Positions 1-64,000 of a DNA stretch of 64,000 bases are shown piece after piece. The stretch lies in NCBI RefSeq assembly GCF_024758725.1, contig NZ_CP096972.1, positions 3,268,001 through 3,332,000 of the forward strand. The letters run 5' to 3'. The notes beneath the pieces are model-generated. The model searched no databases and was not told where the DNA came from. It worked only from the letters and a program-made list of their open reading frames with translations. Every line of letters starts with the position of its first letter. The first letter of the stretch is position 1. The position numbers and the translations under genes were made by a program. The stretch is from Sphingomonas sp. SUN039. Its GTDB lineage: Bacteria; Pseudomonadota; Alphaproteobacteria; Sphingomonadales; Sphingomonadaceae.

Positions 1-1923
1 GTCGCCGAGATGCTCCGCCGGACGCGCGGCGGCGCGGCGGTCGTCATGGGCGCGCTCAGCCCCCGAACCCGCAACGCGCAGGTCGCGATGTATCAGGCGG
101 GCGAGGTCGATTATCTGGTCGCGACCGATGCCATCGGCATGGGCCTGAACATGGACATCGGCCATGTCGCCTTTGCTTCATTGACCAAATTCGACGGCCA
201 CCGGCTGCGGCGGCTGACGGTCGCCGAAATGGCGCAGATCGCGGGCCGCGCCGGGCGGCACCAGCGCGACGGGACGTTCGGGTCGCTGGGGTCGGAGGTC
301 GGCCCCGCTGCCTTCCGCCCCGAAGAAATCGAGGCCATTGAGGACCACCGTTTCCCCCGCGTCGATCATCTTTACTGGCGAGAGGGCGCGCCCGACACCT
401 CGTCGCTCGATGCGCTGATCGACAGTCTGGAGACGCCGCCGATCCACGAAAAACTCCGCAGCGCGCCGCAATCGGTCGATCTGGCCGTGCTCAAGCGTCT
501 GTCGGAAGACCCCGAAATCCGCAGTCGTGCGCGCGGCCAGATGGTCGCGCGGTTATGGGCGGCATGCGGTGTCCCCGACTTTCGCAAGGTCGGCGCGGAC
601 CATCAAGCCCGCTTTGTCGGACGGCTGTTCCGGCATTTGTCGGAAGGCGAGGGCCATGTCCCGGTGCCATGGTTCGCCGACGAGCTTCAACGTCTCGACC
701 GCGCCGATGGCGATGTCGAGACCTTGGGTGGACGCATCGCAGGCGTGCGGACCTGGGCCTATATCGCGCACCGTTCGGACTGGCTCGCCGACCCCGCGCA
801 TTGGGCGGCGCGGACAGAGGCCGTCGAGGAACGGCTGTCCGATGCGCTCCACGCGCGGCTCACCGAACGCTTCGTCGACCGGCGGACATCGGTGCTGATG
901 CGGCAGGTCGGCGGCGATGCCGGATTGCTCGCCGTCGCGGTGGATGAGGACGGCGCGGTCACGGTCGAAAACGAAAGCATCGGACGGCTCGACGGATTTG
1001 CGTTCAGCGTCGATCCGGCAGCGCGCGGCCTCGACCGCAAGCGCTTGATTGCGGCGGCCGAACGCCATCTCGTTGCCGAACGCGCGCTGCGGGCGGCGGC
1101 GCTGGTCGGCGCACCCGACAGCGAATTCCGGGTCGAGGGGATGGCCAGCCCGCTGGTCCTCCTCTGGGCGGGGCATCCGGTCGCGACTCTGGCTCAGGGC
1201 CGCGCGCTCGTGCCCGACATCCGTCTCGACCGCACCCTTGATGCGCTCGACCGCACGAAGGTTGCGGCGCGGCTCGCAGCATGGCTCGACGGACAGCTCG
1301 CCCGCTATCTCGGGCCGTTGCGCGATATGGAGGCGGCGCGCGCCTCGCCGAAGACACCCGCGCCGACCCGCGCCATCCTCGCACCGCTGATCGCGGGCGG
1401 CGGCATTGTGCCGCGCGCCGCTGTCGACAGCGCGCTTGGCGGCCTTGGCAGCGAATTGCGCCGTGCGCTGACCCGTTCGGGGCTAACCATCGGTAGCCTC
1501 GACGTCTATGACGCCCGGCTGCTCAAGCCCGGCGCGCTGTTCTGGGCGAACGCGCTCGATGCGGTGCGTGCCGGAACGCCGGTCGCCGATACGCTCAAAC
1601 CCGGCGCGACGACCAGCAAGGGGATCGCGGCGCGCGGGTATCGCGCATTCGGCGGCACGCTGGTCCGCGTCGATCTGGTCGAACGGATCGCGCGCGCGAC
1701 GCACGATCTACGGACCGCGCGGGTGCCGTTCCTGCCCGATACCGCGCTGGCGACCTCGTTCGGCATCGACGCCGCAACCTTTGCCGCCATCCTCGGCGCC
1801 CTCGGCTTTCGTGCCGGCGGGGACGGGCAGTGGACATGGGGCAGCCGCCCGAAACCGGTACGACCGGTGAAGCCGGTCAAACCCAATGCGTTTTCGGCGC
1901 TGGGCGATATGCGGCTTGGCTGA
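1..1923 (+). CDS. Suv3-like helicase, 3' part (5' end outside window)
   Basis: C-terminal 640 residues of a superfamily 2 helicase; the frame is open to base 1, so the ATP-binding half lies upstream of the window. Visible motifs are the motif V-like VATDAIGMGLNMDI (about residues 41-54) and motif VI QIAGRAGR (residues 79-86), which carry the arginine finger of the second RecA domain. The long C-terminal part resembles alphaproteobacterial helicase-related proteins of the Suv3/MgpS group, which act on RNA, and ends in a basic Pro/Lys-rich tail (RPVKPVKP). It is followed 16 bases later by an S4 RNA-binding protein, a common pairing that supports an RNA role. The exact substrate cannot be told from sequence. 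Confidence 0.85.
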   Translation, partial: VAEMLRRTRGGAAVVMGALSPRTRNAQVAMYQAGEVDYLVATDAIGMGLNMDIGHVAFASLTKFDGHRLRRLTVAEMAQIAGRAGRHQRDGTFGSLGSEVGPAAFRPEEIEAIEDHRFPRVDHLYWREGAPDTSSLDALIDSLETPPIHEKLRSAPQSVDLAVLKRLSEDPEIRSRARGQMVARLWAACGVPDFRKVGADHQARFVGRLFRHLSEGEGHVPVPWFADELQRLDRADGDVETLGGRIAGVRTWAYIAHRSDWLADPAHWAARTEAVEERLSDALHARLTERFVDRRTSVLMRQVGGDAGLLAVAVDEDGAVTVENESIGRLDGFAFSVDPAARGLDRKRLIAAAERHLVAERALRAAALVGAPDSEFRVEGMASPLVLLWAGHPVATLAQGRALVPDIRLDRTLDALDRTKVAARLAAWLDGQLARYLGPLRDMEAARASPKTPAPTRAILAPLIAGGGIVPRAAVDSALGGLGSELRRALTRSGLTIGSLDVYDARLLKPGALFWANALDAVRAGTPVADTLKPGATTSKGIAARGYRAFGGTLVRVDLVERIARATHDLRTARVPFLPDTALATSFGIDAATFAAILGALGFRAGGDGQWTWGSRPKPVRPVKPVKPNAFSALGDMRLG

Positions 1924-1939
1924 GGGGTCCGGTGCCACG

Positions 1940-2212
1940 ATGCGGCTCGACCGTTTCCTGTGGTTTGCGCGGATTTCGGCCTCGCGCAGCTTCGCACAGG
2001 CGCTGGCCGCCAGCGGGCATCTGCGCATCGACGGACGCCCGGTGGCCAAGGCTGCCGCACCCGTCCACATCGGCAACGTGCTGAGCTTTGCCACGCATCG
2101 CGGCGACATCCGGGTGTTGCGGATCGAAAGCCTCCCGACGCGGCGCGGCCCGCCAGCAGAAGCGCGCGCCTGTTACACCGACATGATTGACGGCGCGGAC
2201 GCGCAAAACTAA
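1940..2212 (+). CDS. S4 domain RNA-binding protein (Hsp15-like)
   Basis: A 90-residue protein made almost entirely of an S4 RNA-binding domain, starting MRLDRFLWFARIS with the typical LDxxLWxxR pattern and the SGHLRIDGRPV core. Relatives such as Hsp15 bind the large ribosomal subunit carrying nascent chains and help recycle it; whether this small alphaproteobacterial form does the same is inference. The ATG at 1940 is chosen because the domain begins right there; an in-frame ATG 18 codons upstream would overlap the helicase gene and add unconserved residues. It is probably cotranscribed with the helicase and perhaps with fdxA, which starts 33 bases downstream. Confidence 0.85.
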   Translation: MRLDRFLWFARISASRSFAQALAASGHLRIDGRPVAKAAAPVHIGNVLSFATHRGDIRVLRIESLPTRRGPPAEARACYTDMIDGADAQN

Positions 2213-2245
2213 CGCGAAGCCCATTCTTAGGGAGCACCGACCGCA

Positions 2246-2584
2246 ATGACCTATGTCGTCACCGACGCCTGCATCAAATGCAAGTATATGGACTGCGTCG
2301 AAGTGTGCCCGGTCGACTGTTTCTACGAGGGCGAGAACATGCTCGTCATCAACCCCAGCGAGTGCATCGACTGCGGCGTGTGCGAACCCGAATGCCCGGC
2401 CGAGGCGATCCTGCCCGATACCGAAAACGGTCTCGAGAAATGGCTCGAGCTCAACACGACCTTCTCCGCGCAATGGCCCAACATCACGCGCAGCCGCGAA
2501 GCCCCGGCCGACGCCGACGAATACAAGGGCGTCGAAGGCAAATTCGACGCGCATTTCTCGCCGGAGCCAGGCCAGGGCGACTGA
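2246..2584 (+). CDS. fdxA: 7Fe ferredoxin FdxA
   Basis: A 112-residue ferredoxin with two Cys clusters: [18 protein letters not shown] (residues 9-26) and [16 protein letters not shown] (about 40-55). This arrangement binds one [3Fe-4S] and one [4Fe-4S] cluster in FdxA-type seven-iron ferredoxins, cytoplasmic low-potential electron carriers. The length and the WPNITR stretch near the C-terminus are normal for the family. A GGGAG sequence precedes the ATG. It is the last gene of a compact forward run; the next genes are on the opposite strand and have lower GC. Confidence 0.95.
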
Positions 2585-2616
2585 CGAACGATGTAGCCAA
2601 CTCGCCGTCTTTTTTC

Positions 2617-2919
2617 CTACCGATGTAAGACGTCCAAGTTGTGCAGCCGCACGATACCGGCGTCATCATCAATGGTGTATCCGATAACTATCGTCGGCAG
2701 GCGGGCAATTGGCGGGCCTTCGTAGACCCACATTCCCTCAATGGCCGGATGCGGTTGGCCCGCTTCTCTCGGATTGCGGCTAGCAATCCGCTCAAAGATG
2801 GCAATTGCGTCGAGTCCACCCTCGGGGTCAGTGTTTCCCAAGCGACGAAAGAACGCGGCTTCGAAAAGCGGCGAGGGTTCCAGAACCCAAGGTGTCTCCG
2901 CTCGGTCGCGTCGCTTCAC
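2617..2919 (-). CDS. putative RelE/ParE-like toxin of a Panacea module
   Basis: A 100-residue protein read from a GTG at 2919, with a GAGGG sequence about 10 bases upstream. The C-terminal half (RLPTIVIGYTIDDDAGIVRL) has the beta-strand pattern of RelE/ParE-type toxins, but identity is weak and no catalytic residues can be named with confidence. Its first 92 bases overlap the end of the upstream Panacea-domain gene in another frame, which implies translational coupling. Base composition is clearly less GC-rich than the flanking core genes, pointing to acquisition. The toxin role is inferred mainly from the partner gene; it could instead be an unrelated small protein. Confidence 0.5.
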   Translation of the reverse strand: MKRRDRAETPWVLEPSPLFEAAFFRRLGNTDPEGGLDAIAIFERIASRNPREAGQPHPAIEGMWVYEGPPIARLPTIVIGYTIDDDAGIVRLHNLDVLHR

Positions 2920-3439
2920 TGTCGCTTAACCCTCGTTCGATCCGATCAAACGCCTCAGGAGAAACGTCCGTCGGAAAAAGCAGGAATGCCGATTCATATG
3001 GAATCTCGGCACCGAATTCGACCGATTCCCAAGGGCGCTGATGACTAAACTCACTGATCGTGCGCGCACTGTTTTGAAAGCACACAAAATCAACGACATC
3101 GTCGAGCAGTGACACCTCTGCCTCGTTAAGTCTTTCCATCTCTGGCTTAGTGATCGCCGTATATTCGTTCTTTCTGAACCCGTGATAATTGACCTGTTCG
3201 ATCGAAATCGCACTGCTACGCTCAAGCTCTCTGAGCGTGGGCAACAACTGGTCACAAGTCGGACCATGCGGGCGTTTGCGGTACGTTGCTCCGGTTGCCG
3301 GAGTGCCCGATTCAGCAAAACGAAGCATGTCGAAAAAATACAGGACTTTGTGAAGCTTAACCGCGCCAAGTCGGCTTGGGGGGCACTTCTGACAGGTGTA
3401 CAGGATCACCGCCTCGAGTTTGGCGCGATCAAACTGCAT
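2828..3439 (-). CDS. Panacea/SocA-like (DUF4065) domain protein, putative antitoxin
   Basis: A 203-residue protein with a Panacea (DUF4065, SocA-like) domain: KLHKVLYFFDMLRFAESGTP followed by RKRPHGPTCDQLLP at about residues 30-70. Panacea proteins are known as antitoxins that neutralise many unrelated toxin folds, and SocA of Caulobacter is a member acting as a ClpXP adaptor for its toxin. The gene precedes and overlaps a small putative toxin gene. The start is the ATG at 3439; a GTG six codons upstream (3457) is possible. A TTGACA hexamer (complement of 3487-3492) lies upstream. Its codon use is atypical for the window, suggesting horizontal transfer. Confidence 0.75.
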   Translation of the reverse strand: MQFDRAKLEAVILYTCQKCPPSRLGAVKLHKVLYFFDMLRFAESGTPATGATYRKRPHGPTCDQLLPTLRELERSSAISIEQVNYHGFRKNEYTAITKPEMERLNEAEVSLLDDVVDFVCFQNSARTISEFSHQRPWESVEFGAEIPYESAFLLFPTDVSPEAFDRIERGLSDSEATRPSGDTLGSGTLAAFRSRVLSSLGKH

Positions 3440-3486
3440 AGGCACTGCATAAGTCACACTGTCTTAGTGGCGGAACAGAACAAGAA

Positions 3487-3492
3487 TGTCAA
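3487..3492 (-). promoter_or_regulatory. candidate -35 element for the Panacea module
   Basis: TTGACA on the minus strand, about 50 bases upstream of the Panacea gene start. The matching -10 (around CACTAA, spacing 17-18) is weak, so only the -35 is clear. The rest of the 3458-3773 gap is AT-richer than its surroundings; I recognise no gene in it. Confidence 0.35.
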
Positions 3493-3773
3493 GCCTTTGT
3501 TGTTGTTGGAGAATTGTGATTCTCAATTCAATCACTTAGCGAAGGCCGGTGGCCAAATGCGACTGATCCACGGCGGCACAATCGCTATGTGACAAAAGCT
3601 GGTAATTTTGTTGCGAATCTGTTAAACACCGGGTCCAACAGGCGGACATGCTCCCGTGTCCGCGTGGGAACGCACAACCGGAGCCATCCCCGCACCGCCG
3701 TTTTGACCGTGCCGCAATGCTGCGGCCTGCGAAGCCGCCCTGCATCCCGATGGTCCGATTCGAAAGGATAAAA

Positions 3774-4301
3774 ATGGCCGCTGCACCTGTGCTGCTTTTC
3801 GACGTCGGCGATTATGTCGTTTACCCCAAGCACGGCGTCGGGCGCGTCGTCGAGCTGCAGAAATCCGAGATCGCCGGCATGGCGCTCGAACTCTATGTGC
3901 TGCGCTTCGAGAAAGAGCGCATGACGCTCCGCGTGCCGACCAACAAGGCCGAAAGCGTGGGCATGCGCAAGCTGTCGTCGGACAAGACGATGCGCGAGGC
4001 GCTGGCGACGCTCAAGGGCAAGCCCAAGGTCAAACGCACCATGTGGTCGCGCCGCGCGCAGGAATATGAAGCGAAGATCAATTCGGGCGACCTGGTGTCG
4101 ATTGCCGAAGTGGTCCGCGACCTGTTCCGCGCCGAAGACCAGCCCGAGCAGAGCTATTCCGAACGCCAGATTTTCGAAGCTGCCGCCTCGCGCCTCGCGC
4201 GCGAACTCGCGGCGATGGAACAGCTCGACGAGCCCAAGGCGCTCGAAAAGCTGCTCGAAATCCTGCGCGCCTCGGCGGCGATCTACAACAAGGCGGCTTA
4301 A
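3774..4301 (+). CDS. CarD family transcriptional regulator
   Basis: A 175-residue protein beginning MAAAPVLLFDVGDYVVYPKHGVGRV, the start of the CarD/CdnL RNA polymerase-interacting domain, followed by an all-helical DNA-binding C-terminal half. CarD proteins bind the RNA polymerase beta subunit and stabilise open complexes, notably at rRNA promoters. The ATG at 3774 is preceded by AAGGA at good spacing and matches the normal family length; an upstream in-frame ATG would add 42 unconserved residues. A CarD gene near fdxA is a familiar alphaproteobacterial order; here the two are separated by the inserted toxin-antitoxin candidate. Confidence 0.93.
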   Translation: MAAAPVLLFDVGDYVVYPKHGVGRVVELQKSEIAGMALELYVLRFEKERMTLRVPTNKAESVGMRKLSSDKTMREALATLKGKPKVKRTMWSRRAQEYEAKINSGDLVSIAEVVRDLFRAEDQPEQSYSERQIFEAAASRLARELAAMEQLDEPKALEKLLEILRASAAIYNKAA

Positions 4302-4342
4302 CGCCGCTTGCCCCTAAGGGTCATGAAGGGCAGGGGGGACCG

Positions 4343-5050
4343 ATGCGGTTCGCCCTGCCTTTTTTGCTGCTGTGCGCCGCGCCCGCTTTTGCCGCCGCAG
4401 CCGATCGGTCGCTGTCGCTGACCGATTTCGACCGCGTCCGCATCGACGGCAGCTTCGTCGTCGAAATCCGCACCGGTACCGCGACCTCGGGCCGGATCAG
4501 CGGCACACAAGCCGCCATTGAAGCGGTGAGCGTCGAAGTGCAGGGGCGACAGCTGAACATCCGCCGCAACCGGTCGAGCTGGGGCGGCTATCCCGGGCAG
4601 GTGCCGACAGCGGCGACCATCCGTCTCACCGTGCCGTCGCTCGCCAATATCTGGGTCAGCGGTCCGGCCAAGGTGTCGGTCGACCGGTTGAAGGGCTTGC
4701 GCGTTGCTGCCTCGCTCGAGGGGCCGGGCGCGCTGAGCATCGCCAATGTCTCTGCCGACCGGATGGAGCTCGCCACGCTCGGATCGGGGACGCTGGTCGT
4801 CAGCGGTACCGTCGCCACACTGAACGCGACGGCGCGCGGGGCGGGGACGTTCGACGCAGGCAAGCTTGCCGTGTCCGACCTGACGTTGACCAGCGAGAGC
4901 GCGGGTGTGGTGACGGTCGCGGTGAAACGCGCCGCCAATGTGACGATGACCGGCAGCGGGACGGTCACGGTTCTCGGCAAGCCTGCCTGCACGGTCAAAA
5001 ATATCGGTAGCGGCACCGTCGCTTGCGGGTCAGATCAGCCCCAGCGCTGA
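4343..5050 (+). CDS. secreted GIN-domain (DUF2807) protein
   Basis: A 235-residue exported protein. Residues 1-20 form a signal peptide (MRFALPFLLLCAAPAFAAAA). The remainder is a head GIN (DUF2807) domain, with the VRIDGSFVVEIRTG start and repeated short beta strands rich in GSGT, consistent with a right-handed beta-helix-like fold. Members are periplasmic or surface proteins of uncertain function. The last 21 bases overlap the 3' end of the convergent DUF1489 gene. GGGGG at 4333-4338 may serve as ribosome-binding site. Confidence 0.8.
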   Translation: MRFALPFLLLCAAPAFAAAADRSLSLTDFDRVRIDGSFVVEIRTGTATSGRISGTQAAIEAVSVEVQGRQLNIRRNRSSWGGYPGQVPTAATIRLTVPSLANIWVSGPAKVSVDRLKGLRVAASLEGPGALSIANVSADRMELATLGSGTLVVSGTVATLNATARGAGTFDAGKLAVSDLTLTSESAGVVTVAVKRAANVTMTGSGTVTVLGKPACTVKNIGSGTVACGSDQPQR

Positions 5051-5419
5051 CAAATCGCCGACGAGGTGCGGCGGCAGTTCGTCCGCTCCGTCGCCCGAAA
5101 CCAGATCGCGCGGCGCATCGGCATTTTCCAGATAGCGCCAGCCCTGATGCGCGCGGCGCGGGATCGGGCGCACGCGGACGATGCCGGTGCTGACCACGAT
5201 ATTGGTCTTGCCCGCTTCGGCTTCCTCGAACCCCAGGATTTCGGTGCGCGCGACCAGCTGGTGCTTCAAAATCCAGAACAGCGATCCGCCGACCAGCTCG
5301 TCGGCGCGTTTGGGCTTGTAGCGCGTCGTCAGCCGCGCTTGCGGTCCCCGGTCGGCCCACCAGCCGAGCAACTGGTCGATCGACGTCGCCCCGAACGCGA
5401 CCTTGGTCAGGTGAAGCAT
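5030..5419 (-). CDS. DUF1489 family protein
   Basis: A 129-residue cytoplasmic protein of the alphaproteobacterial DUF1489 family, recognised by KRADELVGGSLFWILKH (about residues 40-56) and RPIPRRAHQGWRYL (about 84-97). The function is unknown. It starts at the base after the mgtE stop codon, so the two form one transcription unit with probable translational coupling. The 3' end runs 21 bases into the convergent GIN-domain gene. It is slightly shorter than many relatives but looks complete. Confidence 0.8.
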   Translation of the reverse strand: MLHLTKVAFGATSIDQLLGWWADRGPQARLTTRYKPKRADELVGGSLFWILKHQLVARTEILGFEEAEAGKTNIVVSTGIVRVRPIPRRAHQGWRYLENADAPRDLVSGDGADELPPHLVGDLSALGLI

Positions 5420-6832
5420 CTAACCTGCCAGCCCCGCCAGCGACGCCAGCCCCAGAAAACTGAAAAAGCCCATCACGTCGGTCATCATCGTCACGAAAAC
5501 CGCCGACGACACCGCCGGATCGACCTCGAATTTTTCGAGCGTCACCGGCACGAGAATGCCCGACAAGCCCGCGACCAGATTGTTGATGACCATTGCGGAA
5601 CCGATCACCAGCCCCAGCATCGGATTGCCGAAAATCAGCGCGACCGCATAGCCGATCATCAGCCCCAGCGCGCTGCCATTGGCGAGCGCGATGCGGAATT
5701 CGCGCAGGATCATCCGGCGTGTGTTCGAACTGGTCAGCTGGTTGGTCGCCAGCGCGCGTACGACCACGGCGAGCGTCTGCGTCCCCGCATTGCCGCCCAT
5801 CCCCGAGACGATCGGCATCAACACCGCGAGCAGCGCGAATTTCGCGATCTCGCCCTGAAAGAACCCGACGACCGACGCGGCAAGGATGGCGGTGCCCAGG
5901 TTGACCACCAGCCAGGTCAGCCGCGTCCGCACCGTCATCAGGATCGGTTCGTTGATGTCGCCGTCGCCCGCGCCCGACAGGCGCAGGATGTCCTCGCCGG
6001 CCTCCTGCTGGATGACGTGCACGATATCGTCGACGGTGATCATGCCCGCCAGCCGCCCGTCGCCATCGACGACGGCAGCGGAGATCAGCGCGTATTTCTG
6101 GAAGCGGAGTGCCACCTCTTCCTGATCCATATCGACCGGGATCAGCGTCTGTTCGCGCTTCATCACATCGGCAATCGCGACGCTGCGCGGGGTGCGGAGA
6201 ATCCACGACAGCTGGCACGTGCCGATGGGCTTGTGCGCCGGATCGACGACAAAGATTTCCCAGAAATCGGTGGTCAGGTCGGCATTGTCGCGCAGCCAGT
6301 CGATGGTCTGGCCGACGCTCCAGTGCTCGGGCACCGCGACCAGGTCGCGCTGCATCAACCGGCCGGCGGACTCCTCGGGGTAGGACAGCGCGGCTTCGAT
6401 CGCGGCGCGGTCGTCGGGGTCGAGCGCGCGCAGGACGGCGGCCTGATCGGCATCGTCCATGTCCTCGATGATCGCGACGGCATCGTCGGTATCGAGCTCG
6501 GCGGCGATATCGGCCACCTGATGCGGCTCGAGCTGGTCGATCATGCCCTCGCGGACGTGATCGTTCATTTCGGCAAGCACGTCGCCGTCGAGCAGGTCGC
6601 CGAACGCCGCCGCCATCGCGCCGCGCCGGTCCTCGGGCGCGAGTTCGAAGAGGTCGGCGAGATCGGCGGGGTGCAGCGGCGAGACGAGATGCCGCGCGCC
6701 CTCGTCATCGCCCGCATCGACGCGCGCAATCACCTCGCGAACGAAATCGGGCCGCAGCCGGTCGTCCTCGTCCATCCGGGTGTCGGGGGCGGCGTCGTCG
6801 CGGGTGTCTTGGCGGAGATCGGCTTCGCTCAT
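5420..6832 (-). CDS. mgtE: magnesium transporter MgtE
   Basis: A 470-residue inner-membrane Mg2+ channel. Order: acidic N domain (about residues 35-145), two CBS domains (about 150-275) that sense cytoplasmic Mg2+, then five transmembrane helices (about 300-465) with the pore-region pattern MPIVSGMGGNAGTQTL. The ATG at 6832 is chosen because AGAGGAGG lies 8 bases upstream; an ATG 18 codons earlier lacks such a site. The DUF1489 gene follows immediately. Upstream lies a palindromic repeat and the divergent monooxygenase gene. No Mg2+ riboswitch was recognised ahead of it. Confidence 0.95.
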   Translation of the reverse strand: MSEADLRQDTRDDAAPDTRMDEDDRLRPDFVREVIARVDAGDDEGARHLVSPLHPADLADLFELAPEDRRGAMAAAFGDLLDGDVLAEMNDHVREGMIDQLEPHQVADIAAELDTDDAVAIIEDMDDADQAAVLRALDPDDRAAIEAALSYPEESAGRLMQRDLVAVPEHWSVGQTIDWLRDNADLTTDFWEIFVVDPAHKPIGTCQLSWILRTPRSVAIADVMKREQTLIPVDMDQEEVALRFQKYALISAAVVDGDGRLAGMITVDDIVHVIQQEAGEDILRLSGAGDGDINEPILMTVRTRLTWLVVNLGTAILAASVVGFFQGEIAKFALLAVLMPIVSGMGGNAGTQTLAVVVRALATNQLTSSNTRRMILREFRIALANGSALGLMIGYAVALIFGNPMLGLVIGSAMVINNLVAGLSGILVPVTLEKFEVDPAVSSAVFVTMMTDVMGFFSFLGLASLAGLAG

Positions 6833-6906
6833 CGCTGTGACCTCCTCTGATGCGCCAACCCCGCCCGTCTGCGGGTTTTCGCGCAAGGGTCAAGACCTGC
6901 CGCACA

Positions 6907-7029
6907 AACCCTCTCCACTTTGTGGAGAGGGCGGCGGAGCGCCAGCGGAGCCGGGAGAGGGATGATGCGGCGACGGGGCGTGCCTCTCCCGATGCTTCGC
7001 ATCGCCCTCTCCGCGAAGCGAAGAGGGTT
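6907..7029. repeat. palindromic repeat, family P1 copy A
   Basis: A roughly 120 bp element bounded by AACCCTCT... and ...AGAGGGTT, with two internal hairpins (CCCTCTCC/GGAGAGGG type arms and a central GGGAGAGG/CCTCTCCC pair). Two further copies in the same + strand orientation lie at 17155-17275 and 59353-59471. This copy fills the gap between the divergent mgtE and monooxygenase genes, so it sits in their promoter region. Confidence 0.85.
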
Positions 7030-7070
7030 TGGTCTCTCGCAATCGCGCCGCACGACCTTATCTTGGCTTG

Positions 7071-8084
7071 ATGCCGTACCGCCTCTCCGTCCTCGACCAG
7101 TCGCCCATTGCCGAAGGCAGCACGGCTGCCGATGCGCTCGCCAACACGCTCGATCTCGCGCGGCAGAGCGATACGCTCGGCTACGACCGCTACTGGCTCG
7201 CCGAACATCATGCCTCGCCGGGATTGGCGGGGGCTGCGCCCGAGGCGCTGATCGGGCCGGTGGCGCTCGCGACGTCGCGGATCAGGGTCGGGTCGGGCGG
7301 GATCATGCTGCCGCATTATTCGCCGTTCAAAGTCGCCGAGACCTTTGCGCTGCTGTCGGCGCTCGCGCCGGGTCGGATCGATCTCGGGCTCGGCCGCGCG
7401 CCGGGCAGCGACCAGCGCACCGCGTTCGCGCTCCAGCGCGACCGCTCGCGGCGGATGCCGGTCGACGATTTCCCGAACAACCTCGCCGAAACCATCGCCT
7501 ATCTCGACGGCACGATGCCCGCCGATCACCCGTTTGCGGGGTTGCAGGACACGCTGCCGACAGGCGGGGGAAGCCCCGAAGTCTGGCTGCTTGGTTCCTC
7601 GACCGATTCGGCAATCTGGGCCGCAGAGGCAGGCCTCCCCTATTGCATTGCCGATTTCATCAATTCGGACGGGGTGCCGCTTGCCGATCTCTACCGGGCA
7701 CGGTTCAGGCCCGGGCGGATCGCGGTCCCGCATGTCATGGTCGCGACCTGGACGATTGCCGCCCCGACCCGTGCCGAGGCCGAGCGGCTGGCGCTGCCTT
7801 CGCAGATGATGTTCGCGCACCTGTTGCGCGGCGAGCTGATCGCGGTACCTTCGGTCGAGCGTGCCGAGGCATGGGCGGCGACCGCCCCGCCACCTGCGCA
7901 CCGCCGCCGCCGTGCGCTCGGGTCGCCCGGCGAAGTCCGCGCGCAACTCGACGAAGTCGCGGCGCTCTACGGTGCGGACGAACTGATGCTCGTCAACATC
8001 CTGCCCGACCACGCAGCGCGCGTCCGCAGCTATGCGCTGCTCGCCGCCGAATATGGGCTGGCAGGATTGGCCGAGGCTGCGTAA
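7071..8084 (+). CDS. LLM class flavin-dependent oxidoreductase (MsnO8-like)
   Basis: A 337-residue protein of the luciferase-like monooxygenase fold. It starts MPYRLSVLDQSPIAEG, a hallmark of the MsnO8 subgroup, with YWLAEHHASPGLAGAAPE at about residues 42-59, RIRVGSGGIMLPHYSPFKVAE at about 76-96 (split strand and FMN-binding loop), and GRIDLGLGRAPGSD at about 101-114. It presumably uses reduced FMN from a separate reductase; the substrate is unknown. The ATG at 7071 is preferred because the family pattern starts there; upstream in-frame sequence belongs to the palindromic repeat. The cyclophilin gene follows after 29 bases. Confidence 0.88.
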   Translation: MPYRLSVLDQSPIAEGSTAADALANTLDLARQSDTLGYDRYWLAEHHASPGLAGAAPEALIGPVALATSRIRVGSGGIMLPHYSPFKVAETFALLSALAPGRIDLGLGRAPGSDQRTAFALQRDRSRRMPVDDFPNNLAETIAYLDGTMPADHPFAGLQDTLPTGGGSPEVWLLGSSTDSAIWAAEAGLPYCIADFINSDGVPLADLYRARFRPGRIAVPHVMVATWTIAAPTRAEAERLALPSQMMFAHLLRGELIAVPSVERAEAWAATAPPPAHRRRRALGSPGEVRAQLDEVAALYGADELMLVNILPDHAARVRSYALLAAEYGLAGLAEAA

Positions 8085-8113
8085 GGCGCGGGCAAATTTC
8101 GAAAGGACAACTT

Positions 8114-8560
8114 ATGGCCGACACCCTGACCCTGACGCTCGACACCGGCGATGTGACGATCAAGCTGCGTCCCGACCTCGCCCCCGGCCATGTCGAGCGC
8201 ATCACGACGCTGGCGAACGAAGGGTTCTACGACGGCGTGGTGTTCCACCGCGTGATCGCCGGCTTCATGGCCCAGGGTGGCGACCCGACCGGCACCGGCA
8301 TGAGTGGGTCGAAGCTCCCCGATCTCAAGGCCGAATTCAGCCGCGAGCCGCACAAGCGCGGCATTTGTTCGATGGCGCGGACTAACCAGCCGCACACGGC
8401 GAATAGCCAGTTCTTCATCTGCCTCGACGATGCGACCTTCCTTGACGGCCAGTACACCGTCTGGGGCGAAGTGACCTCGGGCATGGACCATGTCGACGCG
8501 CTGCCCAAGGGCGAGCCGCCGCGCACGCCGGGGAAAATCGTGAAGGCAACGGTGGGCTAA
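8114..8560 (+). CDS. cyclophilin-type peptidyl-prolyl isomerase
   Basis: A 148-residue cytoplasmic cyclophilin without a signal peptide. The core FHRVIAGFMAQGGDPTGTG (about residues 44-62) contains the catalytic Arg, and ANSQFFICL plus LDGQYTVWGEV complete the active site. It catalyses cis-trans isomerisation of prolyl peptide bonds. The ATG at 8114 follows AAAGGA at good spacing. It likely shares a transcript with the upstream monooxygenase gene. Downstream begins a gene-free stretch of about 930 bases. Confidence 0.93.
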   Translation: MADTLTLTLDTGDVTIKLRPDLAPGHVERITTLANEGFYDGVVFHRVIAGFMAQGGDPTGTGMSGSKLPDLKAEFSREPHKRGICSMARTNQPHTANSQFFICLDDATFLDGQYTVWGEVTSGMDHVDALPKGEPPRTPGKIVKATVG

Positions 8561-8596
8561 GCGCCGCAGGCATCAGCCCGCTTTTCTTCTTATATC

Positions 8597-8710
8597 TTCC
8601 TTTGTGCCTTCGTGAGCTTCGTGTGAACAAACGGCACACTGTCGCGACCGGTACGCGGCGGAGAACGTGAGACGACGGTTCGCACGAAGCTCACGAAGGC
8701 TCAAAGGAAG
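8597..8710. repeat. inverted repeat, family P2
   Basis: Arms TTCCTTTGTGCCTTCGTGAG... (8597-8628) and the reverse-complement-like ...CTCACGAAGGCTCAAAGGAA (8678-8710), about 30 bp each with a few mismatches around a 50-base centre. A further single arm lies at 9436-9469. It may act as a transcription stop for the cyclophilin unit. Confidence 0.7.
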
Positions 8711-8776
8711 AAGGGATTGGGGCGCTGCGCGCGACGTTGTGCCGCCCGAACGCCACGCGCTCCGTCATGTGATAAT

Positions 8777-8820
8777 GTTCTTAATTTGTTCTTGACAGAC
8801 ATAACCAGATCGGTTATCAG
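8777..8820 (+). promoter_or_regulatory. promoter with LexA-type box and palindromic operator
   Basis: GTTC-N7-GTTC (8777-8791) matches the alphaproteobacterial LexA (SOS) box exactly. It abuts TTGACA (8792-8797), followed at 17-base spacing by TATCAG (8815-8820). Between and over the -10 lies a perfect inverted repeat ATAACC-N5-GGTTAT (8801-8817). The arrangement suggests a tightly repressed forward promoter. No protein gene follows; the transcript would be the structured stretch to about 9260. Confidence 0.45.
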
Positions 8821-8824
8821 AACC

Positions 8825-9260
8825 CGGTCTCGGCCTAAACGCCCGCGCAGCGTGGCGGCCGGGATGCGCGGGCGGGGCTTCGGCTCTGTCTGCGACATGC
8901 GGCCGGCGCGGAGTCATCCGGTTTCAAACCGATGCATCGTCGCCGGATCGTCACCGGTCCAGCCGTTCGGTCAACCGCAACGCCCGCTGGACGTCCGGCA
9001 CGGCCAGGCCGCTCCTTTCAGGGGGAGGCTTGCCGGTCGTCGGTCCCGCCGCGTGCGGGACTGCGCCGGTCGTTCGACCCTCGCACCCCTCATGGTGCGG
9101 GCAGCGGGGTCAGGATCGACATGCCGACGTCGCCACATTTCATGACGAGGCAGGACCAGCGACGACACGGCACTCTCCCAAGTGCCTAGACGGGGATGCT
9201 TGCCCCTAAAACAAGCGTCCCGCCCGGATGCCCGTGGCAGGACGCGCCGGCCGCAATTTC
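8825..9260 (+). ncRNA. candidate structured non-coding RNA
   Basis: No convincing coding frame covers this stretch, but it contains a series of perfect short stems: GCCCGCGCA/TGCGCGGGC (8841-8849 with 8865-8873), GTCCCGC/GCGGGAC (9043-9061), CGCACC/GGTGCG (9082-9099), GGCACT/AGTGCC (9169-9186), GGGG/CCCC (9192-9206) and GCGTCC/GGACGC (9215-9245). A good promoter lies just upstream. I compared it by eye with RNase P, tmRNA, SRP and common riboswitch consensus features and found no match; 6S RNA cannot be excluded. In such GC-rich DNA some stems arise by chance. Confidence 0.35.
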
Positions 9261-9320
9261 GCGCGGGGTAGCTGCGGAGGGAGGCGTGTGTCTGTCGATG
9301 TTGGAGATTTCAGCAAGAAG

Positions 9321-9395
9321 GGGCTTCGACAAGCTCAGCCAAGTCGGTTGGGGGGACAGGCTCTCAACCCGACTTGGCTGAGCTTGTCGAAGCCC
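9321..9395. repeat. inverted repeat, family P3 copy 1
   Basis: Near-perfect 30-base arms: GGGCTTCGACAAGCTCAGCC... (9321-9350) and its reverse complement (9365-9395), differing by one inserted base. The arm ending GAGCTTGTCGAAGCCC recurs at 51359-51386. Short non-coding palindromes of this type are scattered in many sphingomonad genomes. Confidence 0.8.
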
Positions 9396-9435
9396 TTCGC
9401 TTTCGCCGCGTACCTGTTGCGACAGCGCGCAGTGC

Positions 9436-9469
9436 GTTCACACGAAGCCCACGAAGGCACAAAGGAAGG
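9436..9469. repeat. single arm of repeat family P2
   Basis: GTTCACACGAAGCCCACGAA... matches the right arm of the P2 inverted repeat at 8678-8710 with few differences. It ends about 20 bases before the stop codon of the LysR gene and may be a decayed copy. Confidence 0.6.
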
Positions 9470-9490
9470 ATCAGAGCATTGCGAGCGGAA

Positions 9491-10372
9491 CTATGCCGCC
9501 ATCGCCCCCACCAGCCAGTCGTGGAACAGCTTTACCGGGCGCGTTTCCAGCGCGCGGGGGCGGCAGACGAACCAGTAGCTGTAGGGGCTTTCGACCTCGA
9601 CATCGAATACCCGGGTCAGGCGCGGGTCCTGCGCGCTCGACAAATGGCTGCCGTGCATGAAGGCGACGCCCAGCCCCTGCGCGGCCGCGTCGAGCATCAA
9701 CTGTCCCGAATCGAACAGGTCGATGGCGGCGGGCTCGATCGTCTTCAGCCCGGCGGCCTTGCGCCATTCCTCATAGGTGTCGGGCATGTCGCGGTGCAGG
9801 AACACCGTAACGCCGGTCAGCTGTCCGGGATCGGTCAGCGGTGCGCCGTCGACCGACAGGTCGTTCGACGCAATGGCGAAAACCTCGTTGCGGTCGAGCC
9901 GCTTGGCGTAAAGCGCCGGTTCGATCTCGCGGGCCAGCACGATCGCGGCATCGATGCCGTCGCCCAGCCGCGCGGTGGCGTGGCCGCCGGTATCGATGTC
10001 GAGATGGAGCGAGGGATGCGCCGCGCGCAGTTCGGGCAGACGCGGCATCAGCTGCTGCGAGGCGAACAGCGGCAGCACGCCGAGCCGCAACCGCATGATT
10101 CCGCCGATTCCGGCAATCGTCTCGATGGCGTCGGACAGCTGGTCGATGGCAGGAGCGACGAGTGCCAGCAGACGGTCGCCATCGGCGTTCATCGCCAGCG
10201 CATGGTGCCGCCGTTCGAACAGCGGCTTGCCGATGAAGCGCTCGAGCGACTGCAACCGGCGGCTGAGCGCGGGCGACGACAGCGACAGTTCCTCGGCAGC
10301 GGCCTTGACCGATCCGGTGCGCGCGACCGCAACGAACGCTTCGACTCCTGACAGCGATGGCAGACGTCGCAT
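9491..10372 (-). CDS. LysR family transcriptional regulator
   Basis: A 293-residue LysR-type regulator. The N-terminal winged helix-turn-helix runs over about residues 6-64 (GVEAFVAVARTGSVKAAAEE, then LSLSSPALSRRLQSLE), followed by a linker helix and the substrate-binding-like effector domain. It looks GcvA-like. The ATG at 10372 has GGGAG 8 bases upstream; an ATG five codons earlier is possible. A LysR-type T-N11-A palindrome (TTGCA-AGA-TGCAA, 10453-10465) lies upstream, and the divergent unit it faces is a short RNA with a strong terminator rather than a protein gene. The effector is unknown. Confidence 0.9.
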   Translation of the reverse strand: MRRLPSLSGVEAFVAVARTGSVKAAAEELSLSSPALSRRLQSLERFIGKPLFERRHHALAMNADGDRLLALVAPAIDQLSDAIETIAGIGGIMRLRLGVLPLFASQQLMPRLPELRAAHPSLHLDIDTGGHATARLGDGIDAAIVLAREIEPALYAKRLDRNEVFAIASNDLSVDGAPLTDPGQLTGVTVFLHRDMPDTYEEWRKAAGLKTIEPAAIDLFDSGQLMLDAAAQGLGVAFMHGSHLSSAQDPRLTRVFDVEVESPYSYWFVCRPRALETRPVKLFHDWLVGAMAA

Positions 10373-10452
10373 CGTCCTTGCTCCCATTCCTACTGGCAGC
10401 GCCGGATTATGCCGCGCTGCACCATGTCCATTGAGCCTTACACAGGTGAAAG

Positions 10453-10465
10453 TTGCAAGATGCAA
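10453..10465. promoter_or_regulatory. candidate LysR-type binding site
   Basis: TTGCA-AGA-TGCAA, a perfect palindrome of the T-N11-A class used by LysR proteins, 80 bases upstream of the LysR gene. If the divergent small RNA starts near 10519, the site is centred near -60, the usual position for LysR recognition sites. A second palindrome, TTTCGCA-CT-TGCGAAA (10488-10503), could be an additional operator. Confidence 0.45.
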
Positions 10466-10518
10466 TCAACGCAACCTCGATTATTCTTTTCGCACTTGCG
10501 AAAGGTTATGCTGCACTG

Positions 10519-10595
10519 CACATAGAACAGGCCTTTCAGGCATCCTCTCCTAAAAACTTTCAAGGCCCGGTCGGCAACGACCGGGCCCTTTTTTT
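10519..10595 (+). ncRNA. candidate small RNA with anti-Shine-Dalgarno motif
   Basis: A short forward transcript is implied by a strong terminator with no gene before it. The predicted RNA of about 60-77 nt has a small stem GCCT-TTC-AGGC (10531-10541), an unpaired stretch containing CCTCTCCT (10544-10551), complementary to AGGAGAGG-type ribosome-binding sites, and a terminator stem. This layout is like that of alphaproteobacterial small RNAs that target ribosome-binding sites. The start is uncertain; TATGCT at 10507-10512 is a possible -10. It is divergent from the LysR gene. Confidence 0.55.
10564..10595 (+). terminator. intrinsic terminator of the small RNA
   Basis: Perfect 10-bp stem GGCCCGGTCG/CGACCGGGCC closed by a GCAA tetraloop, followed by C and seven T (10589-10595). 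The T tract is on the + strand, so it ends forward transcription; it overlaps the stop codon of the minus-strand MFS gene. Confidence 0.88.
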
Positions 10596-11877
10596 ATGCT
10601 TCGCGCCTTTGCAGCCGCAAAATGGCGTAGATCATCAGCGCGACCGACATCGTTGCCGCCGCCAGATAGGGCAATGGCCGCCAGATTTCGTACATGCCGA
10701 TGCCGATCGACGGCCCCAGCACGAACGACGCGCCGTTGACCGACGTCACCCGCCCCGCCACCGCGCCTTGCAACTCGGGACCCACGGCCAGCGACGATCC
10801 GGCGGTATAGCCGGGCCGGGCAAAGCCGAATCCCGCCGAGGTCAGCCCGAACGCGACGGCAAGCCCATAGAGAGTCGTCGATGCGCTGATAATCAGGCAG
10901 CCCGCTGCCCCCAGCGCCAGCCCCGTAATGACCAGCGCGCGCGGCTTCATGTCGAGCAGCGGGATCAGGCCCCATTGCACGAGCAGCGCGGCGAACGCGC
11001 CGGTCATCAGCACGACGCCGACCGCCTGTTGGCCCAGCACCGGATCGATCGCGAGCCGATCGAGGACGAGAAAGCCCATCGCCTGCCCCGCCATCGCCTG
11101 GGCATGGCCCATCACCAGTCCTACCAGCATCCACGGCCAGATCCGCGAATCGGTCAATTTGAGCATCGCGTTCGAGGGTTCGGAAACCGCCGCCGTGACA
11201 CTCGCGCCCGTCAAATTGCCGCCGATGGAAGGGTAGCTGGTCGCCGCCCCTTTGGCCGTGCTCCCCGGCGCATCATTGGGCAGCATGATCCATGTCGTCG
11301 TCAGCACGACAAACCCACAGGTCGCGAAGAAATAGGCGGGCCCCGCAAGGCCGACGCCCGGCAGGACGAAGAACGGTGCCAGCGCCGGACCCAGGATCGT
11401 GCCCAGTCCGAAGGCCGAGGCGAGCAGGGTCAGGGCCTTGGTCCGCTCCTCGCGCGTCGTCCGCGACGCCAAAATGGCTTGCGCAGCCGGGGGAGCGGCA
11501 GCCCCGAACAGTCCGTAGATCATGCGTGCCCCGACGAAGGCGGCAATCGTCGTGATCGGCCCGATCAGGCCATGGATACCGATCGTCAGCGAAATCGCAC
11601 ACAGCAGCACCGACACCGAAAAGCCGGCAAGACCGGTCAACACCATCCGCCGCCGCCCGGTCTGGTCCGATTTGCGTGCCCAGATCGGCGCGGCAATCAC
11701 CCAGACCAGCGCCGACACCGAAAACGCGACCGCAATGACGCTGTCGGGAATCTTCAGCGAGCGGCCGATGGCGGGCATCACCGACTGTAGCGCCGTATTA
11801 CCGGCACCGATGACCAGCATGACCATGAACAGCAGCGCGAAATCGCGGTCGAGTTTGGGGCGCGCGGGAAATTGCAT
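10594..11877 (-). CDS. MFS transporter (TetA-like)
   Basis: A 427-residue major facilitator with about 12 transmembrane helices and the motif A loop WARKSDQTGRRRMVL between helices 2 and 3 (about residues 66-80). The N-terminal half ([20 protein letters not shown]) and the helix 5 GPALAPFF region resemble drug/H+ antiporters of the Tet subgroup; the substrate is unknown. The start at 11877 lies 80 bases inside the preceding phospholipase D-like gene, so the two genes are read from one transcript in different frames. Confidence 0.85.
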   Translation of the reverse strand: MQFPARPKLDRDFALLFMVMLVIGAGNTALQSVMPAIGRSLKIPDSVIAVAFSVSALVWVIAAPIWARKSDQTGRRRMVLTGLAGFSVSVLLCAISLTIGIHGLIGPITTIAAFVGARMIYGLFGAAAPPAAQAILASRTTREERTKALTLLASAFGLGTILGPALAPFFVLPGVGLAGPAYFFATCGFVVLTTTWIMLPNDAPGSTAKGAATSYPSIGGNLTGASVTAAVSEPSNAMLKLTDSRIWPWMLVGLVMGHAQAMAGQAMGFLVLDRLAIDPVLGQQAVGVVLMTGAFAALLVQWGLIPLLDMKPRALVITGLALGAAGCLIISASTTLYGLAVAFGLTSAGFGFARPGYTAGSSLAVGPELQGAVAGRVTSVNGASFVLGPSIGIGMYEIWRPLPYLAAATMSVALMIYAILRLQRREA

Positions 11878-13099
11878 GGGTCCGGCGATAGGCGCGGGCG
11901 GGCGCGTTAGTCGACCCCGATATGAAGCTGCGCGTCACATTGGGGTCGAGGATGGCGACGAGGAAATAGCACAGGGCGTTGCGGACCCGGTCGGGGACGC
12001 TGGCGATCCCGCTGAATTCGGCCAGCCGCCGTTCGCGCGACGCCGCGACCTCGCCATCGACATAGCCGCGCATCGCCGCCGCAAAGCCGGCATCGTCGAT
12101 CCGCAACATGATCTCGAGGTTGAGGAACAGGCTGCGCGGGTCGAAATTGGCGCTGCCGATATGGACGATATCGTCGATCACATAGAGTTTGGTGTGGAGG
12201 CGGCACGGGGCGTATTCGAACACCCGCGTCCCTTTTCGCAATAGGCCGGGAAAGGTGAAGCGCGCCGCACCGATGGTCGTTGCGTTGTCGGTCTTGCCCG
12301 CCGTCACCACCCGCGCCTTGCCCCGCTTCGCTACCCGGTCGATCAGGCGGGTGAAGCGCGGCGTCGGCGCGAAATAGGCGGCGACCAGCGAGGCGTCGGT
12401 CGCGCGGAGCAGATCGTCCCGCATCGCGCGCAGCCAGGGCGACAGGCGGCGGACCGGCCCGCCGTGAAGCCAGCGTACGGCCCCTTGCGGATTGCTCCAC
12501 GCGGCGAGCGCCGCGCGCAAATCGCGCATCTTTGCTTTCGGCGTGTGGGTCCAGTCGAACAGCGTATCGAAATAGCCGGTCAGCCGTTCGGCTGCCGGAC
12601 CGTCGATTCGCAGCCCCAGATCGCGCCATGCCGTCGCGCCTTCATCGGCGAAATAGGCATCGGCGACGTTGAACCCGCCGATCAGCGCGCGGCCATCGTC
12701 GGCCAGCGCCATTTTCTGGTGGTTGCGGAGCAGATAACGCCGACCGAATCGCGGAATGAACGCGCACACATCCACCCCTGCTTCCTTGAGCGGAGCTAGA
12801 AATGCGTCGTCGCCAGTCGTGTCGCTGCCGAACCCGTCGACGATCAGGCGGACTGCGACGCCCCGGTTGGCGGCATCGATCATCGCCTCGCGCACCCGCG
12901 TTCCGGCACTGTCCTCGGCGAAGATGTAATAGAGCAGGCGCAGCGACGTCCGCGCGCCCTCGATCAGCGCGATCAGCGCGTCGAGCCGCGCCGTCCCGCG
13001 CACCAGCACGGTCAGGGTGTTGCCGTCGATGGTATGGCGGATGGTCACCGGACGGCTGTCGCGGCTCGGGTCGCGCTTGACAAGGTTGCGTTTCGGCAC
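11798..13099 (-). CDS. phospholipase D-like / cardiolipin synthase-like protein
   Basis: A 433-residue protein with two HKD motifs: [18 protein letters not shown] (about residues 127-144) and [19 protein letters not shown] (about 301-319), the twin active sites of the PLD superfamily. It may be a cardiolipin synthase or another phosphatidyl-transferring enzyme; there is no obvious N-terminal membrane anchor. The start is a GTG at 13099. The last 35-40 residues (after about NVTRSFISG) overlap the MFS gene, are Arg-rich and look unconserved, which suggests the ancestral stop codon was lost. rpoZ is divergent, 58 bases away. Confidence 0.85.
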
Positions 13100-13157
13100 C
13101 GCCGCTGCTAGGCGCTCGCGCTTTCCTGCATCACCCAGACCTCGAGGATTTCAGCCG

Positions 13158-13502
13158 ATGGCGCGCGTCACAGTCGAAGATTGCGTCGACAAGATTCCCA
13201 ACCGATTCGATCTCGTCCTGCTGTCGGCGCAGCGCGCGCGGCAGATTTCGGGCGGGGCTGAGCTGACCCTCGACCGCGACCGTGATAAAAACCCGGTCGT
13301 GGCCTTGCGCGAAATCGCCGAAGAAACCGTCATGCCCACCGAACTGATGGAAGCGCTGATCGGCAACCTGCAAAAGGTTCAGGTCGACGACGACGACGCT
13401 GTCGACGAGATGGGCTCGCTGAGCCAGTCGGCCGAAGCGCTGCGCCTGACTGCGGCTGCGCCTCCCAGGAATCAGAACCTTGGCGCGGATTACGACGGAT
13501 AG
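13158..13502 (+). CDS. rpoZ: RNA polymerase omega subunit
   Basis: A 114-residue omega subunit starting [28 protein letters not shown] (shown in part by [12 protein letters not shown] and [12 protein letters not shown]), which carries the conserved helix contacting the RNA polymerase beta-prime subunit, followed by [12 protein letters not shown]. The C-terminal tail is acidic (VDDDDAVDE). The ATG at 13158 follows a GAGG sequence. Omega helps assembly of RNA polymerase and forms part of a ppGpp site in proteobacteria. There is no spoT gene beside it in this window. Confidence 0.95.
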
Positions 13503-13704
13503 CGCGCTGGAATAGCGCAAGCTATTCCTGCAGACGCTACCGTCCGGACGGCGGACCGAAGGTTCCGACCGACGGCGCGGCTTTGCCGCGACGCGTTATT
13601 ATCTCCTGAAAATACCGCCGTGGCAAAGCCACGTCGTCAGTCGGCTTGCAGCCGCTGGCCGCGCTTGCGCGAGGGCGGATTAGCGCCGCTAATCCGTGCC
13701 CGCC
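13503..13704. other. gene-free spacer with hairpins
   Basis: About 200 bases with no gene. It holds GAATAGC-GCAA-GCTATTC (13510-13527), a hairpin without a T tract that may still end rpoZ transcription; an imperfect inverted repeat with CGGCTTTGCCGCG near 13578 and GTGGCAAAGCCACG near 13618; and a palindrome GGATTAGCG/CGCTAATCC near 13677. I see no promoter. Confidence 0.5.
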
Positions 13705-14196
13705 CTACGCGACAGCCTTCAGCTTCACCGCCTCCAGCGGCTTCACGTCCTCGGCATGTGCCCAGCACAGGTCGTGAAGGTCGAGGATACGGCCATCGTG
13801 CGACAAGATGTCTATTTTGCGGATCGGCTGGTGGTCGCGCAGGTCGACGAGCACCGGCGTCGAGGGGACGCCCGATTCCCATTTTTCGCCCCATTGGCGC
13901 AGCGCCAGCATCGCGGGAAGCAGCTCGGCGCCCTTTTGCGTCAGCCGGTATTCCACCTTGCGCCGGTCGTCCGCCATCGCTTCGCGCGACAGGATGCCGT
14001 GATCGACCAGCCGTCCCAGCCGGTTGGCCAGGATGTTGCGGGCGATCCCCAGCGTCGACTGGAATTCCTCGAAATGGTGCAGGCCGTTGAATGAGGCGCG
14101 CAAGATCAGGAACGACCAGCGCTCGCCCATCGCCTCGAGCGCAGCCGGCAGCGCGCAATCGGCGAGTTCGCGCAGATTTTCTTTCAGATGTCCCAT
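13705..14196 (-). CDS. HxlR family transcriptional regulator
   Basis: A 163-residue winged-helix regulator of the HxlR family: CALPAALEAMGERWSFLILR (about residues 14-33) is the family signature with the conserved Cys, followed by FEEFQSTLGIARNILANRL (recognition helix) and a wing with DDRRKVEYRLT. The C-terminal extension of about 60 residues is longer than in minimal members. The ATG at 14196 has AAGG upstream; an earlier start would add 22 unconserved residues. It is divergent from a small secreted protein gene, the likely target. The conserved Cys suggests redox or electrophile sensing, which is inference. Confidence 0.88.
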   Translation of the reverse strand: MGHLKENLRELADCALPAALEAMGERWSFLILRASFNGLHHFEEFQSTLGIARNILANRLGRLVDHGILSREAMADDRRKVEYRLTQKGAELLPAMLALRQWGEKWESGVPSTPVLVDLRDHQPIRKIDILSHDGRILDLHDLCWAHAEDVKPLEAVKLKAVA

Positions 14197-14243
14197 AGCG
14201 CCTTGAAACCTATCGTAATTTTGCCGCGACACCAACAGCCAAA

Positions 14244-14258
14244 AAATATTGCAGTGCC
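14244..14258. promoter_or_regulatory. candidate HxlR operator
   Basis: Around 14250 the intergenic region holds TTGCAGTGCCGCAA, an inverted repeat with TTGC/GCAA half-sites, and TTGCAA again near 14275. It lies between the divergent HxlR and secreted-protein genes, where autoregulation would act. No footprint-like consensus supports it beyond symmetry. Confidence 0.3.
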
Positions 14259-14334
14259 GCAACAGTTTTTGGTTGCAACTTAAAATCTAACGGAGTAAGT
14301 AGTGATTCGCAACTGGAAATGAAAGGACCTCCCC

Positions 14335-14652
14335 ATGTTCCGTTCCAACACCCTGATTTCACTCGCTGCCGCCGCACTTTCGCTCGGCGTTTCGCTGCCC
14401 GCTTCGGCCCAGACGCCGACCTATCGCGCCGTCCCGGTCGTGAAACTGGCCGTCGCCGACAATGTCGTCATCGGCGAAACGCTGTGGAATTGCGGCACTG
14501 CGGGATGCACCACGTCGAAGGCGACCTCGCGTCCGGCCATCGTGTGCGAACAGACCGCCAAGAAGTTCGGCAAGCTCGAAAGCTTCACCGTCGGCACCAA
14601 TAATTTCGACGATGCCGCGCTCGCCAAGTGCAACGCCAAGGCCAAGGCCTGA
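14335..14652 (+). CDS. CC_3452-type small secreted protein
   Basis: A 105-residue protein with a signal peptide (residues 1-25, ending PASAQ) and the core TLWNCGTAGCTTSKATSRPA (about residues 50-69), plus a conserved CEQ and a C-terminal KCN. This Cys pattern is that of the CC_3452 family of small exported proteins of Caulobacter and sphingomonads, whose function is unknown. AAGGA precedes the ATG. It is divergent from the HxlR regulator, and a strong terminator follows. Confidence 0.75.
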   Translation: MFRSNTLISLAAAALSLGVSLPASAQTPTYRAVPVVKLAVADNVVIGETLWNCGTAGCTTSKATSRPAIVCEQTAKKFGKLESFTVGTNNFDDAALAKCNAKAKA

Positions 14653-14690
14653 TCGTTCCGGCGCGCTTCCTTCCCTGAGTGCGCCGTCTT

Positions 14691-14727
14691 GCGGGGTCGC
14701 GACCATTGTCGCGGCCCCGCTTTCTTT
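14691..14727 (+). terminator. intrinsic terminator
   Basis: GCGGGG-T-CGCGAC, loop CATT, then GTCGCG-G-CCCCGC, followed by TTTCTTT. The stem has one internal mismatch. It ends the secreted-protein transcript just upstream of ribF. Confidence 0.7.
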
Positions 14728-14740
14728 ATAGGCGGCTCCC

Positions 14741-15679
14741 ATGCAGCGGTTGCGCGGGGATGAAACGGTCGAAGGCCCTTTGCGCGGCGGCATCGTCGCG
14801 CTTGGCAATTTCGACGGATTCCATCGCGGGCATCAGGCCGTGGTCGGGCGCGCGGTGGCGCTGGCGAGATCGCGCGGGGTTCCGGCCATCGTCGCGACGT
14901 TCGACCCGCACCCCGTCAGCTATTTCGTGCCCGACGCGCCGCCGTTCCGCCTGACCAGCCTCGACCAGCGCCAGCACCTGTTCGCCGGGGCCGGGGCGGA
15001 CGTGATGCTGGTGTTCCGCTTCGACGGGGAGCTGGCGGGGGTCAGCGCGGCGGATTTCATCACCGACCGGCTGATCGCGCGCGCAGGCGCGACGGGGGTG
15101 GTCACCGGCGAGGACTTCACTTTCGGCAAGGGACGCGGCGGTAACACGGCGGTGCTGGCGGAGACCGGCGGCGCGCACGGCCTGACCGTCGAGACCGTCG
15201 GACCGGTCGACGAGGACGGCGAGACCATCTCGTCGAGCCGCATCCGGGCGGCGTTGCAGGCGGGCGATTGCCCCACGGCGACGCACCTGCTGACCCGGCC
15301 TTTCGCCATCCGGGGCCGGGTGCAGCACGGCGACAAGCTGGGCCGCACCATCGGTTTTCCGACCGCGAATGTGGACATGGGCGACTATCTGCGCCCGCGT
15401 TACGGGATCTACGCGGTGCGCGGGCGGCTGGCGGATGGACGGGTGTTGGACGGTGCCGCGAATCTCGGCGTGCGTCCGACGTTCGACCCGCCCAAGGAGT
15501 TGCTCGAACCCTATTTCTTCGACTTTGCAGGCGATTTGTACGGGCAGGAGATCGAGGTCGAGTTGCACGCCTTCATCCGGCCCGAGGCGAAGTTCGACAG
15601 CCTGGACGCGCTGACCGCGCAGATGGAGAAGGATTGCGGGGCGGCGCGCAATCTCCTTTTGTCGTCAGCCCGGACTTGA
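14741..15679 (+). CDS. ribF: bifunctional riboflavin kinase / FAD synthetase
   Basis: A 312-residue RibF that makes FMN from riboflavin and then FAD. The N-terminal nucleotidyltransferase has VALGNFDGFHRGHQAVV (about residues 24-40) with the HxGH motif, and ISSSRIRAAL (about 166-175, the ISSTxxR motif). The C-terminal riboflavin kinase domain has IGFPTANVDMGDYLRPRYGIY (about 205-225; seen as GFPTAN). The last codons and the TGA lie inside a palindromic repeat (15669-15743), which probably replaced the original 3' end. ileS follows after 110 bases. Confidence 0.95.
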   Translation: MQRLRGDETVEGPLRGGIVALGNFDGFHRGHQAVVGRAVALARSRGVPAIVATFDPHPVSYFVPDAPPFRLTSLDQRQHLFAGAGADVMLVFRFDGELAGVSAADFITDRLIARAGATGVVTGEDFTFGKGRGGNTAVLAETGGAHGLTVETVGPVDEDGETISSSRIRAALQAGDCPTATHLLTRPFAIRGRVQHGDKLGRTIGFPTANVDMGDYLRPRYGIYAVRGRLADGRVLDGAANLGVRPTFDPPKELLEPYFFDFAGDLYGQEIEVELHAFIRPEAKFDSLDALTAQMEKDCGAARNLLLSSART

Positions 15680-15743
15680 TCCGGGCCTAGGCTTCTTCGT
15701 CACAGCCGACCAAGAAGAAGCCAAGCCCCGGATCAAGTCCGGG
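15669..15743. repeat. inverted repeat, family P4
   Basis: Arms CCCGGACTTGATCCGGG... (15669-15700) and ...CCCCGGATCAAGTCCGGG (15709-15743), also pairing AGGCTTCTTCGT with ACCAAGAAGAAGCC. The element begins inside the last codons of ribF and supplies its stop codon. It could also act as a transcriptional stop or mRNA stabiliser. Confidence 0.8.
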
Positions 15744-15789
15744 GCGACGGTTGGAATTATGTCCCTAAGCCGCTAACCGCCCCCACAGC

Positions 15790-18783
15790 ATGACCGACAC
15801 CCCCGAAACGACACGCGATTACCGCGACACCGTCTTCCTGCCGAAGACCGATTTCCCGATGAAGGCGGGACTGCCGCAAAAGGAACCTGGCATCCTCGCC
15901 AAATGGCAGGCCGACGGCGCGTATCAGCAACTCCGCGCCGCGCGCGCGGGGCGCGAGAAGTTCATCCTCCACGACGGCCCGCCCTATGCCAATGGCGACA
16001 TGCACATCGGCCATGCGCTCAACCATATCCTGAAGGACATGGTGTGCCGGACGCAGAATCTGCTCGGCAAGGATGCGCCGTACGTGCCCGGCTGGGACTG
16101 CCACGGCCTGCCCATCGAATGGAAAGTCGAGGAGGCGTATCGCAAGAAAAAGCTGAACAAGGATGAGGTGCCGGCTCAAGAATTCCGCGCCGAATGCCGC
16201 GCGTACGCACAGGGGTGGGTCGATACGCAGCGCGAACAGCTCAAGCGGCTGGGCATCAACGGCGACTGGGACCATCCCTATCTGACGATGGATGCCGACG
16301 CCGAGGCGACGATCGTCCAGGAACTGATGAAATTCGCAACCCGCGGCCAGCTGTATCGCGGGGCCAAGCCGGTGATGTGGTCCCCCGTCGAAAAGACCGC
16401 GCTGGCCGAAGCCGAGGTCGAATATGAGGACATCATCTCGACGCAGATCGATGTGACGTTCGAGATTGTGGAATCGCCGATCTCCGAACTGGTCGGCGCA
16501 CACGCGGTGATCTGGACGACGACACCGTGGACGATCCCGGTGAACCAGGCTTTGGCTTATGGGCCGGAGGTTGAGTATGTGGTGATCCAAGCCGGTGGGC
16601 GGCGTTATGTTCTGGCAGAGTACCTAGTGAAGCAGCTTGCGAGTCGGGCAATAGCTAGTGGCGCGGATGAAGAGACGTGGACGTTTCCGCCAGCTAAACA
16701 AAAAAATTGGTTTCGGCTTATGGGCTCCGACCTCGCCGGAACCATCGCCCGCCATCCGATGCACCATCTCGGCGGGTTCTTTGCCAAGCCGCGCCCGTTC
16801 CTGCCCGGCGATTTCGTCACGACCGAACAGGGCACCGGCCTCGTCCATATGGCACCCGATCATGGCGAGGACGATTTCGACCTGTGCAAGGCCAACGGCA
16901 TTGATGCGGTGTTCGCGGTCGAGGGCGACGGGAAGTATCGCGCCGACTGGGCATGGCTCGGCGGGCAGGGGAGCGTCATCAACGCCAAGTTTACAGCACC
17001 TGACGGCCCGATCTGCGAAGACCTGCGCGCGGCGGGTGCGCTGCTCGCGGCGTCGTCGGATTACAAGCACAGCTATCCGCACAGTTGGCGGTCGAAGGCC
17101 AAGGTGATCTTCCGCGCGACGCCGCAGTGGTTTATTCCAGTGGATGCGCCGCTGAACCCTCTCCACTTCGTGGAGAGGGCGGGGAGCGAAGCGAGCCGGG
17201 AGAGGAATGACGTGGAGGCGGGCGTGCCTCTCCCGACTGCTACGCAGTCGCCCTCTCCACAAGGTGGAGAGGGTTCATCGCTCCGCCAGACCGCCCTGTC
17301 CGCCATCGCCGCCACCCGCTTCGTCCCCGAAAAGGGCCGTAACCGCATTGGCAGCATGGTCGAGGGCCGCCCCGACTGGGTGATCAGCCGCCAGCGTGCC
17401 TGGGGCGTGCCGATCACGCTGTTCGTGAAAAAGGGCACCAACCAGTATCTCACCGACCCCGCGGTCAACGCGCGGATCGTGGACGCCATCCGCGTGGCTG
17501 GCGTCGACGGGTGGAGCGCGGAGGCCGCGCCCGCGCTGCTCGGCCCCGATTACGACGTGGCCGATTACGAACAGGTCACCGACATCCTCGACGTGTGGTT
17601 CGACAGCGGCTGCACCCACGCCTTCGTGCTCGAAAGCGGCAAATGGCCTGACATGCGCTGGCCCGCCGACCTGTATCTGGAGGGGTCCGACCAGCATCGC
17701 GGCTGGTTTCAGTCGTCGCTGCTGGAGTCCTGCGGCACGCGCGGGCGGGCGCCGTACGACGCGGTGCTGACGCACGGGTTCACGATGGACCAAAAGGGCA
17801 TGAAAATGTCCAAGTCGCTCGGCAACACCATCAACCCGCTCGACCTGATGCGCGATTACGGCGCGGACATTTTGCGGTTGTGGGCGCTGTCGGTGGATTT
17901 TACCGAGGACCACCGCATCGGAAAGGAAATCCTGAGCGGCGTGGCCGACCAGTATCGCAAGGTGCGGAATACCTTCCGGTATTTGCTGGGCGCGCTGGAG
18001 GGGTTCTCCGAGGACGAACGTGTGCCGGTGGCGGACATGCCCGAACTGGAGCGGTACATCCTGCACCTTCTCGCGGACATGGATGCCAAGCTGAAGCAGG
18101 CGGTCGATGACTTCGACTTCAACAGCTACACGCGGTTGCTCAGCGATTTCGCCAACAACGACCTCGGTGAGTTCTACTTCGATATTCGCAAAGATGCGTT
18201 GTATTGCGACGTCGGCCCTGCGCTTCCGCACGGGAGCCACAAACGCCGAGCGTACCGCACTGTGCTCGACATCTTGTTCCATGCGCTGGTTCGTTACGCA
18301 GCACCGGTTCTAGTTTTTACTAGTGAGGAAGTGTGGGGCACGAGATTTTCAGCTTTGGGAAGTGTGCATCTTCTTGAATGGCCGGATGTAAAATTCGAAT
18401 GGCTAGACTTGTCCTCCAGTGAAGATTGGAACACCCGACGCGTCGCAAGGCGAGCAAGCAACTACGCAATCGAGCAACTCCGAAAAGATAAACGTGTCGG
18501 CTCTGGAAATGCAGCGAATGTTGAGGTGAAACAAAAATCAGCTATTTTTGAGTTCGAGGATATGGCAGAAGTATTTATGACTGCACCTGCCTTAATCGAT
18601 GAAGACAAAGTCGGTCGAATTTGGGAACCATGGAGCGGACCATGGATTACCGATATTACATCCGAGTTTTCCGTTAGGGTTCGTCCTACCGCGTTTCACA
18701 AATGCGGCCGCTGCTGGCGGCATTTGCCCGAAGTGACCGAGGATGGCGCTTTGTGCGGGCGTTGCGCAGAGGTGGTGGCATGA
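15790..18783 (+). CDS. ileS: isoleucyl-tRNA synthetase with an in-frame repeat insertion
   Basis: A 997-residue class I synthetase charging tRNA-Ile. Motifs: HIGH within PYANGDMHIGHALNH (about residues 67-81), the CP1 editing domain with TTPWTIPVNQALAYGPEVEY (about 243-262), KMSKS in KGMKMSKSLGN (about 665-675), and a C-terminal zinc site CGRCWRHLPE...CGRC. About 41 residues (456-496) are encoded by palindromic repeat P1 copy B and have no counterpart in normal IleS; they lie between PQWFIPVDAP and the LRQTALSAIAATRFVP segment. Two segments (about 16560-16725 and 18180-18705) have lower GC and different codon use. lspA overlaps the stop codon by ATGA. Confidence 0.96.
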   Translation: MTDTPETTRDYRDTVFLPKTDFPMKAGLPQKEPGILAKWQADGAYQQLRAARAGREKFILHDGPPYANGDMHIGHALNHILKDMVCRTQNLLGKDAPYVPGWDCHGLPIEWKVEEAYRKKKLNKDEVPAQEFRAECRAYAQGWVDTQREQLKRLGINGDWDHPYLTMDADAEATIVQELMKFATRGQLYRGAKPVMWSPVEKTALAEAEVEYEDIISTQIDVTFEIVESPISELVGAHAVIWTTTPWTIPVNQALAYGPEVEYVVIQAGGRRYVLAEYLVKQLASRAIASGADEETWTFPPAKQKNWFRLMGSDLAGTIARHPMHHLGGFFAKPRPFLPGDFVTTEQGTGLVHMAPDHGEDDFDLCKANGIDAVFAVEGDGKYRADWAWLGGQGSVINAKFTAPDGPICEDLRAAGALLAASSDYKHSYPHSWRSKAKVIFRATPQWFIPVDAPLNPLHFVERAGSEASRERNDVEAGVPLPTATQSPSPQGGEGSSLRQTALSAIAATRFVPEKGRNRIGSMVEGRPDWVISRQRAWGVPITLFVKKGTNQYLTDPAVNARIVDAIRVAGVDGWSAEAAPALLGPDYDVADYEQVTDILDVWFDSGCTHAFVLESGKWPDMRWPADLYLEGSDQHRGWFQSSLLESCGTRGRAPYDAVLTHGFTMDQKGMKMSKSLGNTINPLDLMRDYGADILRLWALSVDFTEDHRIGKEILSGVADQYRKVRNTFRYLLGALEGFSEDERVPVADMPELERYILHLLADMDAKLKQAVDDFDFNSYTRLLSDFANNDLGEFYFDIRKDALYCDVGPALPHGSHKRRAYRTVLDILFHALVRYAAPVLVFTSEEVWGTRFSALGSVHLLEWPDVKFEWLDLSSSEDWNTRRVARRASNYAIEQLRKDKRVGSGNAANVEVKQKSAIFEFEDMAEVFMTAPALIDEDKVGRIWEPWSGPWITDITSEFSVRVRPTAFHKCGRCWRHLPEVTEDGALCGRCAEVVA
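17155..17275. repeat. palindromic repeat, family P1 copy B, inside ileS
   Basis: Same element as 6907-7029 and 59353-59471, with AACCCTCTCCACTTCGTGGA at its left end and GGTGGAGAGGGTT at its right end. It is inserted in the ileS coding sequence without breaking the frame and encodes a hydrophilic peptide (for example NPLHFVERAGSEASRERND). Confidence 0.92.
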
Positions 18784-19277
18784 CCCCCAACCGCACGCTC
18801 GGCCTCACCCTCGCGGCCTTCGTCTTCGCCATCGACCAGCTGGTGAAATGGCTCGTCACGGTCCCGCTCGACCTCAAAACCGTCGGCCAGATCGAACTCC
18901 TCCCGTTCTTCAACCTGACCTGGGTCGAAAATTACGGCGTGTCGCTCGGTCTGCTTGTCGCCGATTCTGCGACCGAGCGCTGGTTGTTGACCGCGCTTAC
19001 CGGCCTCATCGCCACCGTCGTCGCGGTGTGGATGTGGCGCGAGAAGAACCGGCAAGATGTGTTCGGCCTCGGCCTCATCCTCGGCGGTGCGCTCGGCAAT
19101 ATCCTCGACCGGGTGCGCTTCGGCCATGTCGTCGACTTCGCCGACCTGCATTTCGGGGGCTTTCGTCCCTTTCTGGTGTTCAATATCGCCGATGCCGCTA
19201 TAACCATCGGCGTATTGATCCTGTTTTTCCGTGCGCTGCTCGCGCGCGACAAGCCGAAGGTTGAAGCCGATGCGTAA
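18780..19277 (+). CDS. lspA: signal peptidase II (lipoprotein signal peptidase)
   Basis: A 165-residue inner-membrane aspartyl protease with four transmembrane segments, which cleaves prolipoprotein signal peptides before the lipid-modified Cys. The catalytic Asp motifs are NILDRVRFGHVVDF (about residues 104-117) and FNIADAAITIG (about 134-144); WVENYGVSLG is the conserved loop near residue 45. The ATG at 18780 overlaps the ileS stop (ATGA), the usual ileS-lspA arrangement. The downstream lipoprotein gene overlaps by 8 bases and is itself a predicted substrate. Confidence 0.95.
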   Translation: MTPNRTLGLTLAAFVFAIDQLVKWLVTVPLDLKTVGQIELLPFFNLTWVENYGVSLGLLVADSATERWLLTALTGLIATVVAVWMWREKNRQDVFGLGLILGGALGNILDRVRFGHVVDFADLHFGGFRPFLVFNIADAAITIGVLILFFRALLARDKPKVEADA

Positions 19278-19680
19278 ACTGGTCCCCGTTCTCCTGATCG
19301 CCACTGCGCTTAGTGCCTGTGGCAGCAACCGCGGCGTTTTCGGCCGCGCCGGGCCTGACGCGCTGGCCGTCGCGCGCGCAGCACCCCTGGTCGTGCCGCC
19401 CGATTTCGCGCTGCGCCCGCCGGTACCGGGTGCCCCGCGCCCGCAAGAGGCCGATTCGTCGACACTGGCGCTGCAGGCGATGTTCGGCGGTCCGGCCGAC
19501 CGCAGTGCGGCTGAAAAGGGCGCGCTGACTTCGGCAGGCGTCGCGCGCGCCGATACCGGCATCCGCTCGACCGCCGGCGACCCCGCCACGACCGTAGTCG
19601 ACAAGGGCGCGGCGACGCGCGACGTCGTGGCCGCTCCGGCGAGCGAAGGCCAGGGCGCGCGGGCGACGACGCCGAACTAA
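19270..19680 (+). CDS. DUF3035 lipoprotein (BamF-like)
   Basis: A 136-residue predicted lipoprotein: signal peptide MRKLVPVLLIATALSACG with lipobox LSAC, Cys at residue 17. The APLVVPPDFALRPPVPG segment (about residues 38-54) is typical of DUF3035 proteins, reported as a fourth-type subunit (BamF) of the outer-membrane beta-barrel assembly complex in alphaproteobacteria; the assignment here rests on that pattern and on the position after lspA. The remainder is Ala/Gly-rich and probably disordered. The ATG at 19270 overlaps the end of lspA. Confidence 0.78.
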   Translation: MRKLVPVLLIATALSACGSNRGVFGRAGPDALAVARAAPLVVPPDFALRPPVPGAPRPQEADSSTLALQAMFGGPADRSAAEKGALTSAGVARADTGIRSTAGDPATTVVDKGAATRDVVAAPASEGQGARATTPN

Positions 19681-19687
19681 AGGGACC

Positions 19688-19760
19688 GGGGACTGTCCCC
19701 ACTTGGGGACTGTCCCCTGCTAAGGTGAAGAGGGACAGTCCCCAAGTGGGGACAGTCCCT
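19688..19760. repeat. inverted repeat, family P5 (GGGACAG type)
   Basis: Perfect arms of about 28 bases: GGGGACTGTCCCCACTTGGG... (19688-19718) and ...CCCAAGTGGGGACAGTCCCT (19731-19760). Each arm is itself palindromic (GGGGACTGTCCCC). It resembles REP sequences moved by REP-associated tyrosine transposases; no such transposase is in this window. It lies between convergent genes. Confidence 0.82.
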
Positions 19761-19772
19761 TGTCCTCAACCC

Positions 19773-19810
19773 CCAAACGAAAACGGGGCGCTGGCCGAAA
19801 CCAGCGCCCC
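19773..19810 (-). terminator. intrinsic terminator of the TorF porin gene
   Basis: On the minus strand GGGGCGCTGG, loop TTTCGG, CCAGCGCCCC (19785-19810), followed by GTTTTCGTTTG. The 10-bp perfect stem lies 23 bases after the porin stop codon. Confidence 0.8.
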
Positions 19811-19833
19811 ATCACGTTCGCAACTTGTTTGGA

Positions 19834-20616
19834 TCAGAAGCTCGCGCCGAGGCTGACGACGATGCCGCCGTTCGACACGTTCTTGCCGGTGAACGACACG
19901 AAGGTCGCGTCGGTATCGACATAGGAAATGCCGAGCGTCAGCGCCTTGTGCGTCAACGTCGCGCCCAGCGACCAGTCGGTATATTCGCGCTTGCCGAACG
20001 CATCGGATGCGAGCCAGCTCGGGCCGAAGCTGTGGCCGACATGCGCTGACAGGCCGAGCGGCGTGTTCGGGATCGACGCCGACAGGTCGCCGGCAAGATA
20101 GACGTTGCTGCGGTTCGGGCCGGTCGCCTGGTCGAGGCGCAGCGCCTTTTGGCTCGGAGCCCAGGCCAGCGTCCCCTTGGCGGTCACTGGCCCGATGGCT
20201 TGCGATACGGCGAGATAGGGCTCGATGAAGTCGCTCGACGACGTGTCGCCGGCCAGCTTGGTGCGGGGATAATAATAATAGAGCAAGCCGACATCGACCG
20301 TCGTGCCGCTGCTGAACGTCTTTTTCCAGCCCGCGATCAGGTCGAGCTCGACCGTCGCGGTTGCACCCGCAACGACATAGCCGCTGACCGAAGAACCCCA
20401 GACACTGGCATACAGGCCCGATTCGTGGCTGACCGTGATCGAACCCTGGATGGCGGCGTTCTTGTCGGTCTGCGACACGCCGCGGAAACGGTAGTCGGAC
20501 GTGACGGTGGCGGTGCCGTTGATCGTGAAGGCCGAGGCCGGAGCATCTTCGGCAAGAGCGGGCGTGGCTGCGGCGAGAGCGATGGCGCTGCCTAGGCAGC
20601 CGAGAAAAATGCGCAT
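19834..20616 (-). CDS. TorF-type outer-membrane protein (putative porin)
   Basis: A 260-residue exported protein: signal peptide MRIFLGCLGSAIALAAATPALAED (cleavage after about residue 22, ALA), then a region starting VTSDYRFRGVSQTDKNAAIQ that is characteristic of the TorF/Gcw_chp family, and alternating beta strands ending in the aromatic C-terminal residue F (VVSLGASF) as expected for an outer-membrane barrel. Substrate unknown. The ATG at 20616 is preceded by AAGGGAAG. A palindrome TTGTGC-AGC-GCACAA at 20733-20747 upstream may be an operator. Confidence 0.85.
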   Translation of the reverse strand: MRIFLGCLGSAIALAAATPALAEDAPASAFTINGTATVTSDYRFRGVSQTDKNAAIQGSITVSHESGLYASVWGSSVSGYVVAGATATVELDLIAGWKKTFSSGTTVDVGLLYYYYPRTKLAGDTSSSDFIEPYLAVSQAIGPVTAKGTLAWAPSQKALRLDQATGPNRSNVYLAGDLSASIPNTPLGLSAHVGHSFGPSWLASDAFGKREYTDWSLGATLTHKALTLGISYVDTDATFVSFTGKNVSNGGIVVSLGASF

Positions 20617-20732
20617 GGACTTCCCTTTGTCATAACGGGCGTTGATGCCCTCGGGTCGTCCCACCTGCTTCGATTCGGCGCGCGCCTCTCATTGCGGGGC
20701 GGCGTCTCGATCACCCGTGATGTGCCGCGAAA

Positions 20733-20747
20733 TTGTGCAGCGCACAA
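20733..20747. promoter_or_regulatory. candidate operator upstream of the TorF gene
   Basis: Perfect inverted repeat TTGTGC-AGC-GCACAA in the 191-base gap between the TorF porin gene start and the metC-like gene end. No cognate regulator is adjacent, so the protein that binds it is unknown. Confidence 0.3.
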
Positions 20748-20807
20748 CAAGAAATAGTTGAATCGAGTGTCGGTGACGGACGAACTGTTGCGCGCGCGCA
20801 ACAGTTG

Positions 20808-21974
20808 TCAGGCGGTATCGAGCGCCTGGGCGAGGTCGGCGATCAGGTCGCGGACGTCCTCCAGCCCGATTTGCAGGCGGACCAGCTGGCCGGGCGCCCA
20901 GGGCAATCCTGTCCGCGCGCCCGGATCGACCGGCGTGACCAGACTTTCGTACCCGCCCCAGCTCCAGCCGATGCCGAACAGCTGCAGTGCCTCGATGAAC
21001 CGCGTCCGGCGCGCGACGTCGGCCGTGGCCAGGGCAAACGAAAAGACGGTGCCCGAGCCCTTGAAATCGCGCGCGTAGATCGCGTGGCCGGGGAAATCGG
21101 GGCGGGCAGGGTGCAGCACGTTCGACACTTCGGGCCGGTTGGCCAGCCAGTCGGCGACTTCGAGCGTCGCCGCCCCTTGCGCCTTCAGCCGCACCGCCAT
21201 CGTGCGCAGGCCCCGTGCGCCAAGCCAGGCGTCGTCGGGGCTGACATTATGGCCGATGTCGAAGGTCGTGCGTTCGAGGCGCGGAAACCATTCGGCATTG
21301 GCGGTGGCCGACCCGAGCATCAGGTCCGAATGCCCGCCGACATATTTGGAACAGGCCAGCACGCTGATATCGACGCCTGCCGCCATCGCCGGAAACAGCA
21401 GCGGCGAGGCCCAGGTGTTGTCGAGGATCGTCGCGATGCCCGCCGCGCGCGCCGCCGCGCAGATCGCGGGCACGTCCTGCAGCTCGAAGGTCTGCGACCC
21501 CGGGCTTTCGATCAGCACTGCGCGCGTTTGCGGCAGGAAGAGCTGTGCGATCCCCGCGCCGACGCCCGGCGCGTAGTAACGCGTCGCGATGCCCATTTTC
21601 TTGAGGAATCCGTCGGCGAGCCGCCGCGTCGGCCCATAGGCGCTTTCGACGATCAGCACGTCGTCGCCGGGGGCGAGCACCGTCAGCAGCGCGGTCGAGA
21701 TCGCCGACAGCCCTGACGAATAGAGCATCGTCCCCGCAGCGCCCGGCTCGAGCTCGGTCAGCGCCTCGGCAAGGCTCCATTGGGTCGGCGTGCCGTGCAG
21801 GCCGTAATAGAATTTGCCGTGACCCGCTTTAGCCTCGTCGATCGCGGCGACGTCGTCGAACAGGATCGTTGACGCCCGCCAAACCGGCGGATTGACCACC
21901 CGTTGCGCCCATTCGGGGCGGCGGCCGGCGCGGACGATTCTGGTATCCGGCCGGTAGGCCGGATCGTCGCTCAT
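20808..21974 (-). CDS. metC: cystathionine beta-lyase-like PLP enzyme
   Basis: A 388-residue Cys/Met metabolism PLP-dependent enzyme. Key features: YGLHGTPTQWSLAEALTELE (about residues 56-75), YSSGLSAI (about 84-91), DNTWASPLLF (about 171-180, the PLP-ring-stacking and Asp region) and SKYVGGHSDLMLG (about 196-208) with the PLP-binding Lys. It probably cleaves cystathionine to homocysteine, pyruvate and ammonia; related lyases look alike, so substrate is inferred. The ATG at 21974 overlaps the sseA stop (ATGA), giving a sulfur-metabolism pair. Confidence 0.88.
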   Translation of the reverse strand: MSDDPAYRPDTRIVRAGRRPEWAQRVVNPPVWRASTILFDDVAAIDEAKAGHGKFYYGLHGTPTQWSLAEALTELEPGAAGTMLYSSGLSAISTALLTVLAPGDDVLIVESAYGPTRRLADGFLKKMGIATRYYAPGVGAGIAQLFLPQTRAVLIESPGSQTFELQDVPAICAAARAAGIATILDNTWASPLLFPAMAAGVDISVLACSKYVGGHSDLMLGSATANAEWFPRLERTTFDIGHNVSPDDAWLGARGLRTMAVRLKAQGAATLEVADWLANRPEVSNVLHPARPDFPGHAIYARDFKGSGTVFSFALATADVARRTRFIEALQLFGIGWSWGGYESLVTPVDPGARTGLPWAPGQLVRLQIGLEDVRDLIADLAQALDTA

Positions 21975-22810
21975 GCGGCCCCGATGGCCTTGGCCGTATC
22001 GGGATCTGCGCCCCATTCGGACCAGCTACCGTCATAGACCGCGACCTTGTCATTCCCCAGCAGATGCGCGGCGAACGCGACCGTCGCGGCCGTGATGCCC
22101 GACCCGCAGGTCGCGGCAATCGGCTGGGTCGGATCGACACCCGCAGCCTCGAATGCAGCCTTCAGCCCGTCCTTCGACTTGTAGGTGCCGTCGGCGTCGA
22201 ATAGTTCGCCCATCGGCAGGTTCTTCGCGCCCGGCATATGCCCCGGGTTGACGCCCAGCCGCGGCTCGGCCTCGCGCCCTTCGAAGCGCGCCGCGCCGCG
22301 TGCGTCGACGATCTGTTCGGCCTTGGTGTCCAGCAGTTCCTTCATCTGGTCCATGGTGCGGATGAAGCCGGTGTCCTTCCACACAGTGAAGTGCCGGTGG
22401 CGCAGCTTTTCCTTGCCGCTGGCGACCGCATGGCCGTCGGCCTTCCATTTAGCGAGGCCGCCATCGAGGATCGCCACCGCATGCGCGCCGAACAGGTGGA
22501 GCATCCACCACGCCCGCGCCGAGGTCTTCTGCGCCGAATTGTCGTAGAGTACGATGCGGCTGCCATCGCCCAGACCCAGCGACTGCATCCGGCTGGCGAA
22601 CTTTTCCGCGCTGGGCAGCATCATCGGCAGCTCGGTCTTCTCGTCGGCGAGGCCCGCCAGATCCATGAACACCGCGCCCGGAATATGCTCGGCTTCGTAC
22701 TCGGCGGCGGCATCGCGACCGGGTTCCATCAGCCATGTCGCATCTACGATCCGCAGGTCGGGTGCGCCGATTTCACTGGCCAGCCATTGGGTCGAAACAA
22801 GCGCGTCCAT
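21971..22810 (-). CDS. sseA: 3-mercaptopyruvate sulfurtransferase
   Basis: A 279-residue protein of two rhodanese domains. The C-terminal catalytic loop ATCGSGITA (about residues 229-237) has CGSG[IV]T as in mercaptopyruvate sulfurtransferases rather than the CRxG type of thiosulfate enzymes. The N-terminal domain has IVLYDNSAQKTSARAWWML. It moves sulfane sulfur from 3-mercaptopyruvate to acceptors such as thiols or cyanide. The ATG at 22810 has GGAGAG upstream. It lies 31 bases after the photolyase gene and overlaps metC, so the three may be cotranscribed. Confidence 0.92.
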   Translation of the reverse strand: MDALVSTQWLASEIGAPDLRIVDATWLMEPGRDAAAEYEAEHIPGAVFMDLAGLADEKTELPMMLPSAEKFASRMQSLGLGDGSRIVLYDNSAQKTSARAWWMLHLFGAHAVAILDGGLAKWKADGHAVASGKEKLRHRHFTVWKDTGFIRTMDQMKELLDTKAEQIVDARGAARFEGREAEPRLGVNPGHMPGAKNLPMGELFDADGTYKSKDGLKAAFEAAGVDPTQPIAATCGSGITAATVAFAAHLLGNDKVAVYDGSWSEWGADPDTAKAIGAA

Positions 22811-22841
22811 GAGTCTCTCCGTCTCCGTCGTGAGTCGTCCC

Positions 22842-24383
22842 CTAGTAACCCTTGGGCGCGGCGTCGAGACGTTCCAGAAAACTTGCTGCCTGACCGCGCA
22901 GTGCAGCCTTGGTGGCATCGTCCATCCGGTCCCAGTTCCGATACGGCATCGCCAGCCGCTGGTTCGACCGCAGCTTGTCATCGTTGCGCGCGAGGAAATC
23001 CCAATAGAGCGCGTTGAACGGGCAGGCGTCGGACCCGGTGCGCTGTTTCACGTCGTAGCGGCAGTGGCGGCAATAGTCCGACATCCGGTCGATATACGCG
23101 CCCGAGGAGGCATAGGGCTTCGATCCCAGCAGTCCGCCATCGGCGAACAGTACCATCCCGCGGGTGTTGGGCTGTTCGACCCATTCATAGGCGTCGGCAT
23201 AGACCTCCAGATACCAGCGATCGACATCATCGGGGTCCGCCCCGATCAGCAGCGCGAAATTGCCGGTGACCATCAGGCGCTGGATGTGGTGCGCGTAGGC
23301 AAGGTCGAGCGTCTGGCCGATGGCTTGCGACAGACAGTGCATGTCGGTGTCGCCGGTCCAGTAGAAGGCGGGGAGGGCGCGTTTCGCGTTCAGGAAATTG
23401 CGGGTGCCGTATTCGGGGCCGGTCCACCAATAAATCCCGCGCACATATTCGCGCCAGCCGATGATCTGGCGAATAAAGCCCTCGGCAGCGTTCAGCGGCA
23501 CGCGACCTGCGCGATATTCGTCCTCGACCGCGCGGCACAGCTCGAGCGGGTCGAGCAAGCCCGAATTGATGTAGAACGACAGATGCGCGTGGTAGAGGTA
23601 CGGCTCGCCGGTCAGCATCGCATCCTGGAAATCGCCGAAGCGCGGGAGTGCGTGCTTCAGGAAATGCGCTTGTGTTTCGAGCGCCTGTTCGCGCGTCACC
23701 GCGATCCCGAAATTGTCGAGGCTGCCAACATGATCGGTAAAGCGCGCCGCGACCAGCGCGAGCACCTCGGTCGTGATCGCATCCGGCGCGAAATGCGGCA
23801 GTTGCGGCATCAACAGATCGCGCTGGGCGGGCTTGCGATTCTCCTTGTCGTAATTCCATTCGCCACCCTCGGGCTTGGCGCCGTCCATGAGCAGCCCGGT
23901 CTTGCGGCGCATGTCGCGGTAGAAAAATTCCATCCGCAACTGCTTCCGCTCATCGGCCCAGGCGGCGAATTCGCTGTGGGTGGCGATGAACCGCGTGTCG
24001 GCGCGGATGTCGACGGGGATTCCGAACAGCGTCTCCCACGCATCGAGCATTGCCTGCACACGATGTTCGCCGCTCTCGGTGACAACGATCCGGTCGGACG
24101 CATGCCGTTCGACAGCGCGCGCGATTTCGCCGGTGAAGCTGCCCGTGTTGTCGGCGTCGTCGAGCTTCACATAATCGACCGTCCACCCCGCTGCCTGCAA
24201 AGCCGCCGCATGATGCCGCATCGCCGACAGGATATACGCGATCTTGCGCCTATGATGGCGGACGTAAGTCGTCTCGTCGGCGACTTCCATCATCAGAATT
24301 ACGGCGGTCGCGGGGTCGACGTCCTTCAGTGACGACAGATCGGGCGACAGCTGGTCGCCAAGGACGGGGATGAGGGTGGTCAC
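22842..24383 (-). CDS. iron-sulfur (6-4) photolyase / FeS-BCP cryptochrome
   Basis: A 513-residue member of the FeS bacterial cryptochrome and photolyase group (PhrB type). The N-terminal DPRP domain begins TTLIPVLGDQLSPDLSS. The FAD-binding domain has GWREYVRGIYWW and AYAHHIQRLMVTGNFALL. The four Cys expected to bind a [4Fe-4S] cluster are seen: one in MHCLSQAIGQ (about residue 350) and three in CRHCRYDVKQRTGSDAC (about 439-455). PhrB proteins repair (6-4) photoproducts with blue light. The GTG start at 24383 overlaps the stop of the HigA-like gene, so translation is coupled to a toxin-antitoxin module. Confidence 0.93.
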   Translation of the reverse strand: MTTLIPVLGDQLSPDLSSLKDVDPATAVILMMEVADETTYVRHHRRKIAYILSAMRHHAAALQAAGWTVDYVKLDDADNTGSFTGEIARAVERHASDRIVVTESGEHRVQAMLDAWETLFGIPVDIRADTRFIATHSEFAAWADERKQLRMEFFYRDMRRKTGLLMDGAKPEGGEWNYDKENRKPAQRDLLMPQLPHFAPDAITTEVLALVAARFTDHVGSLDNFGIAVTREQALETQAHFLKHALPRFGDFQDAMLTGEPYLYHAHLSFYINSGLLDPLELCRAVEDEYRAGRVPLNAAEGFIRQIIGWREYVRGIYWWTGPEYGTRNFLNAKRALPAFYWTGDTDMHCLSQAIGQTLDLAYAHHIQRLMVTGNFALLIGADPDDVDRWYLEVYADAYEWVEQPNTRGMVLFADGGLLGSKPYASSGAYIDRMSDYCRHCRYDVKQRTGSDACPFNALYWDFLARNDDKLRSNQRLAMPYRNWDRMDDATKAALRGQAASFLERLDAAPKGY

Positions 24384-24661
24384 GCCGCTTCGGCGATCCG
24401 GATCTCGAATGACAGGCCGCATGCCGTTGCCAGATTGACCAGCGCATCGAGCGAAAATTTGCCCAGCTTGCCGCGTAACAGGTCGTTGAGACGCGGGCGA
24501 GTAATGCCGAGGCGCGCCGCCGCCGCCTGTTGCGACAGGTTCCATTCGAGCACACGCAGCCTGATTGCCGTCATCAATTCGGTCCGGGCCTTCATATTCG
24601 CAGCTTCAGCAGGGTTCCGCGCTAGCGCATCGAAGATGTTGTCGAAGGTCTGCACTTCCAT
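24380..24661 (-). CDS. HigA-like antitoxin (XRE helix-turn-helix)
   Basis: A 93-residue protein with an XRE-type helix-turn-helix: LSQQAAAARLGITRPRLNDL at about residues 42-61. It follows a RelE/HigB-like toxin gene by four bases; this toxin-first order is typical of higBA. It should neutralise the toxin and repress the operon. Its stop overlaps the GTG start of the photolyase gene, so the module is part of a longer transcript. Confidence 0.85.
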   Translation of the reverse strand: MEVQTFDNIFDALARNPAEAANMKARTELMTAIRLRVLEWNLSQQAAAARLGITRPRLNDLLRGKLGKFSLDALVNLATACGLSFEIRIAEAA

Positions 24662-24665
24662 CCGC

Positions 24666-24998
24666 TCAATCCTTCCACTCTCGCAGCCGCCGCGCGGCCA
24701 GATCGATATCCCGTTGCGCCGTCTTCTGCGTCTTTTTCTCGAAAGCGTGGAGCACCAGCACGCAATCGGCCAATGTTGCCAGATAGATCACTCGGTACGC
24801 ACCCGACGCATCGCGTACCCTGATCTCGCGAACTCCCGGACCGACCGTCTTCATCGGCTTCCAGTCGGCAGGATCGCGCCCTTGCTGCACTTCACTCAGT
24901 TGGTAACCCGCTTCGGCCCGCGCATTGTCGGGGAAGTCCCGCATCCGCGACAGGCTGTCACCCAGAAAAGTTACCGCTTTCGGAGGGTCGTGTATCAA
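24666..24998 (-). CDS. RelE/HigB-type (phage Gp49-like) toxin
   Basis: A 110-residue toxin of the Gp49-like HigB group: FLGDSLSRMRDFPDNARAEA (about residues 11-30), DWKPMKTVGPGVREIRVRD (about 45-63), YRVIYLA and FEKKTQKT (about 87-94). Such toxins are ribosome-dependent mRNA endonucleases. The start appears to be TTG at 24998, giving the full-length domain; a later ATG (24944) would cut into the conserved N-terminus. The palindrome GTATC-N6-GATAC overlaps this start and probably serves for autorepression. Confidence 0.85.
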   Translation of the reverse strand: MIHDPPKAVTFLGDSLSRMRDFPDNARAEAGYQLSEVQQGRDPADWKPMKTVGPGVREIRVRDASGAYRVIYLATLADCVLVLHAFEKKTQKTAQRDIDLAARRLREWKD

Positions 24999-25007
24999 AA
25001 TCGATAC
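24992..25007. promoter_or_regulatory. operator of the HigBA-like module
   Basis: GTATC-AAAATC-GATAC, an inverted repeat that overlaps the presumed TTG start of the toxin. TTGACA lies on the minus strand at 25013-25018. If that is the -35, the -10 and start would lie very near or inside the toxin start, so a leaderless or later start is possible. Confidence 0.45.
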
Positions 25008-25032
25008 TCAGATGTCAATATGACCTTCGTGT

Positions 25033-26535
25033 TCAACGCCCACGGATGAACGCACGAATGTCTGCCGACAATTTCCGCCGGTCCTCGTCACGGACGTACA
25101 TCATGTGGCCCGAGTCATAGTAATGGAACTGCACGCGATTGGCGGGGATGCCAGTGCGCGACAGGCTGTATTCGGCACCGAAGAAGGGCGTCGCGAAATC
25201 ATACCAGCCCTGGCCGACAAACACCCGCAGCCCGCTGTTTTCGCGCAGTGCCCGGCCCAGATAGGGCGCAACGCTCATATAGACTTCGCTGTCGCGCCCG
25301 CCACGCCCGAGCTTCCAGTCCCAGCCGCTGACGCCGCCGATGGTGACGTACTGGCGTTCGGTCTTGTAGCCGAGCTCGCCGCGTACATAGGCGTTCATCG
25401 CCGCGGTATAGCCGCCGTCGATGCCGTAAAAGCTCGGGTCGTTGTCGGGTTCCTCACCGGCATTGTCGTAATCGGTGCCGGTATAGCGTGCGTCGAGGCG
25501 GCCGATGGTCAGTTTCCGGTCGCGCAGCAATTCCTTGTAGAACCGCCCCGGCAGCACCCGCAGCTCGGCACTGTCGAGATATTGTTCGGACAGGCCGGTG
25601 AAGCGCGCGAGTTGCCGCCGGATGCCCGCACGTTCCTCGCCGCCGAGCGCATTCCCCTTGGCGAGCGCCGCCAGATAGGGGCCGGTCGCAAAGGCACGCG
25701 CCTCGGCGACGAACGTCGCGACTTCGGCGGGACGGTCCGCGACCTTGTTATGGTACCAGGCGGCGGCGGCGTAGGACGGCACGTGGATGACATAGGGCAT
25801 CTCGTTGCCCTGCACCTCGGCCTGCAACCCGAAATCGAGGATTGTCGAGATCAGCAGGATGCCGTTGAGGGAGACGTCGTTGTACGACCCTTCCAGTTCG
25901 TTCGCGACGGCGGCACTGCGGGTTGTGCCGTAACTTTCGCCGCCCAGATATTTCGGGGCATTCCAGCGCCCGTTTTCGGTGAGCCACAGGCGGATGAACT
26001 CCGCGATGGACTTGGCGTCGGCAGTGACACCCCAATAGCTTTTCGCCTCGGTCTTCCCCAGCGCGCGGCTGAACCCGGTGCCGACCGGATCGATGAAGAC
26101 GATGTCGGTCGCATCGAGCAGCGAATCGGGATTGGCGACGATGGGGTAGGGCGGCGCACCGTCGTCGCGGGCGTCGCTCGGGATGGCGACGCGCTTCGGC
26201 CCGAACGCCCCCATGTGCAGCCACAGCGACCCCGAACCGGGGCCGCCGTTGAACAAAAAGGTGACGGGGCGCGACGGATCGTTGCCGTCCTTCACATAGG
26301 ACGTCGAAAAGATCGCCGCCTTGGGCGTGCCGTCCTCTGACTTCAGAAAGGTCTCCTTCGCCGTCGCGGTATAGGCGATGCTGACGCCGCCGAAGGTGCC
26401 GGTGTGCCGGGTGACCGACACCAGCGGCGCATCGGCCTTTTCCGCCGGTTTGTCGGCTGTGGGCTTGTCCTGCGCGATGGCGTGGATCGGGGCAGCCAGC
26501 AAATTCGCCGCCAGCAGCATTTTCAGTGCACGCAT
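25033..26535 (-). CDS. S10 family serine carboxypeptidase-like peptidase
   Basis: A 500-residue exported peptidase. Signal peptide: [22 protein letters not shown]. The catalytic Ser lies in [10 protein letters not shown] (about residues 168-177), the oxyanion-hole region in [16 protein letters not shown] (about 90-105), and the His in YYDSGHMMY near the C-terminus, all typical of the S10 carboxypeptidase family. It probably acts in the periplasm on peptide C-termini. The ATG at 26535 is chosen because AAGGA lies 7 bases upstream; two ATGs just before are less well placed. The preceding gene on this strand ends in a strong terminator, so it has its own promoter. Confidence 0.9.
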
Positions 26536-26594
26536 CGTCATGTCCTTCATCGCCGTCAGGCGGGACGTGCGCCATGGACGGCGCGTTCGCAACT

Positions 26595-26631
26595 CGAAAA
26601 AAAGCGCGCGTGACGTTGCCGTCACGCGCGC
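26595..26631 (-). terminator. intrinsic terminator of the Cys-rich gene pair
   Basis: On the minus strand GCGCGCGTGAC, loop GGCAAC, GTCACGCGCGC (26604-26631) and then seven T. The 11-bp perfect stem is a textbook terminator, 16 bases after the stop codon of the 49-residue peptide gene. Confidence 0.9.
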
Positions 26632-26647
26632 CCTTTACGCTGCTGGA

Positions 26648-26797
26648 TCAGCAGCAGGCACCACCGGCGGCGCAGCAAGCTGCGCCGACCGCACAGCATC
26701 CGTCGACCGCCGAAACCAGCAGTCCGGGAACTGCGGCATGGGCCGTGGTTGCTGCCAGCCCGAACAGGGCGACAGCGGCTTTGATGATCGTCTTCAT
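26648..26797 (-). CDS. 49-residue exported peptide with three Cys-Cys doublets
   Basis: A small gene with good translation signals: AAGGA 7 bases before the ATG at 26797, and a strong terminator after the stop. The product has a signal peptide ([21 protein letters not shown], cleavage near residue 21) and a mature part of about 28 residues ending [16 protein letters not shown], that is CC-x5-CC-x5-CC at the very C-terminus. I do not recognise the family. The regular doublets suggest metal binding, disulfides or a modified peptide. It follows another exported Cys-rich protein gene by 18 bases, so the two are likely one operon. Confidence 0.72.
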
Positions 26798-26815
26798 GTC
26801 GATTTCCTTGGTTGT

Positions 26816-27136
26816 TCAGATCGAATTTTCAGTCTGGCCAAGGGGTCGGGGTGGTGGATCGAGCGGCCGGACGTCGCGCGGAAGCAGGATCGCCGGTTCC
26901 ACCGCGCGGGCTGCAAGCGGCTTAGTCTCCGATTTGTCGGGCATCACGAGCAAGGCCGGTGCAAGTACGCAGCAGGTCACGCACGCCGACAACGGCATGC
27001 CGCTCTCGCTGTCGGGACAGCATGCCGCTTCGCTTGTGCAAGCCATCGTGCCCGGCATCGGCATCGCCCGCGCCATTGCAGCATTGCCGAAGGCAAGCGA
27101 CGCAAGGGCGAGCAGCATAAGGATACGGGCACTCAT
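26816..27136 (-). CDS. exported Cys-rich protein, unknown function
   Basis: A 106-residue protein with an N-terminal signal sequence ([20 protein letters not shown], cleavage near AMA) and a Cys-rich core [18 protein letters not shown] followed by SACVTCC (about residues 32-56), then a Pro-rich tail ([11 protein letters not shown]). The Met/Cys-rich centre and PPPR tail resemble small copper-associated (DUF2946-like) proteins, but this is only a resemblance. The ATG at 27136 has no strong ribosome-binding site; an ATG 16 codons earlier is possible. It precedes the Cys-doublet peptide gene in one probable operon. Confidence 0.65.
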
Positions 27137-27262
27137 GACGGGCAACTCAGGCGTTCGCGGCCGGTAAGTCAAGCGGAGCAGCATCCCCCTGTTACGCTAT
27201 GGCCGTGGCGAAAGTTACCGTCGGGAATCGTCAGACGGCTTTTGCCGACTTATAGACCGCCT

Positions 27263-27709
27263 ATGACCCCCAAATATCTCGGCCAGAACAGCAGTCTTCC
27301 CGCCACGCCGGAGGAAGCCGCGCTCGATTACGTCCCCAACCCGCGCCCGGGCGCGCTGTATCTCGTGCGCTTTGCCGTGCCTGAATTCACATCTTTGTGC
27401 CCCGTCACCGGCCAGCCCGATTTCGCACATCTCGTCATCGACTATGCGCCGCGCGAGACCATCGTCGAGTCGAAGTCGCTCAAGCTGTTTTTGGGCAGCT
27501 TCCGCAACCACGCGGCGTTCCACGAGGATTGCACCGTGGGCATCGGCGAGCGGCTGTTTGCGGAGATGGCCCCGCACTGGTTGCGGATCGGCGGCTACTG
27601 GTATCCGCGCGGCGGCATTCCCATCGATGTGTTCTGGCAATCGGGCGAGCCGCCGGCGGGTCTGTGGCTGCCGCCGCAGGACGTGCCCGGCTATCGGGGA
27701 AGGGGCTAA
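27263..27709 (+). CDS. queF: NADPH-dependent 7-cyano-7-deazaguanine reductase
   Basis: A 148-residue unimodular QueF, which reduces preQ0 to preQ1 in queuosine synthesis. The active-site Cys is in [16 protein letters not shown] (about residues 38-53) and the NADPH/substrate motif is [15 protein letters not shown] (about 69-83), followed by FHEDC. The ATG at 27263 starts the family pattern MTPKYLGQ. The tRNA-modifying theme recurs at mnmA further along, though the two are not linked in an operon. Confidence 0.95.
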
Positions 27710-27753
27710 GACTGTTCTGGCTTAATTAATGACATCGGTGTAAATAAGCTGGC

Positions 27754-28143
27754 ATGTCCCGCACGCTTGCCCATCCGATCCACATCCTGCCCGCCGACAT
27801 CGATTTCATGGGGCACGTCAACAACGCGCGCTACCTGAACTGGGTGCAGGATGCGGTCGTCGCGCATTGGGAAAAGCTTGCGCCGCCGAGCGCGGTTGCG
27901 GAACATCTTTGGGTCGCGCTTAAGCACGAGATTACTTACCGCAAACCCGCATTCCTCAACGACGAGGTGATTGCCACAGTCGTGCTCGACAAGGTCGAGG
28001 GGGTGCGGGCGTTCTATTCGACGCTGATCCGGCGCGGCGACGAGCTGCTCGCCGAAGTGAAGTCGAGCTGGTGCTGTCTCGATGCGAAAACGCTGCGTCC
28101 CGCGCGCATCGCCAAGGACATTGCGGCGCATTTTTTCGGTTAG
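27754..28143 (+). CDS. acyl-CoA thioesterase (4HBT fold)
   Basis: A 129-residue hotdog-fold thioesterase with ADIDFMGHVNNARYLNWVQD at about residues 14-33, where the Asp and the HVNN segment form the 4-hydroxybenzoyl-CoA thioesterase-type active site. It probably hydrolyses short or aromatic acyl-CoA esters in the cytoplasm. The segment ITYRKPAFLNDEV is also typical. It starts 44 bases after queF and may be cotranscribed with it. Confidence 0.88.
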   Translation: MSRTLAHPIHILPADIDFMGHVNNARYLNWVQDAVVAHWEKLAPPSAVAEHLWVALKHEITYRKPAFLNDEVIATVVLDKVEGVRAFYSTLIRRGDELLAEVKSSWCCLDAKTLRPARIAKDIAAHFFG

Positions 28144-28165
28144 GGCGGTAAAGTCCTGAGTCGCG

Positions 28166-29428
28166 CTATAGCCAGACATCGATGGCGTGCAGCGCCAGCC
28201 CCACCAGCCCCCCGACCACAGTGCCGTTGATGCGGATATACTGCAAATCGCGCCCGACCGCACCCTCGACGCGGTCGGTGATCGTCTGCGCGTCCCAGCC
28301 GCGCACGGTTTCGGACACCAGCTTGACGATCTGGTCGCCATAGCTGGCCGTGACGCCGACCGCCGTCCGCCGCGCGAAGCGGTTGATCGTCGCGCGTAGT
28401 TCCGGGTCTTTCTGTAACGTCTCGCCGAGCTGGCGCAGCGCTTCGCCGAATTTGCCCGCCAGCGCCTTATCGGGGTCGCGCGCGGCACGGAGCATCGCAG
28501 CGCGGGCGGATTCCCACAGGCCATCGAGCCAGCGCCGCATCGCCGGATTCCGCATGATCTCGTCGCGCAGCTCGGCGACGCGCGCTTTCATCCTCGGGTC
28601 GTCCTGCAAGTCGATGGCGAGGTGCGCCAGCCCCTCTTCGGCCTTGGCGCGCAGCCGGTGGTCGGGGTCGTCGGCCATTTCGGACAGCATCTTGTTCAGC
28701 CCGTCGATGATCTTGTTGGCAAGCGTCTCGTCGAGGCCGGTCCAGCGCATCACCGACCCGGCCTGTTGGTGGACGATCTCGCGGATCAGGTCGTCGTTGC
28801 TGTCGAGCAGTTTCGCGCCCCAGCGCACGATACCGTCGAGGAGCGGCCGGTGCCGCCCCTCGGCAATCGCGGCGGCAAGTGCTTGCCCGAGCAGCGGCGA
28901 CAGATCGAGCTCTGCGATCCGCGTCGAGATCGCGCCCTTGACCATCCCGCCCAGACGCTCGGGATCGAGCGCGCCCAGCATATCGGCGGCGAGGCGCGAC
29001 GCGCCCTCTTTCAGCCGCCCGCCGCGATCCGGCGCATCGCTCAGGAATTTGCCGGCCGCACCGGCGATATCGATGCGCCCCATCCGGCGCGCGACGACGG
29101 CGGGGGTCAGGAAATTGTCGCGCAGAAACACTGCCAGCGTATCGCCGATGCGGTCCTTGTTGCGCGGGATGATCGCGGTGTGGGGAATAGGGATACCGAG
29201 CGGGTGGCGGAACAGCGCCGTGACCGCAAACCAGTCGGCCATGCCGCCGACCATCGCCGCTTCGGCAAAGGCCTTCACGAACCCGAGGGCGGGATGAAGG
29301 TCGGCGTAGAAGCGTGTCGTCAGGTAGATCGCTGCCATCGCCACCAGCAGACCAGTCGCGACCAGCCGCATTTCGGCGGCACCCCCCTGCACCGGCACGG
29401 CAAGCGCAAAGCGGGAGCGGGAAGCCAT
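28166..29428 (-). CDS. DUF445 family membrane protein
   Basis: A 420-residue protein of the DUF445 (YjiN-like) family. An N-terminal transmembrane helix (LVATGLLVAMAAIYLTTRFY, about residues 22-41) precedes the family signature EAAMVGGMADWFAVTALFRH (about 56-75) and IPHTAIIPRNKDRIGDTLA. A C-terminal hydrophobic segment (NGTVVGGLVGLALHAIDVWL) gives a second membrane anchor. Function unknown; envelope-associated by topology. It follows the RND permease gene by 31 bases and may share its transcript. Confidence 0.85.
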   Translation of the reverse strand: MASRSRFALAVPVQGGAAEMRLVATGLLVAMAAIYLTTRFYADLHPALGFVKAFAEAAMVGGMADWFAVTALFRHPLGIPIPHTAIIPRNKDRIGDTLAVFLRDNFLTPAVVARRMGRIDIAGAAGKFLSDAPDRGGRLKEGASRLAADMLGALDPERLGGMVKGAISTRIAELDLSPLLGQALAAAIAEGRHRPLLDGIVRWGAKLLDSNDDLIREIVHQQAGSVMRWTGLDETLANKIIDGLNKMLSEMADDPDHRLRAKAEEGLAHLAIDLQDDPRMKARVAELRDEIMRNPAMRRWLDGLWESARAAMLRAARDPDKALAGKFGEALRQLGETLQKDPELRATINRFARRTAVGVTASYGDQIVKLVSETVRGWDAQTITDRVEGAVGRDLQYIRINGTVVGGLVGLALHAIDVWL

Positions 29429-29459
29429 CAGGTCGAAACGCGCTGGCGTAACGAAAGGT

Positions 29460-32400
29460 TCACTCGGCGGGCAGCGGCGCGGGCTTGGGCGCCCCCTCGC
29501 CGCCGTTGGTCAGCGTGCGCGACAGCCACGGCCCCAGCTTCTGCTCGATCCCGACCGCCAGGCTAAAGGTCGCGGGCACGATCAGCAGGGTCAGCACGGT
29601 CGACAGGATGAGACCACCCATCACGGTAATACCCATCGGGGCGCGCCAGGCGCCGTCGCCGGTCAGCGACAGCGACACCGGGACCATGCCCGCGACCATC
29701 GCGACGGTGGTCATGACGATGGGCTGGGCGCGCTTGTGGCCAGCGTCGAGGATGGCGGTCACTTTCTCGACGCCTTTATTGATCTCTTCGAGGGCGAAAT
29801 CGACAAGCAGGATCGAGTTTTTGGCGACGATGCCGAGCAGCATCAGGAAACCGATCAGCACCGGCATCGAAATGGCGTTGCCAGTCAGCCGCAGTGCAAT
29901 CAGCCCGCCGAGCGGGGCGAGCAACAACGACCCCATGTTCACGAACGGCGGCATCACGCGCTTGTAGAGCAGGACCAGCACCGCAAAAACCAGCAGGATC
30001 CCTGCGATCACCGCGATGATGAAGCTCCTGAACAGTTCGAACTGCCATTTCGCCGCGCCGAGATTGAGCTTTTTCACCCCCGCCGGCAAATGCTTGAGCG
30101 TCGGCAATTCGTTGATCTTCGGCATGGCGTCGCCCGTCACGAGGCCGGGCGCGAGATCGACGCCGATCGAGGTACGGCGGATCTGGTTGGTGCGCTGGAC
30201 CATCACCGGGCCTGCGCCGAACCCGATATCGGCCACGACCTTGAGCGGCACCGAGCCGCCGGTCGCCGTCGGCACCGGCAAATTCTCGATGGTCGACAAA
30301 TTACGCCGCGATTCCTCGCTCAGGGCGACCCGGATCGGAATCTGGCGGTCGGACAGCGAAAATTTCGCGCTGTTCTGGTCGATATCGCCGAGCGTCGCGA
30401 TCCGGATGGCTTGACTCAGCGCTTGCGTCGTCACCCCCATCGACGCGGCAAGATCGGTGCGTGGCTTGATGACGATCTCGGGGCGCAACAGATCGCCGTT
30501 GAACCGCGGCGCGCGCAATTCGGGCAGGCCGCGCATCTCCTCGACGATCTTGTTCGCGGTCGCATTGAGCAGCACCGGATCGTCGCCGCCAAGCGTGATG
30601 GTGATGTCGCGCCCGGTGCTGCCCGGGCCGCCGTTCTGCTGCGACTGGAAAGTGACGCGCGCGTCGGGAATGGCGTTGAGTTTGGGCGCCCAGCTGCGTT
30701 CGAATTCGACGCTGGTCATGTCGCGCTTCTTGCGGAGCGTCAGGTTGATATTCGCGCTGCCGACGCCGATCCGCGAAAAGGCATGCTCGACCTCGAGGGC
30801 GGCGCCCATCATCTCGCGGACGCGGTCGGTGATCGCCTTGGTTTGCCCCAAGGTAGATCCCGGCGTCAGTTCGATCCGGACCTGGCTATAGTCGGTGTTG
30901 ATCGTAGGCTGGAAGGTCAGCGGCAGCGGCTTCATCAGCGGCCCGAGGCCGGTGAACATGATAACCGTAAGCAACAGGCTGAACGCGCCCATGCCGATCA
31001 CCCAGGCACGGTGGTCGTTAAGCCGCGCCCATATCCGCATCGCCGCGTAGCGCGACCAGGCGTAATAGGGCCGCGCGTTCCATCCGTTGATTTTGCCGAG
31101 GATGCAGCCGGTGAGGATGGTCGCCGCCAACGCCATCAGGAAAACGACTAGCGCGACCAGCGCGAGCACGATTAGCGCAACGAAGATCAACGCCGGGATC
31201 GACATAACCGACGCCCCTCCCTTGAACGTGCCGAACATCGCCAGAATGCCGACCAGCAAGCCGAAAGCTGCGGCCGGCAACAGATAGCGGCGCGACGACT
31301 CGGCGGGCGCGTGCAGTCCTGCCCTGATCCGCCGCATCGCCGAGGTGTCGAGCGTCCAGTCGAGCAGCGCCATATAACGGTCCATCAGCGGTCCGCCGCC
31401 ATGTTCGGCATGGCCGTGCGATTTCAGGAAATAGGCAGCGATCATCGGCGTGATCAGACGCGCAACCGCAAGGCTCAGCAGCACCGACACGACGATGGTT
31501 AGGCCGAAACTCTTGAAGAACTGGCCCGAGATCCCCGGCATCAATCCGACCGGCAGGAACACCGCGACGATGGACATCGTCGTTGCTAGCACCGCAAGGC
31601 CGATTTCGTCGGCAGCGTCGATCGAGGCCTGATAGGCGGTTTTGCCCATTCGCATATGGCGCACGATATTTTCGATCTCGACGATGGCGTCATCGACGAG
31701 AACGCCCGCGACGAGGCTGAGCGCGAGCAGCGACAGGCCGTTAAGCGTAAAGCCCAGCATGTCCATGAACCAGAACGCGGGGATCGCTGACAGCGGGATG
31801 GCGATGGCCGAGATGACGGTGGCGCGCCAGTCGCGCAGGAACAGCAGCACGACGAGCACGGCCAGCACCGCGCCCTCGATCATCGCTTCGATGGCGGAAT
31901 GATATTGGCTGATCGTATAGGGGACCGAGGTCGACAGCAGCGTGAACTTGACCTTGGGGTTCTCTTTTTCGAGCAGCTTCATCTGCTCCTGTGCGCCCCG
32001 GTAGACCGTGACGTCCGACGCGCCCTTGGCCTTTTCGAGACTGAACGCCAGCACCTGCCGCCCGTCCATCATCCCGATCGAGCGCTGTTCGGCATAGGCA
32101 TCGCGTACTGTGCCGAGGTCGGCGAGCTTGATCGTGCGTCCGTTACCGGCTGAAATGTTGGTCTGCGAGAGCTGAAAGGCGTCCTTGGCGTTGCCGAGCA
32201 CGCGCACCGATTGTTCCGAACCCGCGATTTCGGCACGGCCGCCCGCCGCGTTGAGGTTGACCGAGCGCAGTTGCACGTTGACCTGCGACGCCGTGACGCC
32301 CTGTGCCTGCAGCTTGGCCGGGTCTAGCGTCACGCGGATTTCGCGGCTGACCCCGCCGGTCCGGTTGACCGCCGCCATTCCTTCGACGCTGAGCAGTCGT

Positions 32401-32897
32401 TTCGAGACGGTATTATCGACGAACCAGCTCAGCTCCTCCAGCGACATGTCGCGCGATTCGGCCGAGAAAAAGCCGATAGGGCTGCCCGATATGTTGACCC
32501 GTGACACCTGTGGTTCGAGGATTCCCTCGGGCAAATCGCTGCGGATATTGGCGATGGCGTCGCGCACGTCATTGACGGCGCGATCGACGGGGGTGCCGAT
32601 GGCGAAGACAACGAACGTGTTCGACGACCCTTCGCGGACGCCCGAATTGATTTCGTCGACACCGACGACATTGCGGACGGCGGCTTCGACCTTTTGGGTG
32701 ACCTGGGTTTCGAGTTCGGTCGGCGCGGCGCCGGGCTGAACAATCGATATCTGTGCGGCGGGGAATTCAAGATCGGGCTGGTCGTTCACGTCCATCCGCA
32801 TGAACGACATCGCGCCCGCCAACAGCAGCGCGATGAACAGGACGATGGGGGCCACCGGATTGCGGATCGCCCAGGCAGAGATGTTCCGGAAACTCAT
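29460..32897 (-). CDS. RND efflux permease (HAE1/AcrB family) with an enlarged central loop
   Basis: A 1145-residue inner-membrane transporter of the hydrophobe/amphiphile efflux type. It begins with the amphipathic [20 protein letters not shown], then the PN/PC porter region, helix 4 with [14 protein letters not shown] (proton-relay Asp residues near 400) and helix 10 Lys region [14 protein letters not shown]. It exceeds the usual 1030-1050 residues because about 110 extra residues lie between helices 6 and 7 (about 510-620), including two added hydrophobic segments. The adaptor gene precedes it by 48 bases. Substrate unknown. No outer-membrane channel gene is adjacent. Confidence 0.93.
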
Positions 32898-32945
32898 GAA
32901 ACGGCAATCCTGAAATAAAAACTGCCCCCGGAACGCCCCGATTCG

Positions 32946-34151
32946 CTATCCGCCGGACTTGATCCGCTGGGGATTAATCGACTCGCCCGGGTTGAGGAAG
33001 GCTCCGGCGTTGACGACCACCGCTTCCTGGCCTGACAGCCCCGACAGGACGGTGACGCCCGCATCGGTGACGTCGCCGACAGTCACGTCGCGCCGGACGA
33101 CCTTGTTCTGCGGGCCGACGATATACACAAAGCTGCCCTTGGGGTCGCTCTGGATCGCGGATTCGGGCAGCAACGGCACATCGGCGGCACCGCTGACGAT
33201 CTTGGCCGAGGCAAAGCCGCCCGGACGCAGCGCCTTGTCATAGGCGAGCGCGATGCGGGCGACACCCTGGCGCGTCTGCGGATCGATGACCGGCGAAATC
33301 TGCCAGATCTGGCCGCTGAAGGTTTGCGCGCTGCCCACGGGCGTGACGGTTGCGCGCTGGCCAACGGTCATACGCGCGAGATCGACTTCCCCCAGCCGCG
33401 CCAGCTGTTCGAGTTCGCCGCCCTTGGCTATGCGAAACAGGACGCCCGACCCGCCCGACACGACCTGGCCCGGTTCAACTTTGCGCTCAAGGATGAGGCC
33501 GGCGGCGGGTGCGCGGATGTCGAGCCGCGATGTCGAGGCCTGTTGCTGGGCGAGCTGCGCGCGGGCGACGCCGAGGCGTGCGCGTGCCGAATCGCGGGTC
33601 GCGGTCTTGCGGTCGATATCGGCCTTTGAAATGAAGCCGCGCGACACGAGCTGCTGCGCGCGGTCGAGTTCGGCCTGCGCGAGGCGGAGGTCGGCCTCCG
33701 ACACGCCGATCTGTGCGGCAAGTGAGTTGATCTGCTGCGACTGGACACGGCGGTCGACGGTCGCCAGCACCTGTCCAGCAGCGACCCAGCTGCCGGGTTC
33801 GACCAGGACCTGCGTCACCTGGCCGCCTTCGCCGGCAACACCGACCGGCATCTCGCGTCGTGCGGCGATATTGCCGGTTGCCGACACGACCCGGTCCACC
33901 GTCCGGCGTCCCGGTACCATGACCGACACGGTCGGCGCCTGCTTCGCACCGCCTTCGCCACCGGCCGCAGCGCCCGCGCCACCGGCCGGGCGCGAGGCCC
34001 AGACGCCCACTGCAACGAGAACCAGAACCGCCAGCGCAATGCCGCCGACGATCCACCAGCGGCGGCGTTTGCGCGCGCGCTCCTCGCTGTCGGCCATGTC
34101 CAGTTCCTCGCGGTCGCGGGAAAAGCCGGTCTCATAGTTCATCGTACGCAT
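32946..34151 (-). CDS. RND efflux periplasmic adaptor subunit
   Basis: A membrane-fusion protein of about 401 residues. A cytoplasmic N-terminus with RARKRRRWW is followed by one transmembrane anchor (WIVGGIALAVLVLVAVGVWA, about residues 31-50), the lipoyl half-motifs around VLVEPGSWVAAGQVLATVD and IRAPAAGLILERKVEPGQVV (each within the barrel-sandwich hybrid), an alpha-hairpin between them, and a beta-barrel domain. It links the RND pump to an outer-membrane channel. The ATG at 34151 is taken; an upstream GTG (34163) or a downstream ATG (34142) is possible. A palindromic site lies 25-41 bases upstream. Confidence 0.9.
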   Translation of the reverse strand: MRTMNYETGFSRDREELDMADSEERARKRRRWWIVGGIALAVLVLVAVGVWASRPAGGAGAAAGGEGGAKQAPTVSVMVPGRRTVDRVVSATGNIAARREMPVGVAGEGGQVTQVLVEPGSWVAAGQVLATVDRRVQSQQINSLAAQIGVSEADLRLAQAELDRAQQLVSRGFISKADIDRKTATRDSARARLGVARAQLAQQQASTSRLDIRAPAAGLILERKVEPGQVVSGGSGVLFRIAKGGELEQLARLGEVDLARMTVGQRATVTPVGSAQTFSGQIWQISPVIDPQTRQGVARIALAYDKALRPGGFASAKIVSGAADVPLLPESAIQSDPKGSFVYIVGPQNKVVRRDVTVGDVTDAGVTVLSGLSGQEAVVVNAGAFLNPGESINPQRIKSGG

Positions 34152-34175
34152 CCAGTTTTCCACGCCTCGGCCTGC

Positions 34176-34192
34176 CGATATGGCAGATATCG
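34176..34192. promoter_or_regulatory. candidate operator of the efflux operon
   Basis: CGATAT-GGCAG-ATATCG, overlapping a second palindrome TGCC-GATAT-GGCA, just upstream of the adaptor gene. TATAAC on the minus strand near 34209 may be the -10. This fits a local TetR- or MarR-type repressor, but no regulator gene is adjacent. Confidence 0.4.
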
Positions 34193-34362
34193 CCGAAGTG
34201 TGTTATACAACTAAGTCACCGCGCTCAAGCGCCGATTGTCAGGTAGCGGTTAATGGACGCCAGCGACTTTCGGCGCAAGGGCGCTGTGCAACGCTTGCGC
34301 TGTCTATTCCGCGCTAAAAATGCGATGAACGGGTGGGCGGCAGACGGGGAAAGGCGACGGGC

Positions 34363-34620
34363 ATGTCGGCATCGCTGATGGGCTGGATTCTGATCGGGCT
34401 GGTGATGGGTGTTGCCGGTCGGCTGGTAACGCGGACCCGCGAGCCGGGCGGGTTCGTTACGGCGATTCTGGTGGGGATCGCGGGCGCCTTGCTCGGGGGC
34501 TATCTCGGCCTCGCCTTCGGCGATTTTGCGCCTGCCGGCCCGGTCGGTTGGGTGGCGGCGGGGACAGGCGCATTCCTGCTGCTTGCGCTCTATCGCATGA
34601 TCGTCGCCTCGCGCCGGTAA
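34363..34620 (+). CDS. GlsB/YeaQ/YmgE-like small membrane protein
   Basis: An 85-residue, three-helix membrane protein with GWILIGLVMGVAGRL at residues 7-21 and a Gly-rich second helix (VGIAGALLGGYLGLAFG). It is of the transglycosylase-associated/GlsB type, small stress-related membrane proteins of unknown activity. AAAGG precedes the ATG at 34363. A second member is convergent, 46 bases downstream. Confidence 0.78.
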   Translation: MSASLMGWILIGLVMGVAGRLVTRTREPGGFVTAILVGIAGALLGGYLGLAFGDFAPAGPVGWVAAGTGAFLLLALYRMIVASRR

Positions 34621-34630
34621 ATCGTAAAGG

Positions 34631-34658
34631 CCGGAGCCGTCCGCAGGGACGGCTCCGG
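34631..34658. terminator. bidirectional terminator-like hairpin
   Basis: CCGGAGCCGTCC, loop GCAG, GGACGGCTCCGG: a 12-bp perfect stem between two convergent GlsB-type genes, with short T-rich flanks on both sides (ATTTG on +, CCTTTA on -). Confidence 0.7.
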
Positions 34659-34666
34659 ATTTGCGC

Positions 34667-34918
34667 CTAGCGGACCGAACCGCGACGGACGAGATTGACG
34701 ATGGCGAGCAGCACGATCGCACCCAGGAACGCGCTGAGATACGGCCCGATCTGACCCGCGCTGCCGAGCATCGGCCCGAACAGGAACCCGCCGATGTAAG
34801 ACCCGACGATGCCGACGACGATGTTGAGCACGATGCCCTGCTGCCCGTCGGTCCGCATGACGATGCTCGCCAGCCAGCCGATGACACCGCCAATGATGAG
34901 CCAGATGATGAAGTTCAT
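34667..34918 (-). CDS. GlsB/YeaQ/YmgE family stress-response membrane protein
   Basis: An 83-residue membrane protein starting MNFIIWLIIGGVIGWLASIV, with VLNIVVGIVGSYIGGFLFGP as its second Gly-zipper helix, typical of the GlsB/YeaQ/YmgE family. The ATG at 34918 has AGGAGG 7 bases upstream, a strong site. These proteins are often stress- or sigma-factor-induced; no ECF-type promoter was identified here. Confidence 0.88.
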   Translation of the reverse strand: MNFIIWLIIGGVIGWLASIVMRTDGQQGIVLNIVVGIVGSYIGGFLFGPMLGSAGQIGPYLSAFLGAIVLLAIVNLVRRGSVR

Positions 34919-35037
34919 GATTTTCCTCCTGTTTCGCACCGGGCATACCGGGCGATGACAGGAGCCAGACGCACGAAGGGCCCGCGCGGTTCCGCGCGAG
35001 CCCCTGAATTCGTTACGCCCTCACCGGAATCCGGCGG

Positions 35038-35337
35038 TCAGTATTTCTGCTGGCGCTCGTAAAGCGACTTGTAATGCTGGATGCGGGTGACGCGCAGGCC
35101 CGGCATGCCCGACCGGTCGACGGCGCGCTGCCAGCCGGCGAATTCCTCCAGCGTCAAGCCGTAGCGATCGCAGACGTCATCGACCGAGAGCAGCCCGCCG
35201 TTGACCGCCGCCACGACTTCGGCCTTGCGGCGAACGACCCAGCGGGTCGTCGACGGCGGCGGCAGAGAGTCGAGCGTCAGCGGCTCGCCGAGCGGGCCGA
35301 TTACCTGAGCGGGACGTATTTTCTGGTTCTCGATCAT
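35038..35337 (-). CDS. sciP: DUF1153 protein, SciP-like CtrA regulator
   Basis: A 99-residue helix-turn-helix protein. RPAQVIGPLGEPLTLDSLPP (about residues 8-27) and TTRWVVRRKAEVVAAVNGGL (about 30-49) are the DUF1153 signature. In Caulobacter, SciP binds CtrA and DNA and blocks CtrA-dependent transcription in part of the cell cycle; the same role in this organism is inferred by homology. The ATG at 35337 follows GAGG at good spacing. It is a stand-alone gene. Confidence 0.9.
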   Translation of the reverse strand: MIENQKIRPAQVIGPLGEPLTLDSLPPPSTTRWVVRRKAEVVAAVNGGLLSVDDVCDRYGLTLEEFAGWQRAVDRSGMPGLRVTRIQHYKSLYERQQKY

Positions 35338-35445
35338 TCTTACCTCAATCACGGACCTTGAAAGCCGGTCCGGGCATCGTCTTGATTTCCGCTTCTAACC
35401 ACAGGGCATTGAAAGAACGCTAAAACGCCAAGGTAAACGCCGTCT

Positions 35446-35706
35446 TCAGTTTGGTTGACGAGGGCTGAAGATATCGCCCGACAAATCCGCGAATGAGGCG
35501 ATCCGGCCGACGAAGGCAGACGCAGTCGGGCCTTGGGCGAACAGGACGACATGCGGATCGATCGGGTGGAAATGTCCGGCGACCGTCTCCAGCCGCACCT
35601 GCGCGCGCGCCGTCGGGCTGGCGCTTTGCGCCGCCGCCGTGCGCGCCAGCAGCGCGGGCAAGTCGATGGCGACGGGCCGGTTGCGACGGATGAAGCTCAA
35701 ATCCAT
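35446..35706 (-). CDS. hypothetical 86-residue protein
   Basis: Frame opening with MDLSFIRRNRPVAIDLPALL. Third codon positions are strongly G/C, as in real genes of this window, and the frame is open from a clear ATG to a TGA. No ribosome-binding site, signal peptide or known motif is seen. It is divergent from mnmA with a 67-base gap. I do not recognise the family. Confidence 0.5.
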   Translation of the reverse strand: MDLSFIRRNRPVAIDLPALLARTAAAQSASPTARAQVRLETVAGHFHPIDPHVVLFAQGPTASAFVGRIASFADLSGDIFSPRQPN

Positions 35707-35773
35707 GGCCGCGGCTATGCGCCACAAAGGCTGAAGGCGGCGTAAACCATGGCGAAACGGGCCGCGCGGCCCT

Positions 35774-36901
35774 ATGTGCGCGCGGGTGACCGATCCCGCC
35801 GCCCTTTTCCAGCTCGACCGGCCTGCCGCCGACTCGCGGATCGTTGTCGCCATGTCGGGCGGCGTCGATTCTTCGGTAGTGGCCGCACTTGCCGTGCAGT
35901 CGGGGGCCGAAGTGATCGGGGTGACACTCCAACTCTACGATCACGGCGAAGCCACGAAGCGCCCCGGCGCGTGCTGTGCGGGACAGGACATTCGTGACGC
36001 GCGCGCGGTCGCCGACCGGCTGGGGTTCGCGCATTATGTCTTCGACCACGAAAGCCGGTTCCGCGATTCGGTAATCGACCGGTTTGCGGACGATTATGTC
36101 GCGGGGCGGACGCCCATTCCCTGCGTCCGCTGCAATATGGGGGTGAAGTTCACCGACCTTTTCGCGCTCGCCCGCGACCTCGGCGCAGATTGCCTTGCGA
36201 CCGGCCATTATGTGCAGCGGGTGGTAGGACCGACCGGACCGGAACTGCACCGCGCGATCGATCCAGCGCGCGACCAGAGCTATTTCCTGTTCGCAACGAC
36301 GACCGCACAGCTCGACTATCTGCGCTTTCCGCTTGGCGGTATGGAGAAAGCGGCGGTCCGCGACATCGCGCGCGAACTGGGGCTGGGCGTCGCCGGCAAG
36401 CCCGACAGCCAGGACATCTGCTTCGTCCCCGATGGCGATTATGCGGGCCTTGTCCGCAAGCTGCGCCCAGATGCGGGACAGCCGGGCGAGATCGTCGATC
36501 TGGCAGGACAGGTGCGGGGCACGCACCGGGGCATTCTCGGCTTCACCATCGGCCAGCGGCGCGGGCTTGAGATCGGCGGGCTGGCCGAGCCGCTCTATGT
36601 CGTCCGGCTCGACGCGGCACGGAACGAGGTAATCGTCGGGCCGCGCGAAGCGCTGGCAGTGCGGTCGGCGCGGCTGTCGGAGATCAACCTGATCGGGGCG
36701 CTGCCTGAAGCACCCTTGTCGGCCAAGGTCCGCTCGCTGGCCAAGCCGGTCCCCGCCCGCCTCGACGGCGACCGCGTCGTGTTCGATGCCCCCGAATATG
36801 GCGTGGCACCGGGGCAGGCGGCGGTGCTGTACGCGGGCGAGCGTGTGGTCGGCGGCGGCTGGATCGAGGAAACCGAGGCGGCGGAACTTGCCTTCGCCTA
36901 G
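35774..36901 (+). CDS. mnmA: tRNA-specific 2-thiouridylase MnmA
   Basis: A 375-residue enzyme that thiolates U34 of tRNA-Lys, -Glu and -Gln. The PP-loop is [13 protein letters not shown] (about residues 25-37), the first catalytic Cys lies in IPCVRCN (about 115-121), and the second in [14 protein letters not shown] (about 207-220). Sulfur would come from a persulfide relay. The start may be the ATG at 35774 or a GTG four codons later. The stop overlaps the end of the convergent PhzF gene by four bases. Confidence 0.95.
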
Positions 36902-37692
36902 AGGCTGAACACCCCCTCGATCACCGTCACGCAGTTGCCCGACAGCACGACCCGGTCGCCCGCCAACCGGCAGCCAACATGGCCGCCGCGCGCGCTCGCC
37001 TGATAGGCGGTCAGCGTGTCGCGGCCGAATTGTTCGGCCCAATAGGGGACGGCGACGGCATGGGCAGAGCCGGTCACGGGATCTTCGGGAATGTCGAAGA
37101 ACGGCGTGAACACGCGGCTGACAAAGTCGGTGACCTCGCCGCGCGCCGTGGCAATGGCGACGATGGGGCCAAGCTTGTGCAGCGCGTAAAGGTCAGGCTT
37201 CAAGGCGCGAACAGCGGCCTCGTCATCCAGAACGATCAGCGCGTAGCCGCTTTCGTGCCACAGCGTCGCAAGCGGCGTGGCGATCCCAATTGCGGCGGCA
37301 ATTTCTGGTAATGGCTTGGGCGAAGCGACCCAAGCGGGCAACGTCAGCTCATAGCCCGAACCGCTGCGCGCCACGGTCAAGATGCCCGACTTGCGCGTCC
37401 GGAACGTCACTTGGCTACGTGCCGGGTCCGCCCCCAGCACATAATGCCCGCTCGCTAGGGTCGCATGGCCGCACAGCGCGACTTCGGCGGCGGGCGTGTG
37501 CCAGCGCAATTCGTAATCCGCCGCGCCGCTGACGTCGGGCGCGATGAACGCGGTCTCGGGCAGGTTGTTTTCCTGCGCGATGGCCTGCAGCACCGCGTCG
37601 TCGAGCCATGCGTCGAGCGGCATCACGCCTGCCGGATTGCCGGTGAAGGGCCGCTCGGCGAACGCGTCGATCTGCGCGAACGGAATCTTCAC
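36898..37692 (-). CDS. PhzF family isomerase/epimerase-like protein
   Basis: A 264-residue protein of the PhzF (YddE) family, two diaminopimelate epimerase-like halves. It starts [20 protein letters not shown] (residues 3-22); LPETAFIAP and [20 protein letters not shown] (about 62-81) carry the conserved catalytic Glu region, and [16 protein letters not shown] lies in the second half. Substrate unknown; no phenazine genes are nearby. The start codon overlaps the stop region of... no other gene on this strand upstream, and it precedes the window's CDF gene only in map order: the CDF stop (37689) overlaps this start by four bases, so the CDF gene is upstream in the same transcript. Confidence 0.88.
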
Positions 37693-38639
37693 CGCGTCGC
37701 TTCCTCAGCGAGTGCCGACGGCAACACGCCTTCCTTGTCGACCTGTCCTTCGGGGTCGAGGTGGATCAGCACTTCGGTACCGGGGAATTCATGCTCCAGC
37801 GCATGTTCGACCTCGTCCATGATCCGGTGCGCCTCCGCCACCGTCATCGTCGGGTCTACCCACACATGGAATTGCACGAAATCCTGCGTGCCGGACGACC
37901 GCGTCCGCAAATCATGAATGCCGGTCAGTTCGGGGTGGCGCGCCGCGACTTGCAGGAAATGCTGGCGCTTCTCCTCGGGCCACTCCTTGTCCATCAGCTG
38001 GTCGATGGCATGCGTCGCGGCACGCCACGCGCCGATCAGCAGCGCGACGGCAATGCCGATGCCGAATACCGGATCGGCCCATTTAATCCCGAGATACTGG
38101 TCGAGCGCGAGTGCCGCGATTACCGCGATGTTGAGCAGCACATCCGACTGGTAATGGACATGGTCGGCATGGATCGCGACCGATTTGGTCTTGGCGATCA
38201 CATACCGCTGATAGGCGAGCAGTGCGAGCGTCGTCACGATGGCGACCAGCGACACCCCGATGCCGTATTCGGCATGCGCGGTCGTTTCGCCCTGCATCAG
38301 CCGCATGATCGCGCGCCCGAATATGGCGAGCGCCGACAGCACGATCACCATGACCTGGAACAGCGCCGACAGCGCTTCGGCCTTGCCATGCCCGAAGCGG
38401 TGGTCGCGGTCGGCGGGCTGCGCGGCTTTCTTGACGCCCCACAGCGTGACCAGCGAGGCGAGCAGATCGAGCCCGGTGTCGGCCAGCGACCCCAGCATCG
38501 CGACCGAACCGGTTTCTGCCGACGCCCACAGCTTCAGCAGCAACAGGAACGTTGCCATCGAAATGCTGGCGAGCGCGGCGCGGCTGGTCAGCGTCGCCCG
38601 GGCATGGGCGTGCGCGCCGTGGTGGTGTGAGCCGCTCAT
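37689..38639 (-). CDS. cation diffusion facilitator (FieF-like) metal exporter
   Basis: A 316-residue CDF transporter with a His-rich N-terminus (MSGSHHHGAHAHA), about six transmembrane helices and a cytoplasmic C-terminal domain. Metal-site motifs are SLADTGLDLLASL (helix 2, about residues 50-62) and AIHADHVHYQSDVLLN (helix 5, about 149-164), of the DxxxD/HxxxD kind, suggesting Fe2+/Zn2+ export. The ATG at 38639 overlaps the pdxH stop (ATGA), and its own stop overlaps the PhzF start, so pdxH, CDF and PhzF form one operon. Confidence 0.92.
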   Translation of the reverse strand: MSGSHHHGAHAHARATLTSRAALASISMATFLLLLKLWASAETGSVAMLGSLADTGLDLLASLVTLWGVKKAAQPADRDHRFGHGKAEALSALFQVMVIVLSALAIFGRAIMRLMQGETTAHAEYGIGVSLVAIVTTLALLAYQRYVIAKTKSVAIHADHVHYQSDVLLNIAVIAALALDQYLGIKWADPVFGIGIAVALLIGAWRAATHAIDQLMDKEWPEEKRQHFLQVAARHPELTGIHDLRTRSSGTQDFVQFHVWVDPTMTVAEAHRIMDEVEHALEHEFPGTEVLIHLDPEGQVDKEGVLPSALAEEATR

Positions 38640-39211
38640 GGGTAAAGCAGCCCTTCGCGCCAACCATCGCCGGCGCGCGTGAACAAGCGCCGGTTGTGCA
38701 GCCGGTGGTCGCCGTCCTCCCAGAATTCGATCGTTTCCGGCGTCACGCGATAACCCGACCAGTGCGGTGGACGCGGGACTTCGGCACCTTCGAACCGCGC
38801 GGTGATTTCGGCGAGCCGTGCCTCAAGCGTGGCGTGGTCGGGCAAGGGCGACGACTGGTCCGACGCCCACGCCCCCAGCCGCGAAATGCGGCCCCTTGTG
38901 GCGAAATAGGCATCGGCCTCGGCATCGGTCACTGGCGTCACCGGCCCCTCGACGCGCACCTGTTTCCGCAGCGATTTCCAGTGGAACAGCAAACCGGCGC
39001 GGGGATTGTCGGCCAGATCGCCCGCCTTGCGGCTGGTCTGATTCGTATAGAAGATGAATCCCTCATCATGCCCCTTGAGCAGCACCATCCGCGCCGACGG
39101 CTGCCCGCGCGCATCGACCGTCGCAAGCGCCATCGCATTGGGATCGTTCGGCTCGCTGGCCTCGGCATCGCGCAGCCAGCTCTCGAACAGGGCATGGGGA
39201 TCGGTGGTCAT
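38636..39211 (-). CDS. pdxH: pyridoxamine 5'-phosphate oxidase
   Basis: A 191-residue FMN-dependent oxidase making pyridoxal 5'-phosphate. Visible motifs: PNAMALATVDARGQPSARMV (about residues 22-41), the FMN-binding KGHDEGFIFYTNQTSRKAGDL region (cut here: FIFYTNQTSRKA), GAWASDQSSPL (about 115-125) and the C-terminal FWEDGDHRLHNR with the PLP-binding HR. The ATG at 39211 starts the conserved part, though its ribosome-binding site is weak. It heads the pdxH-CDF-PhzF operon. Confidence 0.94.
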   Translation of the reverse strand: MTTDPHALFESWLRDAEASEPNDPNAMALATVDARGQPSARMVLLKGHDEGFIFYTNQTSRKAGDLADNPRAGLLFHWKSLRKQVRVEGPVTPVTDAEADAYFATRGRISRLGAWASDQSSPLPDHATLEARLAEITARFEGAEVPRPPHWSGYRVTPETIEFWEDGDHRLHNRRLFTRAGDGWREGLLYP

Positions 39212-39288
39212 GGGCGGCGCTGTAAGTGGGGGCAGCGCGCAAGTCGAGACGACGCGACGCAAACGCCGAGCGCGCTACGCAACGCACT

Positions 39289-39741
39289 TTAAGCAGCCAA
39301 GACCTCGATCGGCGTCCGTGCTTCCAGTCCATCGCCCAGCCGCGGGAAATGGCCGATGTTCCAGGTGACGAGTATTTTTGCCCCACAGGCGCTGGCTGCT
39401 CGACCGATCATATGATCGTAGATGCGCGCGCCGATCTGTCCGCTGGCCGAAAAATCGCGGACCGCTTCGAAGCTCTGGGCCGGAGAGAGGCCGACCAGTC
39501 GGGTAACCGACGCCACGCTTTCGAGCGCGGCCCAGGCTTCTCCCGGCGGCCATTGGAAGGGGACGGACAAACCGCGCCGTGTCAGCGTCGTGAATGCCTC
39601 GGCGTAGCAGTGCGCCGCCACCGCCATGTTGAGCGGCGGCTCGGCGGCAAATAATGCCAGCGACGGGCGGTGATGTTCATGTGCCTCTGCGAGCGCGGCG
39701 ACGATGACGTTGGTATCCAGCAGGACGAGCGGCGCAGGCAC
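39289..39741 (-). CDS. PIN domain toxin (VapC-like)
   Basis: A PIN domain protein of about 150 residues: PLVLLDTNVIVAAL (about residues 4-17) with the first catalytic Asp, HCYAEAFTTLTR with the Glu (about 49-60), and ARIYDHMIGRAA (about 110-121) with further acidic residues. VapC toxins are ribonucleases acting on tRNA or rRNA. The GTG at 39741, five bases after the antitoxin stop, gives the best fit; ATGs upstream (to 39786) would overlap the antitoxin gene. The C-terminal part LVTWNIGHFPRLG is typical. Confidence 0.85.
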   Translation of the reverse strand: MPAPLVLLDTNVIVAALAEAHEHHRPSLALFAAEPPLNMAVAAHCYAEAFTTLTRRGLSVPFQWPPGEAWAALESVASVTRLVGLSPAQSFEAVRDFSASGQIGARIYDHMIGRAASACGAKILVTWNIGHFPRLGDGLEARTPIEVLAA

Positions 39742-39745
39742 GCCT

Positions 39746-39997
39746 TCAGCGTTCGACGCGCGCCGCATCGAGTGCCGCATTGGCAACGTCGAGCGTAATG
39801 CTTCCTTTGCCCGGCCGGATCAGCAAGGCGCCGCGACGGACGAGTTCGCCGGGCGGCGACGCGATGGGGGGGGTGTACGAACGCAGCGCCTCTTCCACCA
39901 CTTGCGTCGTGGTCATTCCCGTCGTGTGGGCCAAGGCAGCAGCGCGTTCGCGAGCGTAGGTCGAGCGGACGTTCAATTGGGCGGCAGCTCTGGTCAT
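39746..39997 (-). CDS. antitoxin of the PIN-domain module
   Basis: An 83-residue protein with an N-terminal helical segment AAAQLNVRSTYARERAAALA and MTTTQVVEEALRSY, as in Rv0623-type VapB antitoxins with an N-terminal DNA-binding part and a C-terminal toxin-binding tail. The ATG at 39997 is chosen; upstream codons are not conserved. CTAGC...GCTAG half-sites separated by 15 bases at about 40031-40055 could be the operator. The toxin gene follows directly. Confidence 0.75.
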   Translation of the reverse strand: MTRAAAQLNVRSTYARERAAALAHTTGMTTTQVVEEALRSYTPPIASPPGELVRRGALLIRPGKGSITLDVANAALDAARVER

Positions 39998-40148
39998 ACG
40001 GCGACGATAGGCTTTCGAGAGGAAGTTGTCTAGCAATAAAGGGTAAATGGCTAGCCACCGTTCGCCTTCGCGTTCGTGTTGCATTGCGGCAAACGCTATG
40101 GTCTTAACCGCGCGACACAAAAACCGGGGGCGGTGCAGCAGATGGGGT

Positions 40149-42605
40149 ATGGCCGTGGCTAGCGCAAAGCCCCATCCTGCCGATTCGATGGCACAGGCGC
40201 TCGATCTTCTCGCGGACTACCGCACCCGCGTCATGCGCGGCGATGCGGCGCTGGGCGACGATGCGGTCTGGGCACCGATGCTCGCCGAAGTCGCCGAGGC
40301 GTCGGGTGGCGATTTGAAAGCGCTCCGGCTACGCGCCGAGCGACAGGCCGACGATATCGGTACCAGCTTCCGCGTGGCGGGCGAGGACGAGGAACGCCGC
40401 TGGCCGCTGTCGCCTCTGCCGCTGATGATCGGCGAGCGCGAATGGCGCGGCATTGCCGACGGTATTGCCCAGCGCGCCGAACTGATGGAATTGCTGCTCG
40501 CCGATATTTACGGCGCGCAGCGGCTCGTCGGCAACGGCCTGGTTCCGGCAGCGCTCCTCAACGGCAGCCCCAATTTCCTGCGTCCGATGGTCGGCCTGAC
40601 CCCGCAGGGTGGGCATCATCTGCAAGTCTATGCCGCCGATTTGGGGCGTGGTCCCAGCGGCGAGTGGCGGGTACTCGCCGACCACACCCGCAATCCGGTC
40701 GGCGCGGGCTATGCGCTCGAAAACCGGCTGGCGGTGTCGCGCGTCCTGCCGGGGTTGCAGGGGCGGCTACATATCGAGCGGCTCGCGCCGTTTTTCGCCG
40801 ATTTGCGCGAGGGGATTGCGGCGGCGTGCAAACGGTCGGAGCCGCGCATGGCGCTGCTCACCCCCGGACGGCTGAACCCGAGCTATGCCGAACAGGCGCA
40901 TCTCGCGCGCTATCTCGGCATGTTGCTGGTCGAGGGCGAAGACCTCGCCACCCACGGCGACCGGGTCTATCTGCGGACGATCGAGGGGTTCAAGCGCGTC
41001 GATGCGCTGTGGCGGCGGGTCGATGCGCGACTGCTCGATCCGCTCGCGTTCGATTCGCATTCGCGCATCGGCGTCGCGGGGCTGATCGATGCGATTGCGG
41101 CGGGCAATGTCGTCGTCGCCAATGCGCCGGGTGCGGGCGTGCTCGAATCGGCGGCGTTCGCAGCGTTCCTGCCGCGCCTGTCGGTGCGGATGACCGGCGA
41201 GGATCTGCGCCTGCCCAATATCGCCACCTGGTGGTGCGGGCAGGACGACGAATGCGCGCGGGTACAGGGCGCGCTCGACAAGATGGTGATCGCACCTGCC
41301 TTTGCAACGAACCCGCGCGGTCTCGGCCCGAAAGGCGCACGGCTCGGCAGCGATTTCGATGCGGAAGAGCGCGCCGCGTTGTTCGCCGACATGAATTTGC
41401 GCGGCGTGGATTATGTCGGGCAGGAAGTGGTCAAGCTCTCGACCCTGCCGACGGTCGGTGCCGACGGCCTCGAACCGCGACCCTTCACTTTGCGCGTGTT
41501 TGCGGCGCGCGATGCCAGCGGCGCGTGGAGCGTCATGCCCGGGGGCTTTGCCCGGATCGGCGCGGGCAGCGATGCGCGTGCCATCGTCATCGGCGAAGGG
41601 GCGTTCTCGACCGATGTCGCCATCGTTGCCGACCGCGCCGTGGCACCGATGACCCTGATGCCGCACGCCGACGAGGTCGCGATCAGGCGCAACCCCGGCA
41701 CCCTGCCGTCGCGCGTCGCGGACAATCTGTTCTGGCTGGGGCGCTATCTCGAGCGCGCCGAAAACATTCTTGCACTGGTACGCGGCGGCCTCGGCGGGTC
41801 GGCGGACGTCGATGGCGGCGCGTCGCTTGGCGCAGACACCGCGGCGCGGCTCGATGCGATGATCGTGGCGAGCGGTGCGGCGCCGACGGGCAAGGGCACG
41901 CTCGGCACCGCCTTTGGCGACCCGTCGCAGCCGTCCAGCGTGGCCAGCCTGCTCCATGCCGCGCGCGGGATCGGCGCGGGATCGCGCGAACGGCTTTCGG
42001 CGGATGTCTGGCGGCTCCTCGACAAATCGCTGCCCGAAGAGGGGCCGCTCAGCCAGCGCACGGCGGCCTTGTCCGAACGGCTGTCGGCACTGGCAGGTCT
42101 TTCGGCGGAGAATATGGGGCGCACCGCCAGCTGGCGCTTCCTCGACCTCGGTCGCCGCCTCGAACGCGCCATCGGGGTGTGCCGGTTGCTCAAGGTGTTC
42201 GGCGTCGACGAGCCGACTGCCGACGATTTGTTTCTGCTGCTCGATCTGTCGTCGAGCGCGATTTCATATCGTCAGCGCTATCCCGGCGGCCTGGCCGCGC
42301 TGGCCGTGCGCGATCTCGTCGCGCTCGACGGCGGCAATCCGCGCAGTCTGGCGTTTCAGGTCGAAGCGATCGCCGCGCATCTCGCCGCGTTGCCGCGCCT
42401 CGCCGACGACGGCATGGCCGAACCGCAACAGGTCGAGGCGACGGCGCTGTCGGCCAATCTCGCGACCTTTGCGGCAGCAGCGCTCGACGGCCATGCCGTG
42501 CAGGGGATCGAAAACCGGCTGATGTCCTTGAGCGATGCGCTCGGCCGTCGCTTCTTCCTGCGTGGCGGGGAGCCGTTGCGGGCAGCCGGACTTACACTCG
42601 CGTGA
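40149..42605 (+). CDS. circularly permuted ATP-grasp fused to an alpha-E domain
   Basis: An 818-residue fusion. Residues about 30-480 form a circularly permuted type 2 ATP-grasp (DUF404/DUF407), with MIGEREWRGIADGIAQRAEL and LLNGSPNFLRPMVG early on and RLGSDFDAEERAAL later; residues about 500-810 form the alpha-E (DUF403) helical domain starting SRVADNLFWLGRYLERAEN. In most genomes these are two adjacent genes. They are predicted to ligate amino acids or peptides, together with a transglutaminase-like protein, as found downstream here. The ATG at 40149 is assumed; a later ATG (40188) is possible. Confidence 0.88.
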   Translation: MAVASAKPHPADSMAQALDLLADYRTRVMRGDAALGDDAVWAPMLAEVAEASGGDLKALRLRAERQADDIGTSFRVAGEDEERRWPLSPLPLMIGEREWRGIADGIAQRAELMELLLADIYGAQRLVGNGLVPAALLNGSPNFLRPMVGLTPQGGHHLQVYAADLGRGPSGEWRVLADHTRNPVGAGYALENRLAVSRVLPGLQGRLHIERLAPFFADLREGIAAACKRSEPRMALLTPGRLNPSYAEQAHLARYLGMLLVEGEDLATHGDRVYLRTIEGFKRVDALWRRVDARLLDPLAFDSHSRIGVAGLIDAIAAGNVVVANAPGAGVLESAAFAAFLPRLSVRMTGEDLRLPNIATWWCGQDDECARVQGALDKMVIAPAFATNPRGLGPKGARLGSDFDAEERAALFADMNLRGVDYVGQEVVKLSTLPTVGADGLEPRPFTLRVFAARDASGAWSVMPGGFARIGAGSDARAIVIGEGAFSTDVAIVADRAVAPMTLMPHADEVAIRRNPGTLPSRVADNLFWLGRYLERAENILALVRGGLGGSADVDGGASLGADTAARLDAMIVASGAAPTGKGTLGTAFGDPSQPSSVASLLHAARGIGAGSRERLSADVWRLLDKSLPEEGPLSQRTAALSERLSALAGLSAENMGRTASWRFLDLGRRLERAIGVCRLLKVFGVDEPTADDLFLLLDLSSSAISYRQRYPGGLAALAVRDLVALDGGNPRSLAFQVEAIAAHLAALPRLADDGMAEPQQVEATALSANLATFAAAALDGHAVQGIENRLMSLSDALGRRFFLRGGEPLRAAGLTLA

Positions 42606-42613
42606 ACGGTTCT

Positions 42614-42719
42614 TTCCCGAGCGAAGTCGAGGGACTACGCCGAGCGCAGTCGAGGAGCCTGTTCGTGAAAGCATTGTTCTCGACTTCGCTCGAACCAGTC
42701 CCTCGACTTCGCTCGGGAA
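42614..42719. repeat. inverted repeat, family P6
   Basis: Perfect 23-base arms: TTCCCGAGCGAAGTCGAGGG... (42614-42636) and its reverse complement (42697-42719), with further CGAGCGCAGTCGAGG/CTCGACTTCGCTCG pairing inside. It fills the gap between the ATP-grasp gene and the transglutaminase gene. Confidence 0.82.
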
Positions 42720-42747
42720 CGGGCAAGTTGATGGACGGCGGAGCGCA

Positions 42748-43644
42748 ATGAGGTACCGCATCCGCCACGAAACGCGGTTCACCTATGCCACGCCGGTGCG
42801 CTTTGCGCGCTGCAATCTGCGCCTGAAGCCGATCCTGTGGTCGGGGCAGACGCTCGTCGATCACGATCTGTCGGTCGAGCCCAATGGCGAACTCACGCTG
42901 GCGCGCGCCGATGCGTCGCTGGCGAACGTTACCCGGCTGGTCATTCCCGATGCAGTGACGCGACTGAAGATCGTCAGTACCGCGCATGTCGATGTCGAAC
43001 GCGGGGTGCCGTTCCCGTCGCCCGACGATCCCGATGTGGCGACTGTCGCCCGCTTGGCCCGCGCCAGCCGCGATGTCAGCGCGAACGGCCCGACGAACTA
43101 TCTCTTCGCCAGCCCGATGGTCGAACTCTCCCCCGAAATCGCCGACTGGTGCGCGCAGGAACTGGACCCCGGCCGGTCGATCATGGATGCCGCCATCGGC
43201 CTAGCCCAGCGCATCCAGCGCGAATTCGATTACGATCCCGACGCGACACATACGGCGACGCGGCCTGCCGAGGCCTTCGCGCACCGCCACGGCGTGTGCC
43301 AGGATTTCGCACAGGTGATGATCGCCGGACTACGCGCCCACGGCATTCCGGCGGCCTATGCCTCGGGCTATCTCCGCACCATTCCACCGCCCGGCGAAGC
43401 GCGGCTGGTCGGCGCCGACGCGACGCACGCCTGGGTGCTGGTGTGGTGCGGGCCGCAGCGTGGCTGGGAAGGGGTAGATCCCACCAACGGCATCTGGATG
43501 GCGGGCGACCATATCGTCATCGCCATCGGCCGCGATTATTCGGAAATCGCCCCCATCGACGGCGTGTTTCTCGGCACCGGTGCACAGACGATGACGGTGT
43601 CGGTCGATGTGGCACCGGAAGAGGAACTGGCGCTGGGTGGATAG
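42748..43644 (+). CDS. transglutaminase-like protein (BTLCP type)
   Basis: A 298-residue protein with an N-terminal beta domain (MRYRIRHETRFTYATPVRFA) and a transglutaminase-like Cys protease core: AHRHGVCQDFAQVMIAGLRA (about residues 183-202) holds the catalytic Cys, ATHAWVLVW the His and GVDPTNG the Asp. These proteins commonly pair with ATP-grasp/alpha-E proteins and sometimes an Anbu proteasome-like peptidase, which is absent here. The ATG at 42748 starts the family pattern; upstream sequence is repeat P6. Confidence 0.9.
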   Translation: MRYRIRHETRFTYATPVRFARCNLRLKPILWSGQTLVDHDLSVEPNGELTLARADASLANVTRLVIPDAVTRLKIVSTAHVDVERGVPFPSPDDPDVATVARLARASRDVSANGPTNYLFASPMVELSPEIADWCAQELDPGRSIMDAAIGLAQRIQREFDYDPDATHTATRPAEAFAHRHGVCQDFAQVMIAGLRAHGIPAAYASGYLRTIPPPGEARLVGADATHAWVLVWCGPQRGWEGVDPTNGIWMAGDHIVIAIGRDYSEIAPIDGVFLGTGAQTMTVSVDVAPEEELALGG

Positions 43645-43650
43645 GGAGGT

Positions 43651-43778
43651 GGTTCACCCTAAAGACCCAAAAGAGCGCGACCGCGCGCAGCGCCTTCAAA
43701 AACTTCTATCTTGCCCACGTTCGCGAGGGAGCGATTCGAGGCGCTTCGCGCTGCCCTTTTCGGTGTTTAGGGTGAACC
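43651..43778. repeat. MITE-like element with 13-base terminal inverted repeats
   Basis: Terminal arms GGTTCACCCTAAA (43651-43663) and TTTAGGGTGAACC (43766-43778) are perfect and continue as an imperfect pairing for about 25 bases (including ACC-AAAAG and GCGCGAAGCGC types). The 128-base element contains no gene and begins 7 bases after the transglutaminase stop codon. Confidence 0.7.
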
Positions 43779-43836
43779 CCACCTTCTTCCAGTGCCGGAT
43801 GTTGTCGTGGCGCGCATCGACGCCTAACTGAACGCG

Positions 43837-44745
43837 ATGGCTGATCCCTATTCCACTCTCGGTGTCGCGCGCGGGGCGAGCGAGGCCGACATCAAAAAAG
43901 CGTACCGCAAGCTCGCCAAGGAGCTGCACCCCGACCGCAATAAGGACAACAAGGCAGCGACCGAGCGGTTTTCGAAAGTGACCGCCGCGTATGATTTGCT
44001 GTCCGACAAGGACAAGCGCGCGCGTTTCGACCGGGGCGAGATCGATGGCGACGGCAATCCTGCCGCGCCGTTCGGGTTCGGCGGTGGCGGCGGGCGCGGT
44101 CAGGCAGGCGGATTTCCCGGGGGCGGGTTCCAGAGCGGCGGTGCAGACTTCGGCGATATATTCGAAGGGCTGTTCGGCGGGCGTGCTGGTGCGCGTGGTG
44201 GCAGCCCGTTCGGGCGCGGGGCTCCGGCCAAGGGCGCAAATGTCGCCTATCGACTGTCGGTCGGGTTCGAGGACGCCGCCGCGCTCAAGCCGCAGCGTAT
44301 CACCCTCGCCGATGGCAAGACCATCGATGTCAAACTGCCGAACGGGGTCGAGACCGGCACGCAGATGCGTCTGGCGGGGAAGGGCGAGCCGGGCGCGGGC
44401 GGCGCGGGCGATGCGATTATTACCATCGAGGTTGGGAGCCACCCCTTCTACAAGCGCGAGGGCGACAACATCCGGCTCGATCTGCCGGTCGCCTTGTCCG
44501 AAGCCGTACTCGGCGGGCCGGTCAAAGTGCCGACCGTCGATGGACCGGTCATGCTCAATGTCCCGGCCGACAGCTCGTCGGGCAAGGTGTTGCGCCTGCG
44601 CGGGCGCGGGTTCACCGGCAAGGGCGGCACGCGCGGCGACCAGCTCGTCACACTGATGATCGAACTCCCCTCGGACGATCCTGCCCTGAAAAGCTGGGCG
44701 GAAAGCGCCAGCCCCGGCAACCCGCGAGCGAAGCTGGGCGTTTAG
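43837..44745 (+). CDS. J-domain protein, CbpA/DnaJ-like without zinc fingers
   Basis: A 302-residue cochaperone: J domain at residues 1-70 with the HPD motif in AKELHPDRNKDNK, then a Gly/Phe-rich linker (GFGGGGGRGQAGGFPGGGF, about 78-96), then the DnaJ C-terminal substrate-binding domain. The Cys-rich zinc-finger region of true DnaJ is absent, so it is CbpA-like. It would stimulate DnaK ATPase. No chaperone partner gene is adjacent. The YihY gene follows after 8 bases. Confidence 0.92.
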   Translation: MADPYSTLGVARGASEADIKKAYRKLAKELHPDRNKDNKAATERFSKVTAAYDLLSDKDKRARFDRGEIDGDGNPAAPFGFGGGGGRGQAGGFPGGGFQSGGADFGDIFEGLFGGRAGARGGSPFGRGAPAKGANVAYRLSVGFEDAAALKPQRITLADGKTIDVKLPNGVETGTQMRLAGKGEPGAGGAGDAIITIEVGSHPFYKREGDNIRLDLPVALSEAVLGGPVKVPTVDGPVMLNVPADSSSGKVLRLRGRGFTGKGGTRGDQLVTLMIELPSDDPALKSWAESASPGNPRAKLGV

Positions 44746-44753
44746 CGCAGCCG

Positions 44754-45704
44754 ATGCAGGAAGCGCCCTCGCCCCAGTCGCCCGCCGAGCGCGACAAGCA
44801 TCTGGCGCAGGGCGACCGTACGACCATCGCGCATCGGCTCGACCATCTGCCGGTGGTCGCGCGTGCTTTCGAAGTCGTCAAACGGGTGGTGGTCGGCGTG
44901 TTCAACGATGGGTTCATCCATGCGGGCAACCTCGCCTATCTGACCCTGCTGACCCTGTTCCCGTTCTTCATCGTGACGGCGGCGCTGGCGAGCCTGTTCG
45001 GGCGCAGCGAGGACACGATCAATGCGGTGAATTCGGTGTTCGTCACACTGCCCGCCTCGACGCAGGAGGTGCTGCGCCAGCCGATCCACGATGTGCTTAC
45101 CGAGCGCACCGGCGCATTGCTGTGGATCGGCGCGCTGATCGGGCTGTGGACCGTCGGCAGCTTTATCGAGACGATCCGCGATATTTTGCGAAGGGCCTAT
45201 GGCACACGGTCGTCGGCGCCGTTCTGGCAATACCGGCTGCGCGCCATCGGCCTGATCATCGCCGCCGTCGTCGCGATGATGGCGGCGTTTTCTTTGCAGG
45301 TGTTCCTGACCGCGGCGGAGCAGTTCGTGTTCCGCTTGTTCCCCTTTGCCGATAATGTCATGGGCTGGATCCAGCTCAGTCGCCTCGTCCCGCTGTTCGT
45401 CGCCTGGGGCGCGGTCTATCTGATCATGTGGACCCTGACGCCGGGCCAGTACCGCATGTCGCGCAACCCCAAATGGCCGGGCGCGCTGCTGGTCGCGCTG
45501 TGGTGGTACGGCGCGCTGGCGCTGCTGCCCGTCGTCATCGCGCGCCTGTCGAACTACGACCTGACCTATGGGTCGCTGGCGGGCGTCATCATTACGCTGA
45601 TCTTCTTCTGGTTCGTCGGCTTGGGCTTTACCGTCGGCGCGCACCTCAACGCGGCTCTATCGGAACCGCCCGAACCTGCGCTACAGGCGCTGCCCAAGGA
45701 GTGA
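44754..45704 (+). CDS. YihY/BrkB family inner-membrane protein
   Basis: A 316-residue membrane protein with about six transmembrane helices. GNLAYLTLLTLFPFFIVTAA (about residues 60-79) and GTRSSAPFWQYRLRAIGLI (about 149-167) are family-like, with KWPGALLVALWWYG near residue 240. Members are often labelled virulence factor BrkB or ribonuclease BN, but the latter is a historical misassignment; function unknown. fabI starts five bases downstream, so it is in an operon with the J-domain protein, fabI and aroC. Confidence 0.88.
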   Translation: MQEAPSPQSPAERDKHLAQGDRTTIAHRLDHLPVVARAFEVVKRVVVGVFNDGFIHAGNLAYLTLLTLFPFFIVTAALASLFGRSEDTINAVNSVFVTLPASTQEVLRQPIHDVLTERTGALLWIGALIGLWTVGSFIETIRDILRRAYGTRSSAPFWQYRLRAIGLIIAAVVAMMAAFSLQVFLTAAEQFVFRLFPFADNVMGWIQLSRLVPLFVAWGAVYLIMWTLTPGQYRMSRNPKWPGALLVALWWYGALALLPVVIARLSNYDLTYGSLAGVIITLIFFWFVGLGFTVGAHLNAALSEPPEPALQALPKE

Positions 45705-45708
45705 CCAT

Positions 45709-46509
45709 ATGACATTGATGCAGGGCAAGCGCGGGCTGATCATGGGCCTTGCCAACGACCGCTCGCTGGCTTGGGGCATTGCGAAAAAACTGTCGGAGGC
45801 GGGGGCCGAGCTCGCGTTCAGCTATCAGGGCGAGGCGCTGGAGAAGCGCGTGCGCCCGCTGGCCGCCGAACTCGGCAGCGATTTCCTGATCGACTGCGAT
45901 GTTGCCGACATGGGCGCGCTCGACACCACGTTCGACACGCTGGCGGCGCGGTGGCCGACCATCGATTTCGTCGTCCATGCCATTGGTTTTTCGGACAAGA
46001 ACGAGCTGCGGGGGCGCTACTACGACACCAGTCTCGACAATTTCCTGATGACGATGAACATCAGCGTCTATTCGTTCGTCGCGGTGGCGAAGCGCGCGCA
46101 GGCGATGATGCCCAATGGCGGGTCGTTGCTGACGCTCAGCTATTACGGCGCGGAAAAAGTGATCCCCCACTACAACGTCATGGGCGTAGCCAAGGCGGCA
46201 CTCGAGACCAGCGTCAAATATCTCGCCGTCGATCTGGGCCGCGACAACATCCGCGTGAACGCGATCTCGGCGGGACCGATCAAGACGCTCGCCGCGTCGG
46301 GGATCGGCGATTTCCGCTATATCCTGAAATGGAACGAGCTGAACGCGCCGCTGAAACGCAACGTCACCATCGAGGATGTCGGCGGCGCCGGGCTGTACCT
46401 GTGCAGCGACCTGTCGTCGGGGGTCACCGGCGAGACGCACTATGTCGACGCGGGCTATCAGGTCGTGGGCATGAAGGCGGAGGACGCGCCGGATATGGCG
46501 CTTTCGTGA
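45709..46509 (+). CDS. fabI: enoyl-ACP reductase FabI
   Basis: A 266-residue short-chain dehydrogenase-type reductase for the last step of fatty acid elongation. It has the FabI-specific N-terminus [20 protein letters not shown] (about residues 6-25, NAD-binding Gly-rich loop) and the catalytic YxxxxxxK pair in [20 protein letters not shown] (Tyr and Lys spaced by six residues). [17 protein letters not shown] is the flexible substrate loop. It is the target class of triclosan. Its stop overlaps the GTG start of aroC. Confidence 0.95.
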
Positions 46510-47570
46510 GCCACAACAGCTTCGGCCATCTGTTCCGCTTCACGACATGGGGCGAATCGCACGGGCCGGCGCTCGGGGCGGTGGTGGATGGTTGCCCTCC
46601 GGGGTTGAACCTGTCCGAAGCCGACCTCCAGCCGTTCCTCGACAAGCGCCGTCCGGGCACCTCGAAATTCACGACGCAGCGACAGGAGGCCGACGCGGTC
46701 CGCATCCTGTCGGGCGTGTTCGAGGGGCGGACCACCGGCACGCCGATCAGCCTGATGATCGAGAACACCGACCAGCGCTCGAAGGATTACAGCGAGGTCG
46801 CCGCTGCTTACCGCCCCGGCCACGCCGATTACGCCTATGATGCCAAATACGGGTTTCGCGACTATCGCGGCGGCGGGCGGAGCTCGGCGCGCGAAACGGC
46901 GGCACGCGTGGCAGCGGGCGGCGTCGCGCGGCTGGTGATCCCCGAGGTCAGTATCGTCGCGCATGTCGTCGAAATCGGCGGCGACCGCACGGAGACGTTC
47001 GAAGCGGCCGAGATCGACCGCAATCCGTTATTCTGCGCCGATGCCGCCGCCGCGGCGCGCTGGGAAAGGCTGGTCGATGACGCCCGCAAGGCGGGATCGT
47101 CGCTGGGCGCGGTCGTCGAATGCGTCGCGACCGGCGTCCCCGCCGGTTGGGGCGCGCCGCTCTACATGAAACTCGACGCGCAACTCGCCAGTGCCTGCAT
47201 GAGCATCAACGCGGTCAAGGGCGTCGAGATCGGCGATGGGTTCGCCGCTGCCCGCCTGCGCGGCGAGGACAATGCCGACCGGATGCGCCCCGGTGACGCT
47301 GCGCCGCAGTTCCTAGCCAATCACGCGGGCGGCGTTGCGGGCGGGATTTCGACCGGCCAGCCAGTGGTCGTGCGCGTCGCGTTCAAGCCGACGAGCAGCA
47401 TCCTGACGCCGGTCGAGACGATCACGCGCGACGGTGCCGCGACCGACATCGTGACGAAGGGCCGCCACGACCCCTGCGTTGGGATCAGGGGTGCGCCAGT
47501 GGTCGAGGCGATGATGGCGCTGGTGCTCGCCGATGCAAAGCTGATGCAGCGAGGACAGACCGGACGTTGA
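46506..47570 (+). CDS. aroC: chorismate synthase
   Basis: A 354-residue FMN-dependent enzyme converting EPSP to chorismate, the last common step of aromatic amino acid synthesis. Motifs: [19 protein letters not shown] (about residues 14-32), [20 protein letters not shown] (about 102-121) and [17 protein letters not shown] (about 122-138), plus [17 protein letters not shown] at about 319-335. The GTG at 46506 overlaps the fabI stop (GTGA), and the stop overlaps the ATG of the next gene. Confidence 0.96.
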
Positions 47571-48748
47571 TGCAGTCGTTCGATGCGTTCGCGGAGCACG
47601 TTTTCGCCGATGAGGCGCTGCAGGCCGAACTTGCCGCACTGCGCGATCCGGTCGCCTTTGTCGCCCGCATGGTCGAACGCGCCGCCGCGCGTGGTATCGT
47701 GCTCGACCCGGCGCATTTCGCCCCGTATTTCGCCCTCGATCCGCTCGGCCTGCACCGGTTCCGGCCACCCCTTGTCGGCGGGCGCGGCTGGCCTCCGCGC
47801 GGCTGGCTGCCGACCGGCTTCTTCGGCGGGGAGGGCGGCACAGCTTTGAGCTGGCTCTGGTTCGGGCCCGACCCGCTGCGCCGGCCGTTCTTCGAAATGT
47901 CGGAAGCCGAAGTCCGCGACCTGCCGTTCAACCGGCTGTTCCGCTATGGCATGACCCTCGACGACCTGGTTTCCGCAGCACCCGATGCAGCCCCGCCGCC
48001 CGACGGGTTCGTCTTCCACATGTCGCGCTGCGGCTCGACCCTCGTGGCGCGGATGCTCGCCGCCGTCGATGACCAAGTCGTCGTATCGGAACCCCCGATC
48101 CTCGACGCGGTCGTCCAGTTTGCGCTGGCTGGGCAGGTGTCCGTCGCGACACTGCGCGCGATCGTTCTGGCGCTGACCCGCGACCGCAGCGGCACGACAC
48201 GCCGCCGCTTCGTCAAACTGTTCCATTGGCACGCGCTCGCGCTGCCGCTGTTCCGCGCCGCTTTCCCCGATGTGCCGTGCATATTCCTGTGTCGCGACCC
48301 GGTCGAAGTGCTGGTGTCGCAGCGGCGCAGCCCCGGCTATCAGCCCGTGATGCCGGTGGTGGCCATGACACTGCCCGGCGAGGCTGTCGATGCGGACCTC
48401 CACGGCGAACGCTTTGCCGCTTGGCTGCTCGGTCGCCTCGGCGACGCGGCGCTCGACGCTGTTCCCCCGGTGCGCTGCATCGCCTATCCGGCGCTGCCCG
48501 AGGCGGTGTTCGACACGATCCTCCCGCATTTCGGGGTCGAGCCGACGCCCACCGAAGCGGCGGTAATGCGTGCCGCGACGCAACATGATGCCAAGACCCC
48601 CGACCGGGGCTTCACCGGCGACACCGGCGAGAAGCAGCGCGAGGCGACCGACGATTTGCGCGCGCTGGCAGGCCATTATTGCGGCGCGAGCTGGGCCCGG
48701 CTGCGCGAGCGTTGTGCTGCCGACACCATGGGTTCTGTTTCGCCTTAG
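47570..48748 (+). CDS. Nif11-like domain fused to a sulfotransferase-like domain
   Basis: A 392-residue protein. Residues about 1-50 (FDAFAEHVFADEALQAELAA then VARMVERAAARGIVLD) resemble a Nif11 domain, better known from leader peptides of ribosomally made peptides. From about residue 145, VFHMSRCGSTLVARMLAAVD is the PAPS 5'-phosphosulfate-binding loop of sulfotransferases, and FLCRDPVEVLVSQRR (about 240-254) is the 3'-phosphate-binding part. The acceptor is unknown. The ATG at 47570 overlaps the aroC stop (TGATG), so it is translated with aroC; its product has no obvious link to the shikimate pathway. Confidence 0.75.
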   Translation: MQSFDAFAEHVFADEALQAELAALRDPVAFVARMVERAAARGIVLDPAHFAPYFALDPLGLHRFRPPLVGGRGWPPRGWLPTGFFGGEGGTALSWLWFGPDPLRRPFFEMSEAEVRDLPFNRLFRYGMTLDDLVSAAPDAAPPPDGFVFHMSRCGSTLVARMLAAVDDQVVVSEPPILDAVVQFALAGQVSVATLRAIVLALTRDRSGTTRRRFVKLFHWHALALPLFRAAFPDVPCIFLCRDPVEVLVSQRRSPGYQPVMPVVAMTLPGEAVDADLHGERFAAWLLGRLGDAALDAVPPVRCIAYPALPEAVFDTILPHFGVEPTPTEAAVMRAATQHDAKTPDRGFTGDTGEKQREATDDLRALAGHYCGASWARLRERCAADTMGSVSP

Positions 48749-48785
48749 TCTGGTCCGTGCCGCCGGTTGTCGCGGGCGGGCGCGG

Positions 48786-49379
48786 TCAGCCCCGATAAGC
48801 TGGAATGCGCCACCCGCGCGCAATGGCGAGCGCACGCAGCGCGAACCCGGCCACGGCTCCGCTTGCCGCCGCCACGGGCACCCCGGCTCCCGCCACCGTC
48901 AGCCCCGTGAACAGCCCCGCCGCCAGCGCCGCCGCCGTCACATAAATCTCCGGCCGCAACAGGATCGACGGCACGCCCGCCAGTACGTCGCGGATAATGC
49001 CCCCGACGCAGGCGGTGATGACGCCCATCATCACCGCGGGCAGCGGCGGCACGCCGAGCGACAGCGCCTTGGCCGCGCCGAACACGGCATAGACCGCCAG
49101 CCCCGCCGCATCGAACCAGTCGACCGCGCGCTCGGGCCACAACCGGCGCGGCAATACCCAGATCGCCAGCGCGGTCGCGAGGCACACGGCGGGCACGCGC
49201 CAGTCATGCACCCAGAACACCGGCGCGCCGATCAACAGATCGCGCACCGTCCCGCCGCCGACGCCGGTGACCAGCGCGAAGAACGCAAAGGTCACGAGCG
49301 TCTGCCCCGCCCGCGCCGCCGCCAGCGCGCCCGAGGCGGCGAAGACCGCGATCCCGAACAGGTCGAGCAACTCGATCAT
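48786..49379 (-). CDS. TRIC family (UPF0126) cation channel
   Basis: A 197-residue membrane protein with seven hydrophobic helices in two repeats: LFGIAVFAASGALAAARAGQ (about residues 7-26) with GVGGGTVRDLLIG (about 41-53), and AAGLAVYAVFGAAKALSLGV with CVGGIIRDVLAGVPSIL. The GGxxRD pattern in each half is typical of bacterial trimeric intracellular cation channels. The ATG at 49379 overlaps the stop of the upstream hydrolase gene (ATGA). Confidence 0.92.
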   Translation of the reverse strand: MIELLDLFGIAVFAASGALAAARAGQTLVTFAFFALVTGVGGGTVRDLLIGAPVFWVHDWRVPAVCLATALAIWVLPRRLWPERAVDWFDAAGLAVYAVFGAAKALSLGVPPLPAVMMGVITACVGGIIRDVLAGVPSILLRPEIYVTAAALAAGLFTGLTVAGAGVPVAAASGAVAGFALRALAIARGWRIPAYRG

Positions 49380-50101
49380 CCCGGCGCGCGCTCCCGCGCG
49401 CTCTCGCCCAGCACATCGGCAATCGCGCGGAGCACGGCGGGACGCCATTGCACCCCCATATGGCTGCCGGGAGTTTCGAGGGCGCGGCATCCGCTATCCG
49501 CCGGGTCGCGGCACACATAGCCGCTGACCAGCCCGTCGCTGCGGCTCCAGATCGCGGTCGCGGGGACAGGCAGCGGCTGCGCGATTTCCGCACGTTGTGC
49601 CTGGGTCGCCGCGCCGTCGATGCGCTCGCCGGTCAGCCATTCATACGCGCGCCACACATTGGTCGCGCGCGGATCGCCCGCATAGGGCGAGGCAACAGTG
49701 ATGACTTCGCGCACGGCATGCGGCACGCGGTGCGCCGCAAAACGCGCGATGATGCCGCCGAGGCTGACCCCGATCAGCGTCACCGGCTCGCCCGCCTCGC
49801 GCGCCAGCGCCTCGACCTGCGCGATCAGTTTCTCGGCCCCCGCCCCGATGGCGCGGTTACCGAGATTGCGCCCCAGTCCCCAGCCGGTGCAGCGATAACC
49901 CAGCCCGTTCAGATAGCGCCGCATGATCGTCATCGACCGGTCGCTGTTGACGAGCCCGGGCAACAGCATCACCGGCCGCCCGTCCCCGCGCGGCGCGGCA
50001 TCGAGCATCGCGCGGGCGGGCAGCAACGACGCGAATGCCCATACGGCACGCGGCAGTTCGGCGGCCCACAAGGCTTTGCTTGGCGGCGGGGTCGGGGTCA
50101 T
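49376..50101 (-). CDS. alpha/beta hydrolase (lipase-like)
   Basis: A 241-residue alpha/beta hydrolase with MLLPGLVNSDRSMTIMRRYL (about residues 44-63, oxyanion region) and the nucleophile elbow LIGVSLGGIIARFAAH (about 112-127; GVSLG fits GxSxG). A later Asp and the His in GSHMGVQW complete the likely triad. No signal peptide. It resembles PGAP1-like or triacylglycerol lipase proteins; substrate unknown. The TRIC channel gene is coupled downstream. The YoeB gene ends 10 bases before its start codon. Confidence 0.85.
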   Translation of the reverse strand: MTPTPPPSKALWAAELPRAVWAFASLLPARAMLDAAPRGDGRPVMLLPGLVNSDRSMTIMRRYLNGLGYRCTGWGLGRNLGNRAIGAGAEKLIAQVEALAREAGEPVTLIGVSLGGIIARFAAHRVPHAVREVITVASPYAGDPRATNVWRAYEWLTGERIDGAATQAQRAEIAQPLPVPATAIWSRSDGLVSGYVCRDPADSGCRALETPGSHMGVQWRPAVLRAIADVLGESARERAPG

Positions 50102-50111
50102 GCCGGTCCCA

Positions 50112-50378
50112 TCAGTAATGATACCGGCATTGCGCGATTTCGAGCCGCTGATCTTCGCCCGCGCCGGTGACGCGGTAGATCAGCCGGTGTTCGTCGTCGA
50201 TCCGGCGCGACCACCAGCCCCGCCAGTTTTCGCGCAGCGGTTCGGGCTTGCCGATGCCGCGAAAGGGCGAGCGCATGATGTCGTCGATCATGACGTTAAT
50301 TCGCGCAGCGGTTTTGGGATCGTCAGCCTGCCAGGCGACGTACTGACCCCAAGCGCGTGCCGACAAAACGATCTTCAA
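50112..50378 (-). CDS. yoeB: YoeB toxin
   Basis: An 88-residue ribosome-dependent mRNA endonuclease of the Txe/YoeB family. It has FRGIGKPEPLRENWRGWWSR (about residues 40-59), RRIDDEHRLIYRV (about 58-70) with the catalytic Glu/Arg region, and the C-terminal CRYHY with the essential His. Its ATG overlaps the YefM stop by four bases. The module is intact and carries a canonical operator upstream. Confidence 0.95.
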   Translation of the reverse strand: MKIVLSARAWGQYVAWQADDPKTAARINVMIDDIMRSPFRGIGKPEPLRENWRGWWSRRIDDEHRLIYRVTGAGEDQRLEIAQCRYHY

Positions 50379-50629
50379 TCTTGTGGCAACTTAAATTCCA
50401 CAACATTGCCCGCTTCGATCTCTGCAATGCTCGCGTCGAGCCAAGCCGCATTGGCGGGGCTGCGGCGTAGATACAGCGTTTCCATCATCGATTCGAACTC
50501 GCTGTGCGCGAGGATGACGACGGGTTCGGACCCCTGCCGCGTGACGAGGATCGGGTCGCGATCCGCCTCGGCGCGGTCCATGTAATGCGCGAGGTTCTTG
50601 CGAAGATCGGAGGACGAGACGTGGATCAT
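50375..50629 (-). CDS. yefM: YefM antitoxin (Phd/YefM family)
   Basis: An 84-residue antitoxin: SSSDLRKNLAHYMDRAEADR (about residues 5-24) and DPILVTRQGSEPVVILAHSE (about 25-44) form the Phd/YefM dimeric DNA-binding fold, and the C-terminal tail binds YoeB. With YoeB it represses its own operon. The operator TGTACG-N6-CGTACA lies just upstream of the ATG at 50629. Confidence 0.94.
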   Translation of the reverse strand: MIHVSSSDLRKNLAHYMDRAEADRDPILVTRQGSEPVVILAHSEFESMMETLYLRRSPANAAWLDASIAEIEAGNVVEFKLPQD

Positions 50630-50630
50630 C

Positions 50631-50648
50631 TGTACGTAATAGCGTACA
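50631..50648. promoter_or_regulatory. YefM-YoeB operator
   Basis: TGTACG-TAATAG-CGTACA, a perfect inverted repeat containing the TGTAC core recognised by YefM-YoeB complexes in other proteobacteria. It lies 2 bases upstream of the yefM ATG on the minus strand. Confidence 0.75.
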
Positions 50649-50679
50649 TTAACAGGAGGTCAAGCTGGTAGCGCCGCCC

Positions 50680-51066
50680 TCACCACACCCGCTCCACCCC
50701 GAACCCGTCGAACAGCTTCTCGTTCGAAACCAGCGTCACCCTTTCGACTTGCGCCTGCGCGATAAGCAACCGGTCGAAGGGGTCGCCGTGGGCAAAGGGC
50801 AGGCCTCCCGCCCGCGCGGCGTGGGCGGGCGTGATCGACAGGAAGGTGAAGTCGAACGGCGCGAGCGCGGCTTCGAAATCGGGGATCAGGGGTGCGGCCT
50901 CGGACAGTTTGCCGAGCCGGTATTTGGTGGTAATTTCAAAGGCGGACACGGCGCTGACGATCTTCTCGTTCGCGTCGTCTGCGATTGCCGCTCGTGCGCG
51001 GGCCGACAAGCGGGGGTTGTTGCCGAGCGCCCACAGCAATGCGTGGGTGTCGAGCAGCAGCTTCAA
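50680..51066 (-). CDS. PIN domain toxin (VapC-like) of a Phd-VapC module
   Basis: A 128-residue PIN domain: MKLLLDTHALLWALGNNPRL (residues 1-20) with the catalytic Asp6, VSAVSAFEITTKYRLGKL (about 37-54) with the Glu, and HGDPFDRLLIAQAQVE (about 91-106) with the third and fourth acidic positions. It belongs to the DTHALLW subgroup, which pairs with Phd-type antitoxins. Its ATG overlaps the antitoxin stop by four bases. Confidence 0.94.
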   Translation of the reverse strand: MKLLLDTHALLWALGNNPRLSARARAAIADDANEKIVSAVSAFEITTKYRLGKLSEAAPLIPDFEAALAPFDFTFLSITPAHAARAGGLPFAHGDPFDRLLIAQAQVERVTLVSNEKLFDGFGVERVW

Positions 51067-51299
51067 GCCAGTCCCCAGTCGCGCAGCTCTTCGTCAGTCA
51101 TCGGCGCGAACGCCGCATCGTCGATGTCGAATTGTCCCTTAAACGCACCGAGCAGGGGGCGCTTCTTCGCCGGAGCCTCTCGCACGAGGCGCACGACCGG
51201 CTCCCGGTTGCGCGAGATCACGACTTCCTCGCCCGCCAGCACCTGTTCGATCAGGCGCGACAGATGCGTTTTCGCTTCGTGGACGCTGACGGTGGTCAT
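51063..51299 (-). CDS. Phd-type antitoxin
   Basis: A 78-residue antitoxin starting MTTVSVHEAKTHLSRLIEQV with EEVVISRNREPVVRLV, the Phd/YefM N-terminal fold, and a toxin-binding tail DDAAFAPMTDEELRDWGL. It forms a module with the PIN toxin downstream. A palindrome CTTAGTC-N8-GACTAAG lies just upstream of its ATG. Confidence 0.93.
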   Translation of the reverse strand: MTTVSVHEAKTHLSRLIEQVLAGEEVVISRNREPVVRLVREAPAKKRPLLGAFKGQFDIDDAAFAPMTDEELRDWGLA

Positions 51300-51307
51300 G
51301 GGTGGAG

Positions 51308-51329
51308 CTTAGTCTATTGGTTGACTAAG
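51308..51329. promoter_or_regulatory. operator of the Phd-VapC module
   Basis: CTTAGTC-N8-GACTAAG, a perfect 7-base inverted repeat 8 bases upstream of the antitoxin start, in the place expected for autorepression. Confidence 0.65.
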
Positions 51330-51358
51330 TGCAAGCCGCCGTGCGGGCACGCGATAGA

Positions 51359-51445
51359 CCCGACTTGGCTGAGCTTGTCGAAGCCCCTTCCTTTCCCTTG
51401 ACCCGGTCGAAAAGAAAAAAAGCCCTTCGACAAGCTCAGGGAAGG
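51359..51445. repeat. inverted repeat, family P3 copy 2
   Basis: Left arm CCCGACTTGGCTGAGCTTGT... (51359-51386) is identical to the right arm at 9368-9395. The right arm is a shorter variant (CCTTCGACAAGCTCAGGGAA, about 51424-51443). On the minus strand the right arm is followed by a run of seven T, so this half may terminate bipA transcription. Confidence 0.75.
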
Positions 51446-51480
51446 CGGTGTGGGGACCGACGCCGAAATCCGTCGGGATT

Positions 51481-53319
51481 TCAAGCGGCGAGCTTGGCTC
51501 TCGATGCCTTCTTCCGCTCGTGCGGGTCGAGGTACCGCTTCCGCAACCGGATGCTCTTCGGCGTCACTTCGACCATCTCGTCGTCGTCGATATAGGCAAT
51601 CGCCTGTTCGAGCGTCGCGCGCTTGGGCGGGGTCAGGCGGATCGCGTCGTCCTTGCCGCCCGAGGCACGGAAGTTGGTCAGCTGCTTTGCCTTCATCGGA
51701 TTGACTTCGAGGTCGTCGGGCTTGGCATTCTCGCCGACGATCATCCCCTCGTAGAGCTGCTCGCCGTGCCCGACGAACAGGATGCCGCGATCCTCGAGCG
51801 GCCCGAGCGCATAGCTGTTCGCCTCGCCCGACCCGTTACTGATCAGCACGCCGTTCTTGCGCCCCTCGATCTGGCCCTTGTGCGGCCCGTATTTCTCGAA
51901 CAGCCGGTTCATGATGCCGGTGCCGCGCGTGTCCGAAAGGAATTCGCCGTGGTAACCGATCATGCCGCGCGACGGTGCCGAGAAGGTGATGCGCGTCTTG
52001 CCGCCGCCGCTGGGGCGCATGTCGGTCAGCTCGGCCTTGCGGATCGCCATCTTCTCGACGACCGTGCCGCTGTATTCGTCGTCGACGTCGATGATGACGG
52101 TTTCATAGGGTTCGGTCTTCGCGCCGCTGTCGTCCTCGCCGAACAGCACGCGCGGGCGGCTGATGCCAAGCTCGAACCCTTCTCGGCGCATCGTTTCGAT
52201 CAGCACGCCGAGCTGGAGCTCGCCGCGCCCCGCCACTTCGTAACTGTCGCGGTCCGACGCTTCGGTCACCTTGATCGCGACATTGCTTTCGGCTTCGCGG
52301 AACAGGCGGTCGCGGATCATCCGGCTTGTCACCTTGCTGCCTTCGCGGCCTGCCATCGGGCTGTCGTTGACCGCGAAACGCATCGACAAGGTCGGCGGAT
52401 CGATTGCCTGGGCGTGGAGCGGATCGCTGACGCTTGGGTCGCAGATCGTGTTCGAGACGGTCGCGGTGGTCAGGCCTGCGAGGCTGATGATGTCGCCCGC
52501 GTTCGCCTCGTCGGTCGGTATGCGTTCCAGCCCGCGGAACGTCATGATCTTCGAAGCGCGGCCGGTCTCGACGATCTTGCCGTCGTTATCGAGCGCGTGG
52601 ATTTGCTGGTTGGTCTTGACCGAACCCGAGAAGACCAGACCGGTCAGGATGCGCCCGAGGAAATTGTCGCGGTCGAGCAATGTCACCAGAAACTTGAACG
52701 GCCCGTCGGGGTCTGCCGACGGCGGCGGCACGTGATCGACGATCTTCTGGAACAGCGGCTTCAGCGTGCCTTCGCGGGCATGATGGTCTTCGTTCGCATA
52801 GCCGTTGCGGCCCGAGGCGTAGAGCACCGGAAAGTCGAGCTGTTCGTCGCTGGCTTCGAGGCTGACGAACAGGTCGAACACTTCGTCGAGCACTTCCTGG
52901 ATGCGCTCGTCGGGGCGGTCGACCTTGTTGACGACGACGATGGGGCGCAGGCCCAGCGCGAGTGCCTTGCCGGTGACGAACTTGGTCTGCGGCATCGCGC
53001 CTTCGGACGCATCGACGAGCAAGATGACGCCGTCGACCATCGACAGGATGCGCTCGACCTCGCCGCCGAAATCGGCGTGGCCGGGCGTGTCGACGATGTT
53101 GATCCGCGTCTTGGTGCCGTGCTGGTCGTCCCATTCGACTGATGTGCACTTCGCCAGAATCGTGATCCCGCGCTCTTTTTCGAGGTCGTTCGAATCCATC
53201 GCGCGCTCTTCGATGCGCTGGTTGTCGCGGAACGTGCCCGACTGGCGGAACAGCTGGTCGACAAGGGTCGTCTTGCCATGATCGACGTGCGCGATGATGG
53301 CCACGTTGCGGAGGCTCAT
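51481..53319 (-). CDS. typA: ribosome-associated GTPase BipA/TypA
   Basis: A 612-residue translational GTPase. The G1 motif is AHVDHGKTTLVDQLF (about residues 10-24), G2/G3 DTPGHADFGGEVERIL (about 77-92) and G4 VNKVDRP (about 132-138), followed by EF-G-like domains III and V and the BipA-specific C-terminal domain. It assists large ribosomal subunit assembly under stress. It is a single gene; downstream lies repeat P3. Confidence 0.96.
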   Translation of the reverse strand: MSLRNVAIIAHVDHGKTTLVDQLFRQSGTFRDNQRIEERAMDSNDLEKERGITILAKCTSVEWDDQHGTKTRINIVDTPGHADFGGEVERILSMVDGVILLVDASEGAMPQTKFVTGKALALGLRPIVVVNKVDRPDERIQEVLDEVFDLFVSLEASDEQLDFPVLYASGRNGYANEDHHAREGTLKPLFQKIVDHVPPPSADPDGPFKFLVTLLDRDNFLGRILTGLVFSGSVKTNQQIHALDNDGKIVETGRASKIMTFRGLERIPTDEANAGDIISLAGLTTATVSNTICDPSVSDPLHAQAIDPPTLSMRFAVNDSPMAGREGSKVTSRMIRDRLFREAESNVAIKVTEASDRDSYEVAGRGELQLGVLIETMRREGFELGISRPRVLFGEDDSGAKTEPYETVIIDVDDEYSGTVVEKMAIRKAELTDMRPSGGGKTRITFSAPSRGMIGYHGEFLSDTRGTGIMNRLFEKYGPHKGQIEGRKNGVLISNGSGEANSYALGPLEDRGILFVGHGEQLYEGMIVGENAKPDDLEVNPMKAKQLTNFRASGGKDDAIRLTPPKRATLEQAIAYIDDDEMVEVTPKSIRLRKRYLDPHERKKASRAKLAA

Positions 53320-53398
53320 TGGATTTCCTGATTGTGCGAGAGCGTATGTTGCGCGCGCCCCTAGCTGAATTGCGGCATTGCAGCAACTAGAGCCTGTC

Positions 53399-53506
53399 CT
53401 AGGGCTTCAGCAGCATCCTGATCGGCCACGCCACCGCCGCCAGCGCCAGCACGCTGCCCGCCCAGATCGCGACCAGCCACCCCAACTGCTTAATGGTCGT
53501 GCGCAT
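53399..53506 (-). CDS. DUF2474 small membrane subunit of the bd-type oxidase
   Basis: A 35-residue single-helix protein beginning MRTTIKQLGWLVAIWAGSVL and ending RMLLKP. The W-x3-IWAxSVLAL pattern is that of DUF2474 proteins encoded after cyanide-insensitive bd-type oxidases; it is the likely counterpart of CydX. Its ATG (53506) lies 17 bases inside the end of cydB, so it is translationally coupled. Role in stabilising CydAB is inferred. Confidence 0.75.
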   Translation of the reverse strand: MRTTIKQLGWLVAIWAGSVLALAAVAWPIRMLLKP

Positions 53507-54497
53507 GGTAGCCCTCGTCGCCGACCTTGCCGCGAAACACCCAATAGGCCCAGGCGGTGTAGGCGAGGATCAGCGGCAGCATGATCGCCACGCCGACCAG
53601 CATGAAAATCTGGCTGTCGTAGGGGGCGGCAGCTTGCCAGATCGTCACGCGTCCGGGAATGACGTCGGGCCAGATCGAGATCGCGAGGCCCGCCATCGAC
53701 AGCGCGAAGATCGCCAGTGCCCACAGGAACGGCGCATGGTCCTTGCCGGTCGCCACTGCGCGCCACAGCATCAGCGCCGCGCCGCCGACAAGCAACGGCA
53801 TGGGCACAGTGACGAAAAGCCCCGGATAGGCGAACCAGCGTTGCCAATATTGCCCCTCGAGGAACGGCGTCGCGAGGCTGACGGCACCGAGCGCGGCCAT
53901 CAACGCGGGAGTCAGCCATTTGGCATAGCGCCGCGCCTCCGCATGCAGCGGCCCTTCGGTCCGCCAGATCAGCCAGCACGTCCCGAGCAGCGCATAGCCC
54001 ACAAGCAGGCTGAACCCGCAGAGCAGGCTGAACGGGGTCAGCCAGTCCCACCAGCCGCCGCCATAGCTGCGGCCCGTGACCTTAATCCCCTGCAACAGCG
54101 CGCCGAGCGTGATCCCTTGTGCGAAGGTCGCGACGACCGACCCGGCGCAGAACGCCGCGTCCCACAGCTTGCGGTGCGCCGGGTCGCGCCAGCGGAACTC
54201 GAAGGCGACGCCCCGGAACACGAGGCCGAGCAGCATCGCAATCAGCGGCGCGTAGAGCGCGGGCAGGACGATGGCATAGGCAAGCGGGAAAGCCGCGAGC
54301 AGCCCGCCACCGCCGAGCACCAGCCAGGTCTCGTTGCCGTCCCACACTGGCGCAATGGCGTTCATCGCGCGGTCGCGGTCCGGCCCCACTTCGAAGCGCG
54401 GGAACAGGATGCCGATGCCCAAGTCGAAGCCGTCCATCACGACATACATGGCGATCGCAACCGCGATGATCGCGGCCCAGATGACGGTCAGGTCCAT
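53490..54497 (-). CDS. cydB: cytochrome bd-type quinol oxidase subunit II
   Basis: A 335-residue subunit II with about eight to nine transmembrane helices. YVVMDGFDLGIGILFPRFEV (about residues 18-37) is the diagnostic N-terminal part, with MNAIAPVWDGNETWLVLGGG (about 46-65) next. It partners CydA in a terminal oxidase that reduces O2 with quinol. The ATG at 54497 overlaps the cydA stop (TGATG). The C-terminus is short and His-rich (YHAHDH). Confidence 0.95.
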   Translation of the reverse strand: MDLTVIWAAIIAVAIAMYVVMDGFDLGIGILFPRFEVGPDRDRAMNAIAPVWDGNETWLVLGGGGLLAAFPLAYAIVLPALYAPLIAMLLGLVFRGVAFEFRWRDPAHRKLWDAAFCAGSVVATFAQGITLGALLQGIKVTGRSYGGGWWDWLTPFSLLCGFSLLVGYALLGTCWLIWRTEGPLHAEARRYAKWLTPALMAALGAVSLATPFLEGQYWQRWFAYPGLFVTVPMPLLVGGAALMLWRAVATGKDHAPFLWALAIFALSMAGLAISIWPDVIPGRVTIWQAAAPYDSQIFMLVGVAIMLPLILAYTAWAYWVFRGKVGDEGYHAHDH

Positions 54498-55891
54498 CAC
54501 GCGCCCTCCATCGCGGGCGTCGTTCCGGCAGTGCGGATGGGGCCCGCCACATTGTCGGGTTCGCCCTCATGCGGTGGCTGTGCCATGAGCTTGAGGATAT
54601 ACCAGCTGCCCGCCGAAAACGCGCCGAAATAGACCAGCACGAAAGCGGTTAGCGATCCGACCATCCCCGGCGTGCCGATGGCGGACGAGGCCTCTGCCGT
54701 GCGGAGCAGCCCGGTGATCGTCCACGGCTGGCGTCCGACCTCGGTCGTCGCCCAGCCCGCGAGCACCGCGACGAAGCCGGTCGGCCCCATCGCCACGCCC
54801 GCACGGTGCAGCCACTTCCAGTCATAGAGCTTGCCGCGAAGCCTTGCGAACAGGCTCCAGAGGCCAAGGCCGAGCATGGCAAAACCGATGCCGACCATCA
54901 TGCGGAACGTCCAAAAGACGACCGCGACCGGCGGCTGGTTCTTGCGCGGTATGGTGTCGAGGCCCGCGAGCGGGGCGTTCGGGTCGTGCTTCAGGATCAG
55001 CGACGAGAGCTTGGGGATTTCGACCGCATAATCGACGCGCTGCTCTTTCTGGTTGGGCAGGCCGAACAGGATCAGCGGTGCGCCATCGGGGTGGCTCTGG
55101 AAATGCCCCTCCATCGCCATGACCTTGGCTGGCTGATGCTCCAGTGTGTTCAACCCGTGCATGTCGCCCGCGAAAATCTGGATCGGGGCCACGATCGCCG
55201 CCATCCACATCGCCATAGAGAAGCTCTTTTTCGCCGCCTCGGTCTTGTGGCCGCGCAGCAAGTGCCAAGCGCCGACGCCGCCAACCGCAAACGCCGTCGT
55301 CAGATAGGCGGCAATAACGGTGTGGACGAGGCGATAGGGGAAGCTGGGGTTGAAGATGATCGGCAACCAGCCGCCGGGGCCGGGGACGAACTGCCCAACG
55401 TTGTTGACCGCCCAGCCCTGCGGCGTCTGCATCCAGCTGTTGACGCTCAAAATCCAGAACGCCGAGATAAACGTGCCGAGCGCGACCATCAGCGTGGCGG
55501 CGAAATGCAGGCCCGGCCCCACCTTTTTCATGCCGAACAGCATGACGCCGAGAAAACCGGCCTCGAGGAAGAACGCGGTCAGCACTTCGTACGCCATCAG
55601 CGGGCCGATAATCGGCCCCGCCCTATCGCTGAACACAGCCCAGTTGGTGCCGAACTGGTAGGACATGACGATGCCCGAAACGACACCCATCGCAAAGGCC
55701 ACCGCGAAGATGCGAAGCCAGTAGCGGAACAGGTCGAGATACACCTGCTTCTTGGTCCACAGCCACAATCCTTCAAGGACGGCGAGATAGCTTGCCAGCC
55801 CGATCGAAAACGAGGGGAACAGGAAGTGGAACGATATGGTGAACGCAAACTGCACCCGCGCAAGGAGGAGGGCGGTTTCGGTGGTGTCCAT
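54497..55891 (-). CDS. cydA: cytochrome bd-type quinol oxidase subunit I (cyanide-insensitive type)
   Basis: A 464-residue haem-bearing subunit I. The first haem ligand region is FTISFHFLFPSFSIGLASYL (about residues 13-32), and GRQPWTITGLLRT (about 390-402) is the conserved helix 8 region. The periplasmic Q-loop is short and, with the DUF2474 subunit, points to the cyanide-insensitive (CioAB) subgroup. It heads the operon. No FNR-type TTGAT-N4-ATCAA site was found in the 164-base gap upstream. Confidence 0.95.
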   Translation of the reverse strand: MDTTETALLLARVQFAFTISFHFLFPSFSIGLASYLAVLEGLWLWTKKQVYLDLFRYWLRIFAVAFAMGVVSGIVMSYQFGTNWAVFSDRAGPIIGPLMAYEVLTAFFLEAGFLGVMLFGMKKVGPGLHFAATLMVALGTFISAFWILSVNSWMQTPQGWAVNNVGQFVPGPGGWLPIIFNPSFPYRLVHTVIAAYLTTAFAVGGVGAWHLLRGHKTEAAKKSFSMAMWMAAIVAPIQIFAGDMHGLNTLEHQPAKVMAMEGHFQSHPDGAPLILFGLPNQKEQRVDYAVEIPKLSSLILKHDPNAPLAGLDTIPRKNQPPVAVVFWTFRMMVGIGFAMLGLGLWSLFARLRGKLYDWKWLHRAGVAMGPTGFVAVLAGWATTEVGRQPWTITGLLRTAEASSAIGTPGMVGSLTAFVLVYFGAFSAGSWYILKLMAQPPHEGEPDNVAGPIRTAGTTPAMEGA

Positions 55892-56055
55892 GACCGCAAT
55901 CTACCCCTTTGTCGCCCAACCCCCAAGCAGCAACATCGGGCGATCGAGTGCAGGATTTGCAACCCACGGTTTCGACCTGTGCCGTATCACTTGAATAATA
56001 CACCGCACCCGCCCTATCTATGCGCCTAGGCAGCGATTGGGCTGGAGGACTTTGC

Positions 56056-57258
56056 ATGGCGACGACGGCACCCGAGACGGCTGACATCACACTGACCGCG
56101 CCCGACCCTGTCGCGCCCATTGCGGCGGAGAAGGCGAGTGGCCTCGTGCCGCTGGAGGACGCGCAGAAGACGCAGCTCGATGCCAAGGCCGAGGCGTTCG
56201 TTGCCGATCTCGTCGCGCAGGATGCCAATTCGCCCGAGTTCGGGCGGCGGGTGGACTTGATTGCCGATATGGGCCGCAACGAAATCGCGCAGGCGGCGGG
56301 GCAGTCGAACCGCTTCCTCGACCGCCCGGTGCGCTCGATGGACAAGGAAAGCGGCGTCGGCAACGACCTCGCCGAGCTGCGCCGCACGATTGAGGATCTC
56401 GACCCCGGCAAGCGCGGGTCGCTGACCGCGCCGAAGCGGTTGTTCGGGATCATCCCGTTCGGCAACAACATGCGGAACTACTTCGACAGCTACAAAAGCT
56501 CGCAGACACATATCGCCTCGATCCTGACGCGGCTTGCCGGGGGCAAGGACGAATTGCTCAAGGATAACGCTGCCATTGCGACCGAGCGGCAGAGCCTGTG
56601 GGCGGCGATGGGGCGTCTCGAACAGATGATCCATGTCTCGAAGGCGCTCGATGCCAAGCTGGAGGCCAAGGCCAACGAGATCGAGACGTCGGACCCGGTC
56701 AAGGCCAAGGCAATCCGCGAGACCGCGCTGTTCTACGTCCGGCAACGCACCACCGACCTGCTGACCCAGATGGCGGTCAGCGTGCAGGGCTATCTCGCGC
56801 TCGATCTGGTCAAGAAGAACAATGTCGAGCTGATGAAGGGCGTGGATCGCGCCTCGACCACCACCGTGTCGGCGCTGCGGACGGCGGTGACGGTCGCGCA
56901 GGCGCTGACCAACCAGAAACTGGTGCTCGAACAGATCACGTCGCTCAACACGACGACCGCAAACATTATCGACTCGACGGGGACATTGCTCAAGTCGCAG
57001 ACTGCGACGATCCATGAGCAGGCCGCGTCGTCGACGATCCCGCTCGATACGCTGAAACGCGCCTTCCAGAACATTTACGACACGATGGATCAGGTCGATG
57101 CGTTCAAGGCCAAGGCTTTGGTGTCGATGAAGACGACGGTCGACGCACTGACGACCGAAGTCGAAAAGTCGAAGGGCTATATCGCGCGCGCCGAGGGTGC
57201 AGCACAGGGGCGGCTGAGCGGGCCGATGGCCGACAATCCGCTCGCCCCGGTGTCGTGA
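56056..57258 (+). CDS. TelA/KlaA family toxic anion resistance-type protein
   Basis: A 400-residue, largely helical cytoplasmic protein of the TelA family. Family-like segments are DLVAQDANSPEFGRRVD (about residues 54-70), FGIIPFGNNMRNYFDSYKSS (about 132-151) and LTNQKLVLEQITSLNTTTAN (about 285-304). The name comes from plasmid tellurite resistance; chromosomal forms may act on the envelope under antibiotic stress. The ATG at 56056 follows GGAGGA. The XpaC-like gene starts 8 bases downstream, a pairing also seen in Bacillus (xpaC-yaaN). Confidence 0.9.
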   Translation: MATTAPETADITLTAPDPVAPIAAEKASGLVPLEDAQKTQLDAKAEAFVADLVAQDANSPEFGRRVDLIADMGRNEIAQAAGQSNRFLDRPVRSMDKESGVGNDLAELRRTIEDLDPGKRGSLTAPKRLFGIIPFGNNMRNYFDSYKSSQTHIASILTRLAGGKDELLKDNAAIATERQSLWAAMGRLEQMIHVSKALDAKLEAKANEIETSDPVKAKAIRETALFYVRQRTTDLLTQMAVSVQGYLALDLVKKNNVELMKGVDRASTTTVSALRTAVTVAQALTNQKLVLEQITSLNTTTANIIDSTGTLLKSQTATIHEQAASSTIPLDTLKRAFQNIYDTMDQVDAFKAKALVSMKTTVDALTTEVEKSKGYIARAEGAAQGRLSGPMADNPLAPVS

Positions 57259-57266
57259 GCGGCTGA

Positions 57267-57968
57267 ATGACCGCCGACGAGATCATCGCCAAGGCCGAGA
57301 CGCTGATCCAGCGCCATTCGGACAACCGTCAGGTGCAGCGCCGCAAGCGCGAGCGCGCGCAGGCCCGGTTTGCGCGCAAGTTCAAGCAGATCGGCTGGGC
57401 GGCGCTTGCGATCGCGATCGGGACGTTCGCGCTGGGCCTGTTCGTGACGCCCATCGGCGTCTCGGGGCTCATGATGGCGGTGCTGCTGTTCGTCATCGCC
57501 TCGCTCGCGATCCTGCTGCTCGGCGGGGGCGATGCGGAACCGACGGCGGAATCGCTGCCCACGACGCAGCTCGCCTTGTTGCCGCTCAAGACCGAGGAAT
57601 GGCTCTCGACGCAGCGCCTCGCGCTCCCCGCGCCGGCCGCGCGGCTGGTCGACGGGATCGGGGTGAAGCTGGAAGCGCTGGTGCCGCAATTGCAGACCCT
57701 CGACGAGCGCGAGCCCGCCGCTGCCGCCGTGCGCCGGCTGATCGGGGATGAGCTGCCCGAACTGGTCAAGGGCTACACCCGCGTGCCGCCCGCGCTGCGC
57801 CGCGTCGATACCGACGGGATTGTGCCCGAGCGGCAATTGCTCGACGGGCTGGGCGTCGTGGATCAGGAACTGTCGCGGATGAGCGAAAACCTCGCGCGCG
57901 GCGACCTCGAGCGGTTGGCGACGCAGGGGAAGTATCTCGAACTCAAGTATCAGGGCGGCGAGGTCTGA
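57267..57968 (+). CDS. XpaC-like membrane protein, partner of TelA
   Basis: A 233-residue protein: basic N-terminus (RRKRERAQARFARKFKQ), two transmembrane helices (IGWAALAIAIGTFALGLFV, about residues 42-60, and LMMAVLLFVIASLAILLLGG, about 68-87), then a helical cytoplasmic domain ending DLERLATQGKYLELKY. The C-terminus and the place after telA resemble XpaC (5-bromo-4-chloroindolyl phosphate hydrolysis) proteins, but similarity is modest. Function unknown. Confidence 0.7.
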   Translation: MTADEIIAKAETLIQRHSDNRQVQRRKRERAQARFARKFKQIGWAALAIAIGTFALGLFVTPIGVSGLMMAVLLFVIASLAILLLGGGDAEPTAESLPTTQLALLPLKTEEWLSTQRLALPAPAARLVDGIGVKLEALVPQLQTLDEREPAAAAVRRLIGDELPELVKGYTRVPPALRRVDTDGIVPERQLLDGLGVVDQELSRMSENLARGDLERLATQGKYLELKYQGGEV

Positions 57969-57973
57969 AGCGC

Positions 57974-58588
57974 TTACGCCGCCGCACTGGGCCGCGCCGA
58001 AACGCGCTGGTGCCACGCGGTCAGCGATGCCAGATTGTCAGGCACGGCGATGCCGATGAACGCCGCGAAATCGACGGTTGTCTGCAAGGCGATGTCCGCC
58101 ATCGTAAAGCTGTCACCGGCAACGAAGGTGCGATCGCTCAGCACCGTGTCGAAATAGGCCAGCGCCGATATCACCCGGGGACGATTGCTCTCGCCGAATT
58201 CAGTGTATTGCGGCTTCACGACGCGCGCGGTGAAGGGATGGGTGTGCATCCACACCATCGACAGCGGCGTCATCAATTTGAACTCGACGCGACGGACCCA
58301 CATGTCGGTTTCGGCCATGCCGAGCGGGCCGGTACCGAATATCGGCGGCTCGGGATGCAGGCTCTCGAAATAGCGGCAGATCGACATGCTCTCTGTGATG
58401 ACTGTGCCGTCATCCAGCTGCAGCGCCGGAACCTGGCCCAGCGGATTGACCGCCAGAAAAGCCTCGCTTTTGTGTTCGCCTGCCGGAATCGACACCAACC
58501 GGCTCGGTACGCTCAACCCCTTTTCGGCGAGGAAAATCCGCACGCGACGGGGGTTGGGTGCCGGATTTGCTGCATCGTAGAATAGCAT
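57974..58588 (-). CDS. glutathione S-transferase family protein
   Basis: A 204-residue GST: thioredoxin-like N-terminal domain with FYDAANPAPNPRRVRIFLAE (about residues 3-22) and NPLGQVPALQLDDGTVITES (about 48-67), where the Glu-Ser pair binds glutathione, and an all-helical C-terminal domain with FVAGDSFTMADIALQTTVDF (N-capping Asp). Substrate unknown. It is convergent with the XpaC-like gene, with only 5 bases between. Confidence 0.92.
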   Translation of the reverse strand: MLFYDAANPAPNPRRVRIFLAEKGLSVPSRLVSIPAGEHKSEAFLAVNPLGQVPALQLDDGTVITESMSICRYFESLHPEPPIFGTGPLGMAETDMWVRRVEFKLMTPLSMVWMHTHPFTARVVKPQYTEFGESNRPRVISALAYFDTVLSDRTFVAGDSFTMADIALQTTVDFAAFIGIAVPDNLASLTAWHQRVSARPSAAA

Positions 58589-58618
58589 AGCTGCTTCCCC
58601 TCTTGTCGCCGAATCAGG

Positions 58619-58669
58619 AAATAGGGACAGGCACTAATTCCAAATAGGAAATAGTGCCTGTCCCTATTT
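58619..58669. repeat. inverted repeat, family P5-related
   Basis: Perfect 18-base arms AAATAGGGACAGGCACTA (58619-58636) and TAGTGCCTGTCCCTATTT (58652-58669). The GGGACAG core is shared with 19688-19760. It ends just before the stop codon of the methyltransferase gene. Confidence 0.82.
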
Positions 58670-58670
58670 A

Positions 58671-59444
58671 TTACTCCTTACACGCCCGTATCGCCGCCGG
58701 ATCGGGCCGCGCTCCGCTCGGCGCGAACGCGGCGAGATAGCCGCCTGCCGACGGCATCGGCTGATAGTCGACCTGTTTGTAGCCGACTGCCGCGAATTCG
58801 CATTTGAGCAGCGCCGGCGGAGTGCCGTGCTGGTTGGTCGGACGGTCGGCGTCGACCACGATGACGCGGCCGCCCGCCCTGGTCGCGGGGCGCAAATGCC
58901 AGAGGAACGCGTAGGGGCTTTCGATCTCGTGATACATGTGCACGAGGAAGACGCGGTCGAAGCTGTTTTCGGGCAAGCCCGGATTGTCGGGCGTGCCCAG
59001 CTTCACGCTGACATTGTCGAGCCGTTCGCGGGTCACGCGCTCGGCAAGCTTGTCGCGCACTTCCGGCATGATGTCCTGCGCCAGCACGCGCCCTTTGGTG
59101 CCGAGGCGGGCGGCGAGGCGGATGGTGTAATAGCCTTCGCCCGCACCGATGTCGGCGACGGTCATGCCGGGTGTCACGCCCGCGCGGTCCATCACCTCGA
59201 CCGATTCGCCGACCTTGTCGCGGCTGTCCTCGTCGGACCAGCGCGGGCTGACGATGTTGGCCACGGGACGCGCGGCGGCGGGGAAGGCTGCGGCGTTAGG
59301 GGTGGGCGTGGCGGTGGAAGTGTTGCAGGCGGCGAGGAGGAGGGGGAGGGCCAACCCTCTTCGCTTCGCGGAGAGGGCGGGGAGCGCAGCGAGCCGGGAG
59401 AGGCGTGAAGTGCGCGCGGTCGTGCCTCTCCCGATGCTTCGCAT
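58671..59444 (-). CDS. SAM-dependent methyltransferase-like lipoprotein
   Basis: A 257-residue protein: lipoprotein-type signal ending LALPLLLAACN (lipobox LAAC, Cys at about residue 40) and a class I methyltransferase domain with TVADIGAGEGYYTIRLAARL (about residues 83-102) as the SAM-binding loop. Such exported predicted methyltransferases are frequent in sphingomonads; substrate unknown. The start (ATG 59444) and the unusually long, Arg-rich stretch before the hydrophobic core are encoded by palindromic repeat P1 copy C. A TTG start at about 59361 would leave a very short signal. prfB is upstream on the same strand, 41 bases from the ATG. Confidence 0.78.
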   Translation of the reverse strand: MRSIGRGTTARTSRLSRLAALPALSAKRRGLALPLLLAACNTSTATPTPNAAAFPAAARPVANIVSPRWSDEDSRDKVGESVEVMDRAGVTPGMTVADIGAGEGYYTIRLAARLGTKGRVLAQDIMPEVRDKLAERVTRERLDNVSVKLGTPDNPGLPENSFDRVFLVHMYHEIESPYAFLWHLRPATRAGGRVIVVDADRPTNQHGTPPALLKCEFAAVGYKQVDYQPMPSAGGYLAAFAPSGARPDPAAIRACKE

Positions 59445-59471
59445 CGCCCTCTCCGCAAAGCGAAGAGGGTT
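59353..59471. repeat. palindromic repeat, family P1 copy C
   Basis: Third copy of the element at 6907-7029 and 17155-17275, same + strand orientation, starting AACCCTCTTCGCTTCGCGGA and ending GCAAAGCGAAGAGGGTT. It lies between prfB and the methyltransferase gene and enters the coding sequence of the latter. Confidence 0.9.
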
Positions 59472-59485
59472 AAGTTGCGCGCCGC

Positions 59486-60613
59486 TCAATCCACGTCCTC
59501 CACAACCACCTTCTCGCCCGTCACCCGCTGGCTCAGCGCCGCCGCCATGAAACGATCCAGGTCGCCGTCGAGCACATCGCTCGGCGAACTCGACACCACG
59601 CCCGTCCGCAAATCCTTCACCATCTGGTACGGTTGCATGACATAGGAGCGGATCTGGTGGCCCCAGCCGATATCGGTTTTCGACGCGGCGTTCGCGCTCG
59701 CTTCGGCCTCGCGCTTTTGCAGTTCGGCCTCGTACAGCCGCGCGCGGAGCTGGTTCATCGCCTCCGCCTTGTTCTTGTGCTGGCTGCGCTGGTTCTGGCA
59801 CTGGACGACGATATTGGTCGGCAAATGCGTGATCCGCACTGCGGAATCGGTCGTGTTGATGTGCTGCCCGCCCGCACCCGACGCGCGGAACGTGTCGATG
59901 CGGAGTTCGCTTTCGACGATCTCGATATCGATATTCTCGTCGACGACGGGATAGACCCAGACGCTGGCGAAGCTCGTCTGGCGCTTGTCGCCGCTGCCGA
60001 ACGGGCTGATCCGGACCAGCCGGTGCACGCCGCTTTCGGTCTTGGCATAGCCATAGGCGTTCTCGCCCTTGAGCAAATAGGTCACCGACTTGATCCCGGC
60101 CTGCTCGCCCGCATGATAGTCGATGGTCTCGACCTTCATCTTGTGACGCTCGGCCCAGCGCATGTACATGCGCCCGAGCATTTCGGCCCAGTCGTTGCTT
60201 TCGGTGCCGCCGGCTCCTGCGTTGACCTCGATATAGGTGTCGTTGGCGTCGGCCTCGCCCGCCAACAGCGCGGCGACCTTGTCGCGTTCGGTGCGGTCAG
60301 CGAGCGCGGCGAGCGACGCCACGCCTTCTTCGACCATTGCCTCGTCGCCCTCGGCCTCTGCCATTTCCATCAGCTCGACGGTGTCGCTGAGTTCGGTCTG
60401 GATCGCGCGCGTCGCGCCGATGGCCTCTTCCAGCCGCCGCCGCTCGCGCATGACGACCTGCGCGGCCTTGGGATCGTTCCACAGCGCCTGGTCCTCGACC
60501 TGCGCGTTCAGTTCCTCGAGCCGCGCGAGCGCCACGTCCCAGTCGATGAAACGGCGGAGCAGCGCGAGCGCGGACTTGATCTGGTCGACATGGGCTTGCG
60601 CTTCGGCGCGCAT
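59486..60613 (-). CDS. prfB: peptide chain release factor 2
   Basis: A 375-residue RF2 that reads UGA and UAA stop codons. The tripeptide anticodon SPF is in RISPFGSGDKRQTSF (about residues 204-218), and the catalytic GGQ is in ASGAGGQHINTTDSAV (about 241-256). The gene is a single open frame: the internal UGA frameshift site found in many bacteria is absent. The PBP1a gene is upstream, ending 45 bases before the prfB start. Confidence 0.96.
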   Translation of the reverse strand: MRAEAQAHVDQIKSALALLRRFIDWDVALARLEELNAQVEDQALWNDPKAAQVVMRERRRLEEAIGATRAIQTELSDTVELMEMAEAEGDEAMVEEGVASLAALADRTERDKVAALLAGEADANDTYIEVNAGAGGTESNDWAEMLGRMYMRWAERHKMKVETIDYHAGEQAGIKSVTYLLKGENAYGYAKTESGVHRLVRISPFGSGDKRQTSFASVWVYPVVDENIDIEIVESELRIDTFRASGAGGQHINTTDSAVRITHLPTNIVVQCQNQRSQHKNKAEAMNQLRARLYEAELQKREAEASANAASKTDIGWGHQIRSYVMQPYQMVKDLRTGVVSSSPSDVLDGDLDRFMAAALSQRVTGEKVVVEDVD

Positions 60614-60658
60614 AGGGTGTTCCTTGGTGTGTCGTATTCGCTGGAATGACGAGCGGGG

Positions 60659-63181
60659 TTAGTAAATCCCGCCCTGCCTTTGCAAGAAATCGCTGTCCTG
60701 CCGCTGCTGCACCTGCGCCTTGGGCGCGGCGCGCTTGACGACGGTGGCGGTCGGCACCTCGTCGTCTCGCAGCGAGCGGCGCGGTTCGCTTTCGGGTTTG
60801 AACGCTTCCCAGATGACGGCCGACTTGGGGTCGGCTTCGGTCGGCCAGGTGCCATAGACGCGCTTGCCCGAATGGCGGTCGATGCGAACCATGCGGATGC
60901 CCGGCGGCGCGCGGAAGGGGACGACGGGCATCCCTTCGAACGCGGGCTTGGCGAACGCCTTGAAAATCGGTGCGGCGATGACGCCGCCCTGCGCGCCGCC
61001 GCCCATGCTGCGGGGGCGGTCATATCCGAGATAGACCCCGCCGACGATGTCGGCCGACCCGCCGACGAACCAGACATTGGTCGGTCCCGTCGTCGTGCCC
61101 GTCTTGCCGAACACCGGCCGGTCGAGGTCGCGCAATACCGTTGCGGTGCCGCGTTGGATGACACCCTCGGTGATGTGCACGACCTGATAGGCGGTCATTG
61201 CGTCCATGACCTGCTTCGTCCGGCTCGGCGGGCGCGGCATCGGCTTCCCGTCATATTCGGCCATGTTGCACCGGTTGCAGGGCCGGGTGTCGGCGCGCAG
61301 CACGACCTTGCCGTTCCGGTCCTGCACGAAATCGACCAGCGTCGGCGTCGTTGCCCGACCGTTGTTGGCGAGGATCGAATAGGCGTTGACCATCTTGGCG
61401 ACGGTCGTGTCGCCCGCGCCCAGTGCCACGGCGAGCACAGCTGGATAGGGCTTGCCGGGATCGCTGATCCCGACCGCTTCGGCCATCTTGACCACATTTT
61501 CCATGCCGGTCTGGCTGGCGGCGCGCACGGTCATCAGGTTGCGCGATTGCTCGACGCCCCAGCGCATCGTTTGCGCGCCGGCCCCCGCCGCACCGCCGAA
61601 ATTGCGGAAACATTTACGCCCGAAGCGCGCGCCCTGATAAACGCAGAACGGCCCGTCGACGATGATCGACGCGGGCGTCATCCCGTGATCGAGCGCGGAG
61701 GCATATACGAACGGCTTGAAGCTCGATCCCGGCTGGCGCAGCGCCTGGGTCGCGCGGTTGAAACTGCCCAGCCGCGCGTCGAACCCGCCCTGCATGGCGA
61801 GCACTTGGCCAGTGTGCGGGTTCTGGACGACCATGCCGCCGGAAATTTCGGGGACACTGCGCAGCGACCAGTCGCTGCCCTCGGGCGCAACCACGATGAT
61901 GTCGCCCGGGTTCAGCCAGCTGAACGCCGCGCCGCCGCCTTTTCGCGGCATCGACGCGGCATAGGCGGGCAAGCGCCCCTCCGCCCCTTCGACAAAGCCG
62001 ATCCGCGCCCCGCCATCGTCCTTCGCCAGCACCACGGCGGTGCGCCAGTCCTTATACGCGACCCCGATATTGGCGGCGGCGAATGCCTGCGCCCAGTTGC
62101 CTGACACATCGACCTTGCCCGACGGTCCGCTCCAGCCGCGCCCGCGGTCGAAGCGCAACAGCCCCTCGCGCAGCGCCGTCTCCGCATAGCCCTGCAGCCG
62201 CGTGTCGAGCGAACTGCGCACCCACAGCCCCCCGGCATAGACCGAAAAGGGGCCATCCTCGGCCTTCTCGCCGAACTTGTCGATCAACTGGCGGCGGATT
62301 TCCTCGGTGAAATAGCCGCCGACATCGTCGCGCGCGGCGGCGACACGGCTGATCGTGCCGAGCGGGCTGGCAACCGCGGCGTCGTGCTGCGCGCGGTCGA
62401 TATAGCCGTTCTCCTGCATCTGCCCCAGCACCCAATTCCGCCGCTCGATCGCCCGGTCGTAAAATCGCTCGGGGCGATAGTTCGACGGCCCCTTGGGCAG
62501 GATCGCGAGATAGGCCATTTCCGGCAGCGTCAGCTCACCGACGTCCTTGCCGAAATAGGCGCGCGCTGCCGACTGCACGCCGAACGCGTTCCGCCCCAGC
62601 GCGATCTGGTTGAGATAGAGTTCGAGGATTTGCGGCTTCGAGAGCGCGGCCTCGATACGATAGGCAAGCACCGCTTCCTTCAGCTTGCGGGCATAGCTGA
62701 CTTCGTTGCCGATCAGCAGGTTCTTGGCCACCTGTTGCGTGATCGTCGAGGTGCCCTTGGGTGTCTCGCGGTTGAGCACCCCCTGGCCGACCGCGCGGAC
62801 CAGCCCCAGGTAATCGACGCCGCCGTGGGTGAAGAAATTCTTGTCCTCCGCCGACAGATAGGCACCGACGAGCAGCTTGGGATATTCGGGGAACGACAGC
62901 TGCACCCGCCGCTCGCGGGCATAGCTATAGACCGGCGTCCCGTCGTTGCCGCGCACATTGGTCGGCAGCGGCGGCTCGTATTTGAGCAAGGTGCGCGCAT
63001 CGGGCAGCCCGCGCAGGAACATCGCCCAGAAGATGACGTAGAGAACGGCCAGCACCCCCGCGCCGATGACGGCGCGCCGCCCCCAGCGCTGCGCCCAGAC
63101 ACGGCGGCCGAATTCGACCGCAGCATTGCTCCGGCGCGTCAGGGTAAGGCGAAGGCTCTCGGGTTCGGCAGCATCGGTCAT
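60659..63181 (-). CDS. mrcA: penicillin-binding protein 1A
   Basis: An 840-residue bifunctional peptidoglycan synthase. One N-terminal transmembrane helix (VIGAGVLAVLYVIFWAMFL, about residues 38-56) is followed by the GT51 glycosyltransferase domain with SAEDKNFFTHGGVDYLG (about 109-125) and TITQQVAKNLL, then the transpeptidase domain with SSFKPFVY (about 490-497; SxxK Ser), SRNLMT (SxN) and FGKTGTTTGPTNVWFVG (KTG box, about 698-714). The OB-like insert lies between. The amidase gene upstream suggests a cell-wall cluster. Confidence 0.96.
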   Translation of the reverse strand: MTDAAEPESLRLTLTRRSNAAVEFGRRVWAQRWGRRAVIGAGVLAVLYVIFWAMFLRGLPDARTLLKYEPPLPTNVRGNDGTPVYSYARERRVQLSFPEYPKLLVGAYLSAEDKNFFTHGGVDYLGLVRAVGQGVLNRETPKGTSTITQQVAKNLLIGNEVSYARKLKEAVLAYRIEAALSKPQILELYLNQIALGRNAFGVQSAARAYFGKDVGELTLPEMAYLAILPKGPSNYRPERFYDRAIERRNWVLGQMQENGYIDRAQHDAAVASPLGTISRVAAARDDVGGYFTEEIRRQLIDKFGEKAEDGPFSVYAGGLWVRSSLDTRLQGYAETALREGLLRFDRGRGWSGPSGKVDVSGNWAQAFAAANIGVAYKDWRTAVVLAKDDGGARIGFVEGAEGRLPAYAASMPRKGGGAAFSWLNPGDIIVVAPEGSDWSLRSVPEISGGMVVQNPHTGQVLAMQGGFDARLGSFNRATQALRQPGSSFKPFVYASALDHGMTPASIIVDGPFCVYQGARFGRKCFRNFGGAAGAGAQTMRWGVEQSRNLMTVRAASQTGMENVVKMAEAVGISDPGKPYPAVLAVALGAGDTTVAKMVNAYSILANNGRATTPTLVDFVQDRNGKVVLRADTRPCNRCNMAEYDGKPMPRPPSRTKQVMDAMTAYQVVHITEGVIQRGTATVLRDLDRPVFGKTGTTTGPTNVWFVGGSADIVGGVYLGYDRPRSMGGGAQGGVIAAPIFKAFAKPAFEGMPVVPFRAPPGIRMVRIDRHSGKRVYGTWPTEADPKSAVIWEAFKPESEPRRSLRDDEVPTATVVKRAAPKAQVQQRQDSDFLQRQGGIY

Positions 63182-63226
63182 CCGGCCCGCGTGTAATGCG
63201 CGAAACGGGCGGGGGAAAGCGCTCTG

Positions 63227-64000
63227 TTACCGCGACGCGATCCGCCGCGCGAAGTGGACGTCGACGGCGCGGCGGAGCGAGTCGGCGATGGCCTGCTTGC
63301 CTTCGCCCGATGTGATGCGGGCGACGTCGCTGGCGCTGCTGATATAGCCCGCCTCGAACAGGATAGCGGGCATGTCGGGCGCCTTCAGCACGGCAAGGCC
63401 CGCCATCTGGTGATAGTCGCGCTTGAACGGCACCGCGCGCGCTTCGCGCTTGACGAGGTCGGCGAAGCGCGCGCTGGCGTTGATCGTTTCGCGCTGGGCC
63501 AGGTCGATCAGGATCGACGAGACGTCGTTCGATTCGCCGCCCAGATTGACGCCGTTGATGATGTCGGCGCGGTTCTCGCGCGCGGCGAGCGCGGCCGCGT
63601 TGCGGCTCGAGGCAACTTCGGACAGCGTATAGATCGTGGCGCCCGTCGCTTCGGTCCCCGGCGCGCTGTCGGCATGGACCGAGATGAACAGGTCGGCCTT
63701 CAGCCCGCGCGCAATCTGGGCGCGCTCGCCGAGCACGAGGAACCGGTCGTCGTCGCGCGTCATCGCCACGCGGACGCGGCCCCCGGCGAGCAATTCGTCA
63801 CGGATCGATTTGGCCAGCGCCAGCGTGATGTCCTTTTCGCGCGCGCCGCTCGCGCCGATCGCGCCGGGATCATGCCCGCCGTGTCCGGCATCGATGACGA
63901 CGAGTGGGCGACCGGCCGGCCCCATGATACGCGGACGCGGCAGGCCCGACTGCATCGGCGGGATATCGACGGTGACGCTGTAACGACTGCGTGGCGGCGC
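63227..64000 (-). CDS. amiC: N-acetylmuramoyl-L-alanine amidase, 3' part (5' end outside window)
   Basis: C-terminal 257 residues of an Amidase_3 enzyme, open to the window edge; the missing N-terminus would carry the signal peptide and probably an AMIN domain. Zinc-binding and catalytic motifs are VVIDAGHGGHDPGAIG (His), the Glu in KDITLALA region (AREKDITLALAK), SVHADSAPG (His) and ILFEAGYISS (Glu). It cleaves the amide bond between MurNAc and the stem peptide, mainly at division. PBP1a follows 45 bases downstream on the same strand. Confidence 0.93.
   Translation of the reverse strand, partial: APPRSRYSVTVDIPPMQSGLPRPRIMGPAGRPLVVIDAGHGGHDPGAIGASGAREKDITLALAKSIRDELLAGGRVRVAMTRDDDRFLVLGERAQIARGLKADLFISVHADSAPGTEATGATIYTLSEVASSRNAAALAARENRADIINGVNLGGESNDVSSILIDLAQRETINASARFADLVKREARAVPFKRDYHQMAGLAVLKAPDMPAILFEAGYISSASDVARITSGEGKQAIADSLRRAVDVHFARRIASR

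Follow-up and report, generated by a model that had tools for sequence, protein, structure and literature searches.

The best-known cases of palindromic selfish DNA within protein-coding genes come from two intracellular bacteria, Rickettsia and Wolbachia, where, in our judgement, weak selection offers an easy explanation. The palindromic elements of Rickettsia measure about 70-190 bp, fall into several families and are found within protein genes without loss of frame, ileS and one other tRNA synthetase gene among them; the R. japonica paper places RPE-7 in ileS (144 bp) and in the phenylalanyl-tRNA synthetase beta gene, and weighs insertion hotspots, with insertions occupying identical positions in every Rickettsia ortholog that it aligned (PMC3767692). 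GTAG/CGTC-tagged REPs and their intragenic dimers are likewise comparable, being described in the excerpts used as short paired inverted units, mostly intergenic and in some cases within genes, with intragenic REPs known from other bacteria (PMC3733652). Further likeness is found in bacterial MITEs (ERIC/RU-1, Correia), which are small and interspersed, have inverted-repeat ends and contribute frames fused to host genes, and in the Caulobacter CerM-associated intergenic repeats (CIR), a similar kind of repeat in alphaproteobacteria, as far as the consulted part of that source goes (PMC2229807). Among the papers listed by our search of the open-licence literature, none deals with palindromic repeats in sphingomonad ileS, or with several repeat clusters using one loop across a free-living family.

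In this work we describe such a repeat in Sphingomonas sp. SUN039, within a window of 64,000 nucleotides (contig NZ_CP096972.1, positions 3,268,001 to 3,332,000 of the forward strand). The isoleucyl-tRNA synthetase (IleRS) gene ileS occupies 15790-18783 (+ strand) as one open frame of 997 residues, scores 768 bits against a TIGR00392 cut-off of 621, in agreement with Pfam, and is present in a single copy (one match in the genome at E <= 1e-50). A sequence-only reading of this DNA had placed a 121-bp palindromic element in frame inside the gene at 17155-17275, and both position and frame are confirmed: the insert (+ strand) spans approximately residues 456-496, residue 456 beginning at base 17155, and encodes the peptide NPLHFVERAGSEASRER...QSPSPQGGEG. 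The accompanying estimate of about 41 added residues holds as to the intact frame, although 121 bases amount to 40 codons and one base, so that the figure of 41 includes a junction codon. All three copies that had been counted in the window were recovered, the other two being full-length copies at 6907-7029 (+ strand), upstream of a luciferase-like monooxygenase gene, and at 59353-59471 (+ strand), between predicted genes as judged by codon composition.

The element is built of two inverted arms of about 50 bp around a variable centre of about 20 bp, with ends AACCCTCTCC...GGAGAGGGTT; terminal inverted repeats of the form AACCCTCT(C/T)C...GGAGAGGGTT, or near variants, are present. The complete 3.53-Mb genome holds 14 full-length copies, besides partial ones, and the 13 that remain when the ileS copy is set aside are 79-93% identical to it. 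As RNA, the ileS copy folds at -93.6 kcal/mol, where a set of 200 dinucleotide shuffles gives -54 +/- 4 (z -9.7), and its fold as DNA lies at z -8.6 against shuffles, so that the palindromic fold is far beyond chance. On average 5.07 of the six frames are open per copy (14 copies), compared with 3.7 in dinucleotide shuffles, and none of 300 shuffle sets reached 5.07, a comparison that is not an independent-sample test because the copies are related and palindromic. When the window-type element was sought in 199 family genomes, it was found at full length in SUN039 only, with half-length matches in five others and no match in the congeners G004 and G005; these figures are lower bounds, the search being shallow, with at most four candidates scored per genome and 7 matches instead of 32 returned from SUN039 itself.

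Rfam at gathering score gave nothing at the position of the element and no intron in the window. The ends of the 14 copies carry no GTAG or CGTC tag in a fixed place, and inspection by eye of the 10 bases on either side of the copies showed no target-site duplication. Matches to PF01797 (Y1/REP transposase) numbered zero in the genome, in a search whose control was positive in 5 of 14 known genomes, and a RAYT was accordingly rejected as mover of the element. A composite transposon was also considered for copies lying 0.9 and 2.2 kb apart and set aside: the neighbouring frames look like glyS, leuC, leuD and one that, from its sequence, we take to be pyruvate phosphate dikinase, and no transposase was recognised among them, PF01797 being the transposase family that was searched.

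The window holds other repeats and signals besides the element. An inverted repeat, CCCGGACTTGATCCGGG / CCCCGGATCAAGTCCGGGG, lies at 15660-15760 directly upstream of ileS, and the frame at 14741-15679, presumably ribF, terminates inside it; the same motif type also encodes the SRVKPGT insert in the ileS of another species. Further inverted repeats, belonging to the GCTTGTCGAAG and CGAGCGAAGTCGAG kinds, occur at 9312-9404 and 51345-51455 and at 42614-42719, and an Rfam suhB/mmgR small RNA was matched at 10524-10602 (51.9 bits). Within ileS, GC content drops to 46-54% in the 3' part (18180-18750), whereas other parts of the gene have about 58-69%.

Elsewhere in the genome, where copies were placed by codon composition, by reading through and, for nine frames, by Pfam, the element stands in frame in four further gene places. 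Two are in glyS, encoding the glycyl-tRNA synthetase beta subunit, at C1:1542054-1542172 and C1:1543004-1543123, which makes this the second tRNA synthetase gene of the genome to bear the element. The alignment to the solved beta-subunit chain 7yse_C has a gap in which query residues 371 to 419 stand against chain residues 378 to 386, and the first glyS copy (query residues 375-414) lies within it; the second lies where the alignment is broken between its final two segments. A third place, at C1:2509205-2509365, shows the arms of the element around a longer Ala/Pro-rich centre, in the linker that joins the lipoyl domain to the E3-binding domain in an E2 gene whose nearest counterparts are pyruvate dehydrogenase E2 chains, and in the fourth the element is read as the C-terminal end of a gene with an Aconitase domain, probably leuC. 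The frame used in glyS differs from that in ileS, and the copies therefore have no one peptide in common. All other copies seem to fall between predicted genes or at their edges, as judged for most of them by codon composition alone.

To place the ileS copy in the context of the family, we read the corresponding loop, here called Site A and corresponding in the window to 17146-17280 (+ strand; residues 453-497, QWFIPVD to LRQTAL), in 249 of 299 genomes (298 family genomes and one more genus member). Among the 50 others, 38 had a listed ileS place that was left out (approximately every third row), five gave no ileS match, three gave no match to the C-terminal query, three had split or partial genes and one ended at a contig end (L080). 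Site A holds an in-frame palindromic repeat in 60 of the 249 genomes (57 of 231 labelled rows plus the loops L152, L253 and L264), and no labelled repeat in 189, congeners included. The sequence-only reading had allowed that close relatives might all share the same 41 residues and that the element might not recur; instead, the congeners G001, G002, G004 and G005 have a short loop without these residues, another repeat occupies the loop of G006, and further copies of the element exist in the genome (no ileS match was obtained for G003). Every listed ileS row is without a stop, and 249 of 250 fetched loop regions are open, the exception being L080, cut by its contig end; the method of reading loops itself required an open loop.

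The 60 repeats fall into approximately seven sequence clusters, defined by all-against-all blastn of the inserts together with motif labels that were given after the sequences had been seen; the cluster names are our own. The GGEG type (SPSPLGGEGRGEG...HPNPLPEGEG) has 29 carriers and the TCGACAAG type (STSLDTNG...PSEVEG, VRAEPVEA...LRQAQGER) has 21, followed by the small clusters PASAGM (four), PPRAGEV (two), PLGEVAA (two), RVKPGT (one) and the window type (one). The clusters show no mutual blastn similarity at 1e-4, and a deeper kinship between them may exist, given the short CCCTCTCC-like words that the GGEG type has in common with the window type. Loops of non-carriers are mostly short or belong to one of three conserved non-repeat kinds (RWENEGG, FDVAP, xxCxxE), with about fifteen rows fitting none; the GGEG repeats are linked by blastn to the xxCxxE loops and are told apart from them by motif and fold.

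Two further lines of evidence identify the inserts as repeats. Fold scores of z -2.9 or below were obtained for 47 of the 57 labelled repeat loops, compared with one of 99 other long loops (L240), the remaining 10 of the 57 showing a weak fold (z -1.4 to -2.5). In addition, whole-genome searches with one query per cluster, in which matches on both strands are counted and matches are thus not equal to copies, gave matches to the GGEG query in 19 of the 20 carriers of this type that were tried, with 1-56 matches, often as inverted pairs (a single match in G298 and G274, none in G220), and in two of five other genomes (SUN039 and G005). The TCGACAAG query was recovered in 16 of 20 carriers tried, with 4-81 matches (none in G006, G142, G099 and G160), and gave none in SUN039. 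The PASAGM query gave 19, 18 and 7 matches in all three carriers tried and two matches in one of five other genomes. Besides the window type, the three clusters searched recur genome-wide in most carriers tried.

The length of Site A ranges from 21 to 88 residues across the family, a range that depends on the cut used, lengths being comparable only within one cut. In the solved structure 1ffy, which we take to be the S. aureus IleRS, QWFASI runs straight into SKVRQ and the loop is nearly absent. Both observations support the earlier suggestion that the loop may tolerate extra residues. In other alphaproteobacterial families no repeat was seen in 25 readable loops of 19-29 residues (by the cut used), which derive from 28 other-family genomes among the 30 best-scoring loci in a search of 142 genomes of the class, 127 of them matched. 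An AlphaFold model of the window IleRS, built with 36 relatives, has a mean pLDDT of 59.6 with low values at residues 458-494; much of the catalytic core is also low, and for this reason nothing is claimed from the model, surface position included.

The distribution of the repeats points to repeated entry. Of 85 genera, 34 include a carrier; among the 56 for which at least two genomes were read, 29 are mixed, and 11 genera have two or more clusters. In a FastTree phylogeny computed from 231 IleS rows with the loop left out, presence and absence of a repeat require at least 42 changes, a minimum that lumps gains with losses and leaves branch supports unused. Within one group, Blastomonas natatoria and Sphingomonas ursincola have a short loop, and in B. 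aquatica, Blastomonas sp. CACIA14H2 and Blastomonas sp. AAP53 the loop contains a GGEG-type insert that is different in each, the three having only 22 to 40 identical bases in common, in short local alignments. GGEG core motifs are found in all three codon phases, and inspection by eye found a repeat in 18 of 80 named loci, many from the same genomes as the main set. The loop is also not the only place in ileS to have received these sequences: in a blast search (1e-6) of 232 ileS genes against 57 repeat inserts, 51 genomes matched in the loop and 11 elsewhere, ten of these at a second site, Site B (HPM to FF.xPRP, 16753-16785 in the window, + strand, residues 322-332), and one near the C-terminus (L100), with some genomes carrying both. 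The window has no repeat at Site B, and 168 of the 232 genes reach the conserved start, so that partial genes may hide further sites. These data show several independent insertion events at Site A.

Selection on the inserts was compared in non-overlapping pairs with a loop identity of at least 60% (14 repeat pairs and 48 control pairs with conserved loops) by the NG86 method, which in GC-rich genes and short loops gives rough numbers, some pairs possibly being non-orthologous insertions. Median dN/dS is 0.57 in repeat loops and 0.17 in conserved loops, and the protein-level constraint on the inserts is accordingly weak, because their dN/dS lies well above that of conserved loops. The median ratio of loop dS to flank dS is 0.55 in repeat pairs compared with 1.41 in controls (Mann-Whitney p = 5e-4), an example being L292/L293 (0.03 in the loop against 0.46 in the flanks), with L137/L253 (1.68 against 0.78) and L239/L251 (1.08 against 0.72) running in the opposite direction. 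Low synonymous divergence in several of the inserts is not accounted for by plain neutral ageing, and can result from gene conversion with other copies, re-insertion, youth or nucleotide-level constraint. In three pairs, L126/L175 (G074 and G236), L292/L293 and L037/L288, the inserts appear to be orthologous and yet have diverged far less at synonymous sites than the gene on either side.

We consider it highly probable that stop-poor, MITE- or REP-like palindromes survive where the loop of a gene tolerates them, and that the IleRS loop has been hit repeatedly by about seven clusters. The element would be a small, non-autonomous, palindromic interspersed repeat, resembling a MITE or a REP dimer, one of several kinds scattered in sphingomonad genomes and presumably mobilised by a transposase acting in trans. 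Because the element is poor in stops in all six frames, an insertion that keeps phase would give an uninterrupted extra peptide, and selection would purge insertions except where the protein tolerates added residues. The loop between the QWF and LRxxAL segments would be such a tolerant place in this family, probably at the enzyme surface, and tolerance rather than a DNA target would explain why different repeats and non-repeat expansions share it. The peptide would then stay in the enzyme as a nearly neutral, harmless and probably unstructured loop that decays with age into ordinary sequence.

That the insert is instead kept for a function, its mRNA hairpin or added loop modulating the folding, translation speed or regulation of IleRS under selection on nucleotides, would be in keeping with the very stable hairpin and with the reduced loop dS relative to flanks (p = 5e-4), yet the same reduction is also expected from gene conversion, later independent insertion or a young insert, the two pairs noted above run the other way, and dN/dS is much higher than in conserved loops. 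Since 189 of 249 genomes, congeners included, have no labelled repeat, and the repeats vary in sequence, length and codon phase, we regard a function as unlikely. We hold an equally low expectation of a bolder version, in which the loop is a standing entry port that, throughout the family, turns unrelated mobile palindromes into protein time and again, and in which some resident inserts are kept more constant in nucleotide sequence than the neighbouring synonymous sites, the hairpin perhaps being recruited, for example for ribosome pausing at an IleRS domain boundary. A single old, lineage-specific loop insertion that diverged in place, the genomic repeats having been copied out of it, might be suggested by the several non-repeat loop types (RWENEGG, FDVAP, xxCxxE) that are conserved across many genera. 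Against it stand the lack of blastn similarity between the clusters at 1e-4, the use of every codon phase, the short loops of other genomes in these genera, a second ileS site that has received repeats from the same clusters and the few identical bases shared by the Blastomonas inserts, which together render it very improbable.

Long palindromes and hairpins are also features of known bypass and excision systems, and removal of the insert by RNA excision, translational bypass or protein splicing would have that general resemblance in its favour. If the insert were taken out before translation or in its course, neither frame nor stops would matter; the 60 carriers are nevertheless in frame and without stops, with only L080 unreadable among the fetched loop regions. 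This evidence covers the loops that were read, and broken frames are possible in the five genomes without an ileS match and in some with partial genes. For protein splicing, on which the frame is silent, the one NCBIfam match at E <= 1 among nine insert peptides was a sub-threshold match to hemK_fam (E 0.18, L083); a 49-residue insert stretch searched for an intein gave none at E <= 1, and Rfam at gathering score returned no self-splicing intron in the window. We therefore think removal exceedingly unlikely, and the insert is most likely translated, since excision or bypass would make the frame irrelevant and the carriers nevertheless keep it open.

Survival of stop-poor palindromes in a tolerant loop, the reading we prefer, gives the locus a wider interest. 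The IleRS loop provides a natural replicated experiment on how proteins accept new sequence and on the rate at which the repeat character of that sequence fades, and it bears on whether tolerance or target preference decides where mobile palindromes survive. It also carries a caution for annotation, as part of the variation in IleRS loop length in this family is repeat-derived.

Compared with the described systems, the element differs from GTAG/CGTC-tagged REPs in lacking a constant-position tag in its 14 copies and in occurring in a genome free of PF01797. With the ERIC/RU-1 and Correia MITEs it shares inverted-repeat ends and open frames fused to host genes, and inspection by eye showed no target duplication at its copies. 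The CIR of Caulobacter, in the part of the source consulted, have stops in all six frames and do not lie within genes (PMC2229807), whereas the element described here is stop-poor and lies in genes. The closest counterpart is the kind represented by the Rickettsia elements: a palindrome of about 100-150 bp, in many copies and in frame in protein genes, is what we observe, and the parallel drawn by the sequence-only reading is strengthened by the RPE-7 copy in Rickettsia ileS itself. At the protein level, the NCBIfam matches of nine insert peptides and of the whole window IleRS included no RPE family, in a library that we assume to contain RPE models. In Rickettsia the hosts are intracellular; here, the host family is free-living, to judge from its named relatives, the gene is essential and single-copy, and different clusters occupy one loop beside repeat-free loops in sister species of the same genus. 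The principle is thus already known from Rickettsia, even from its ileS, and the recurrence of multiple clusters at one loop is the part for which our literature search gave no precedent.
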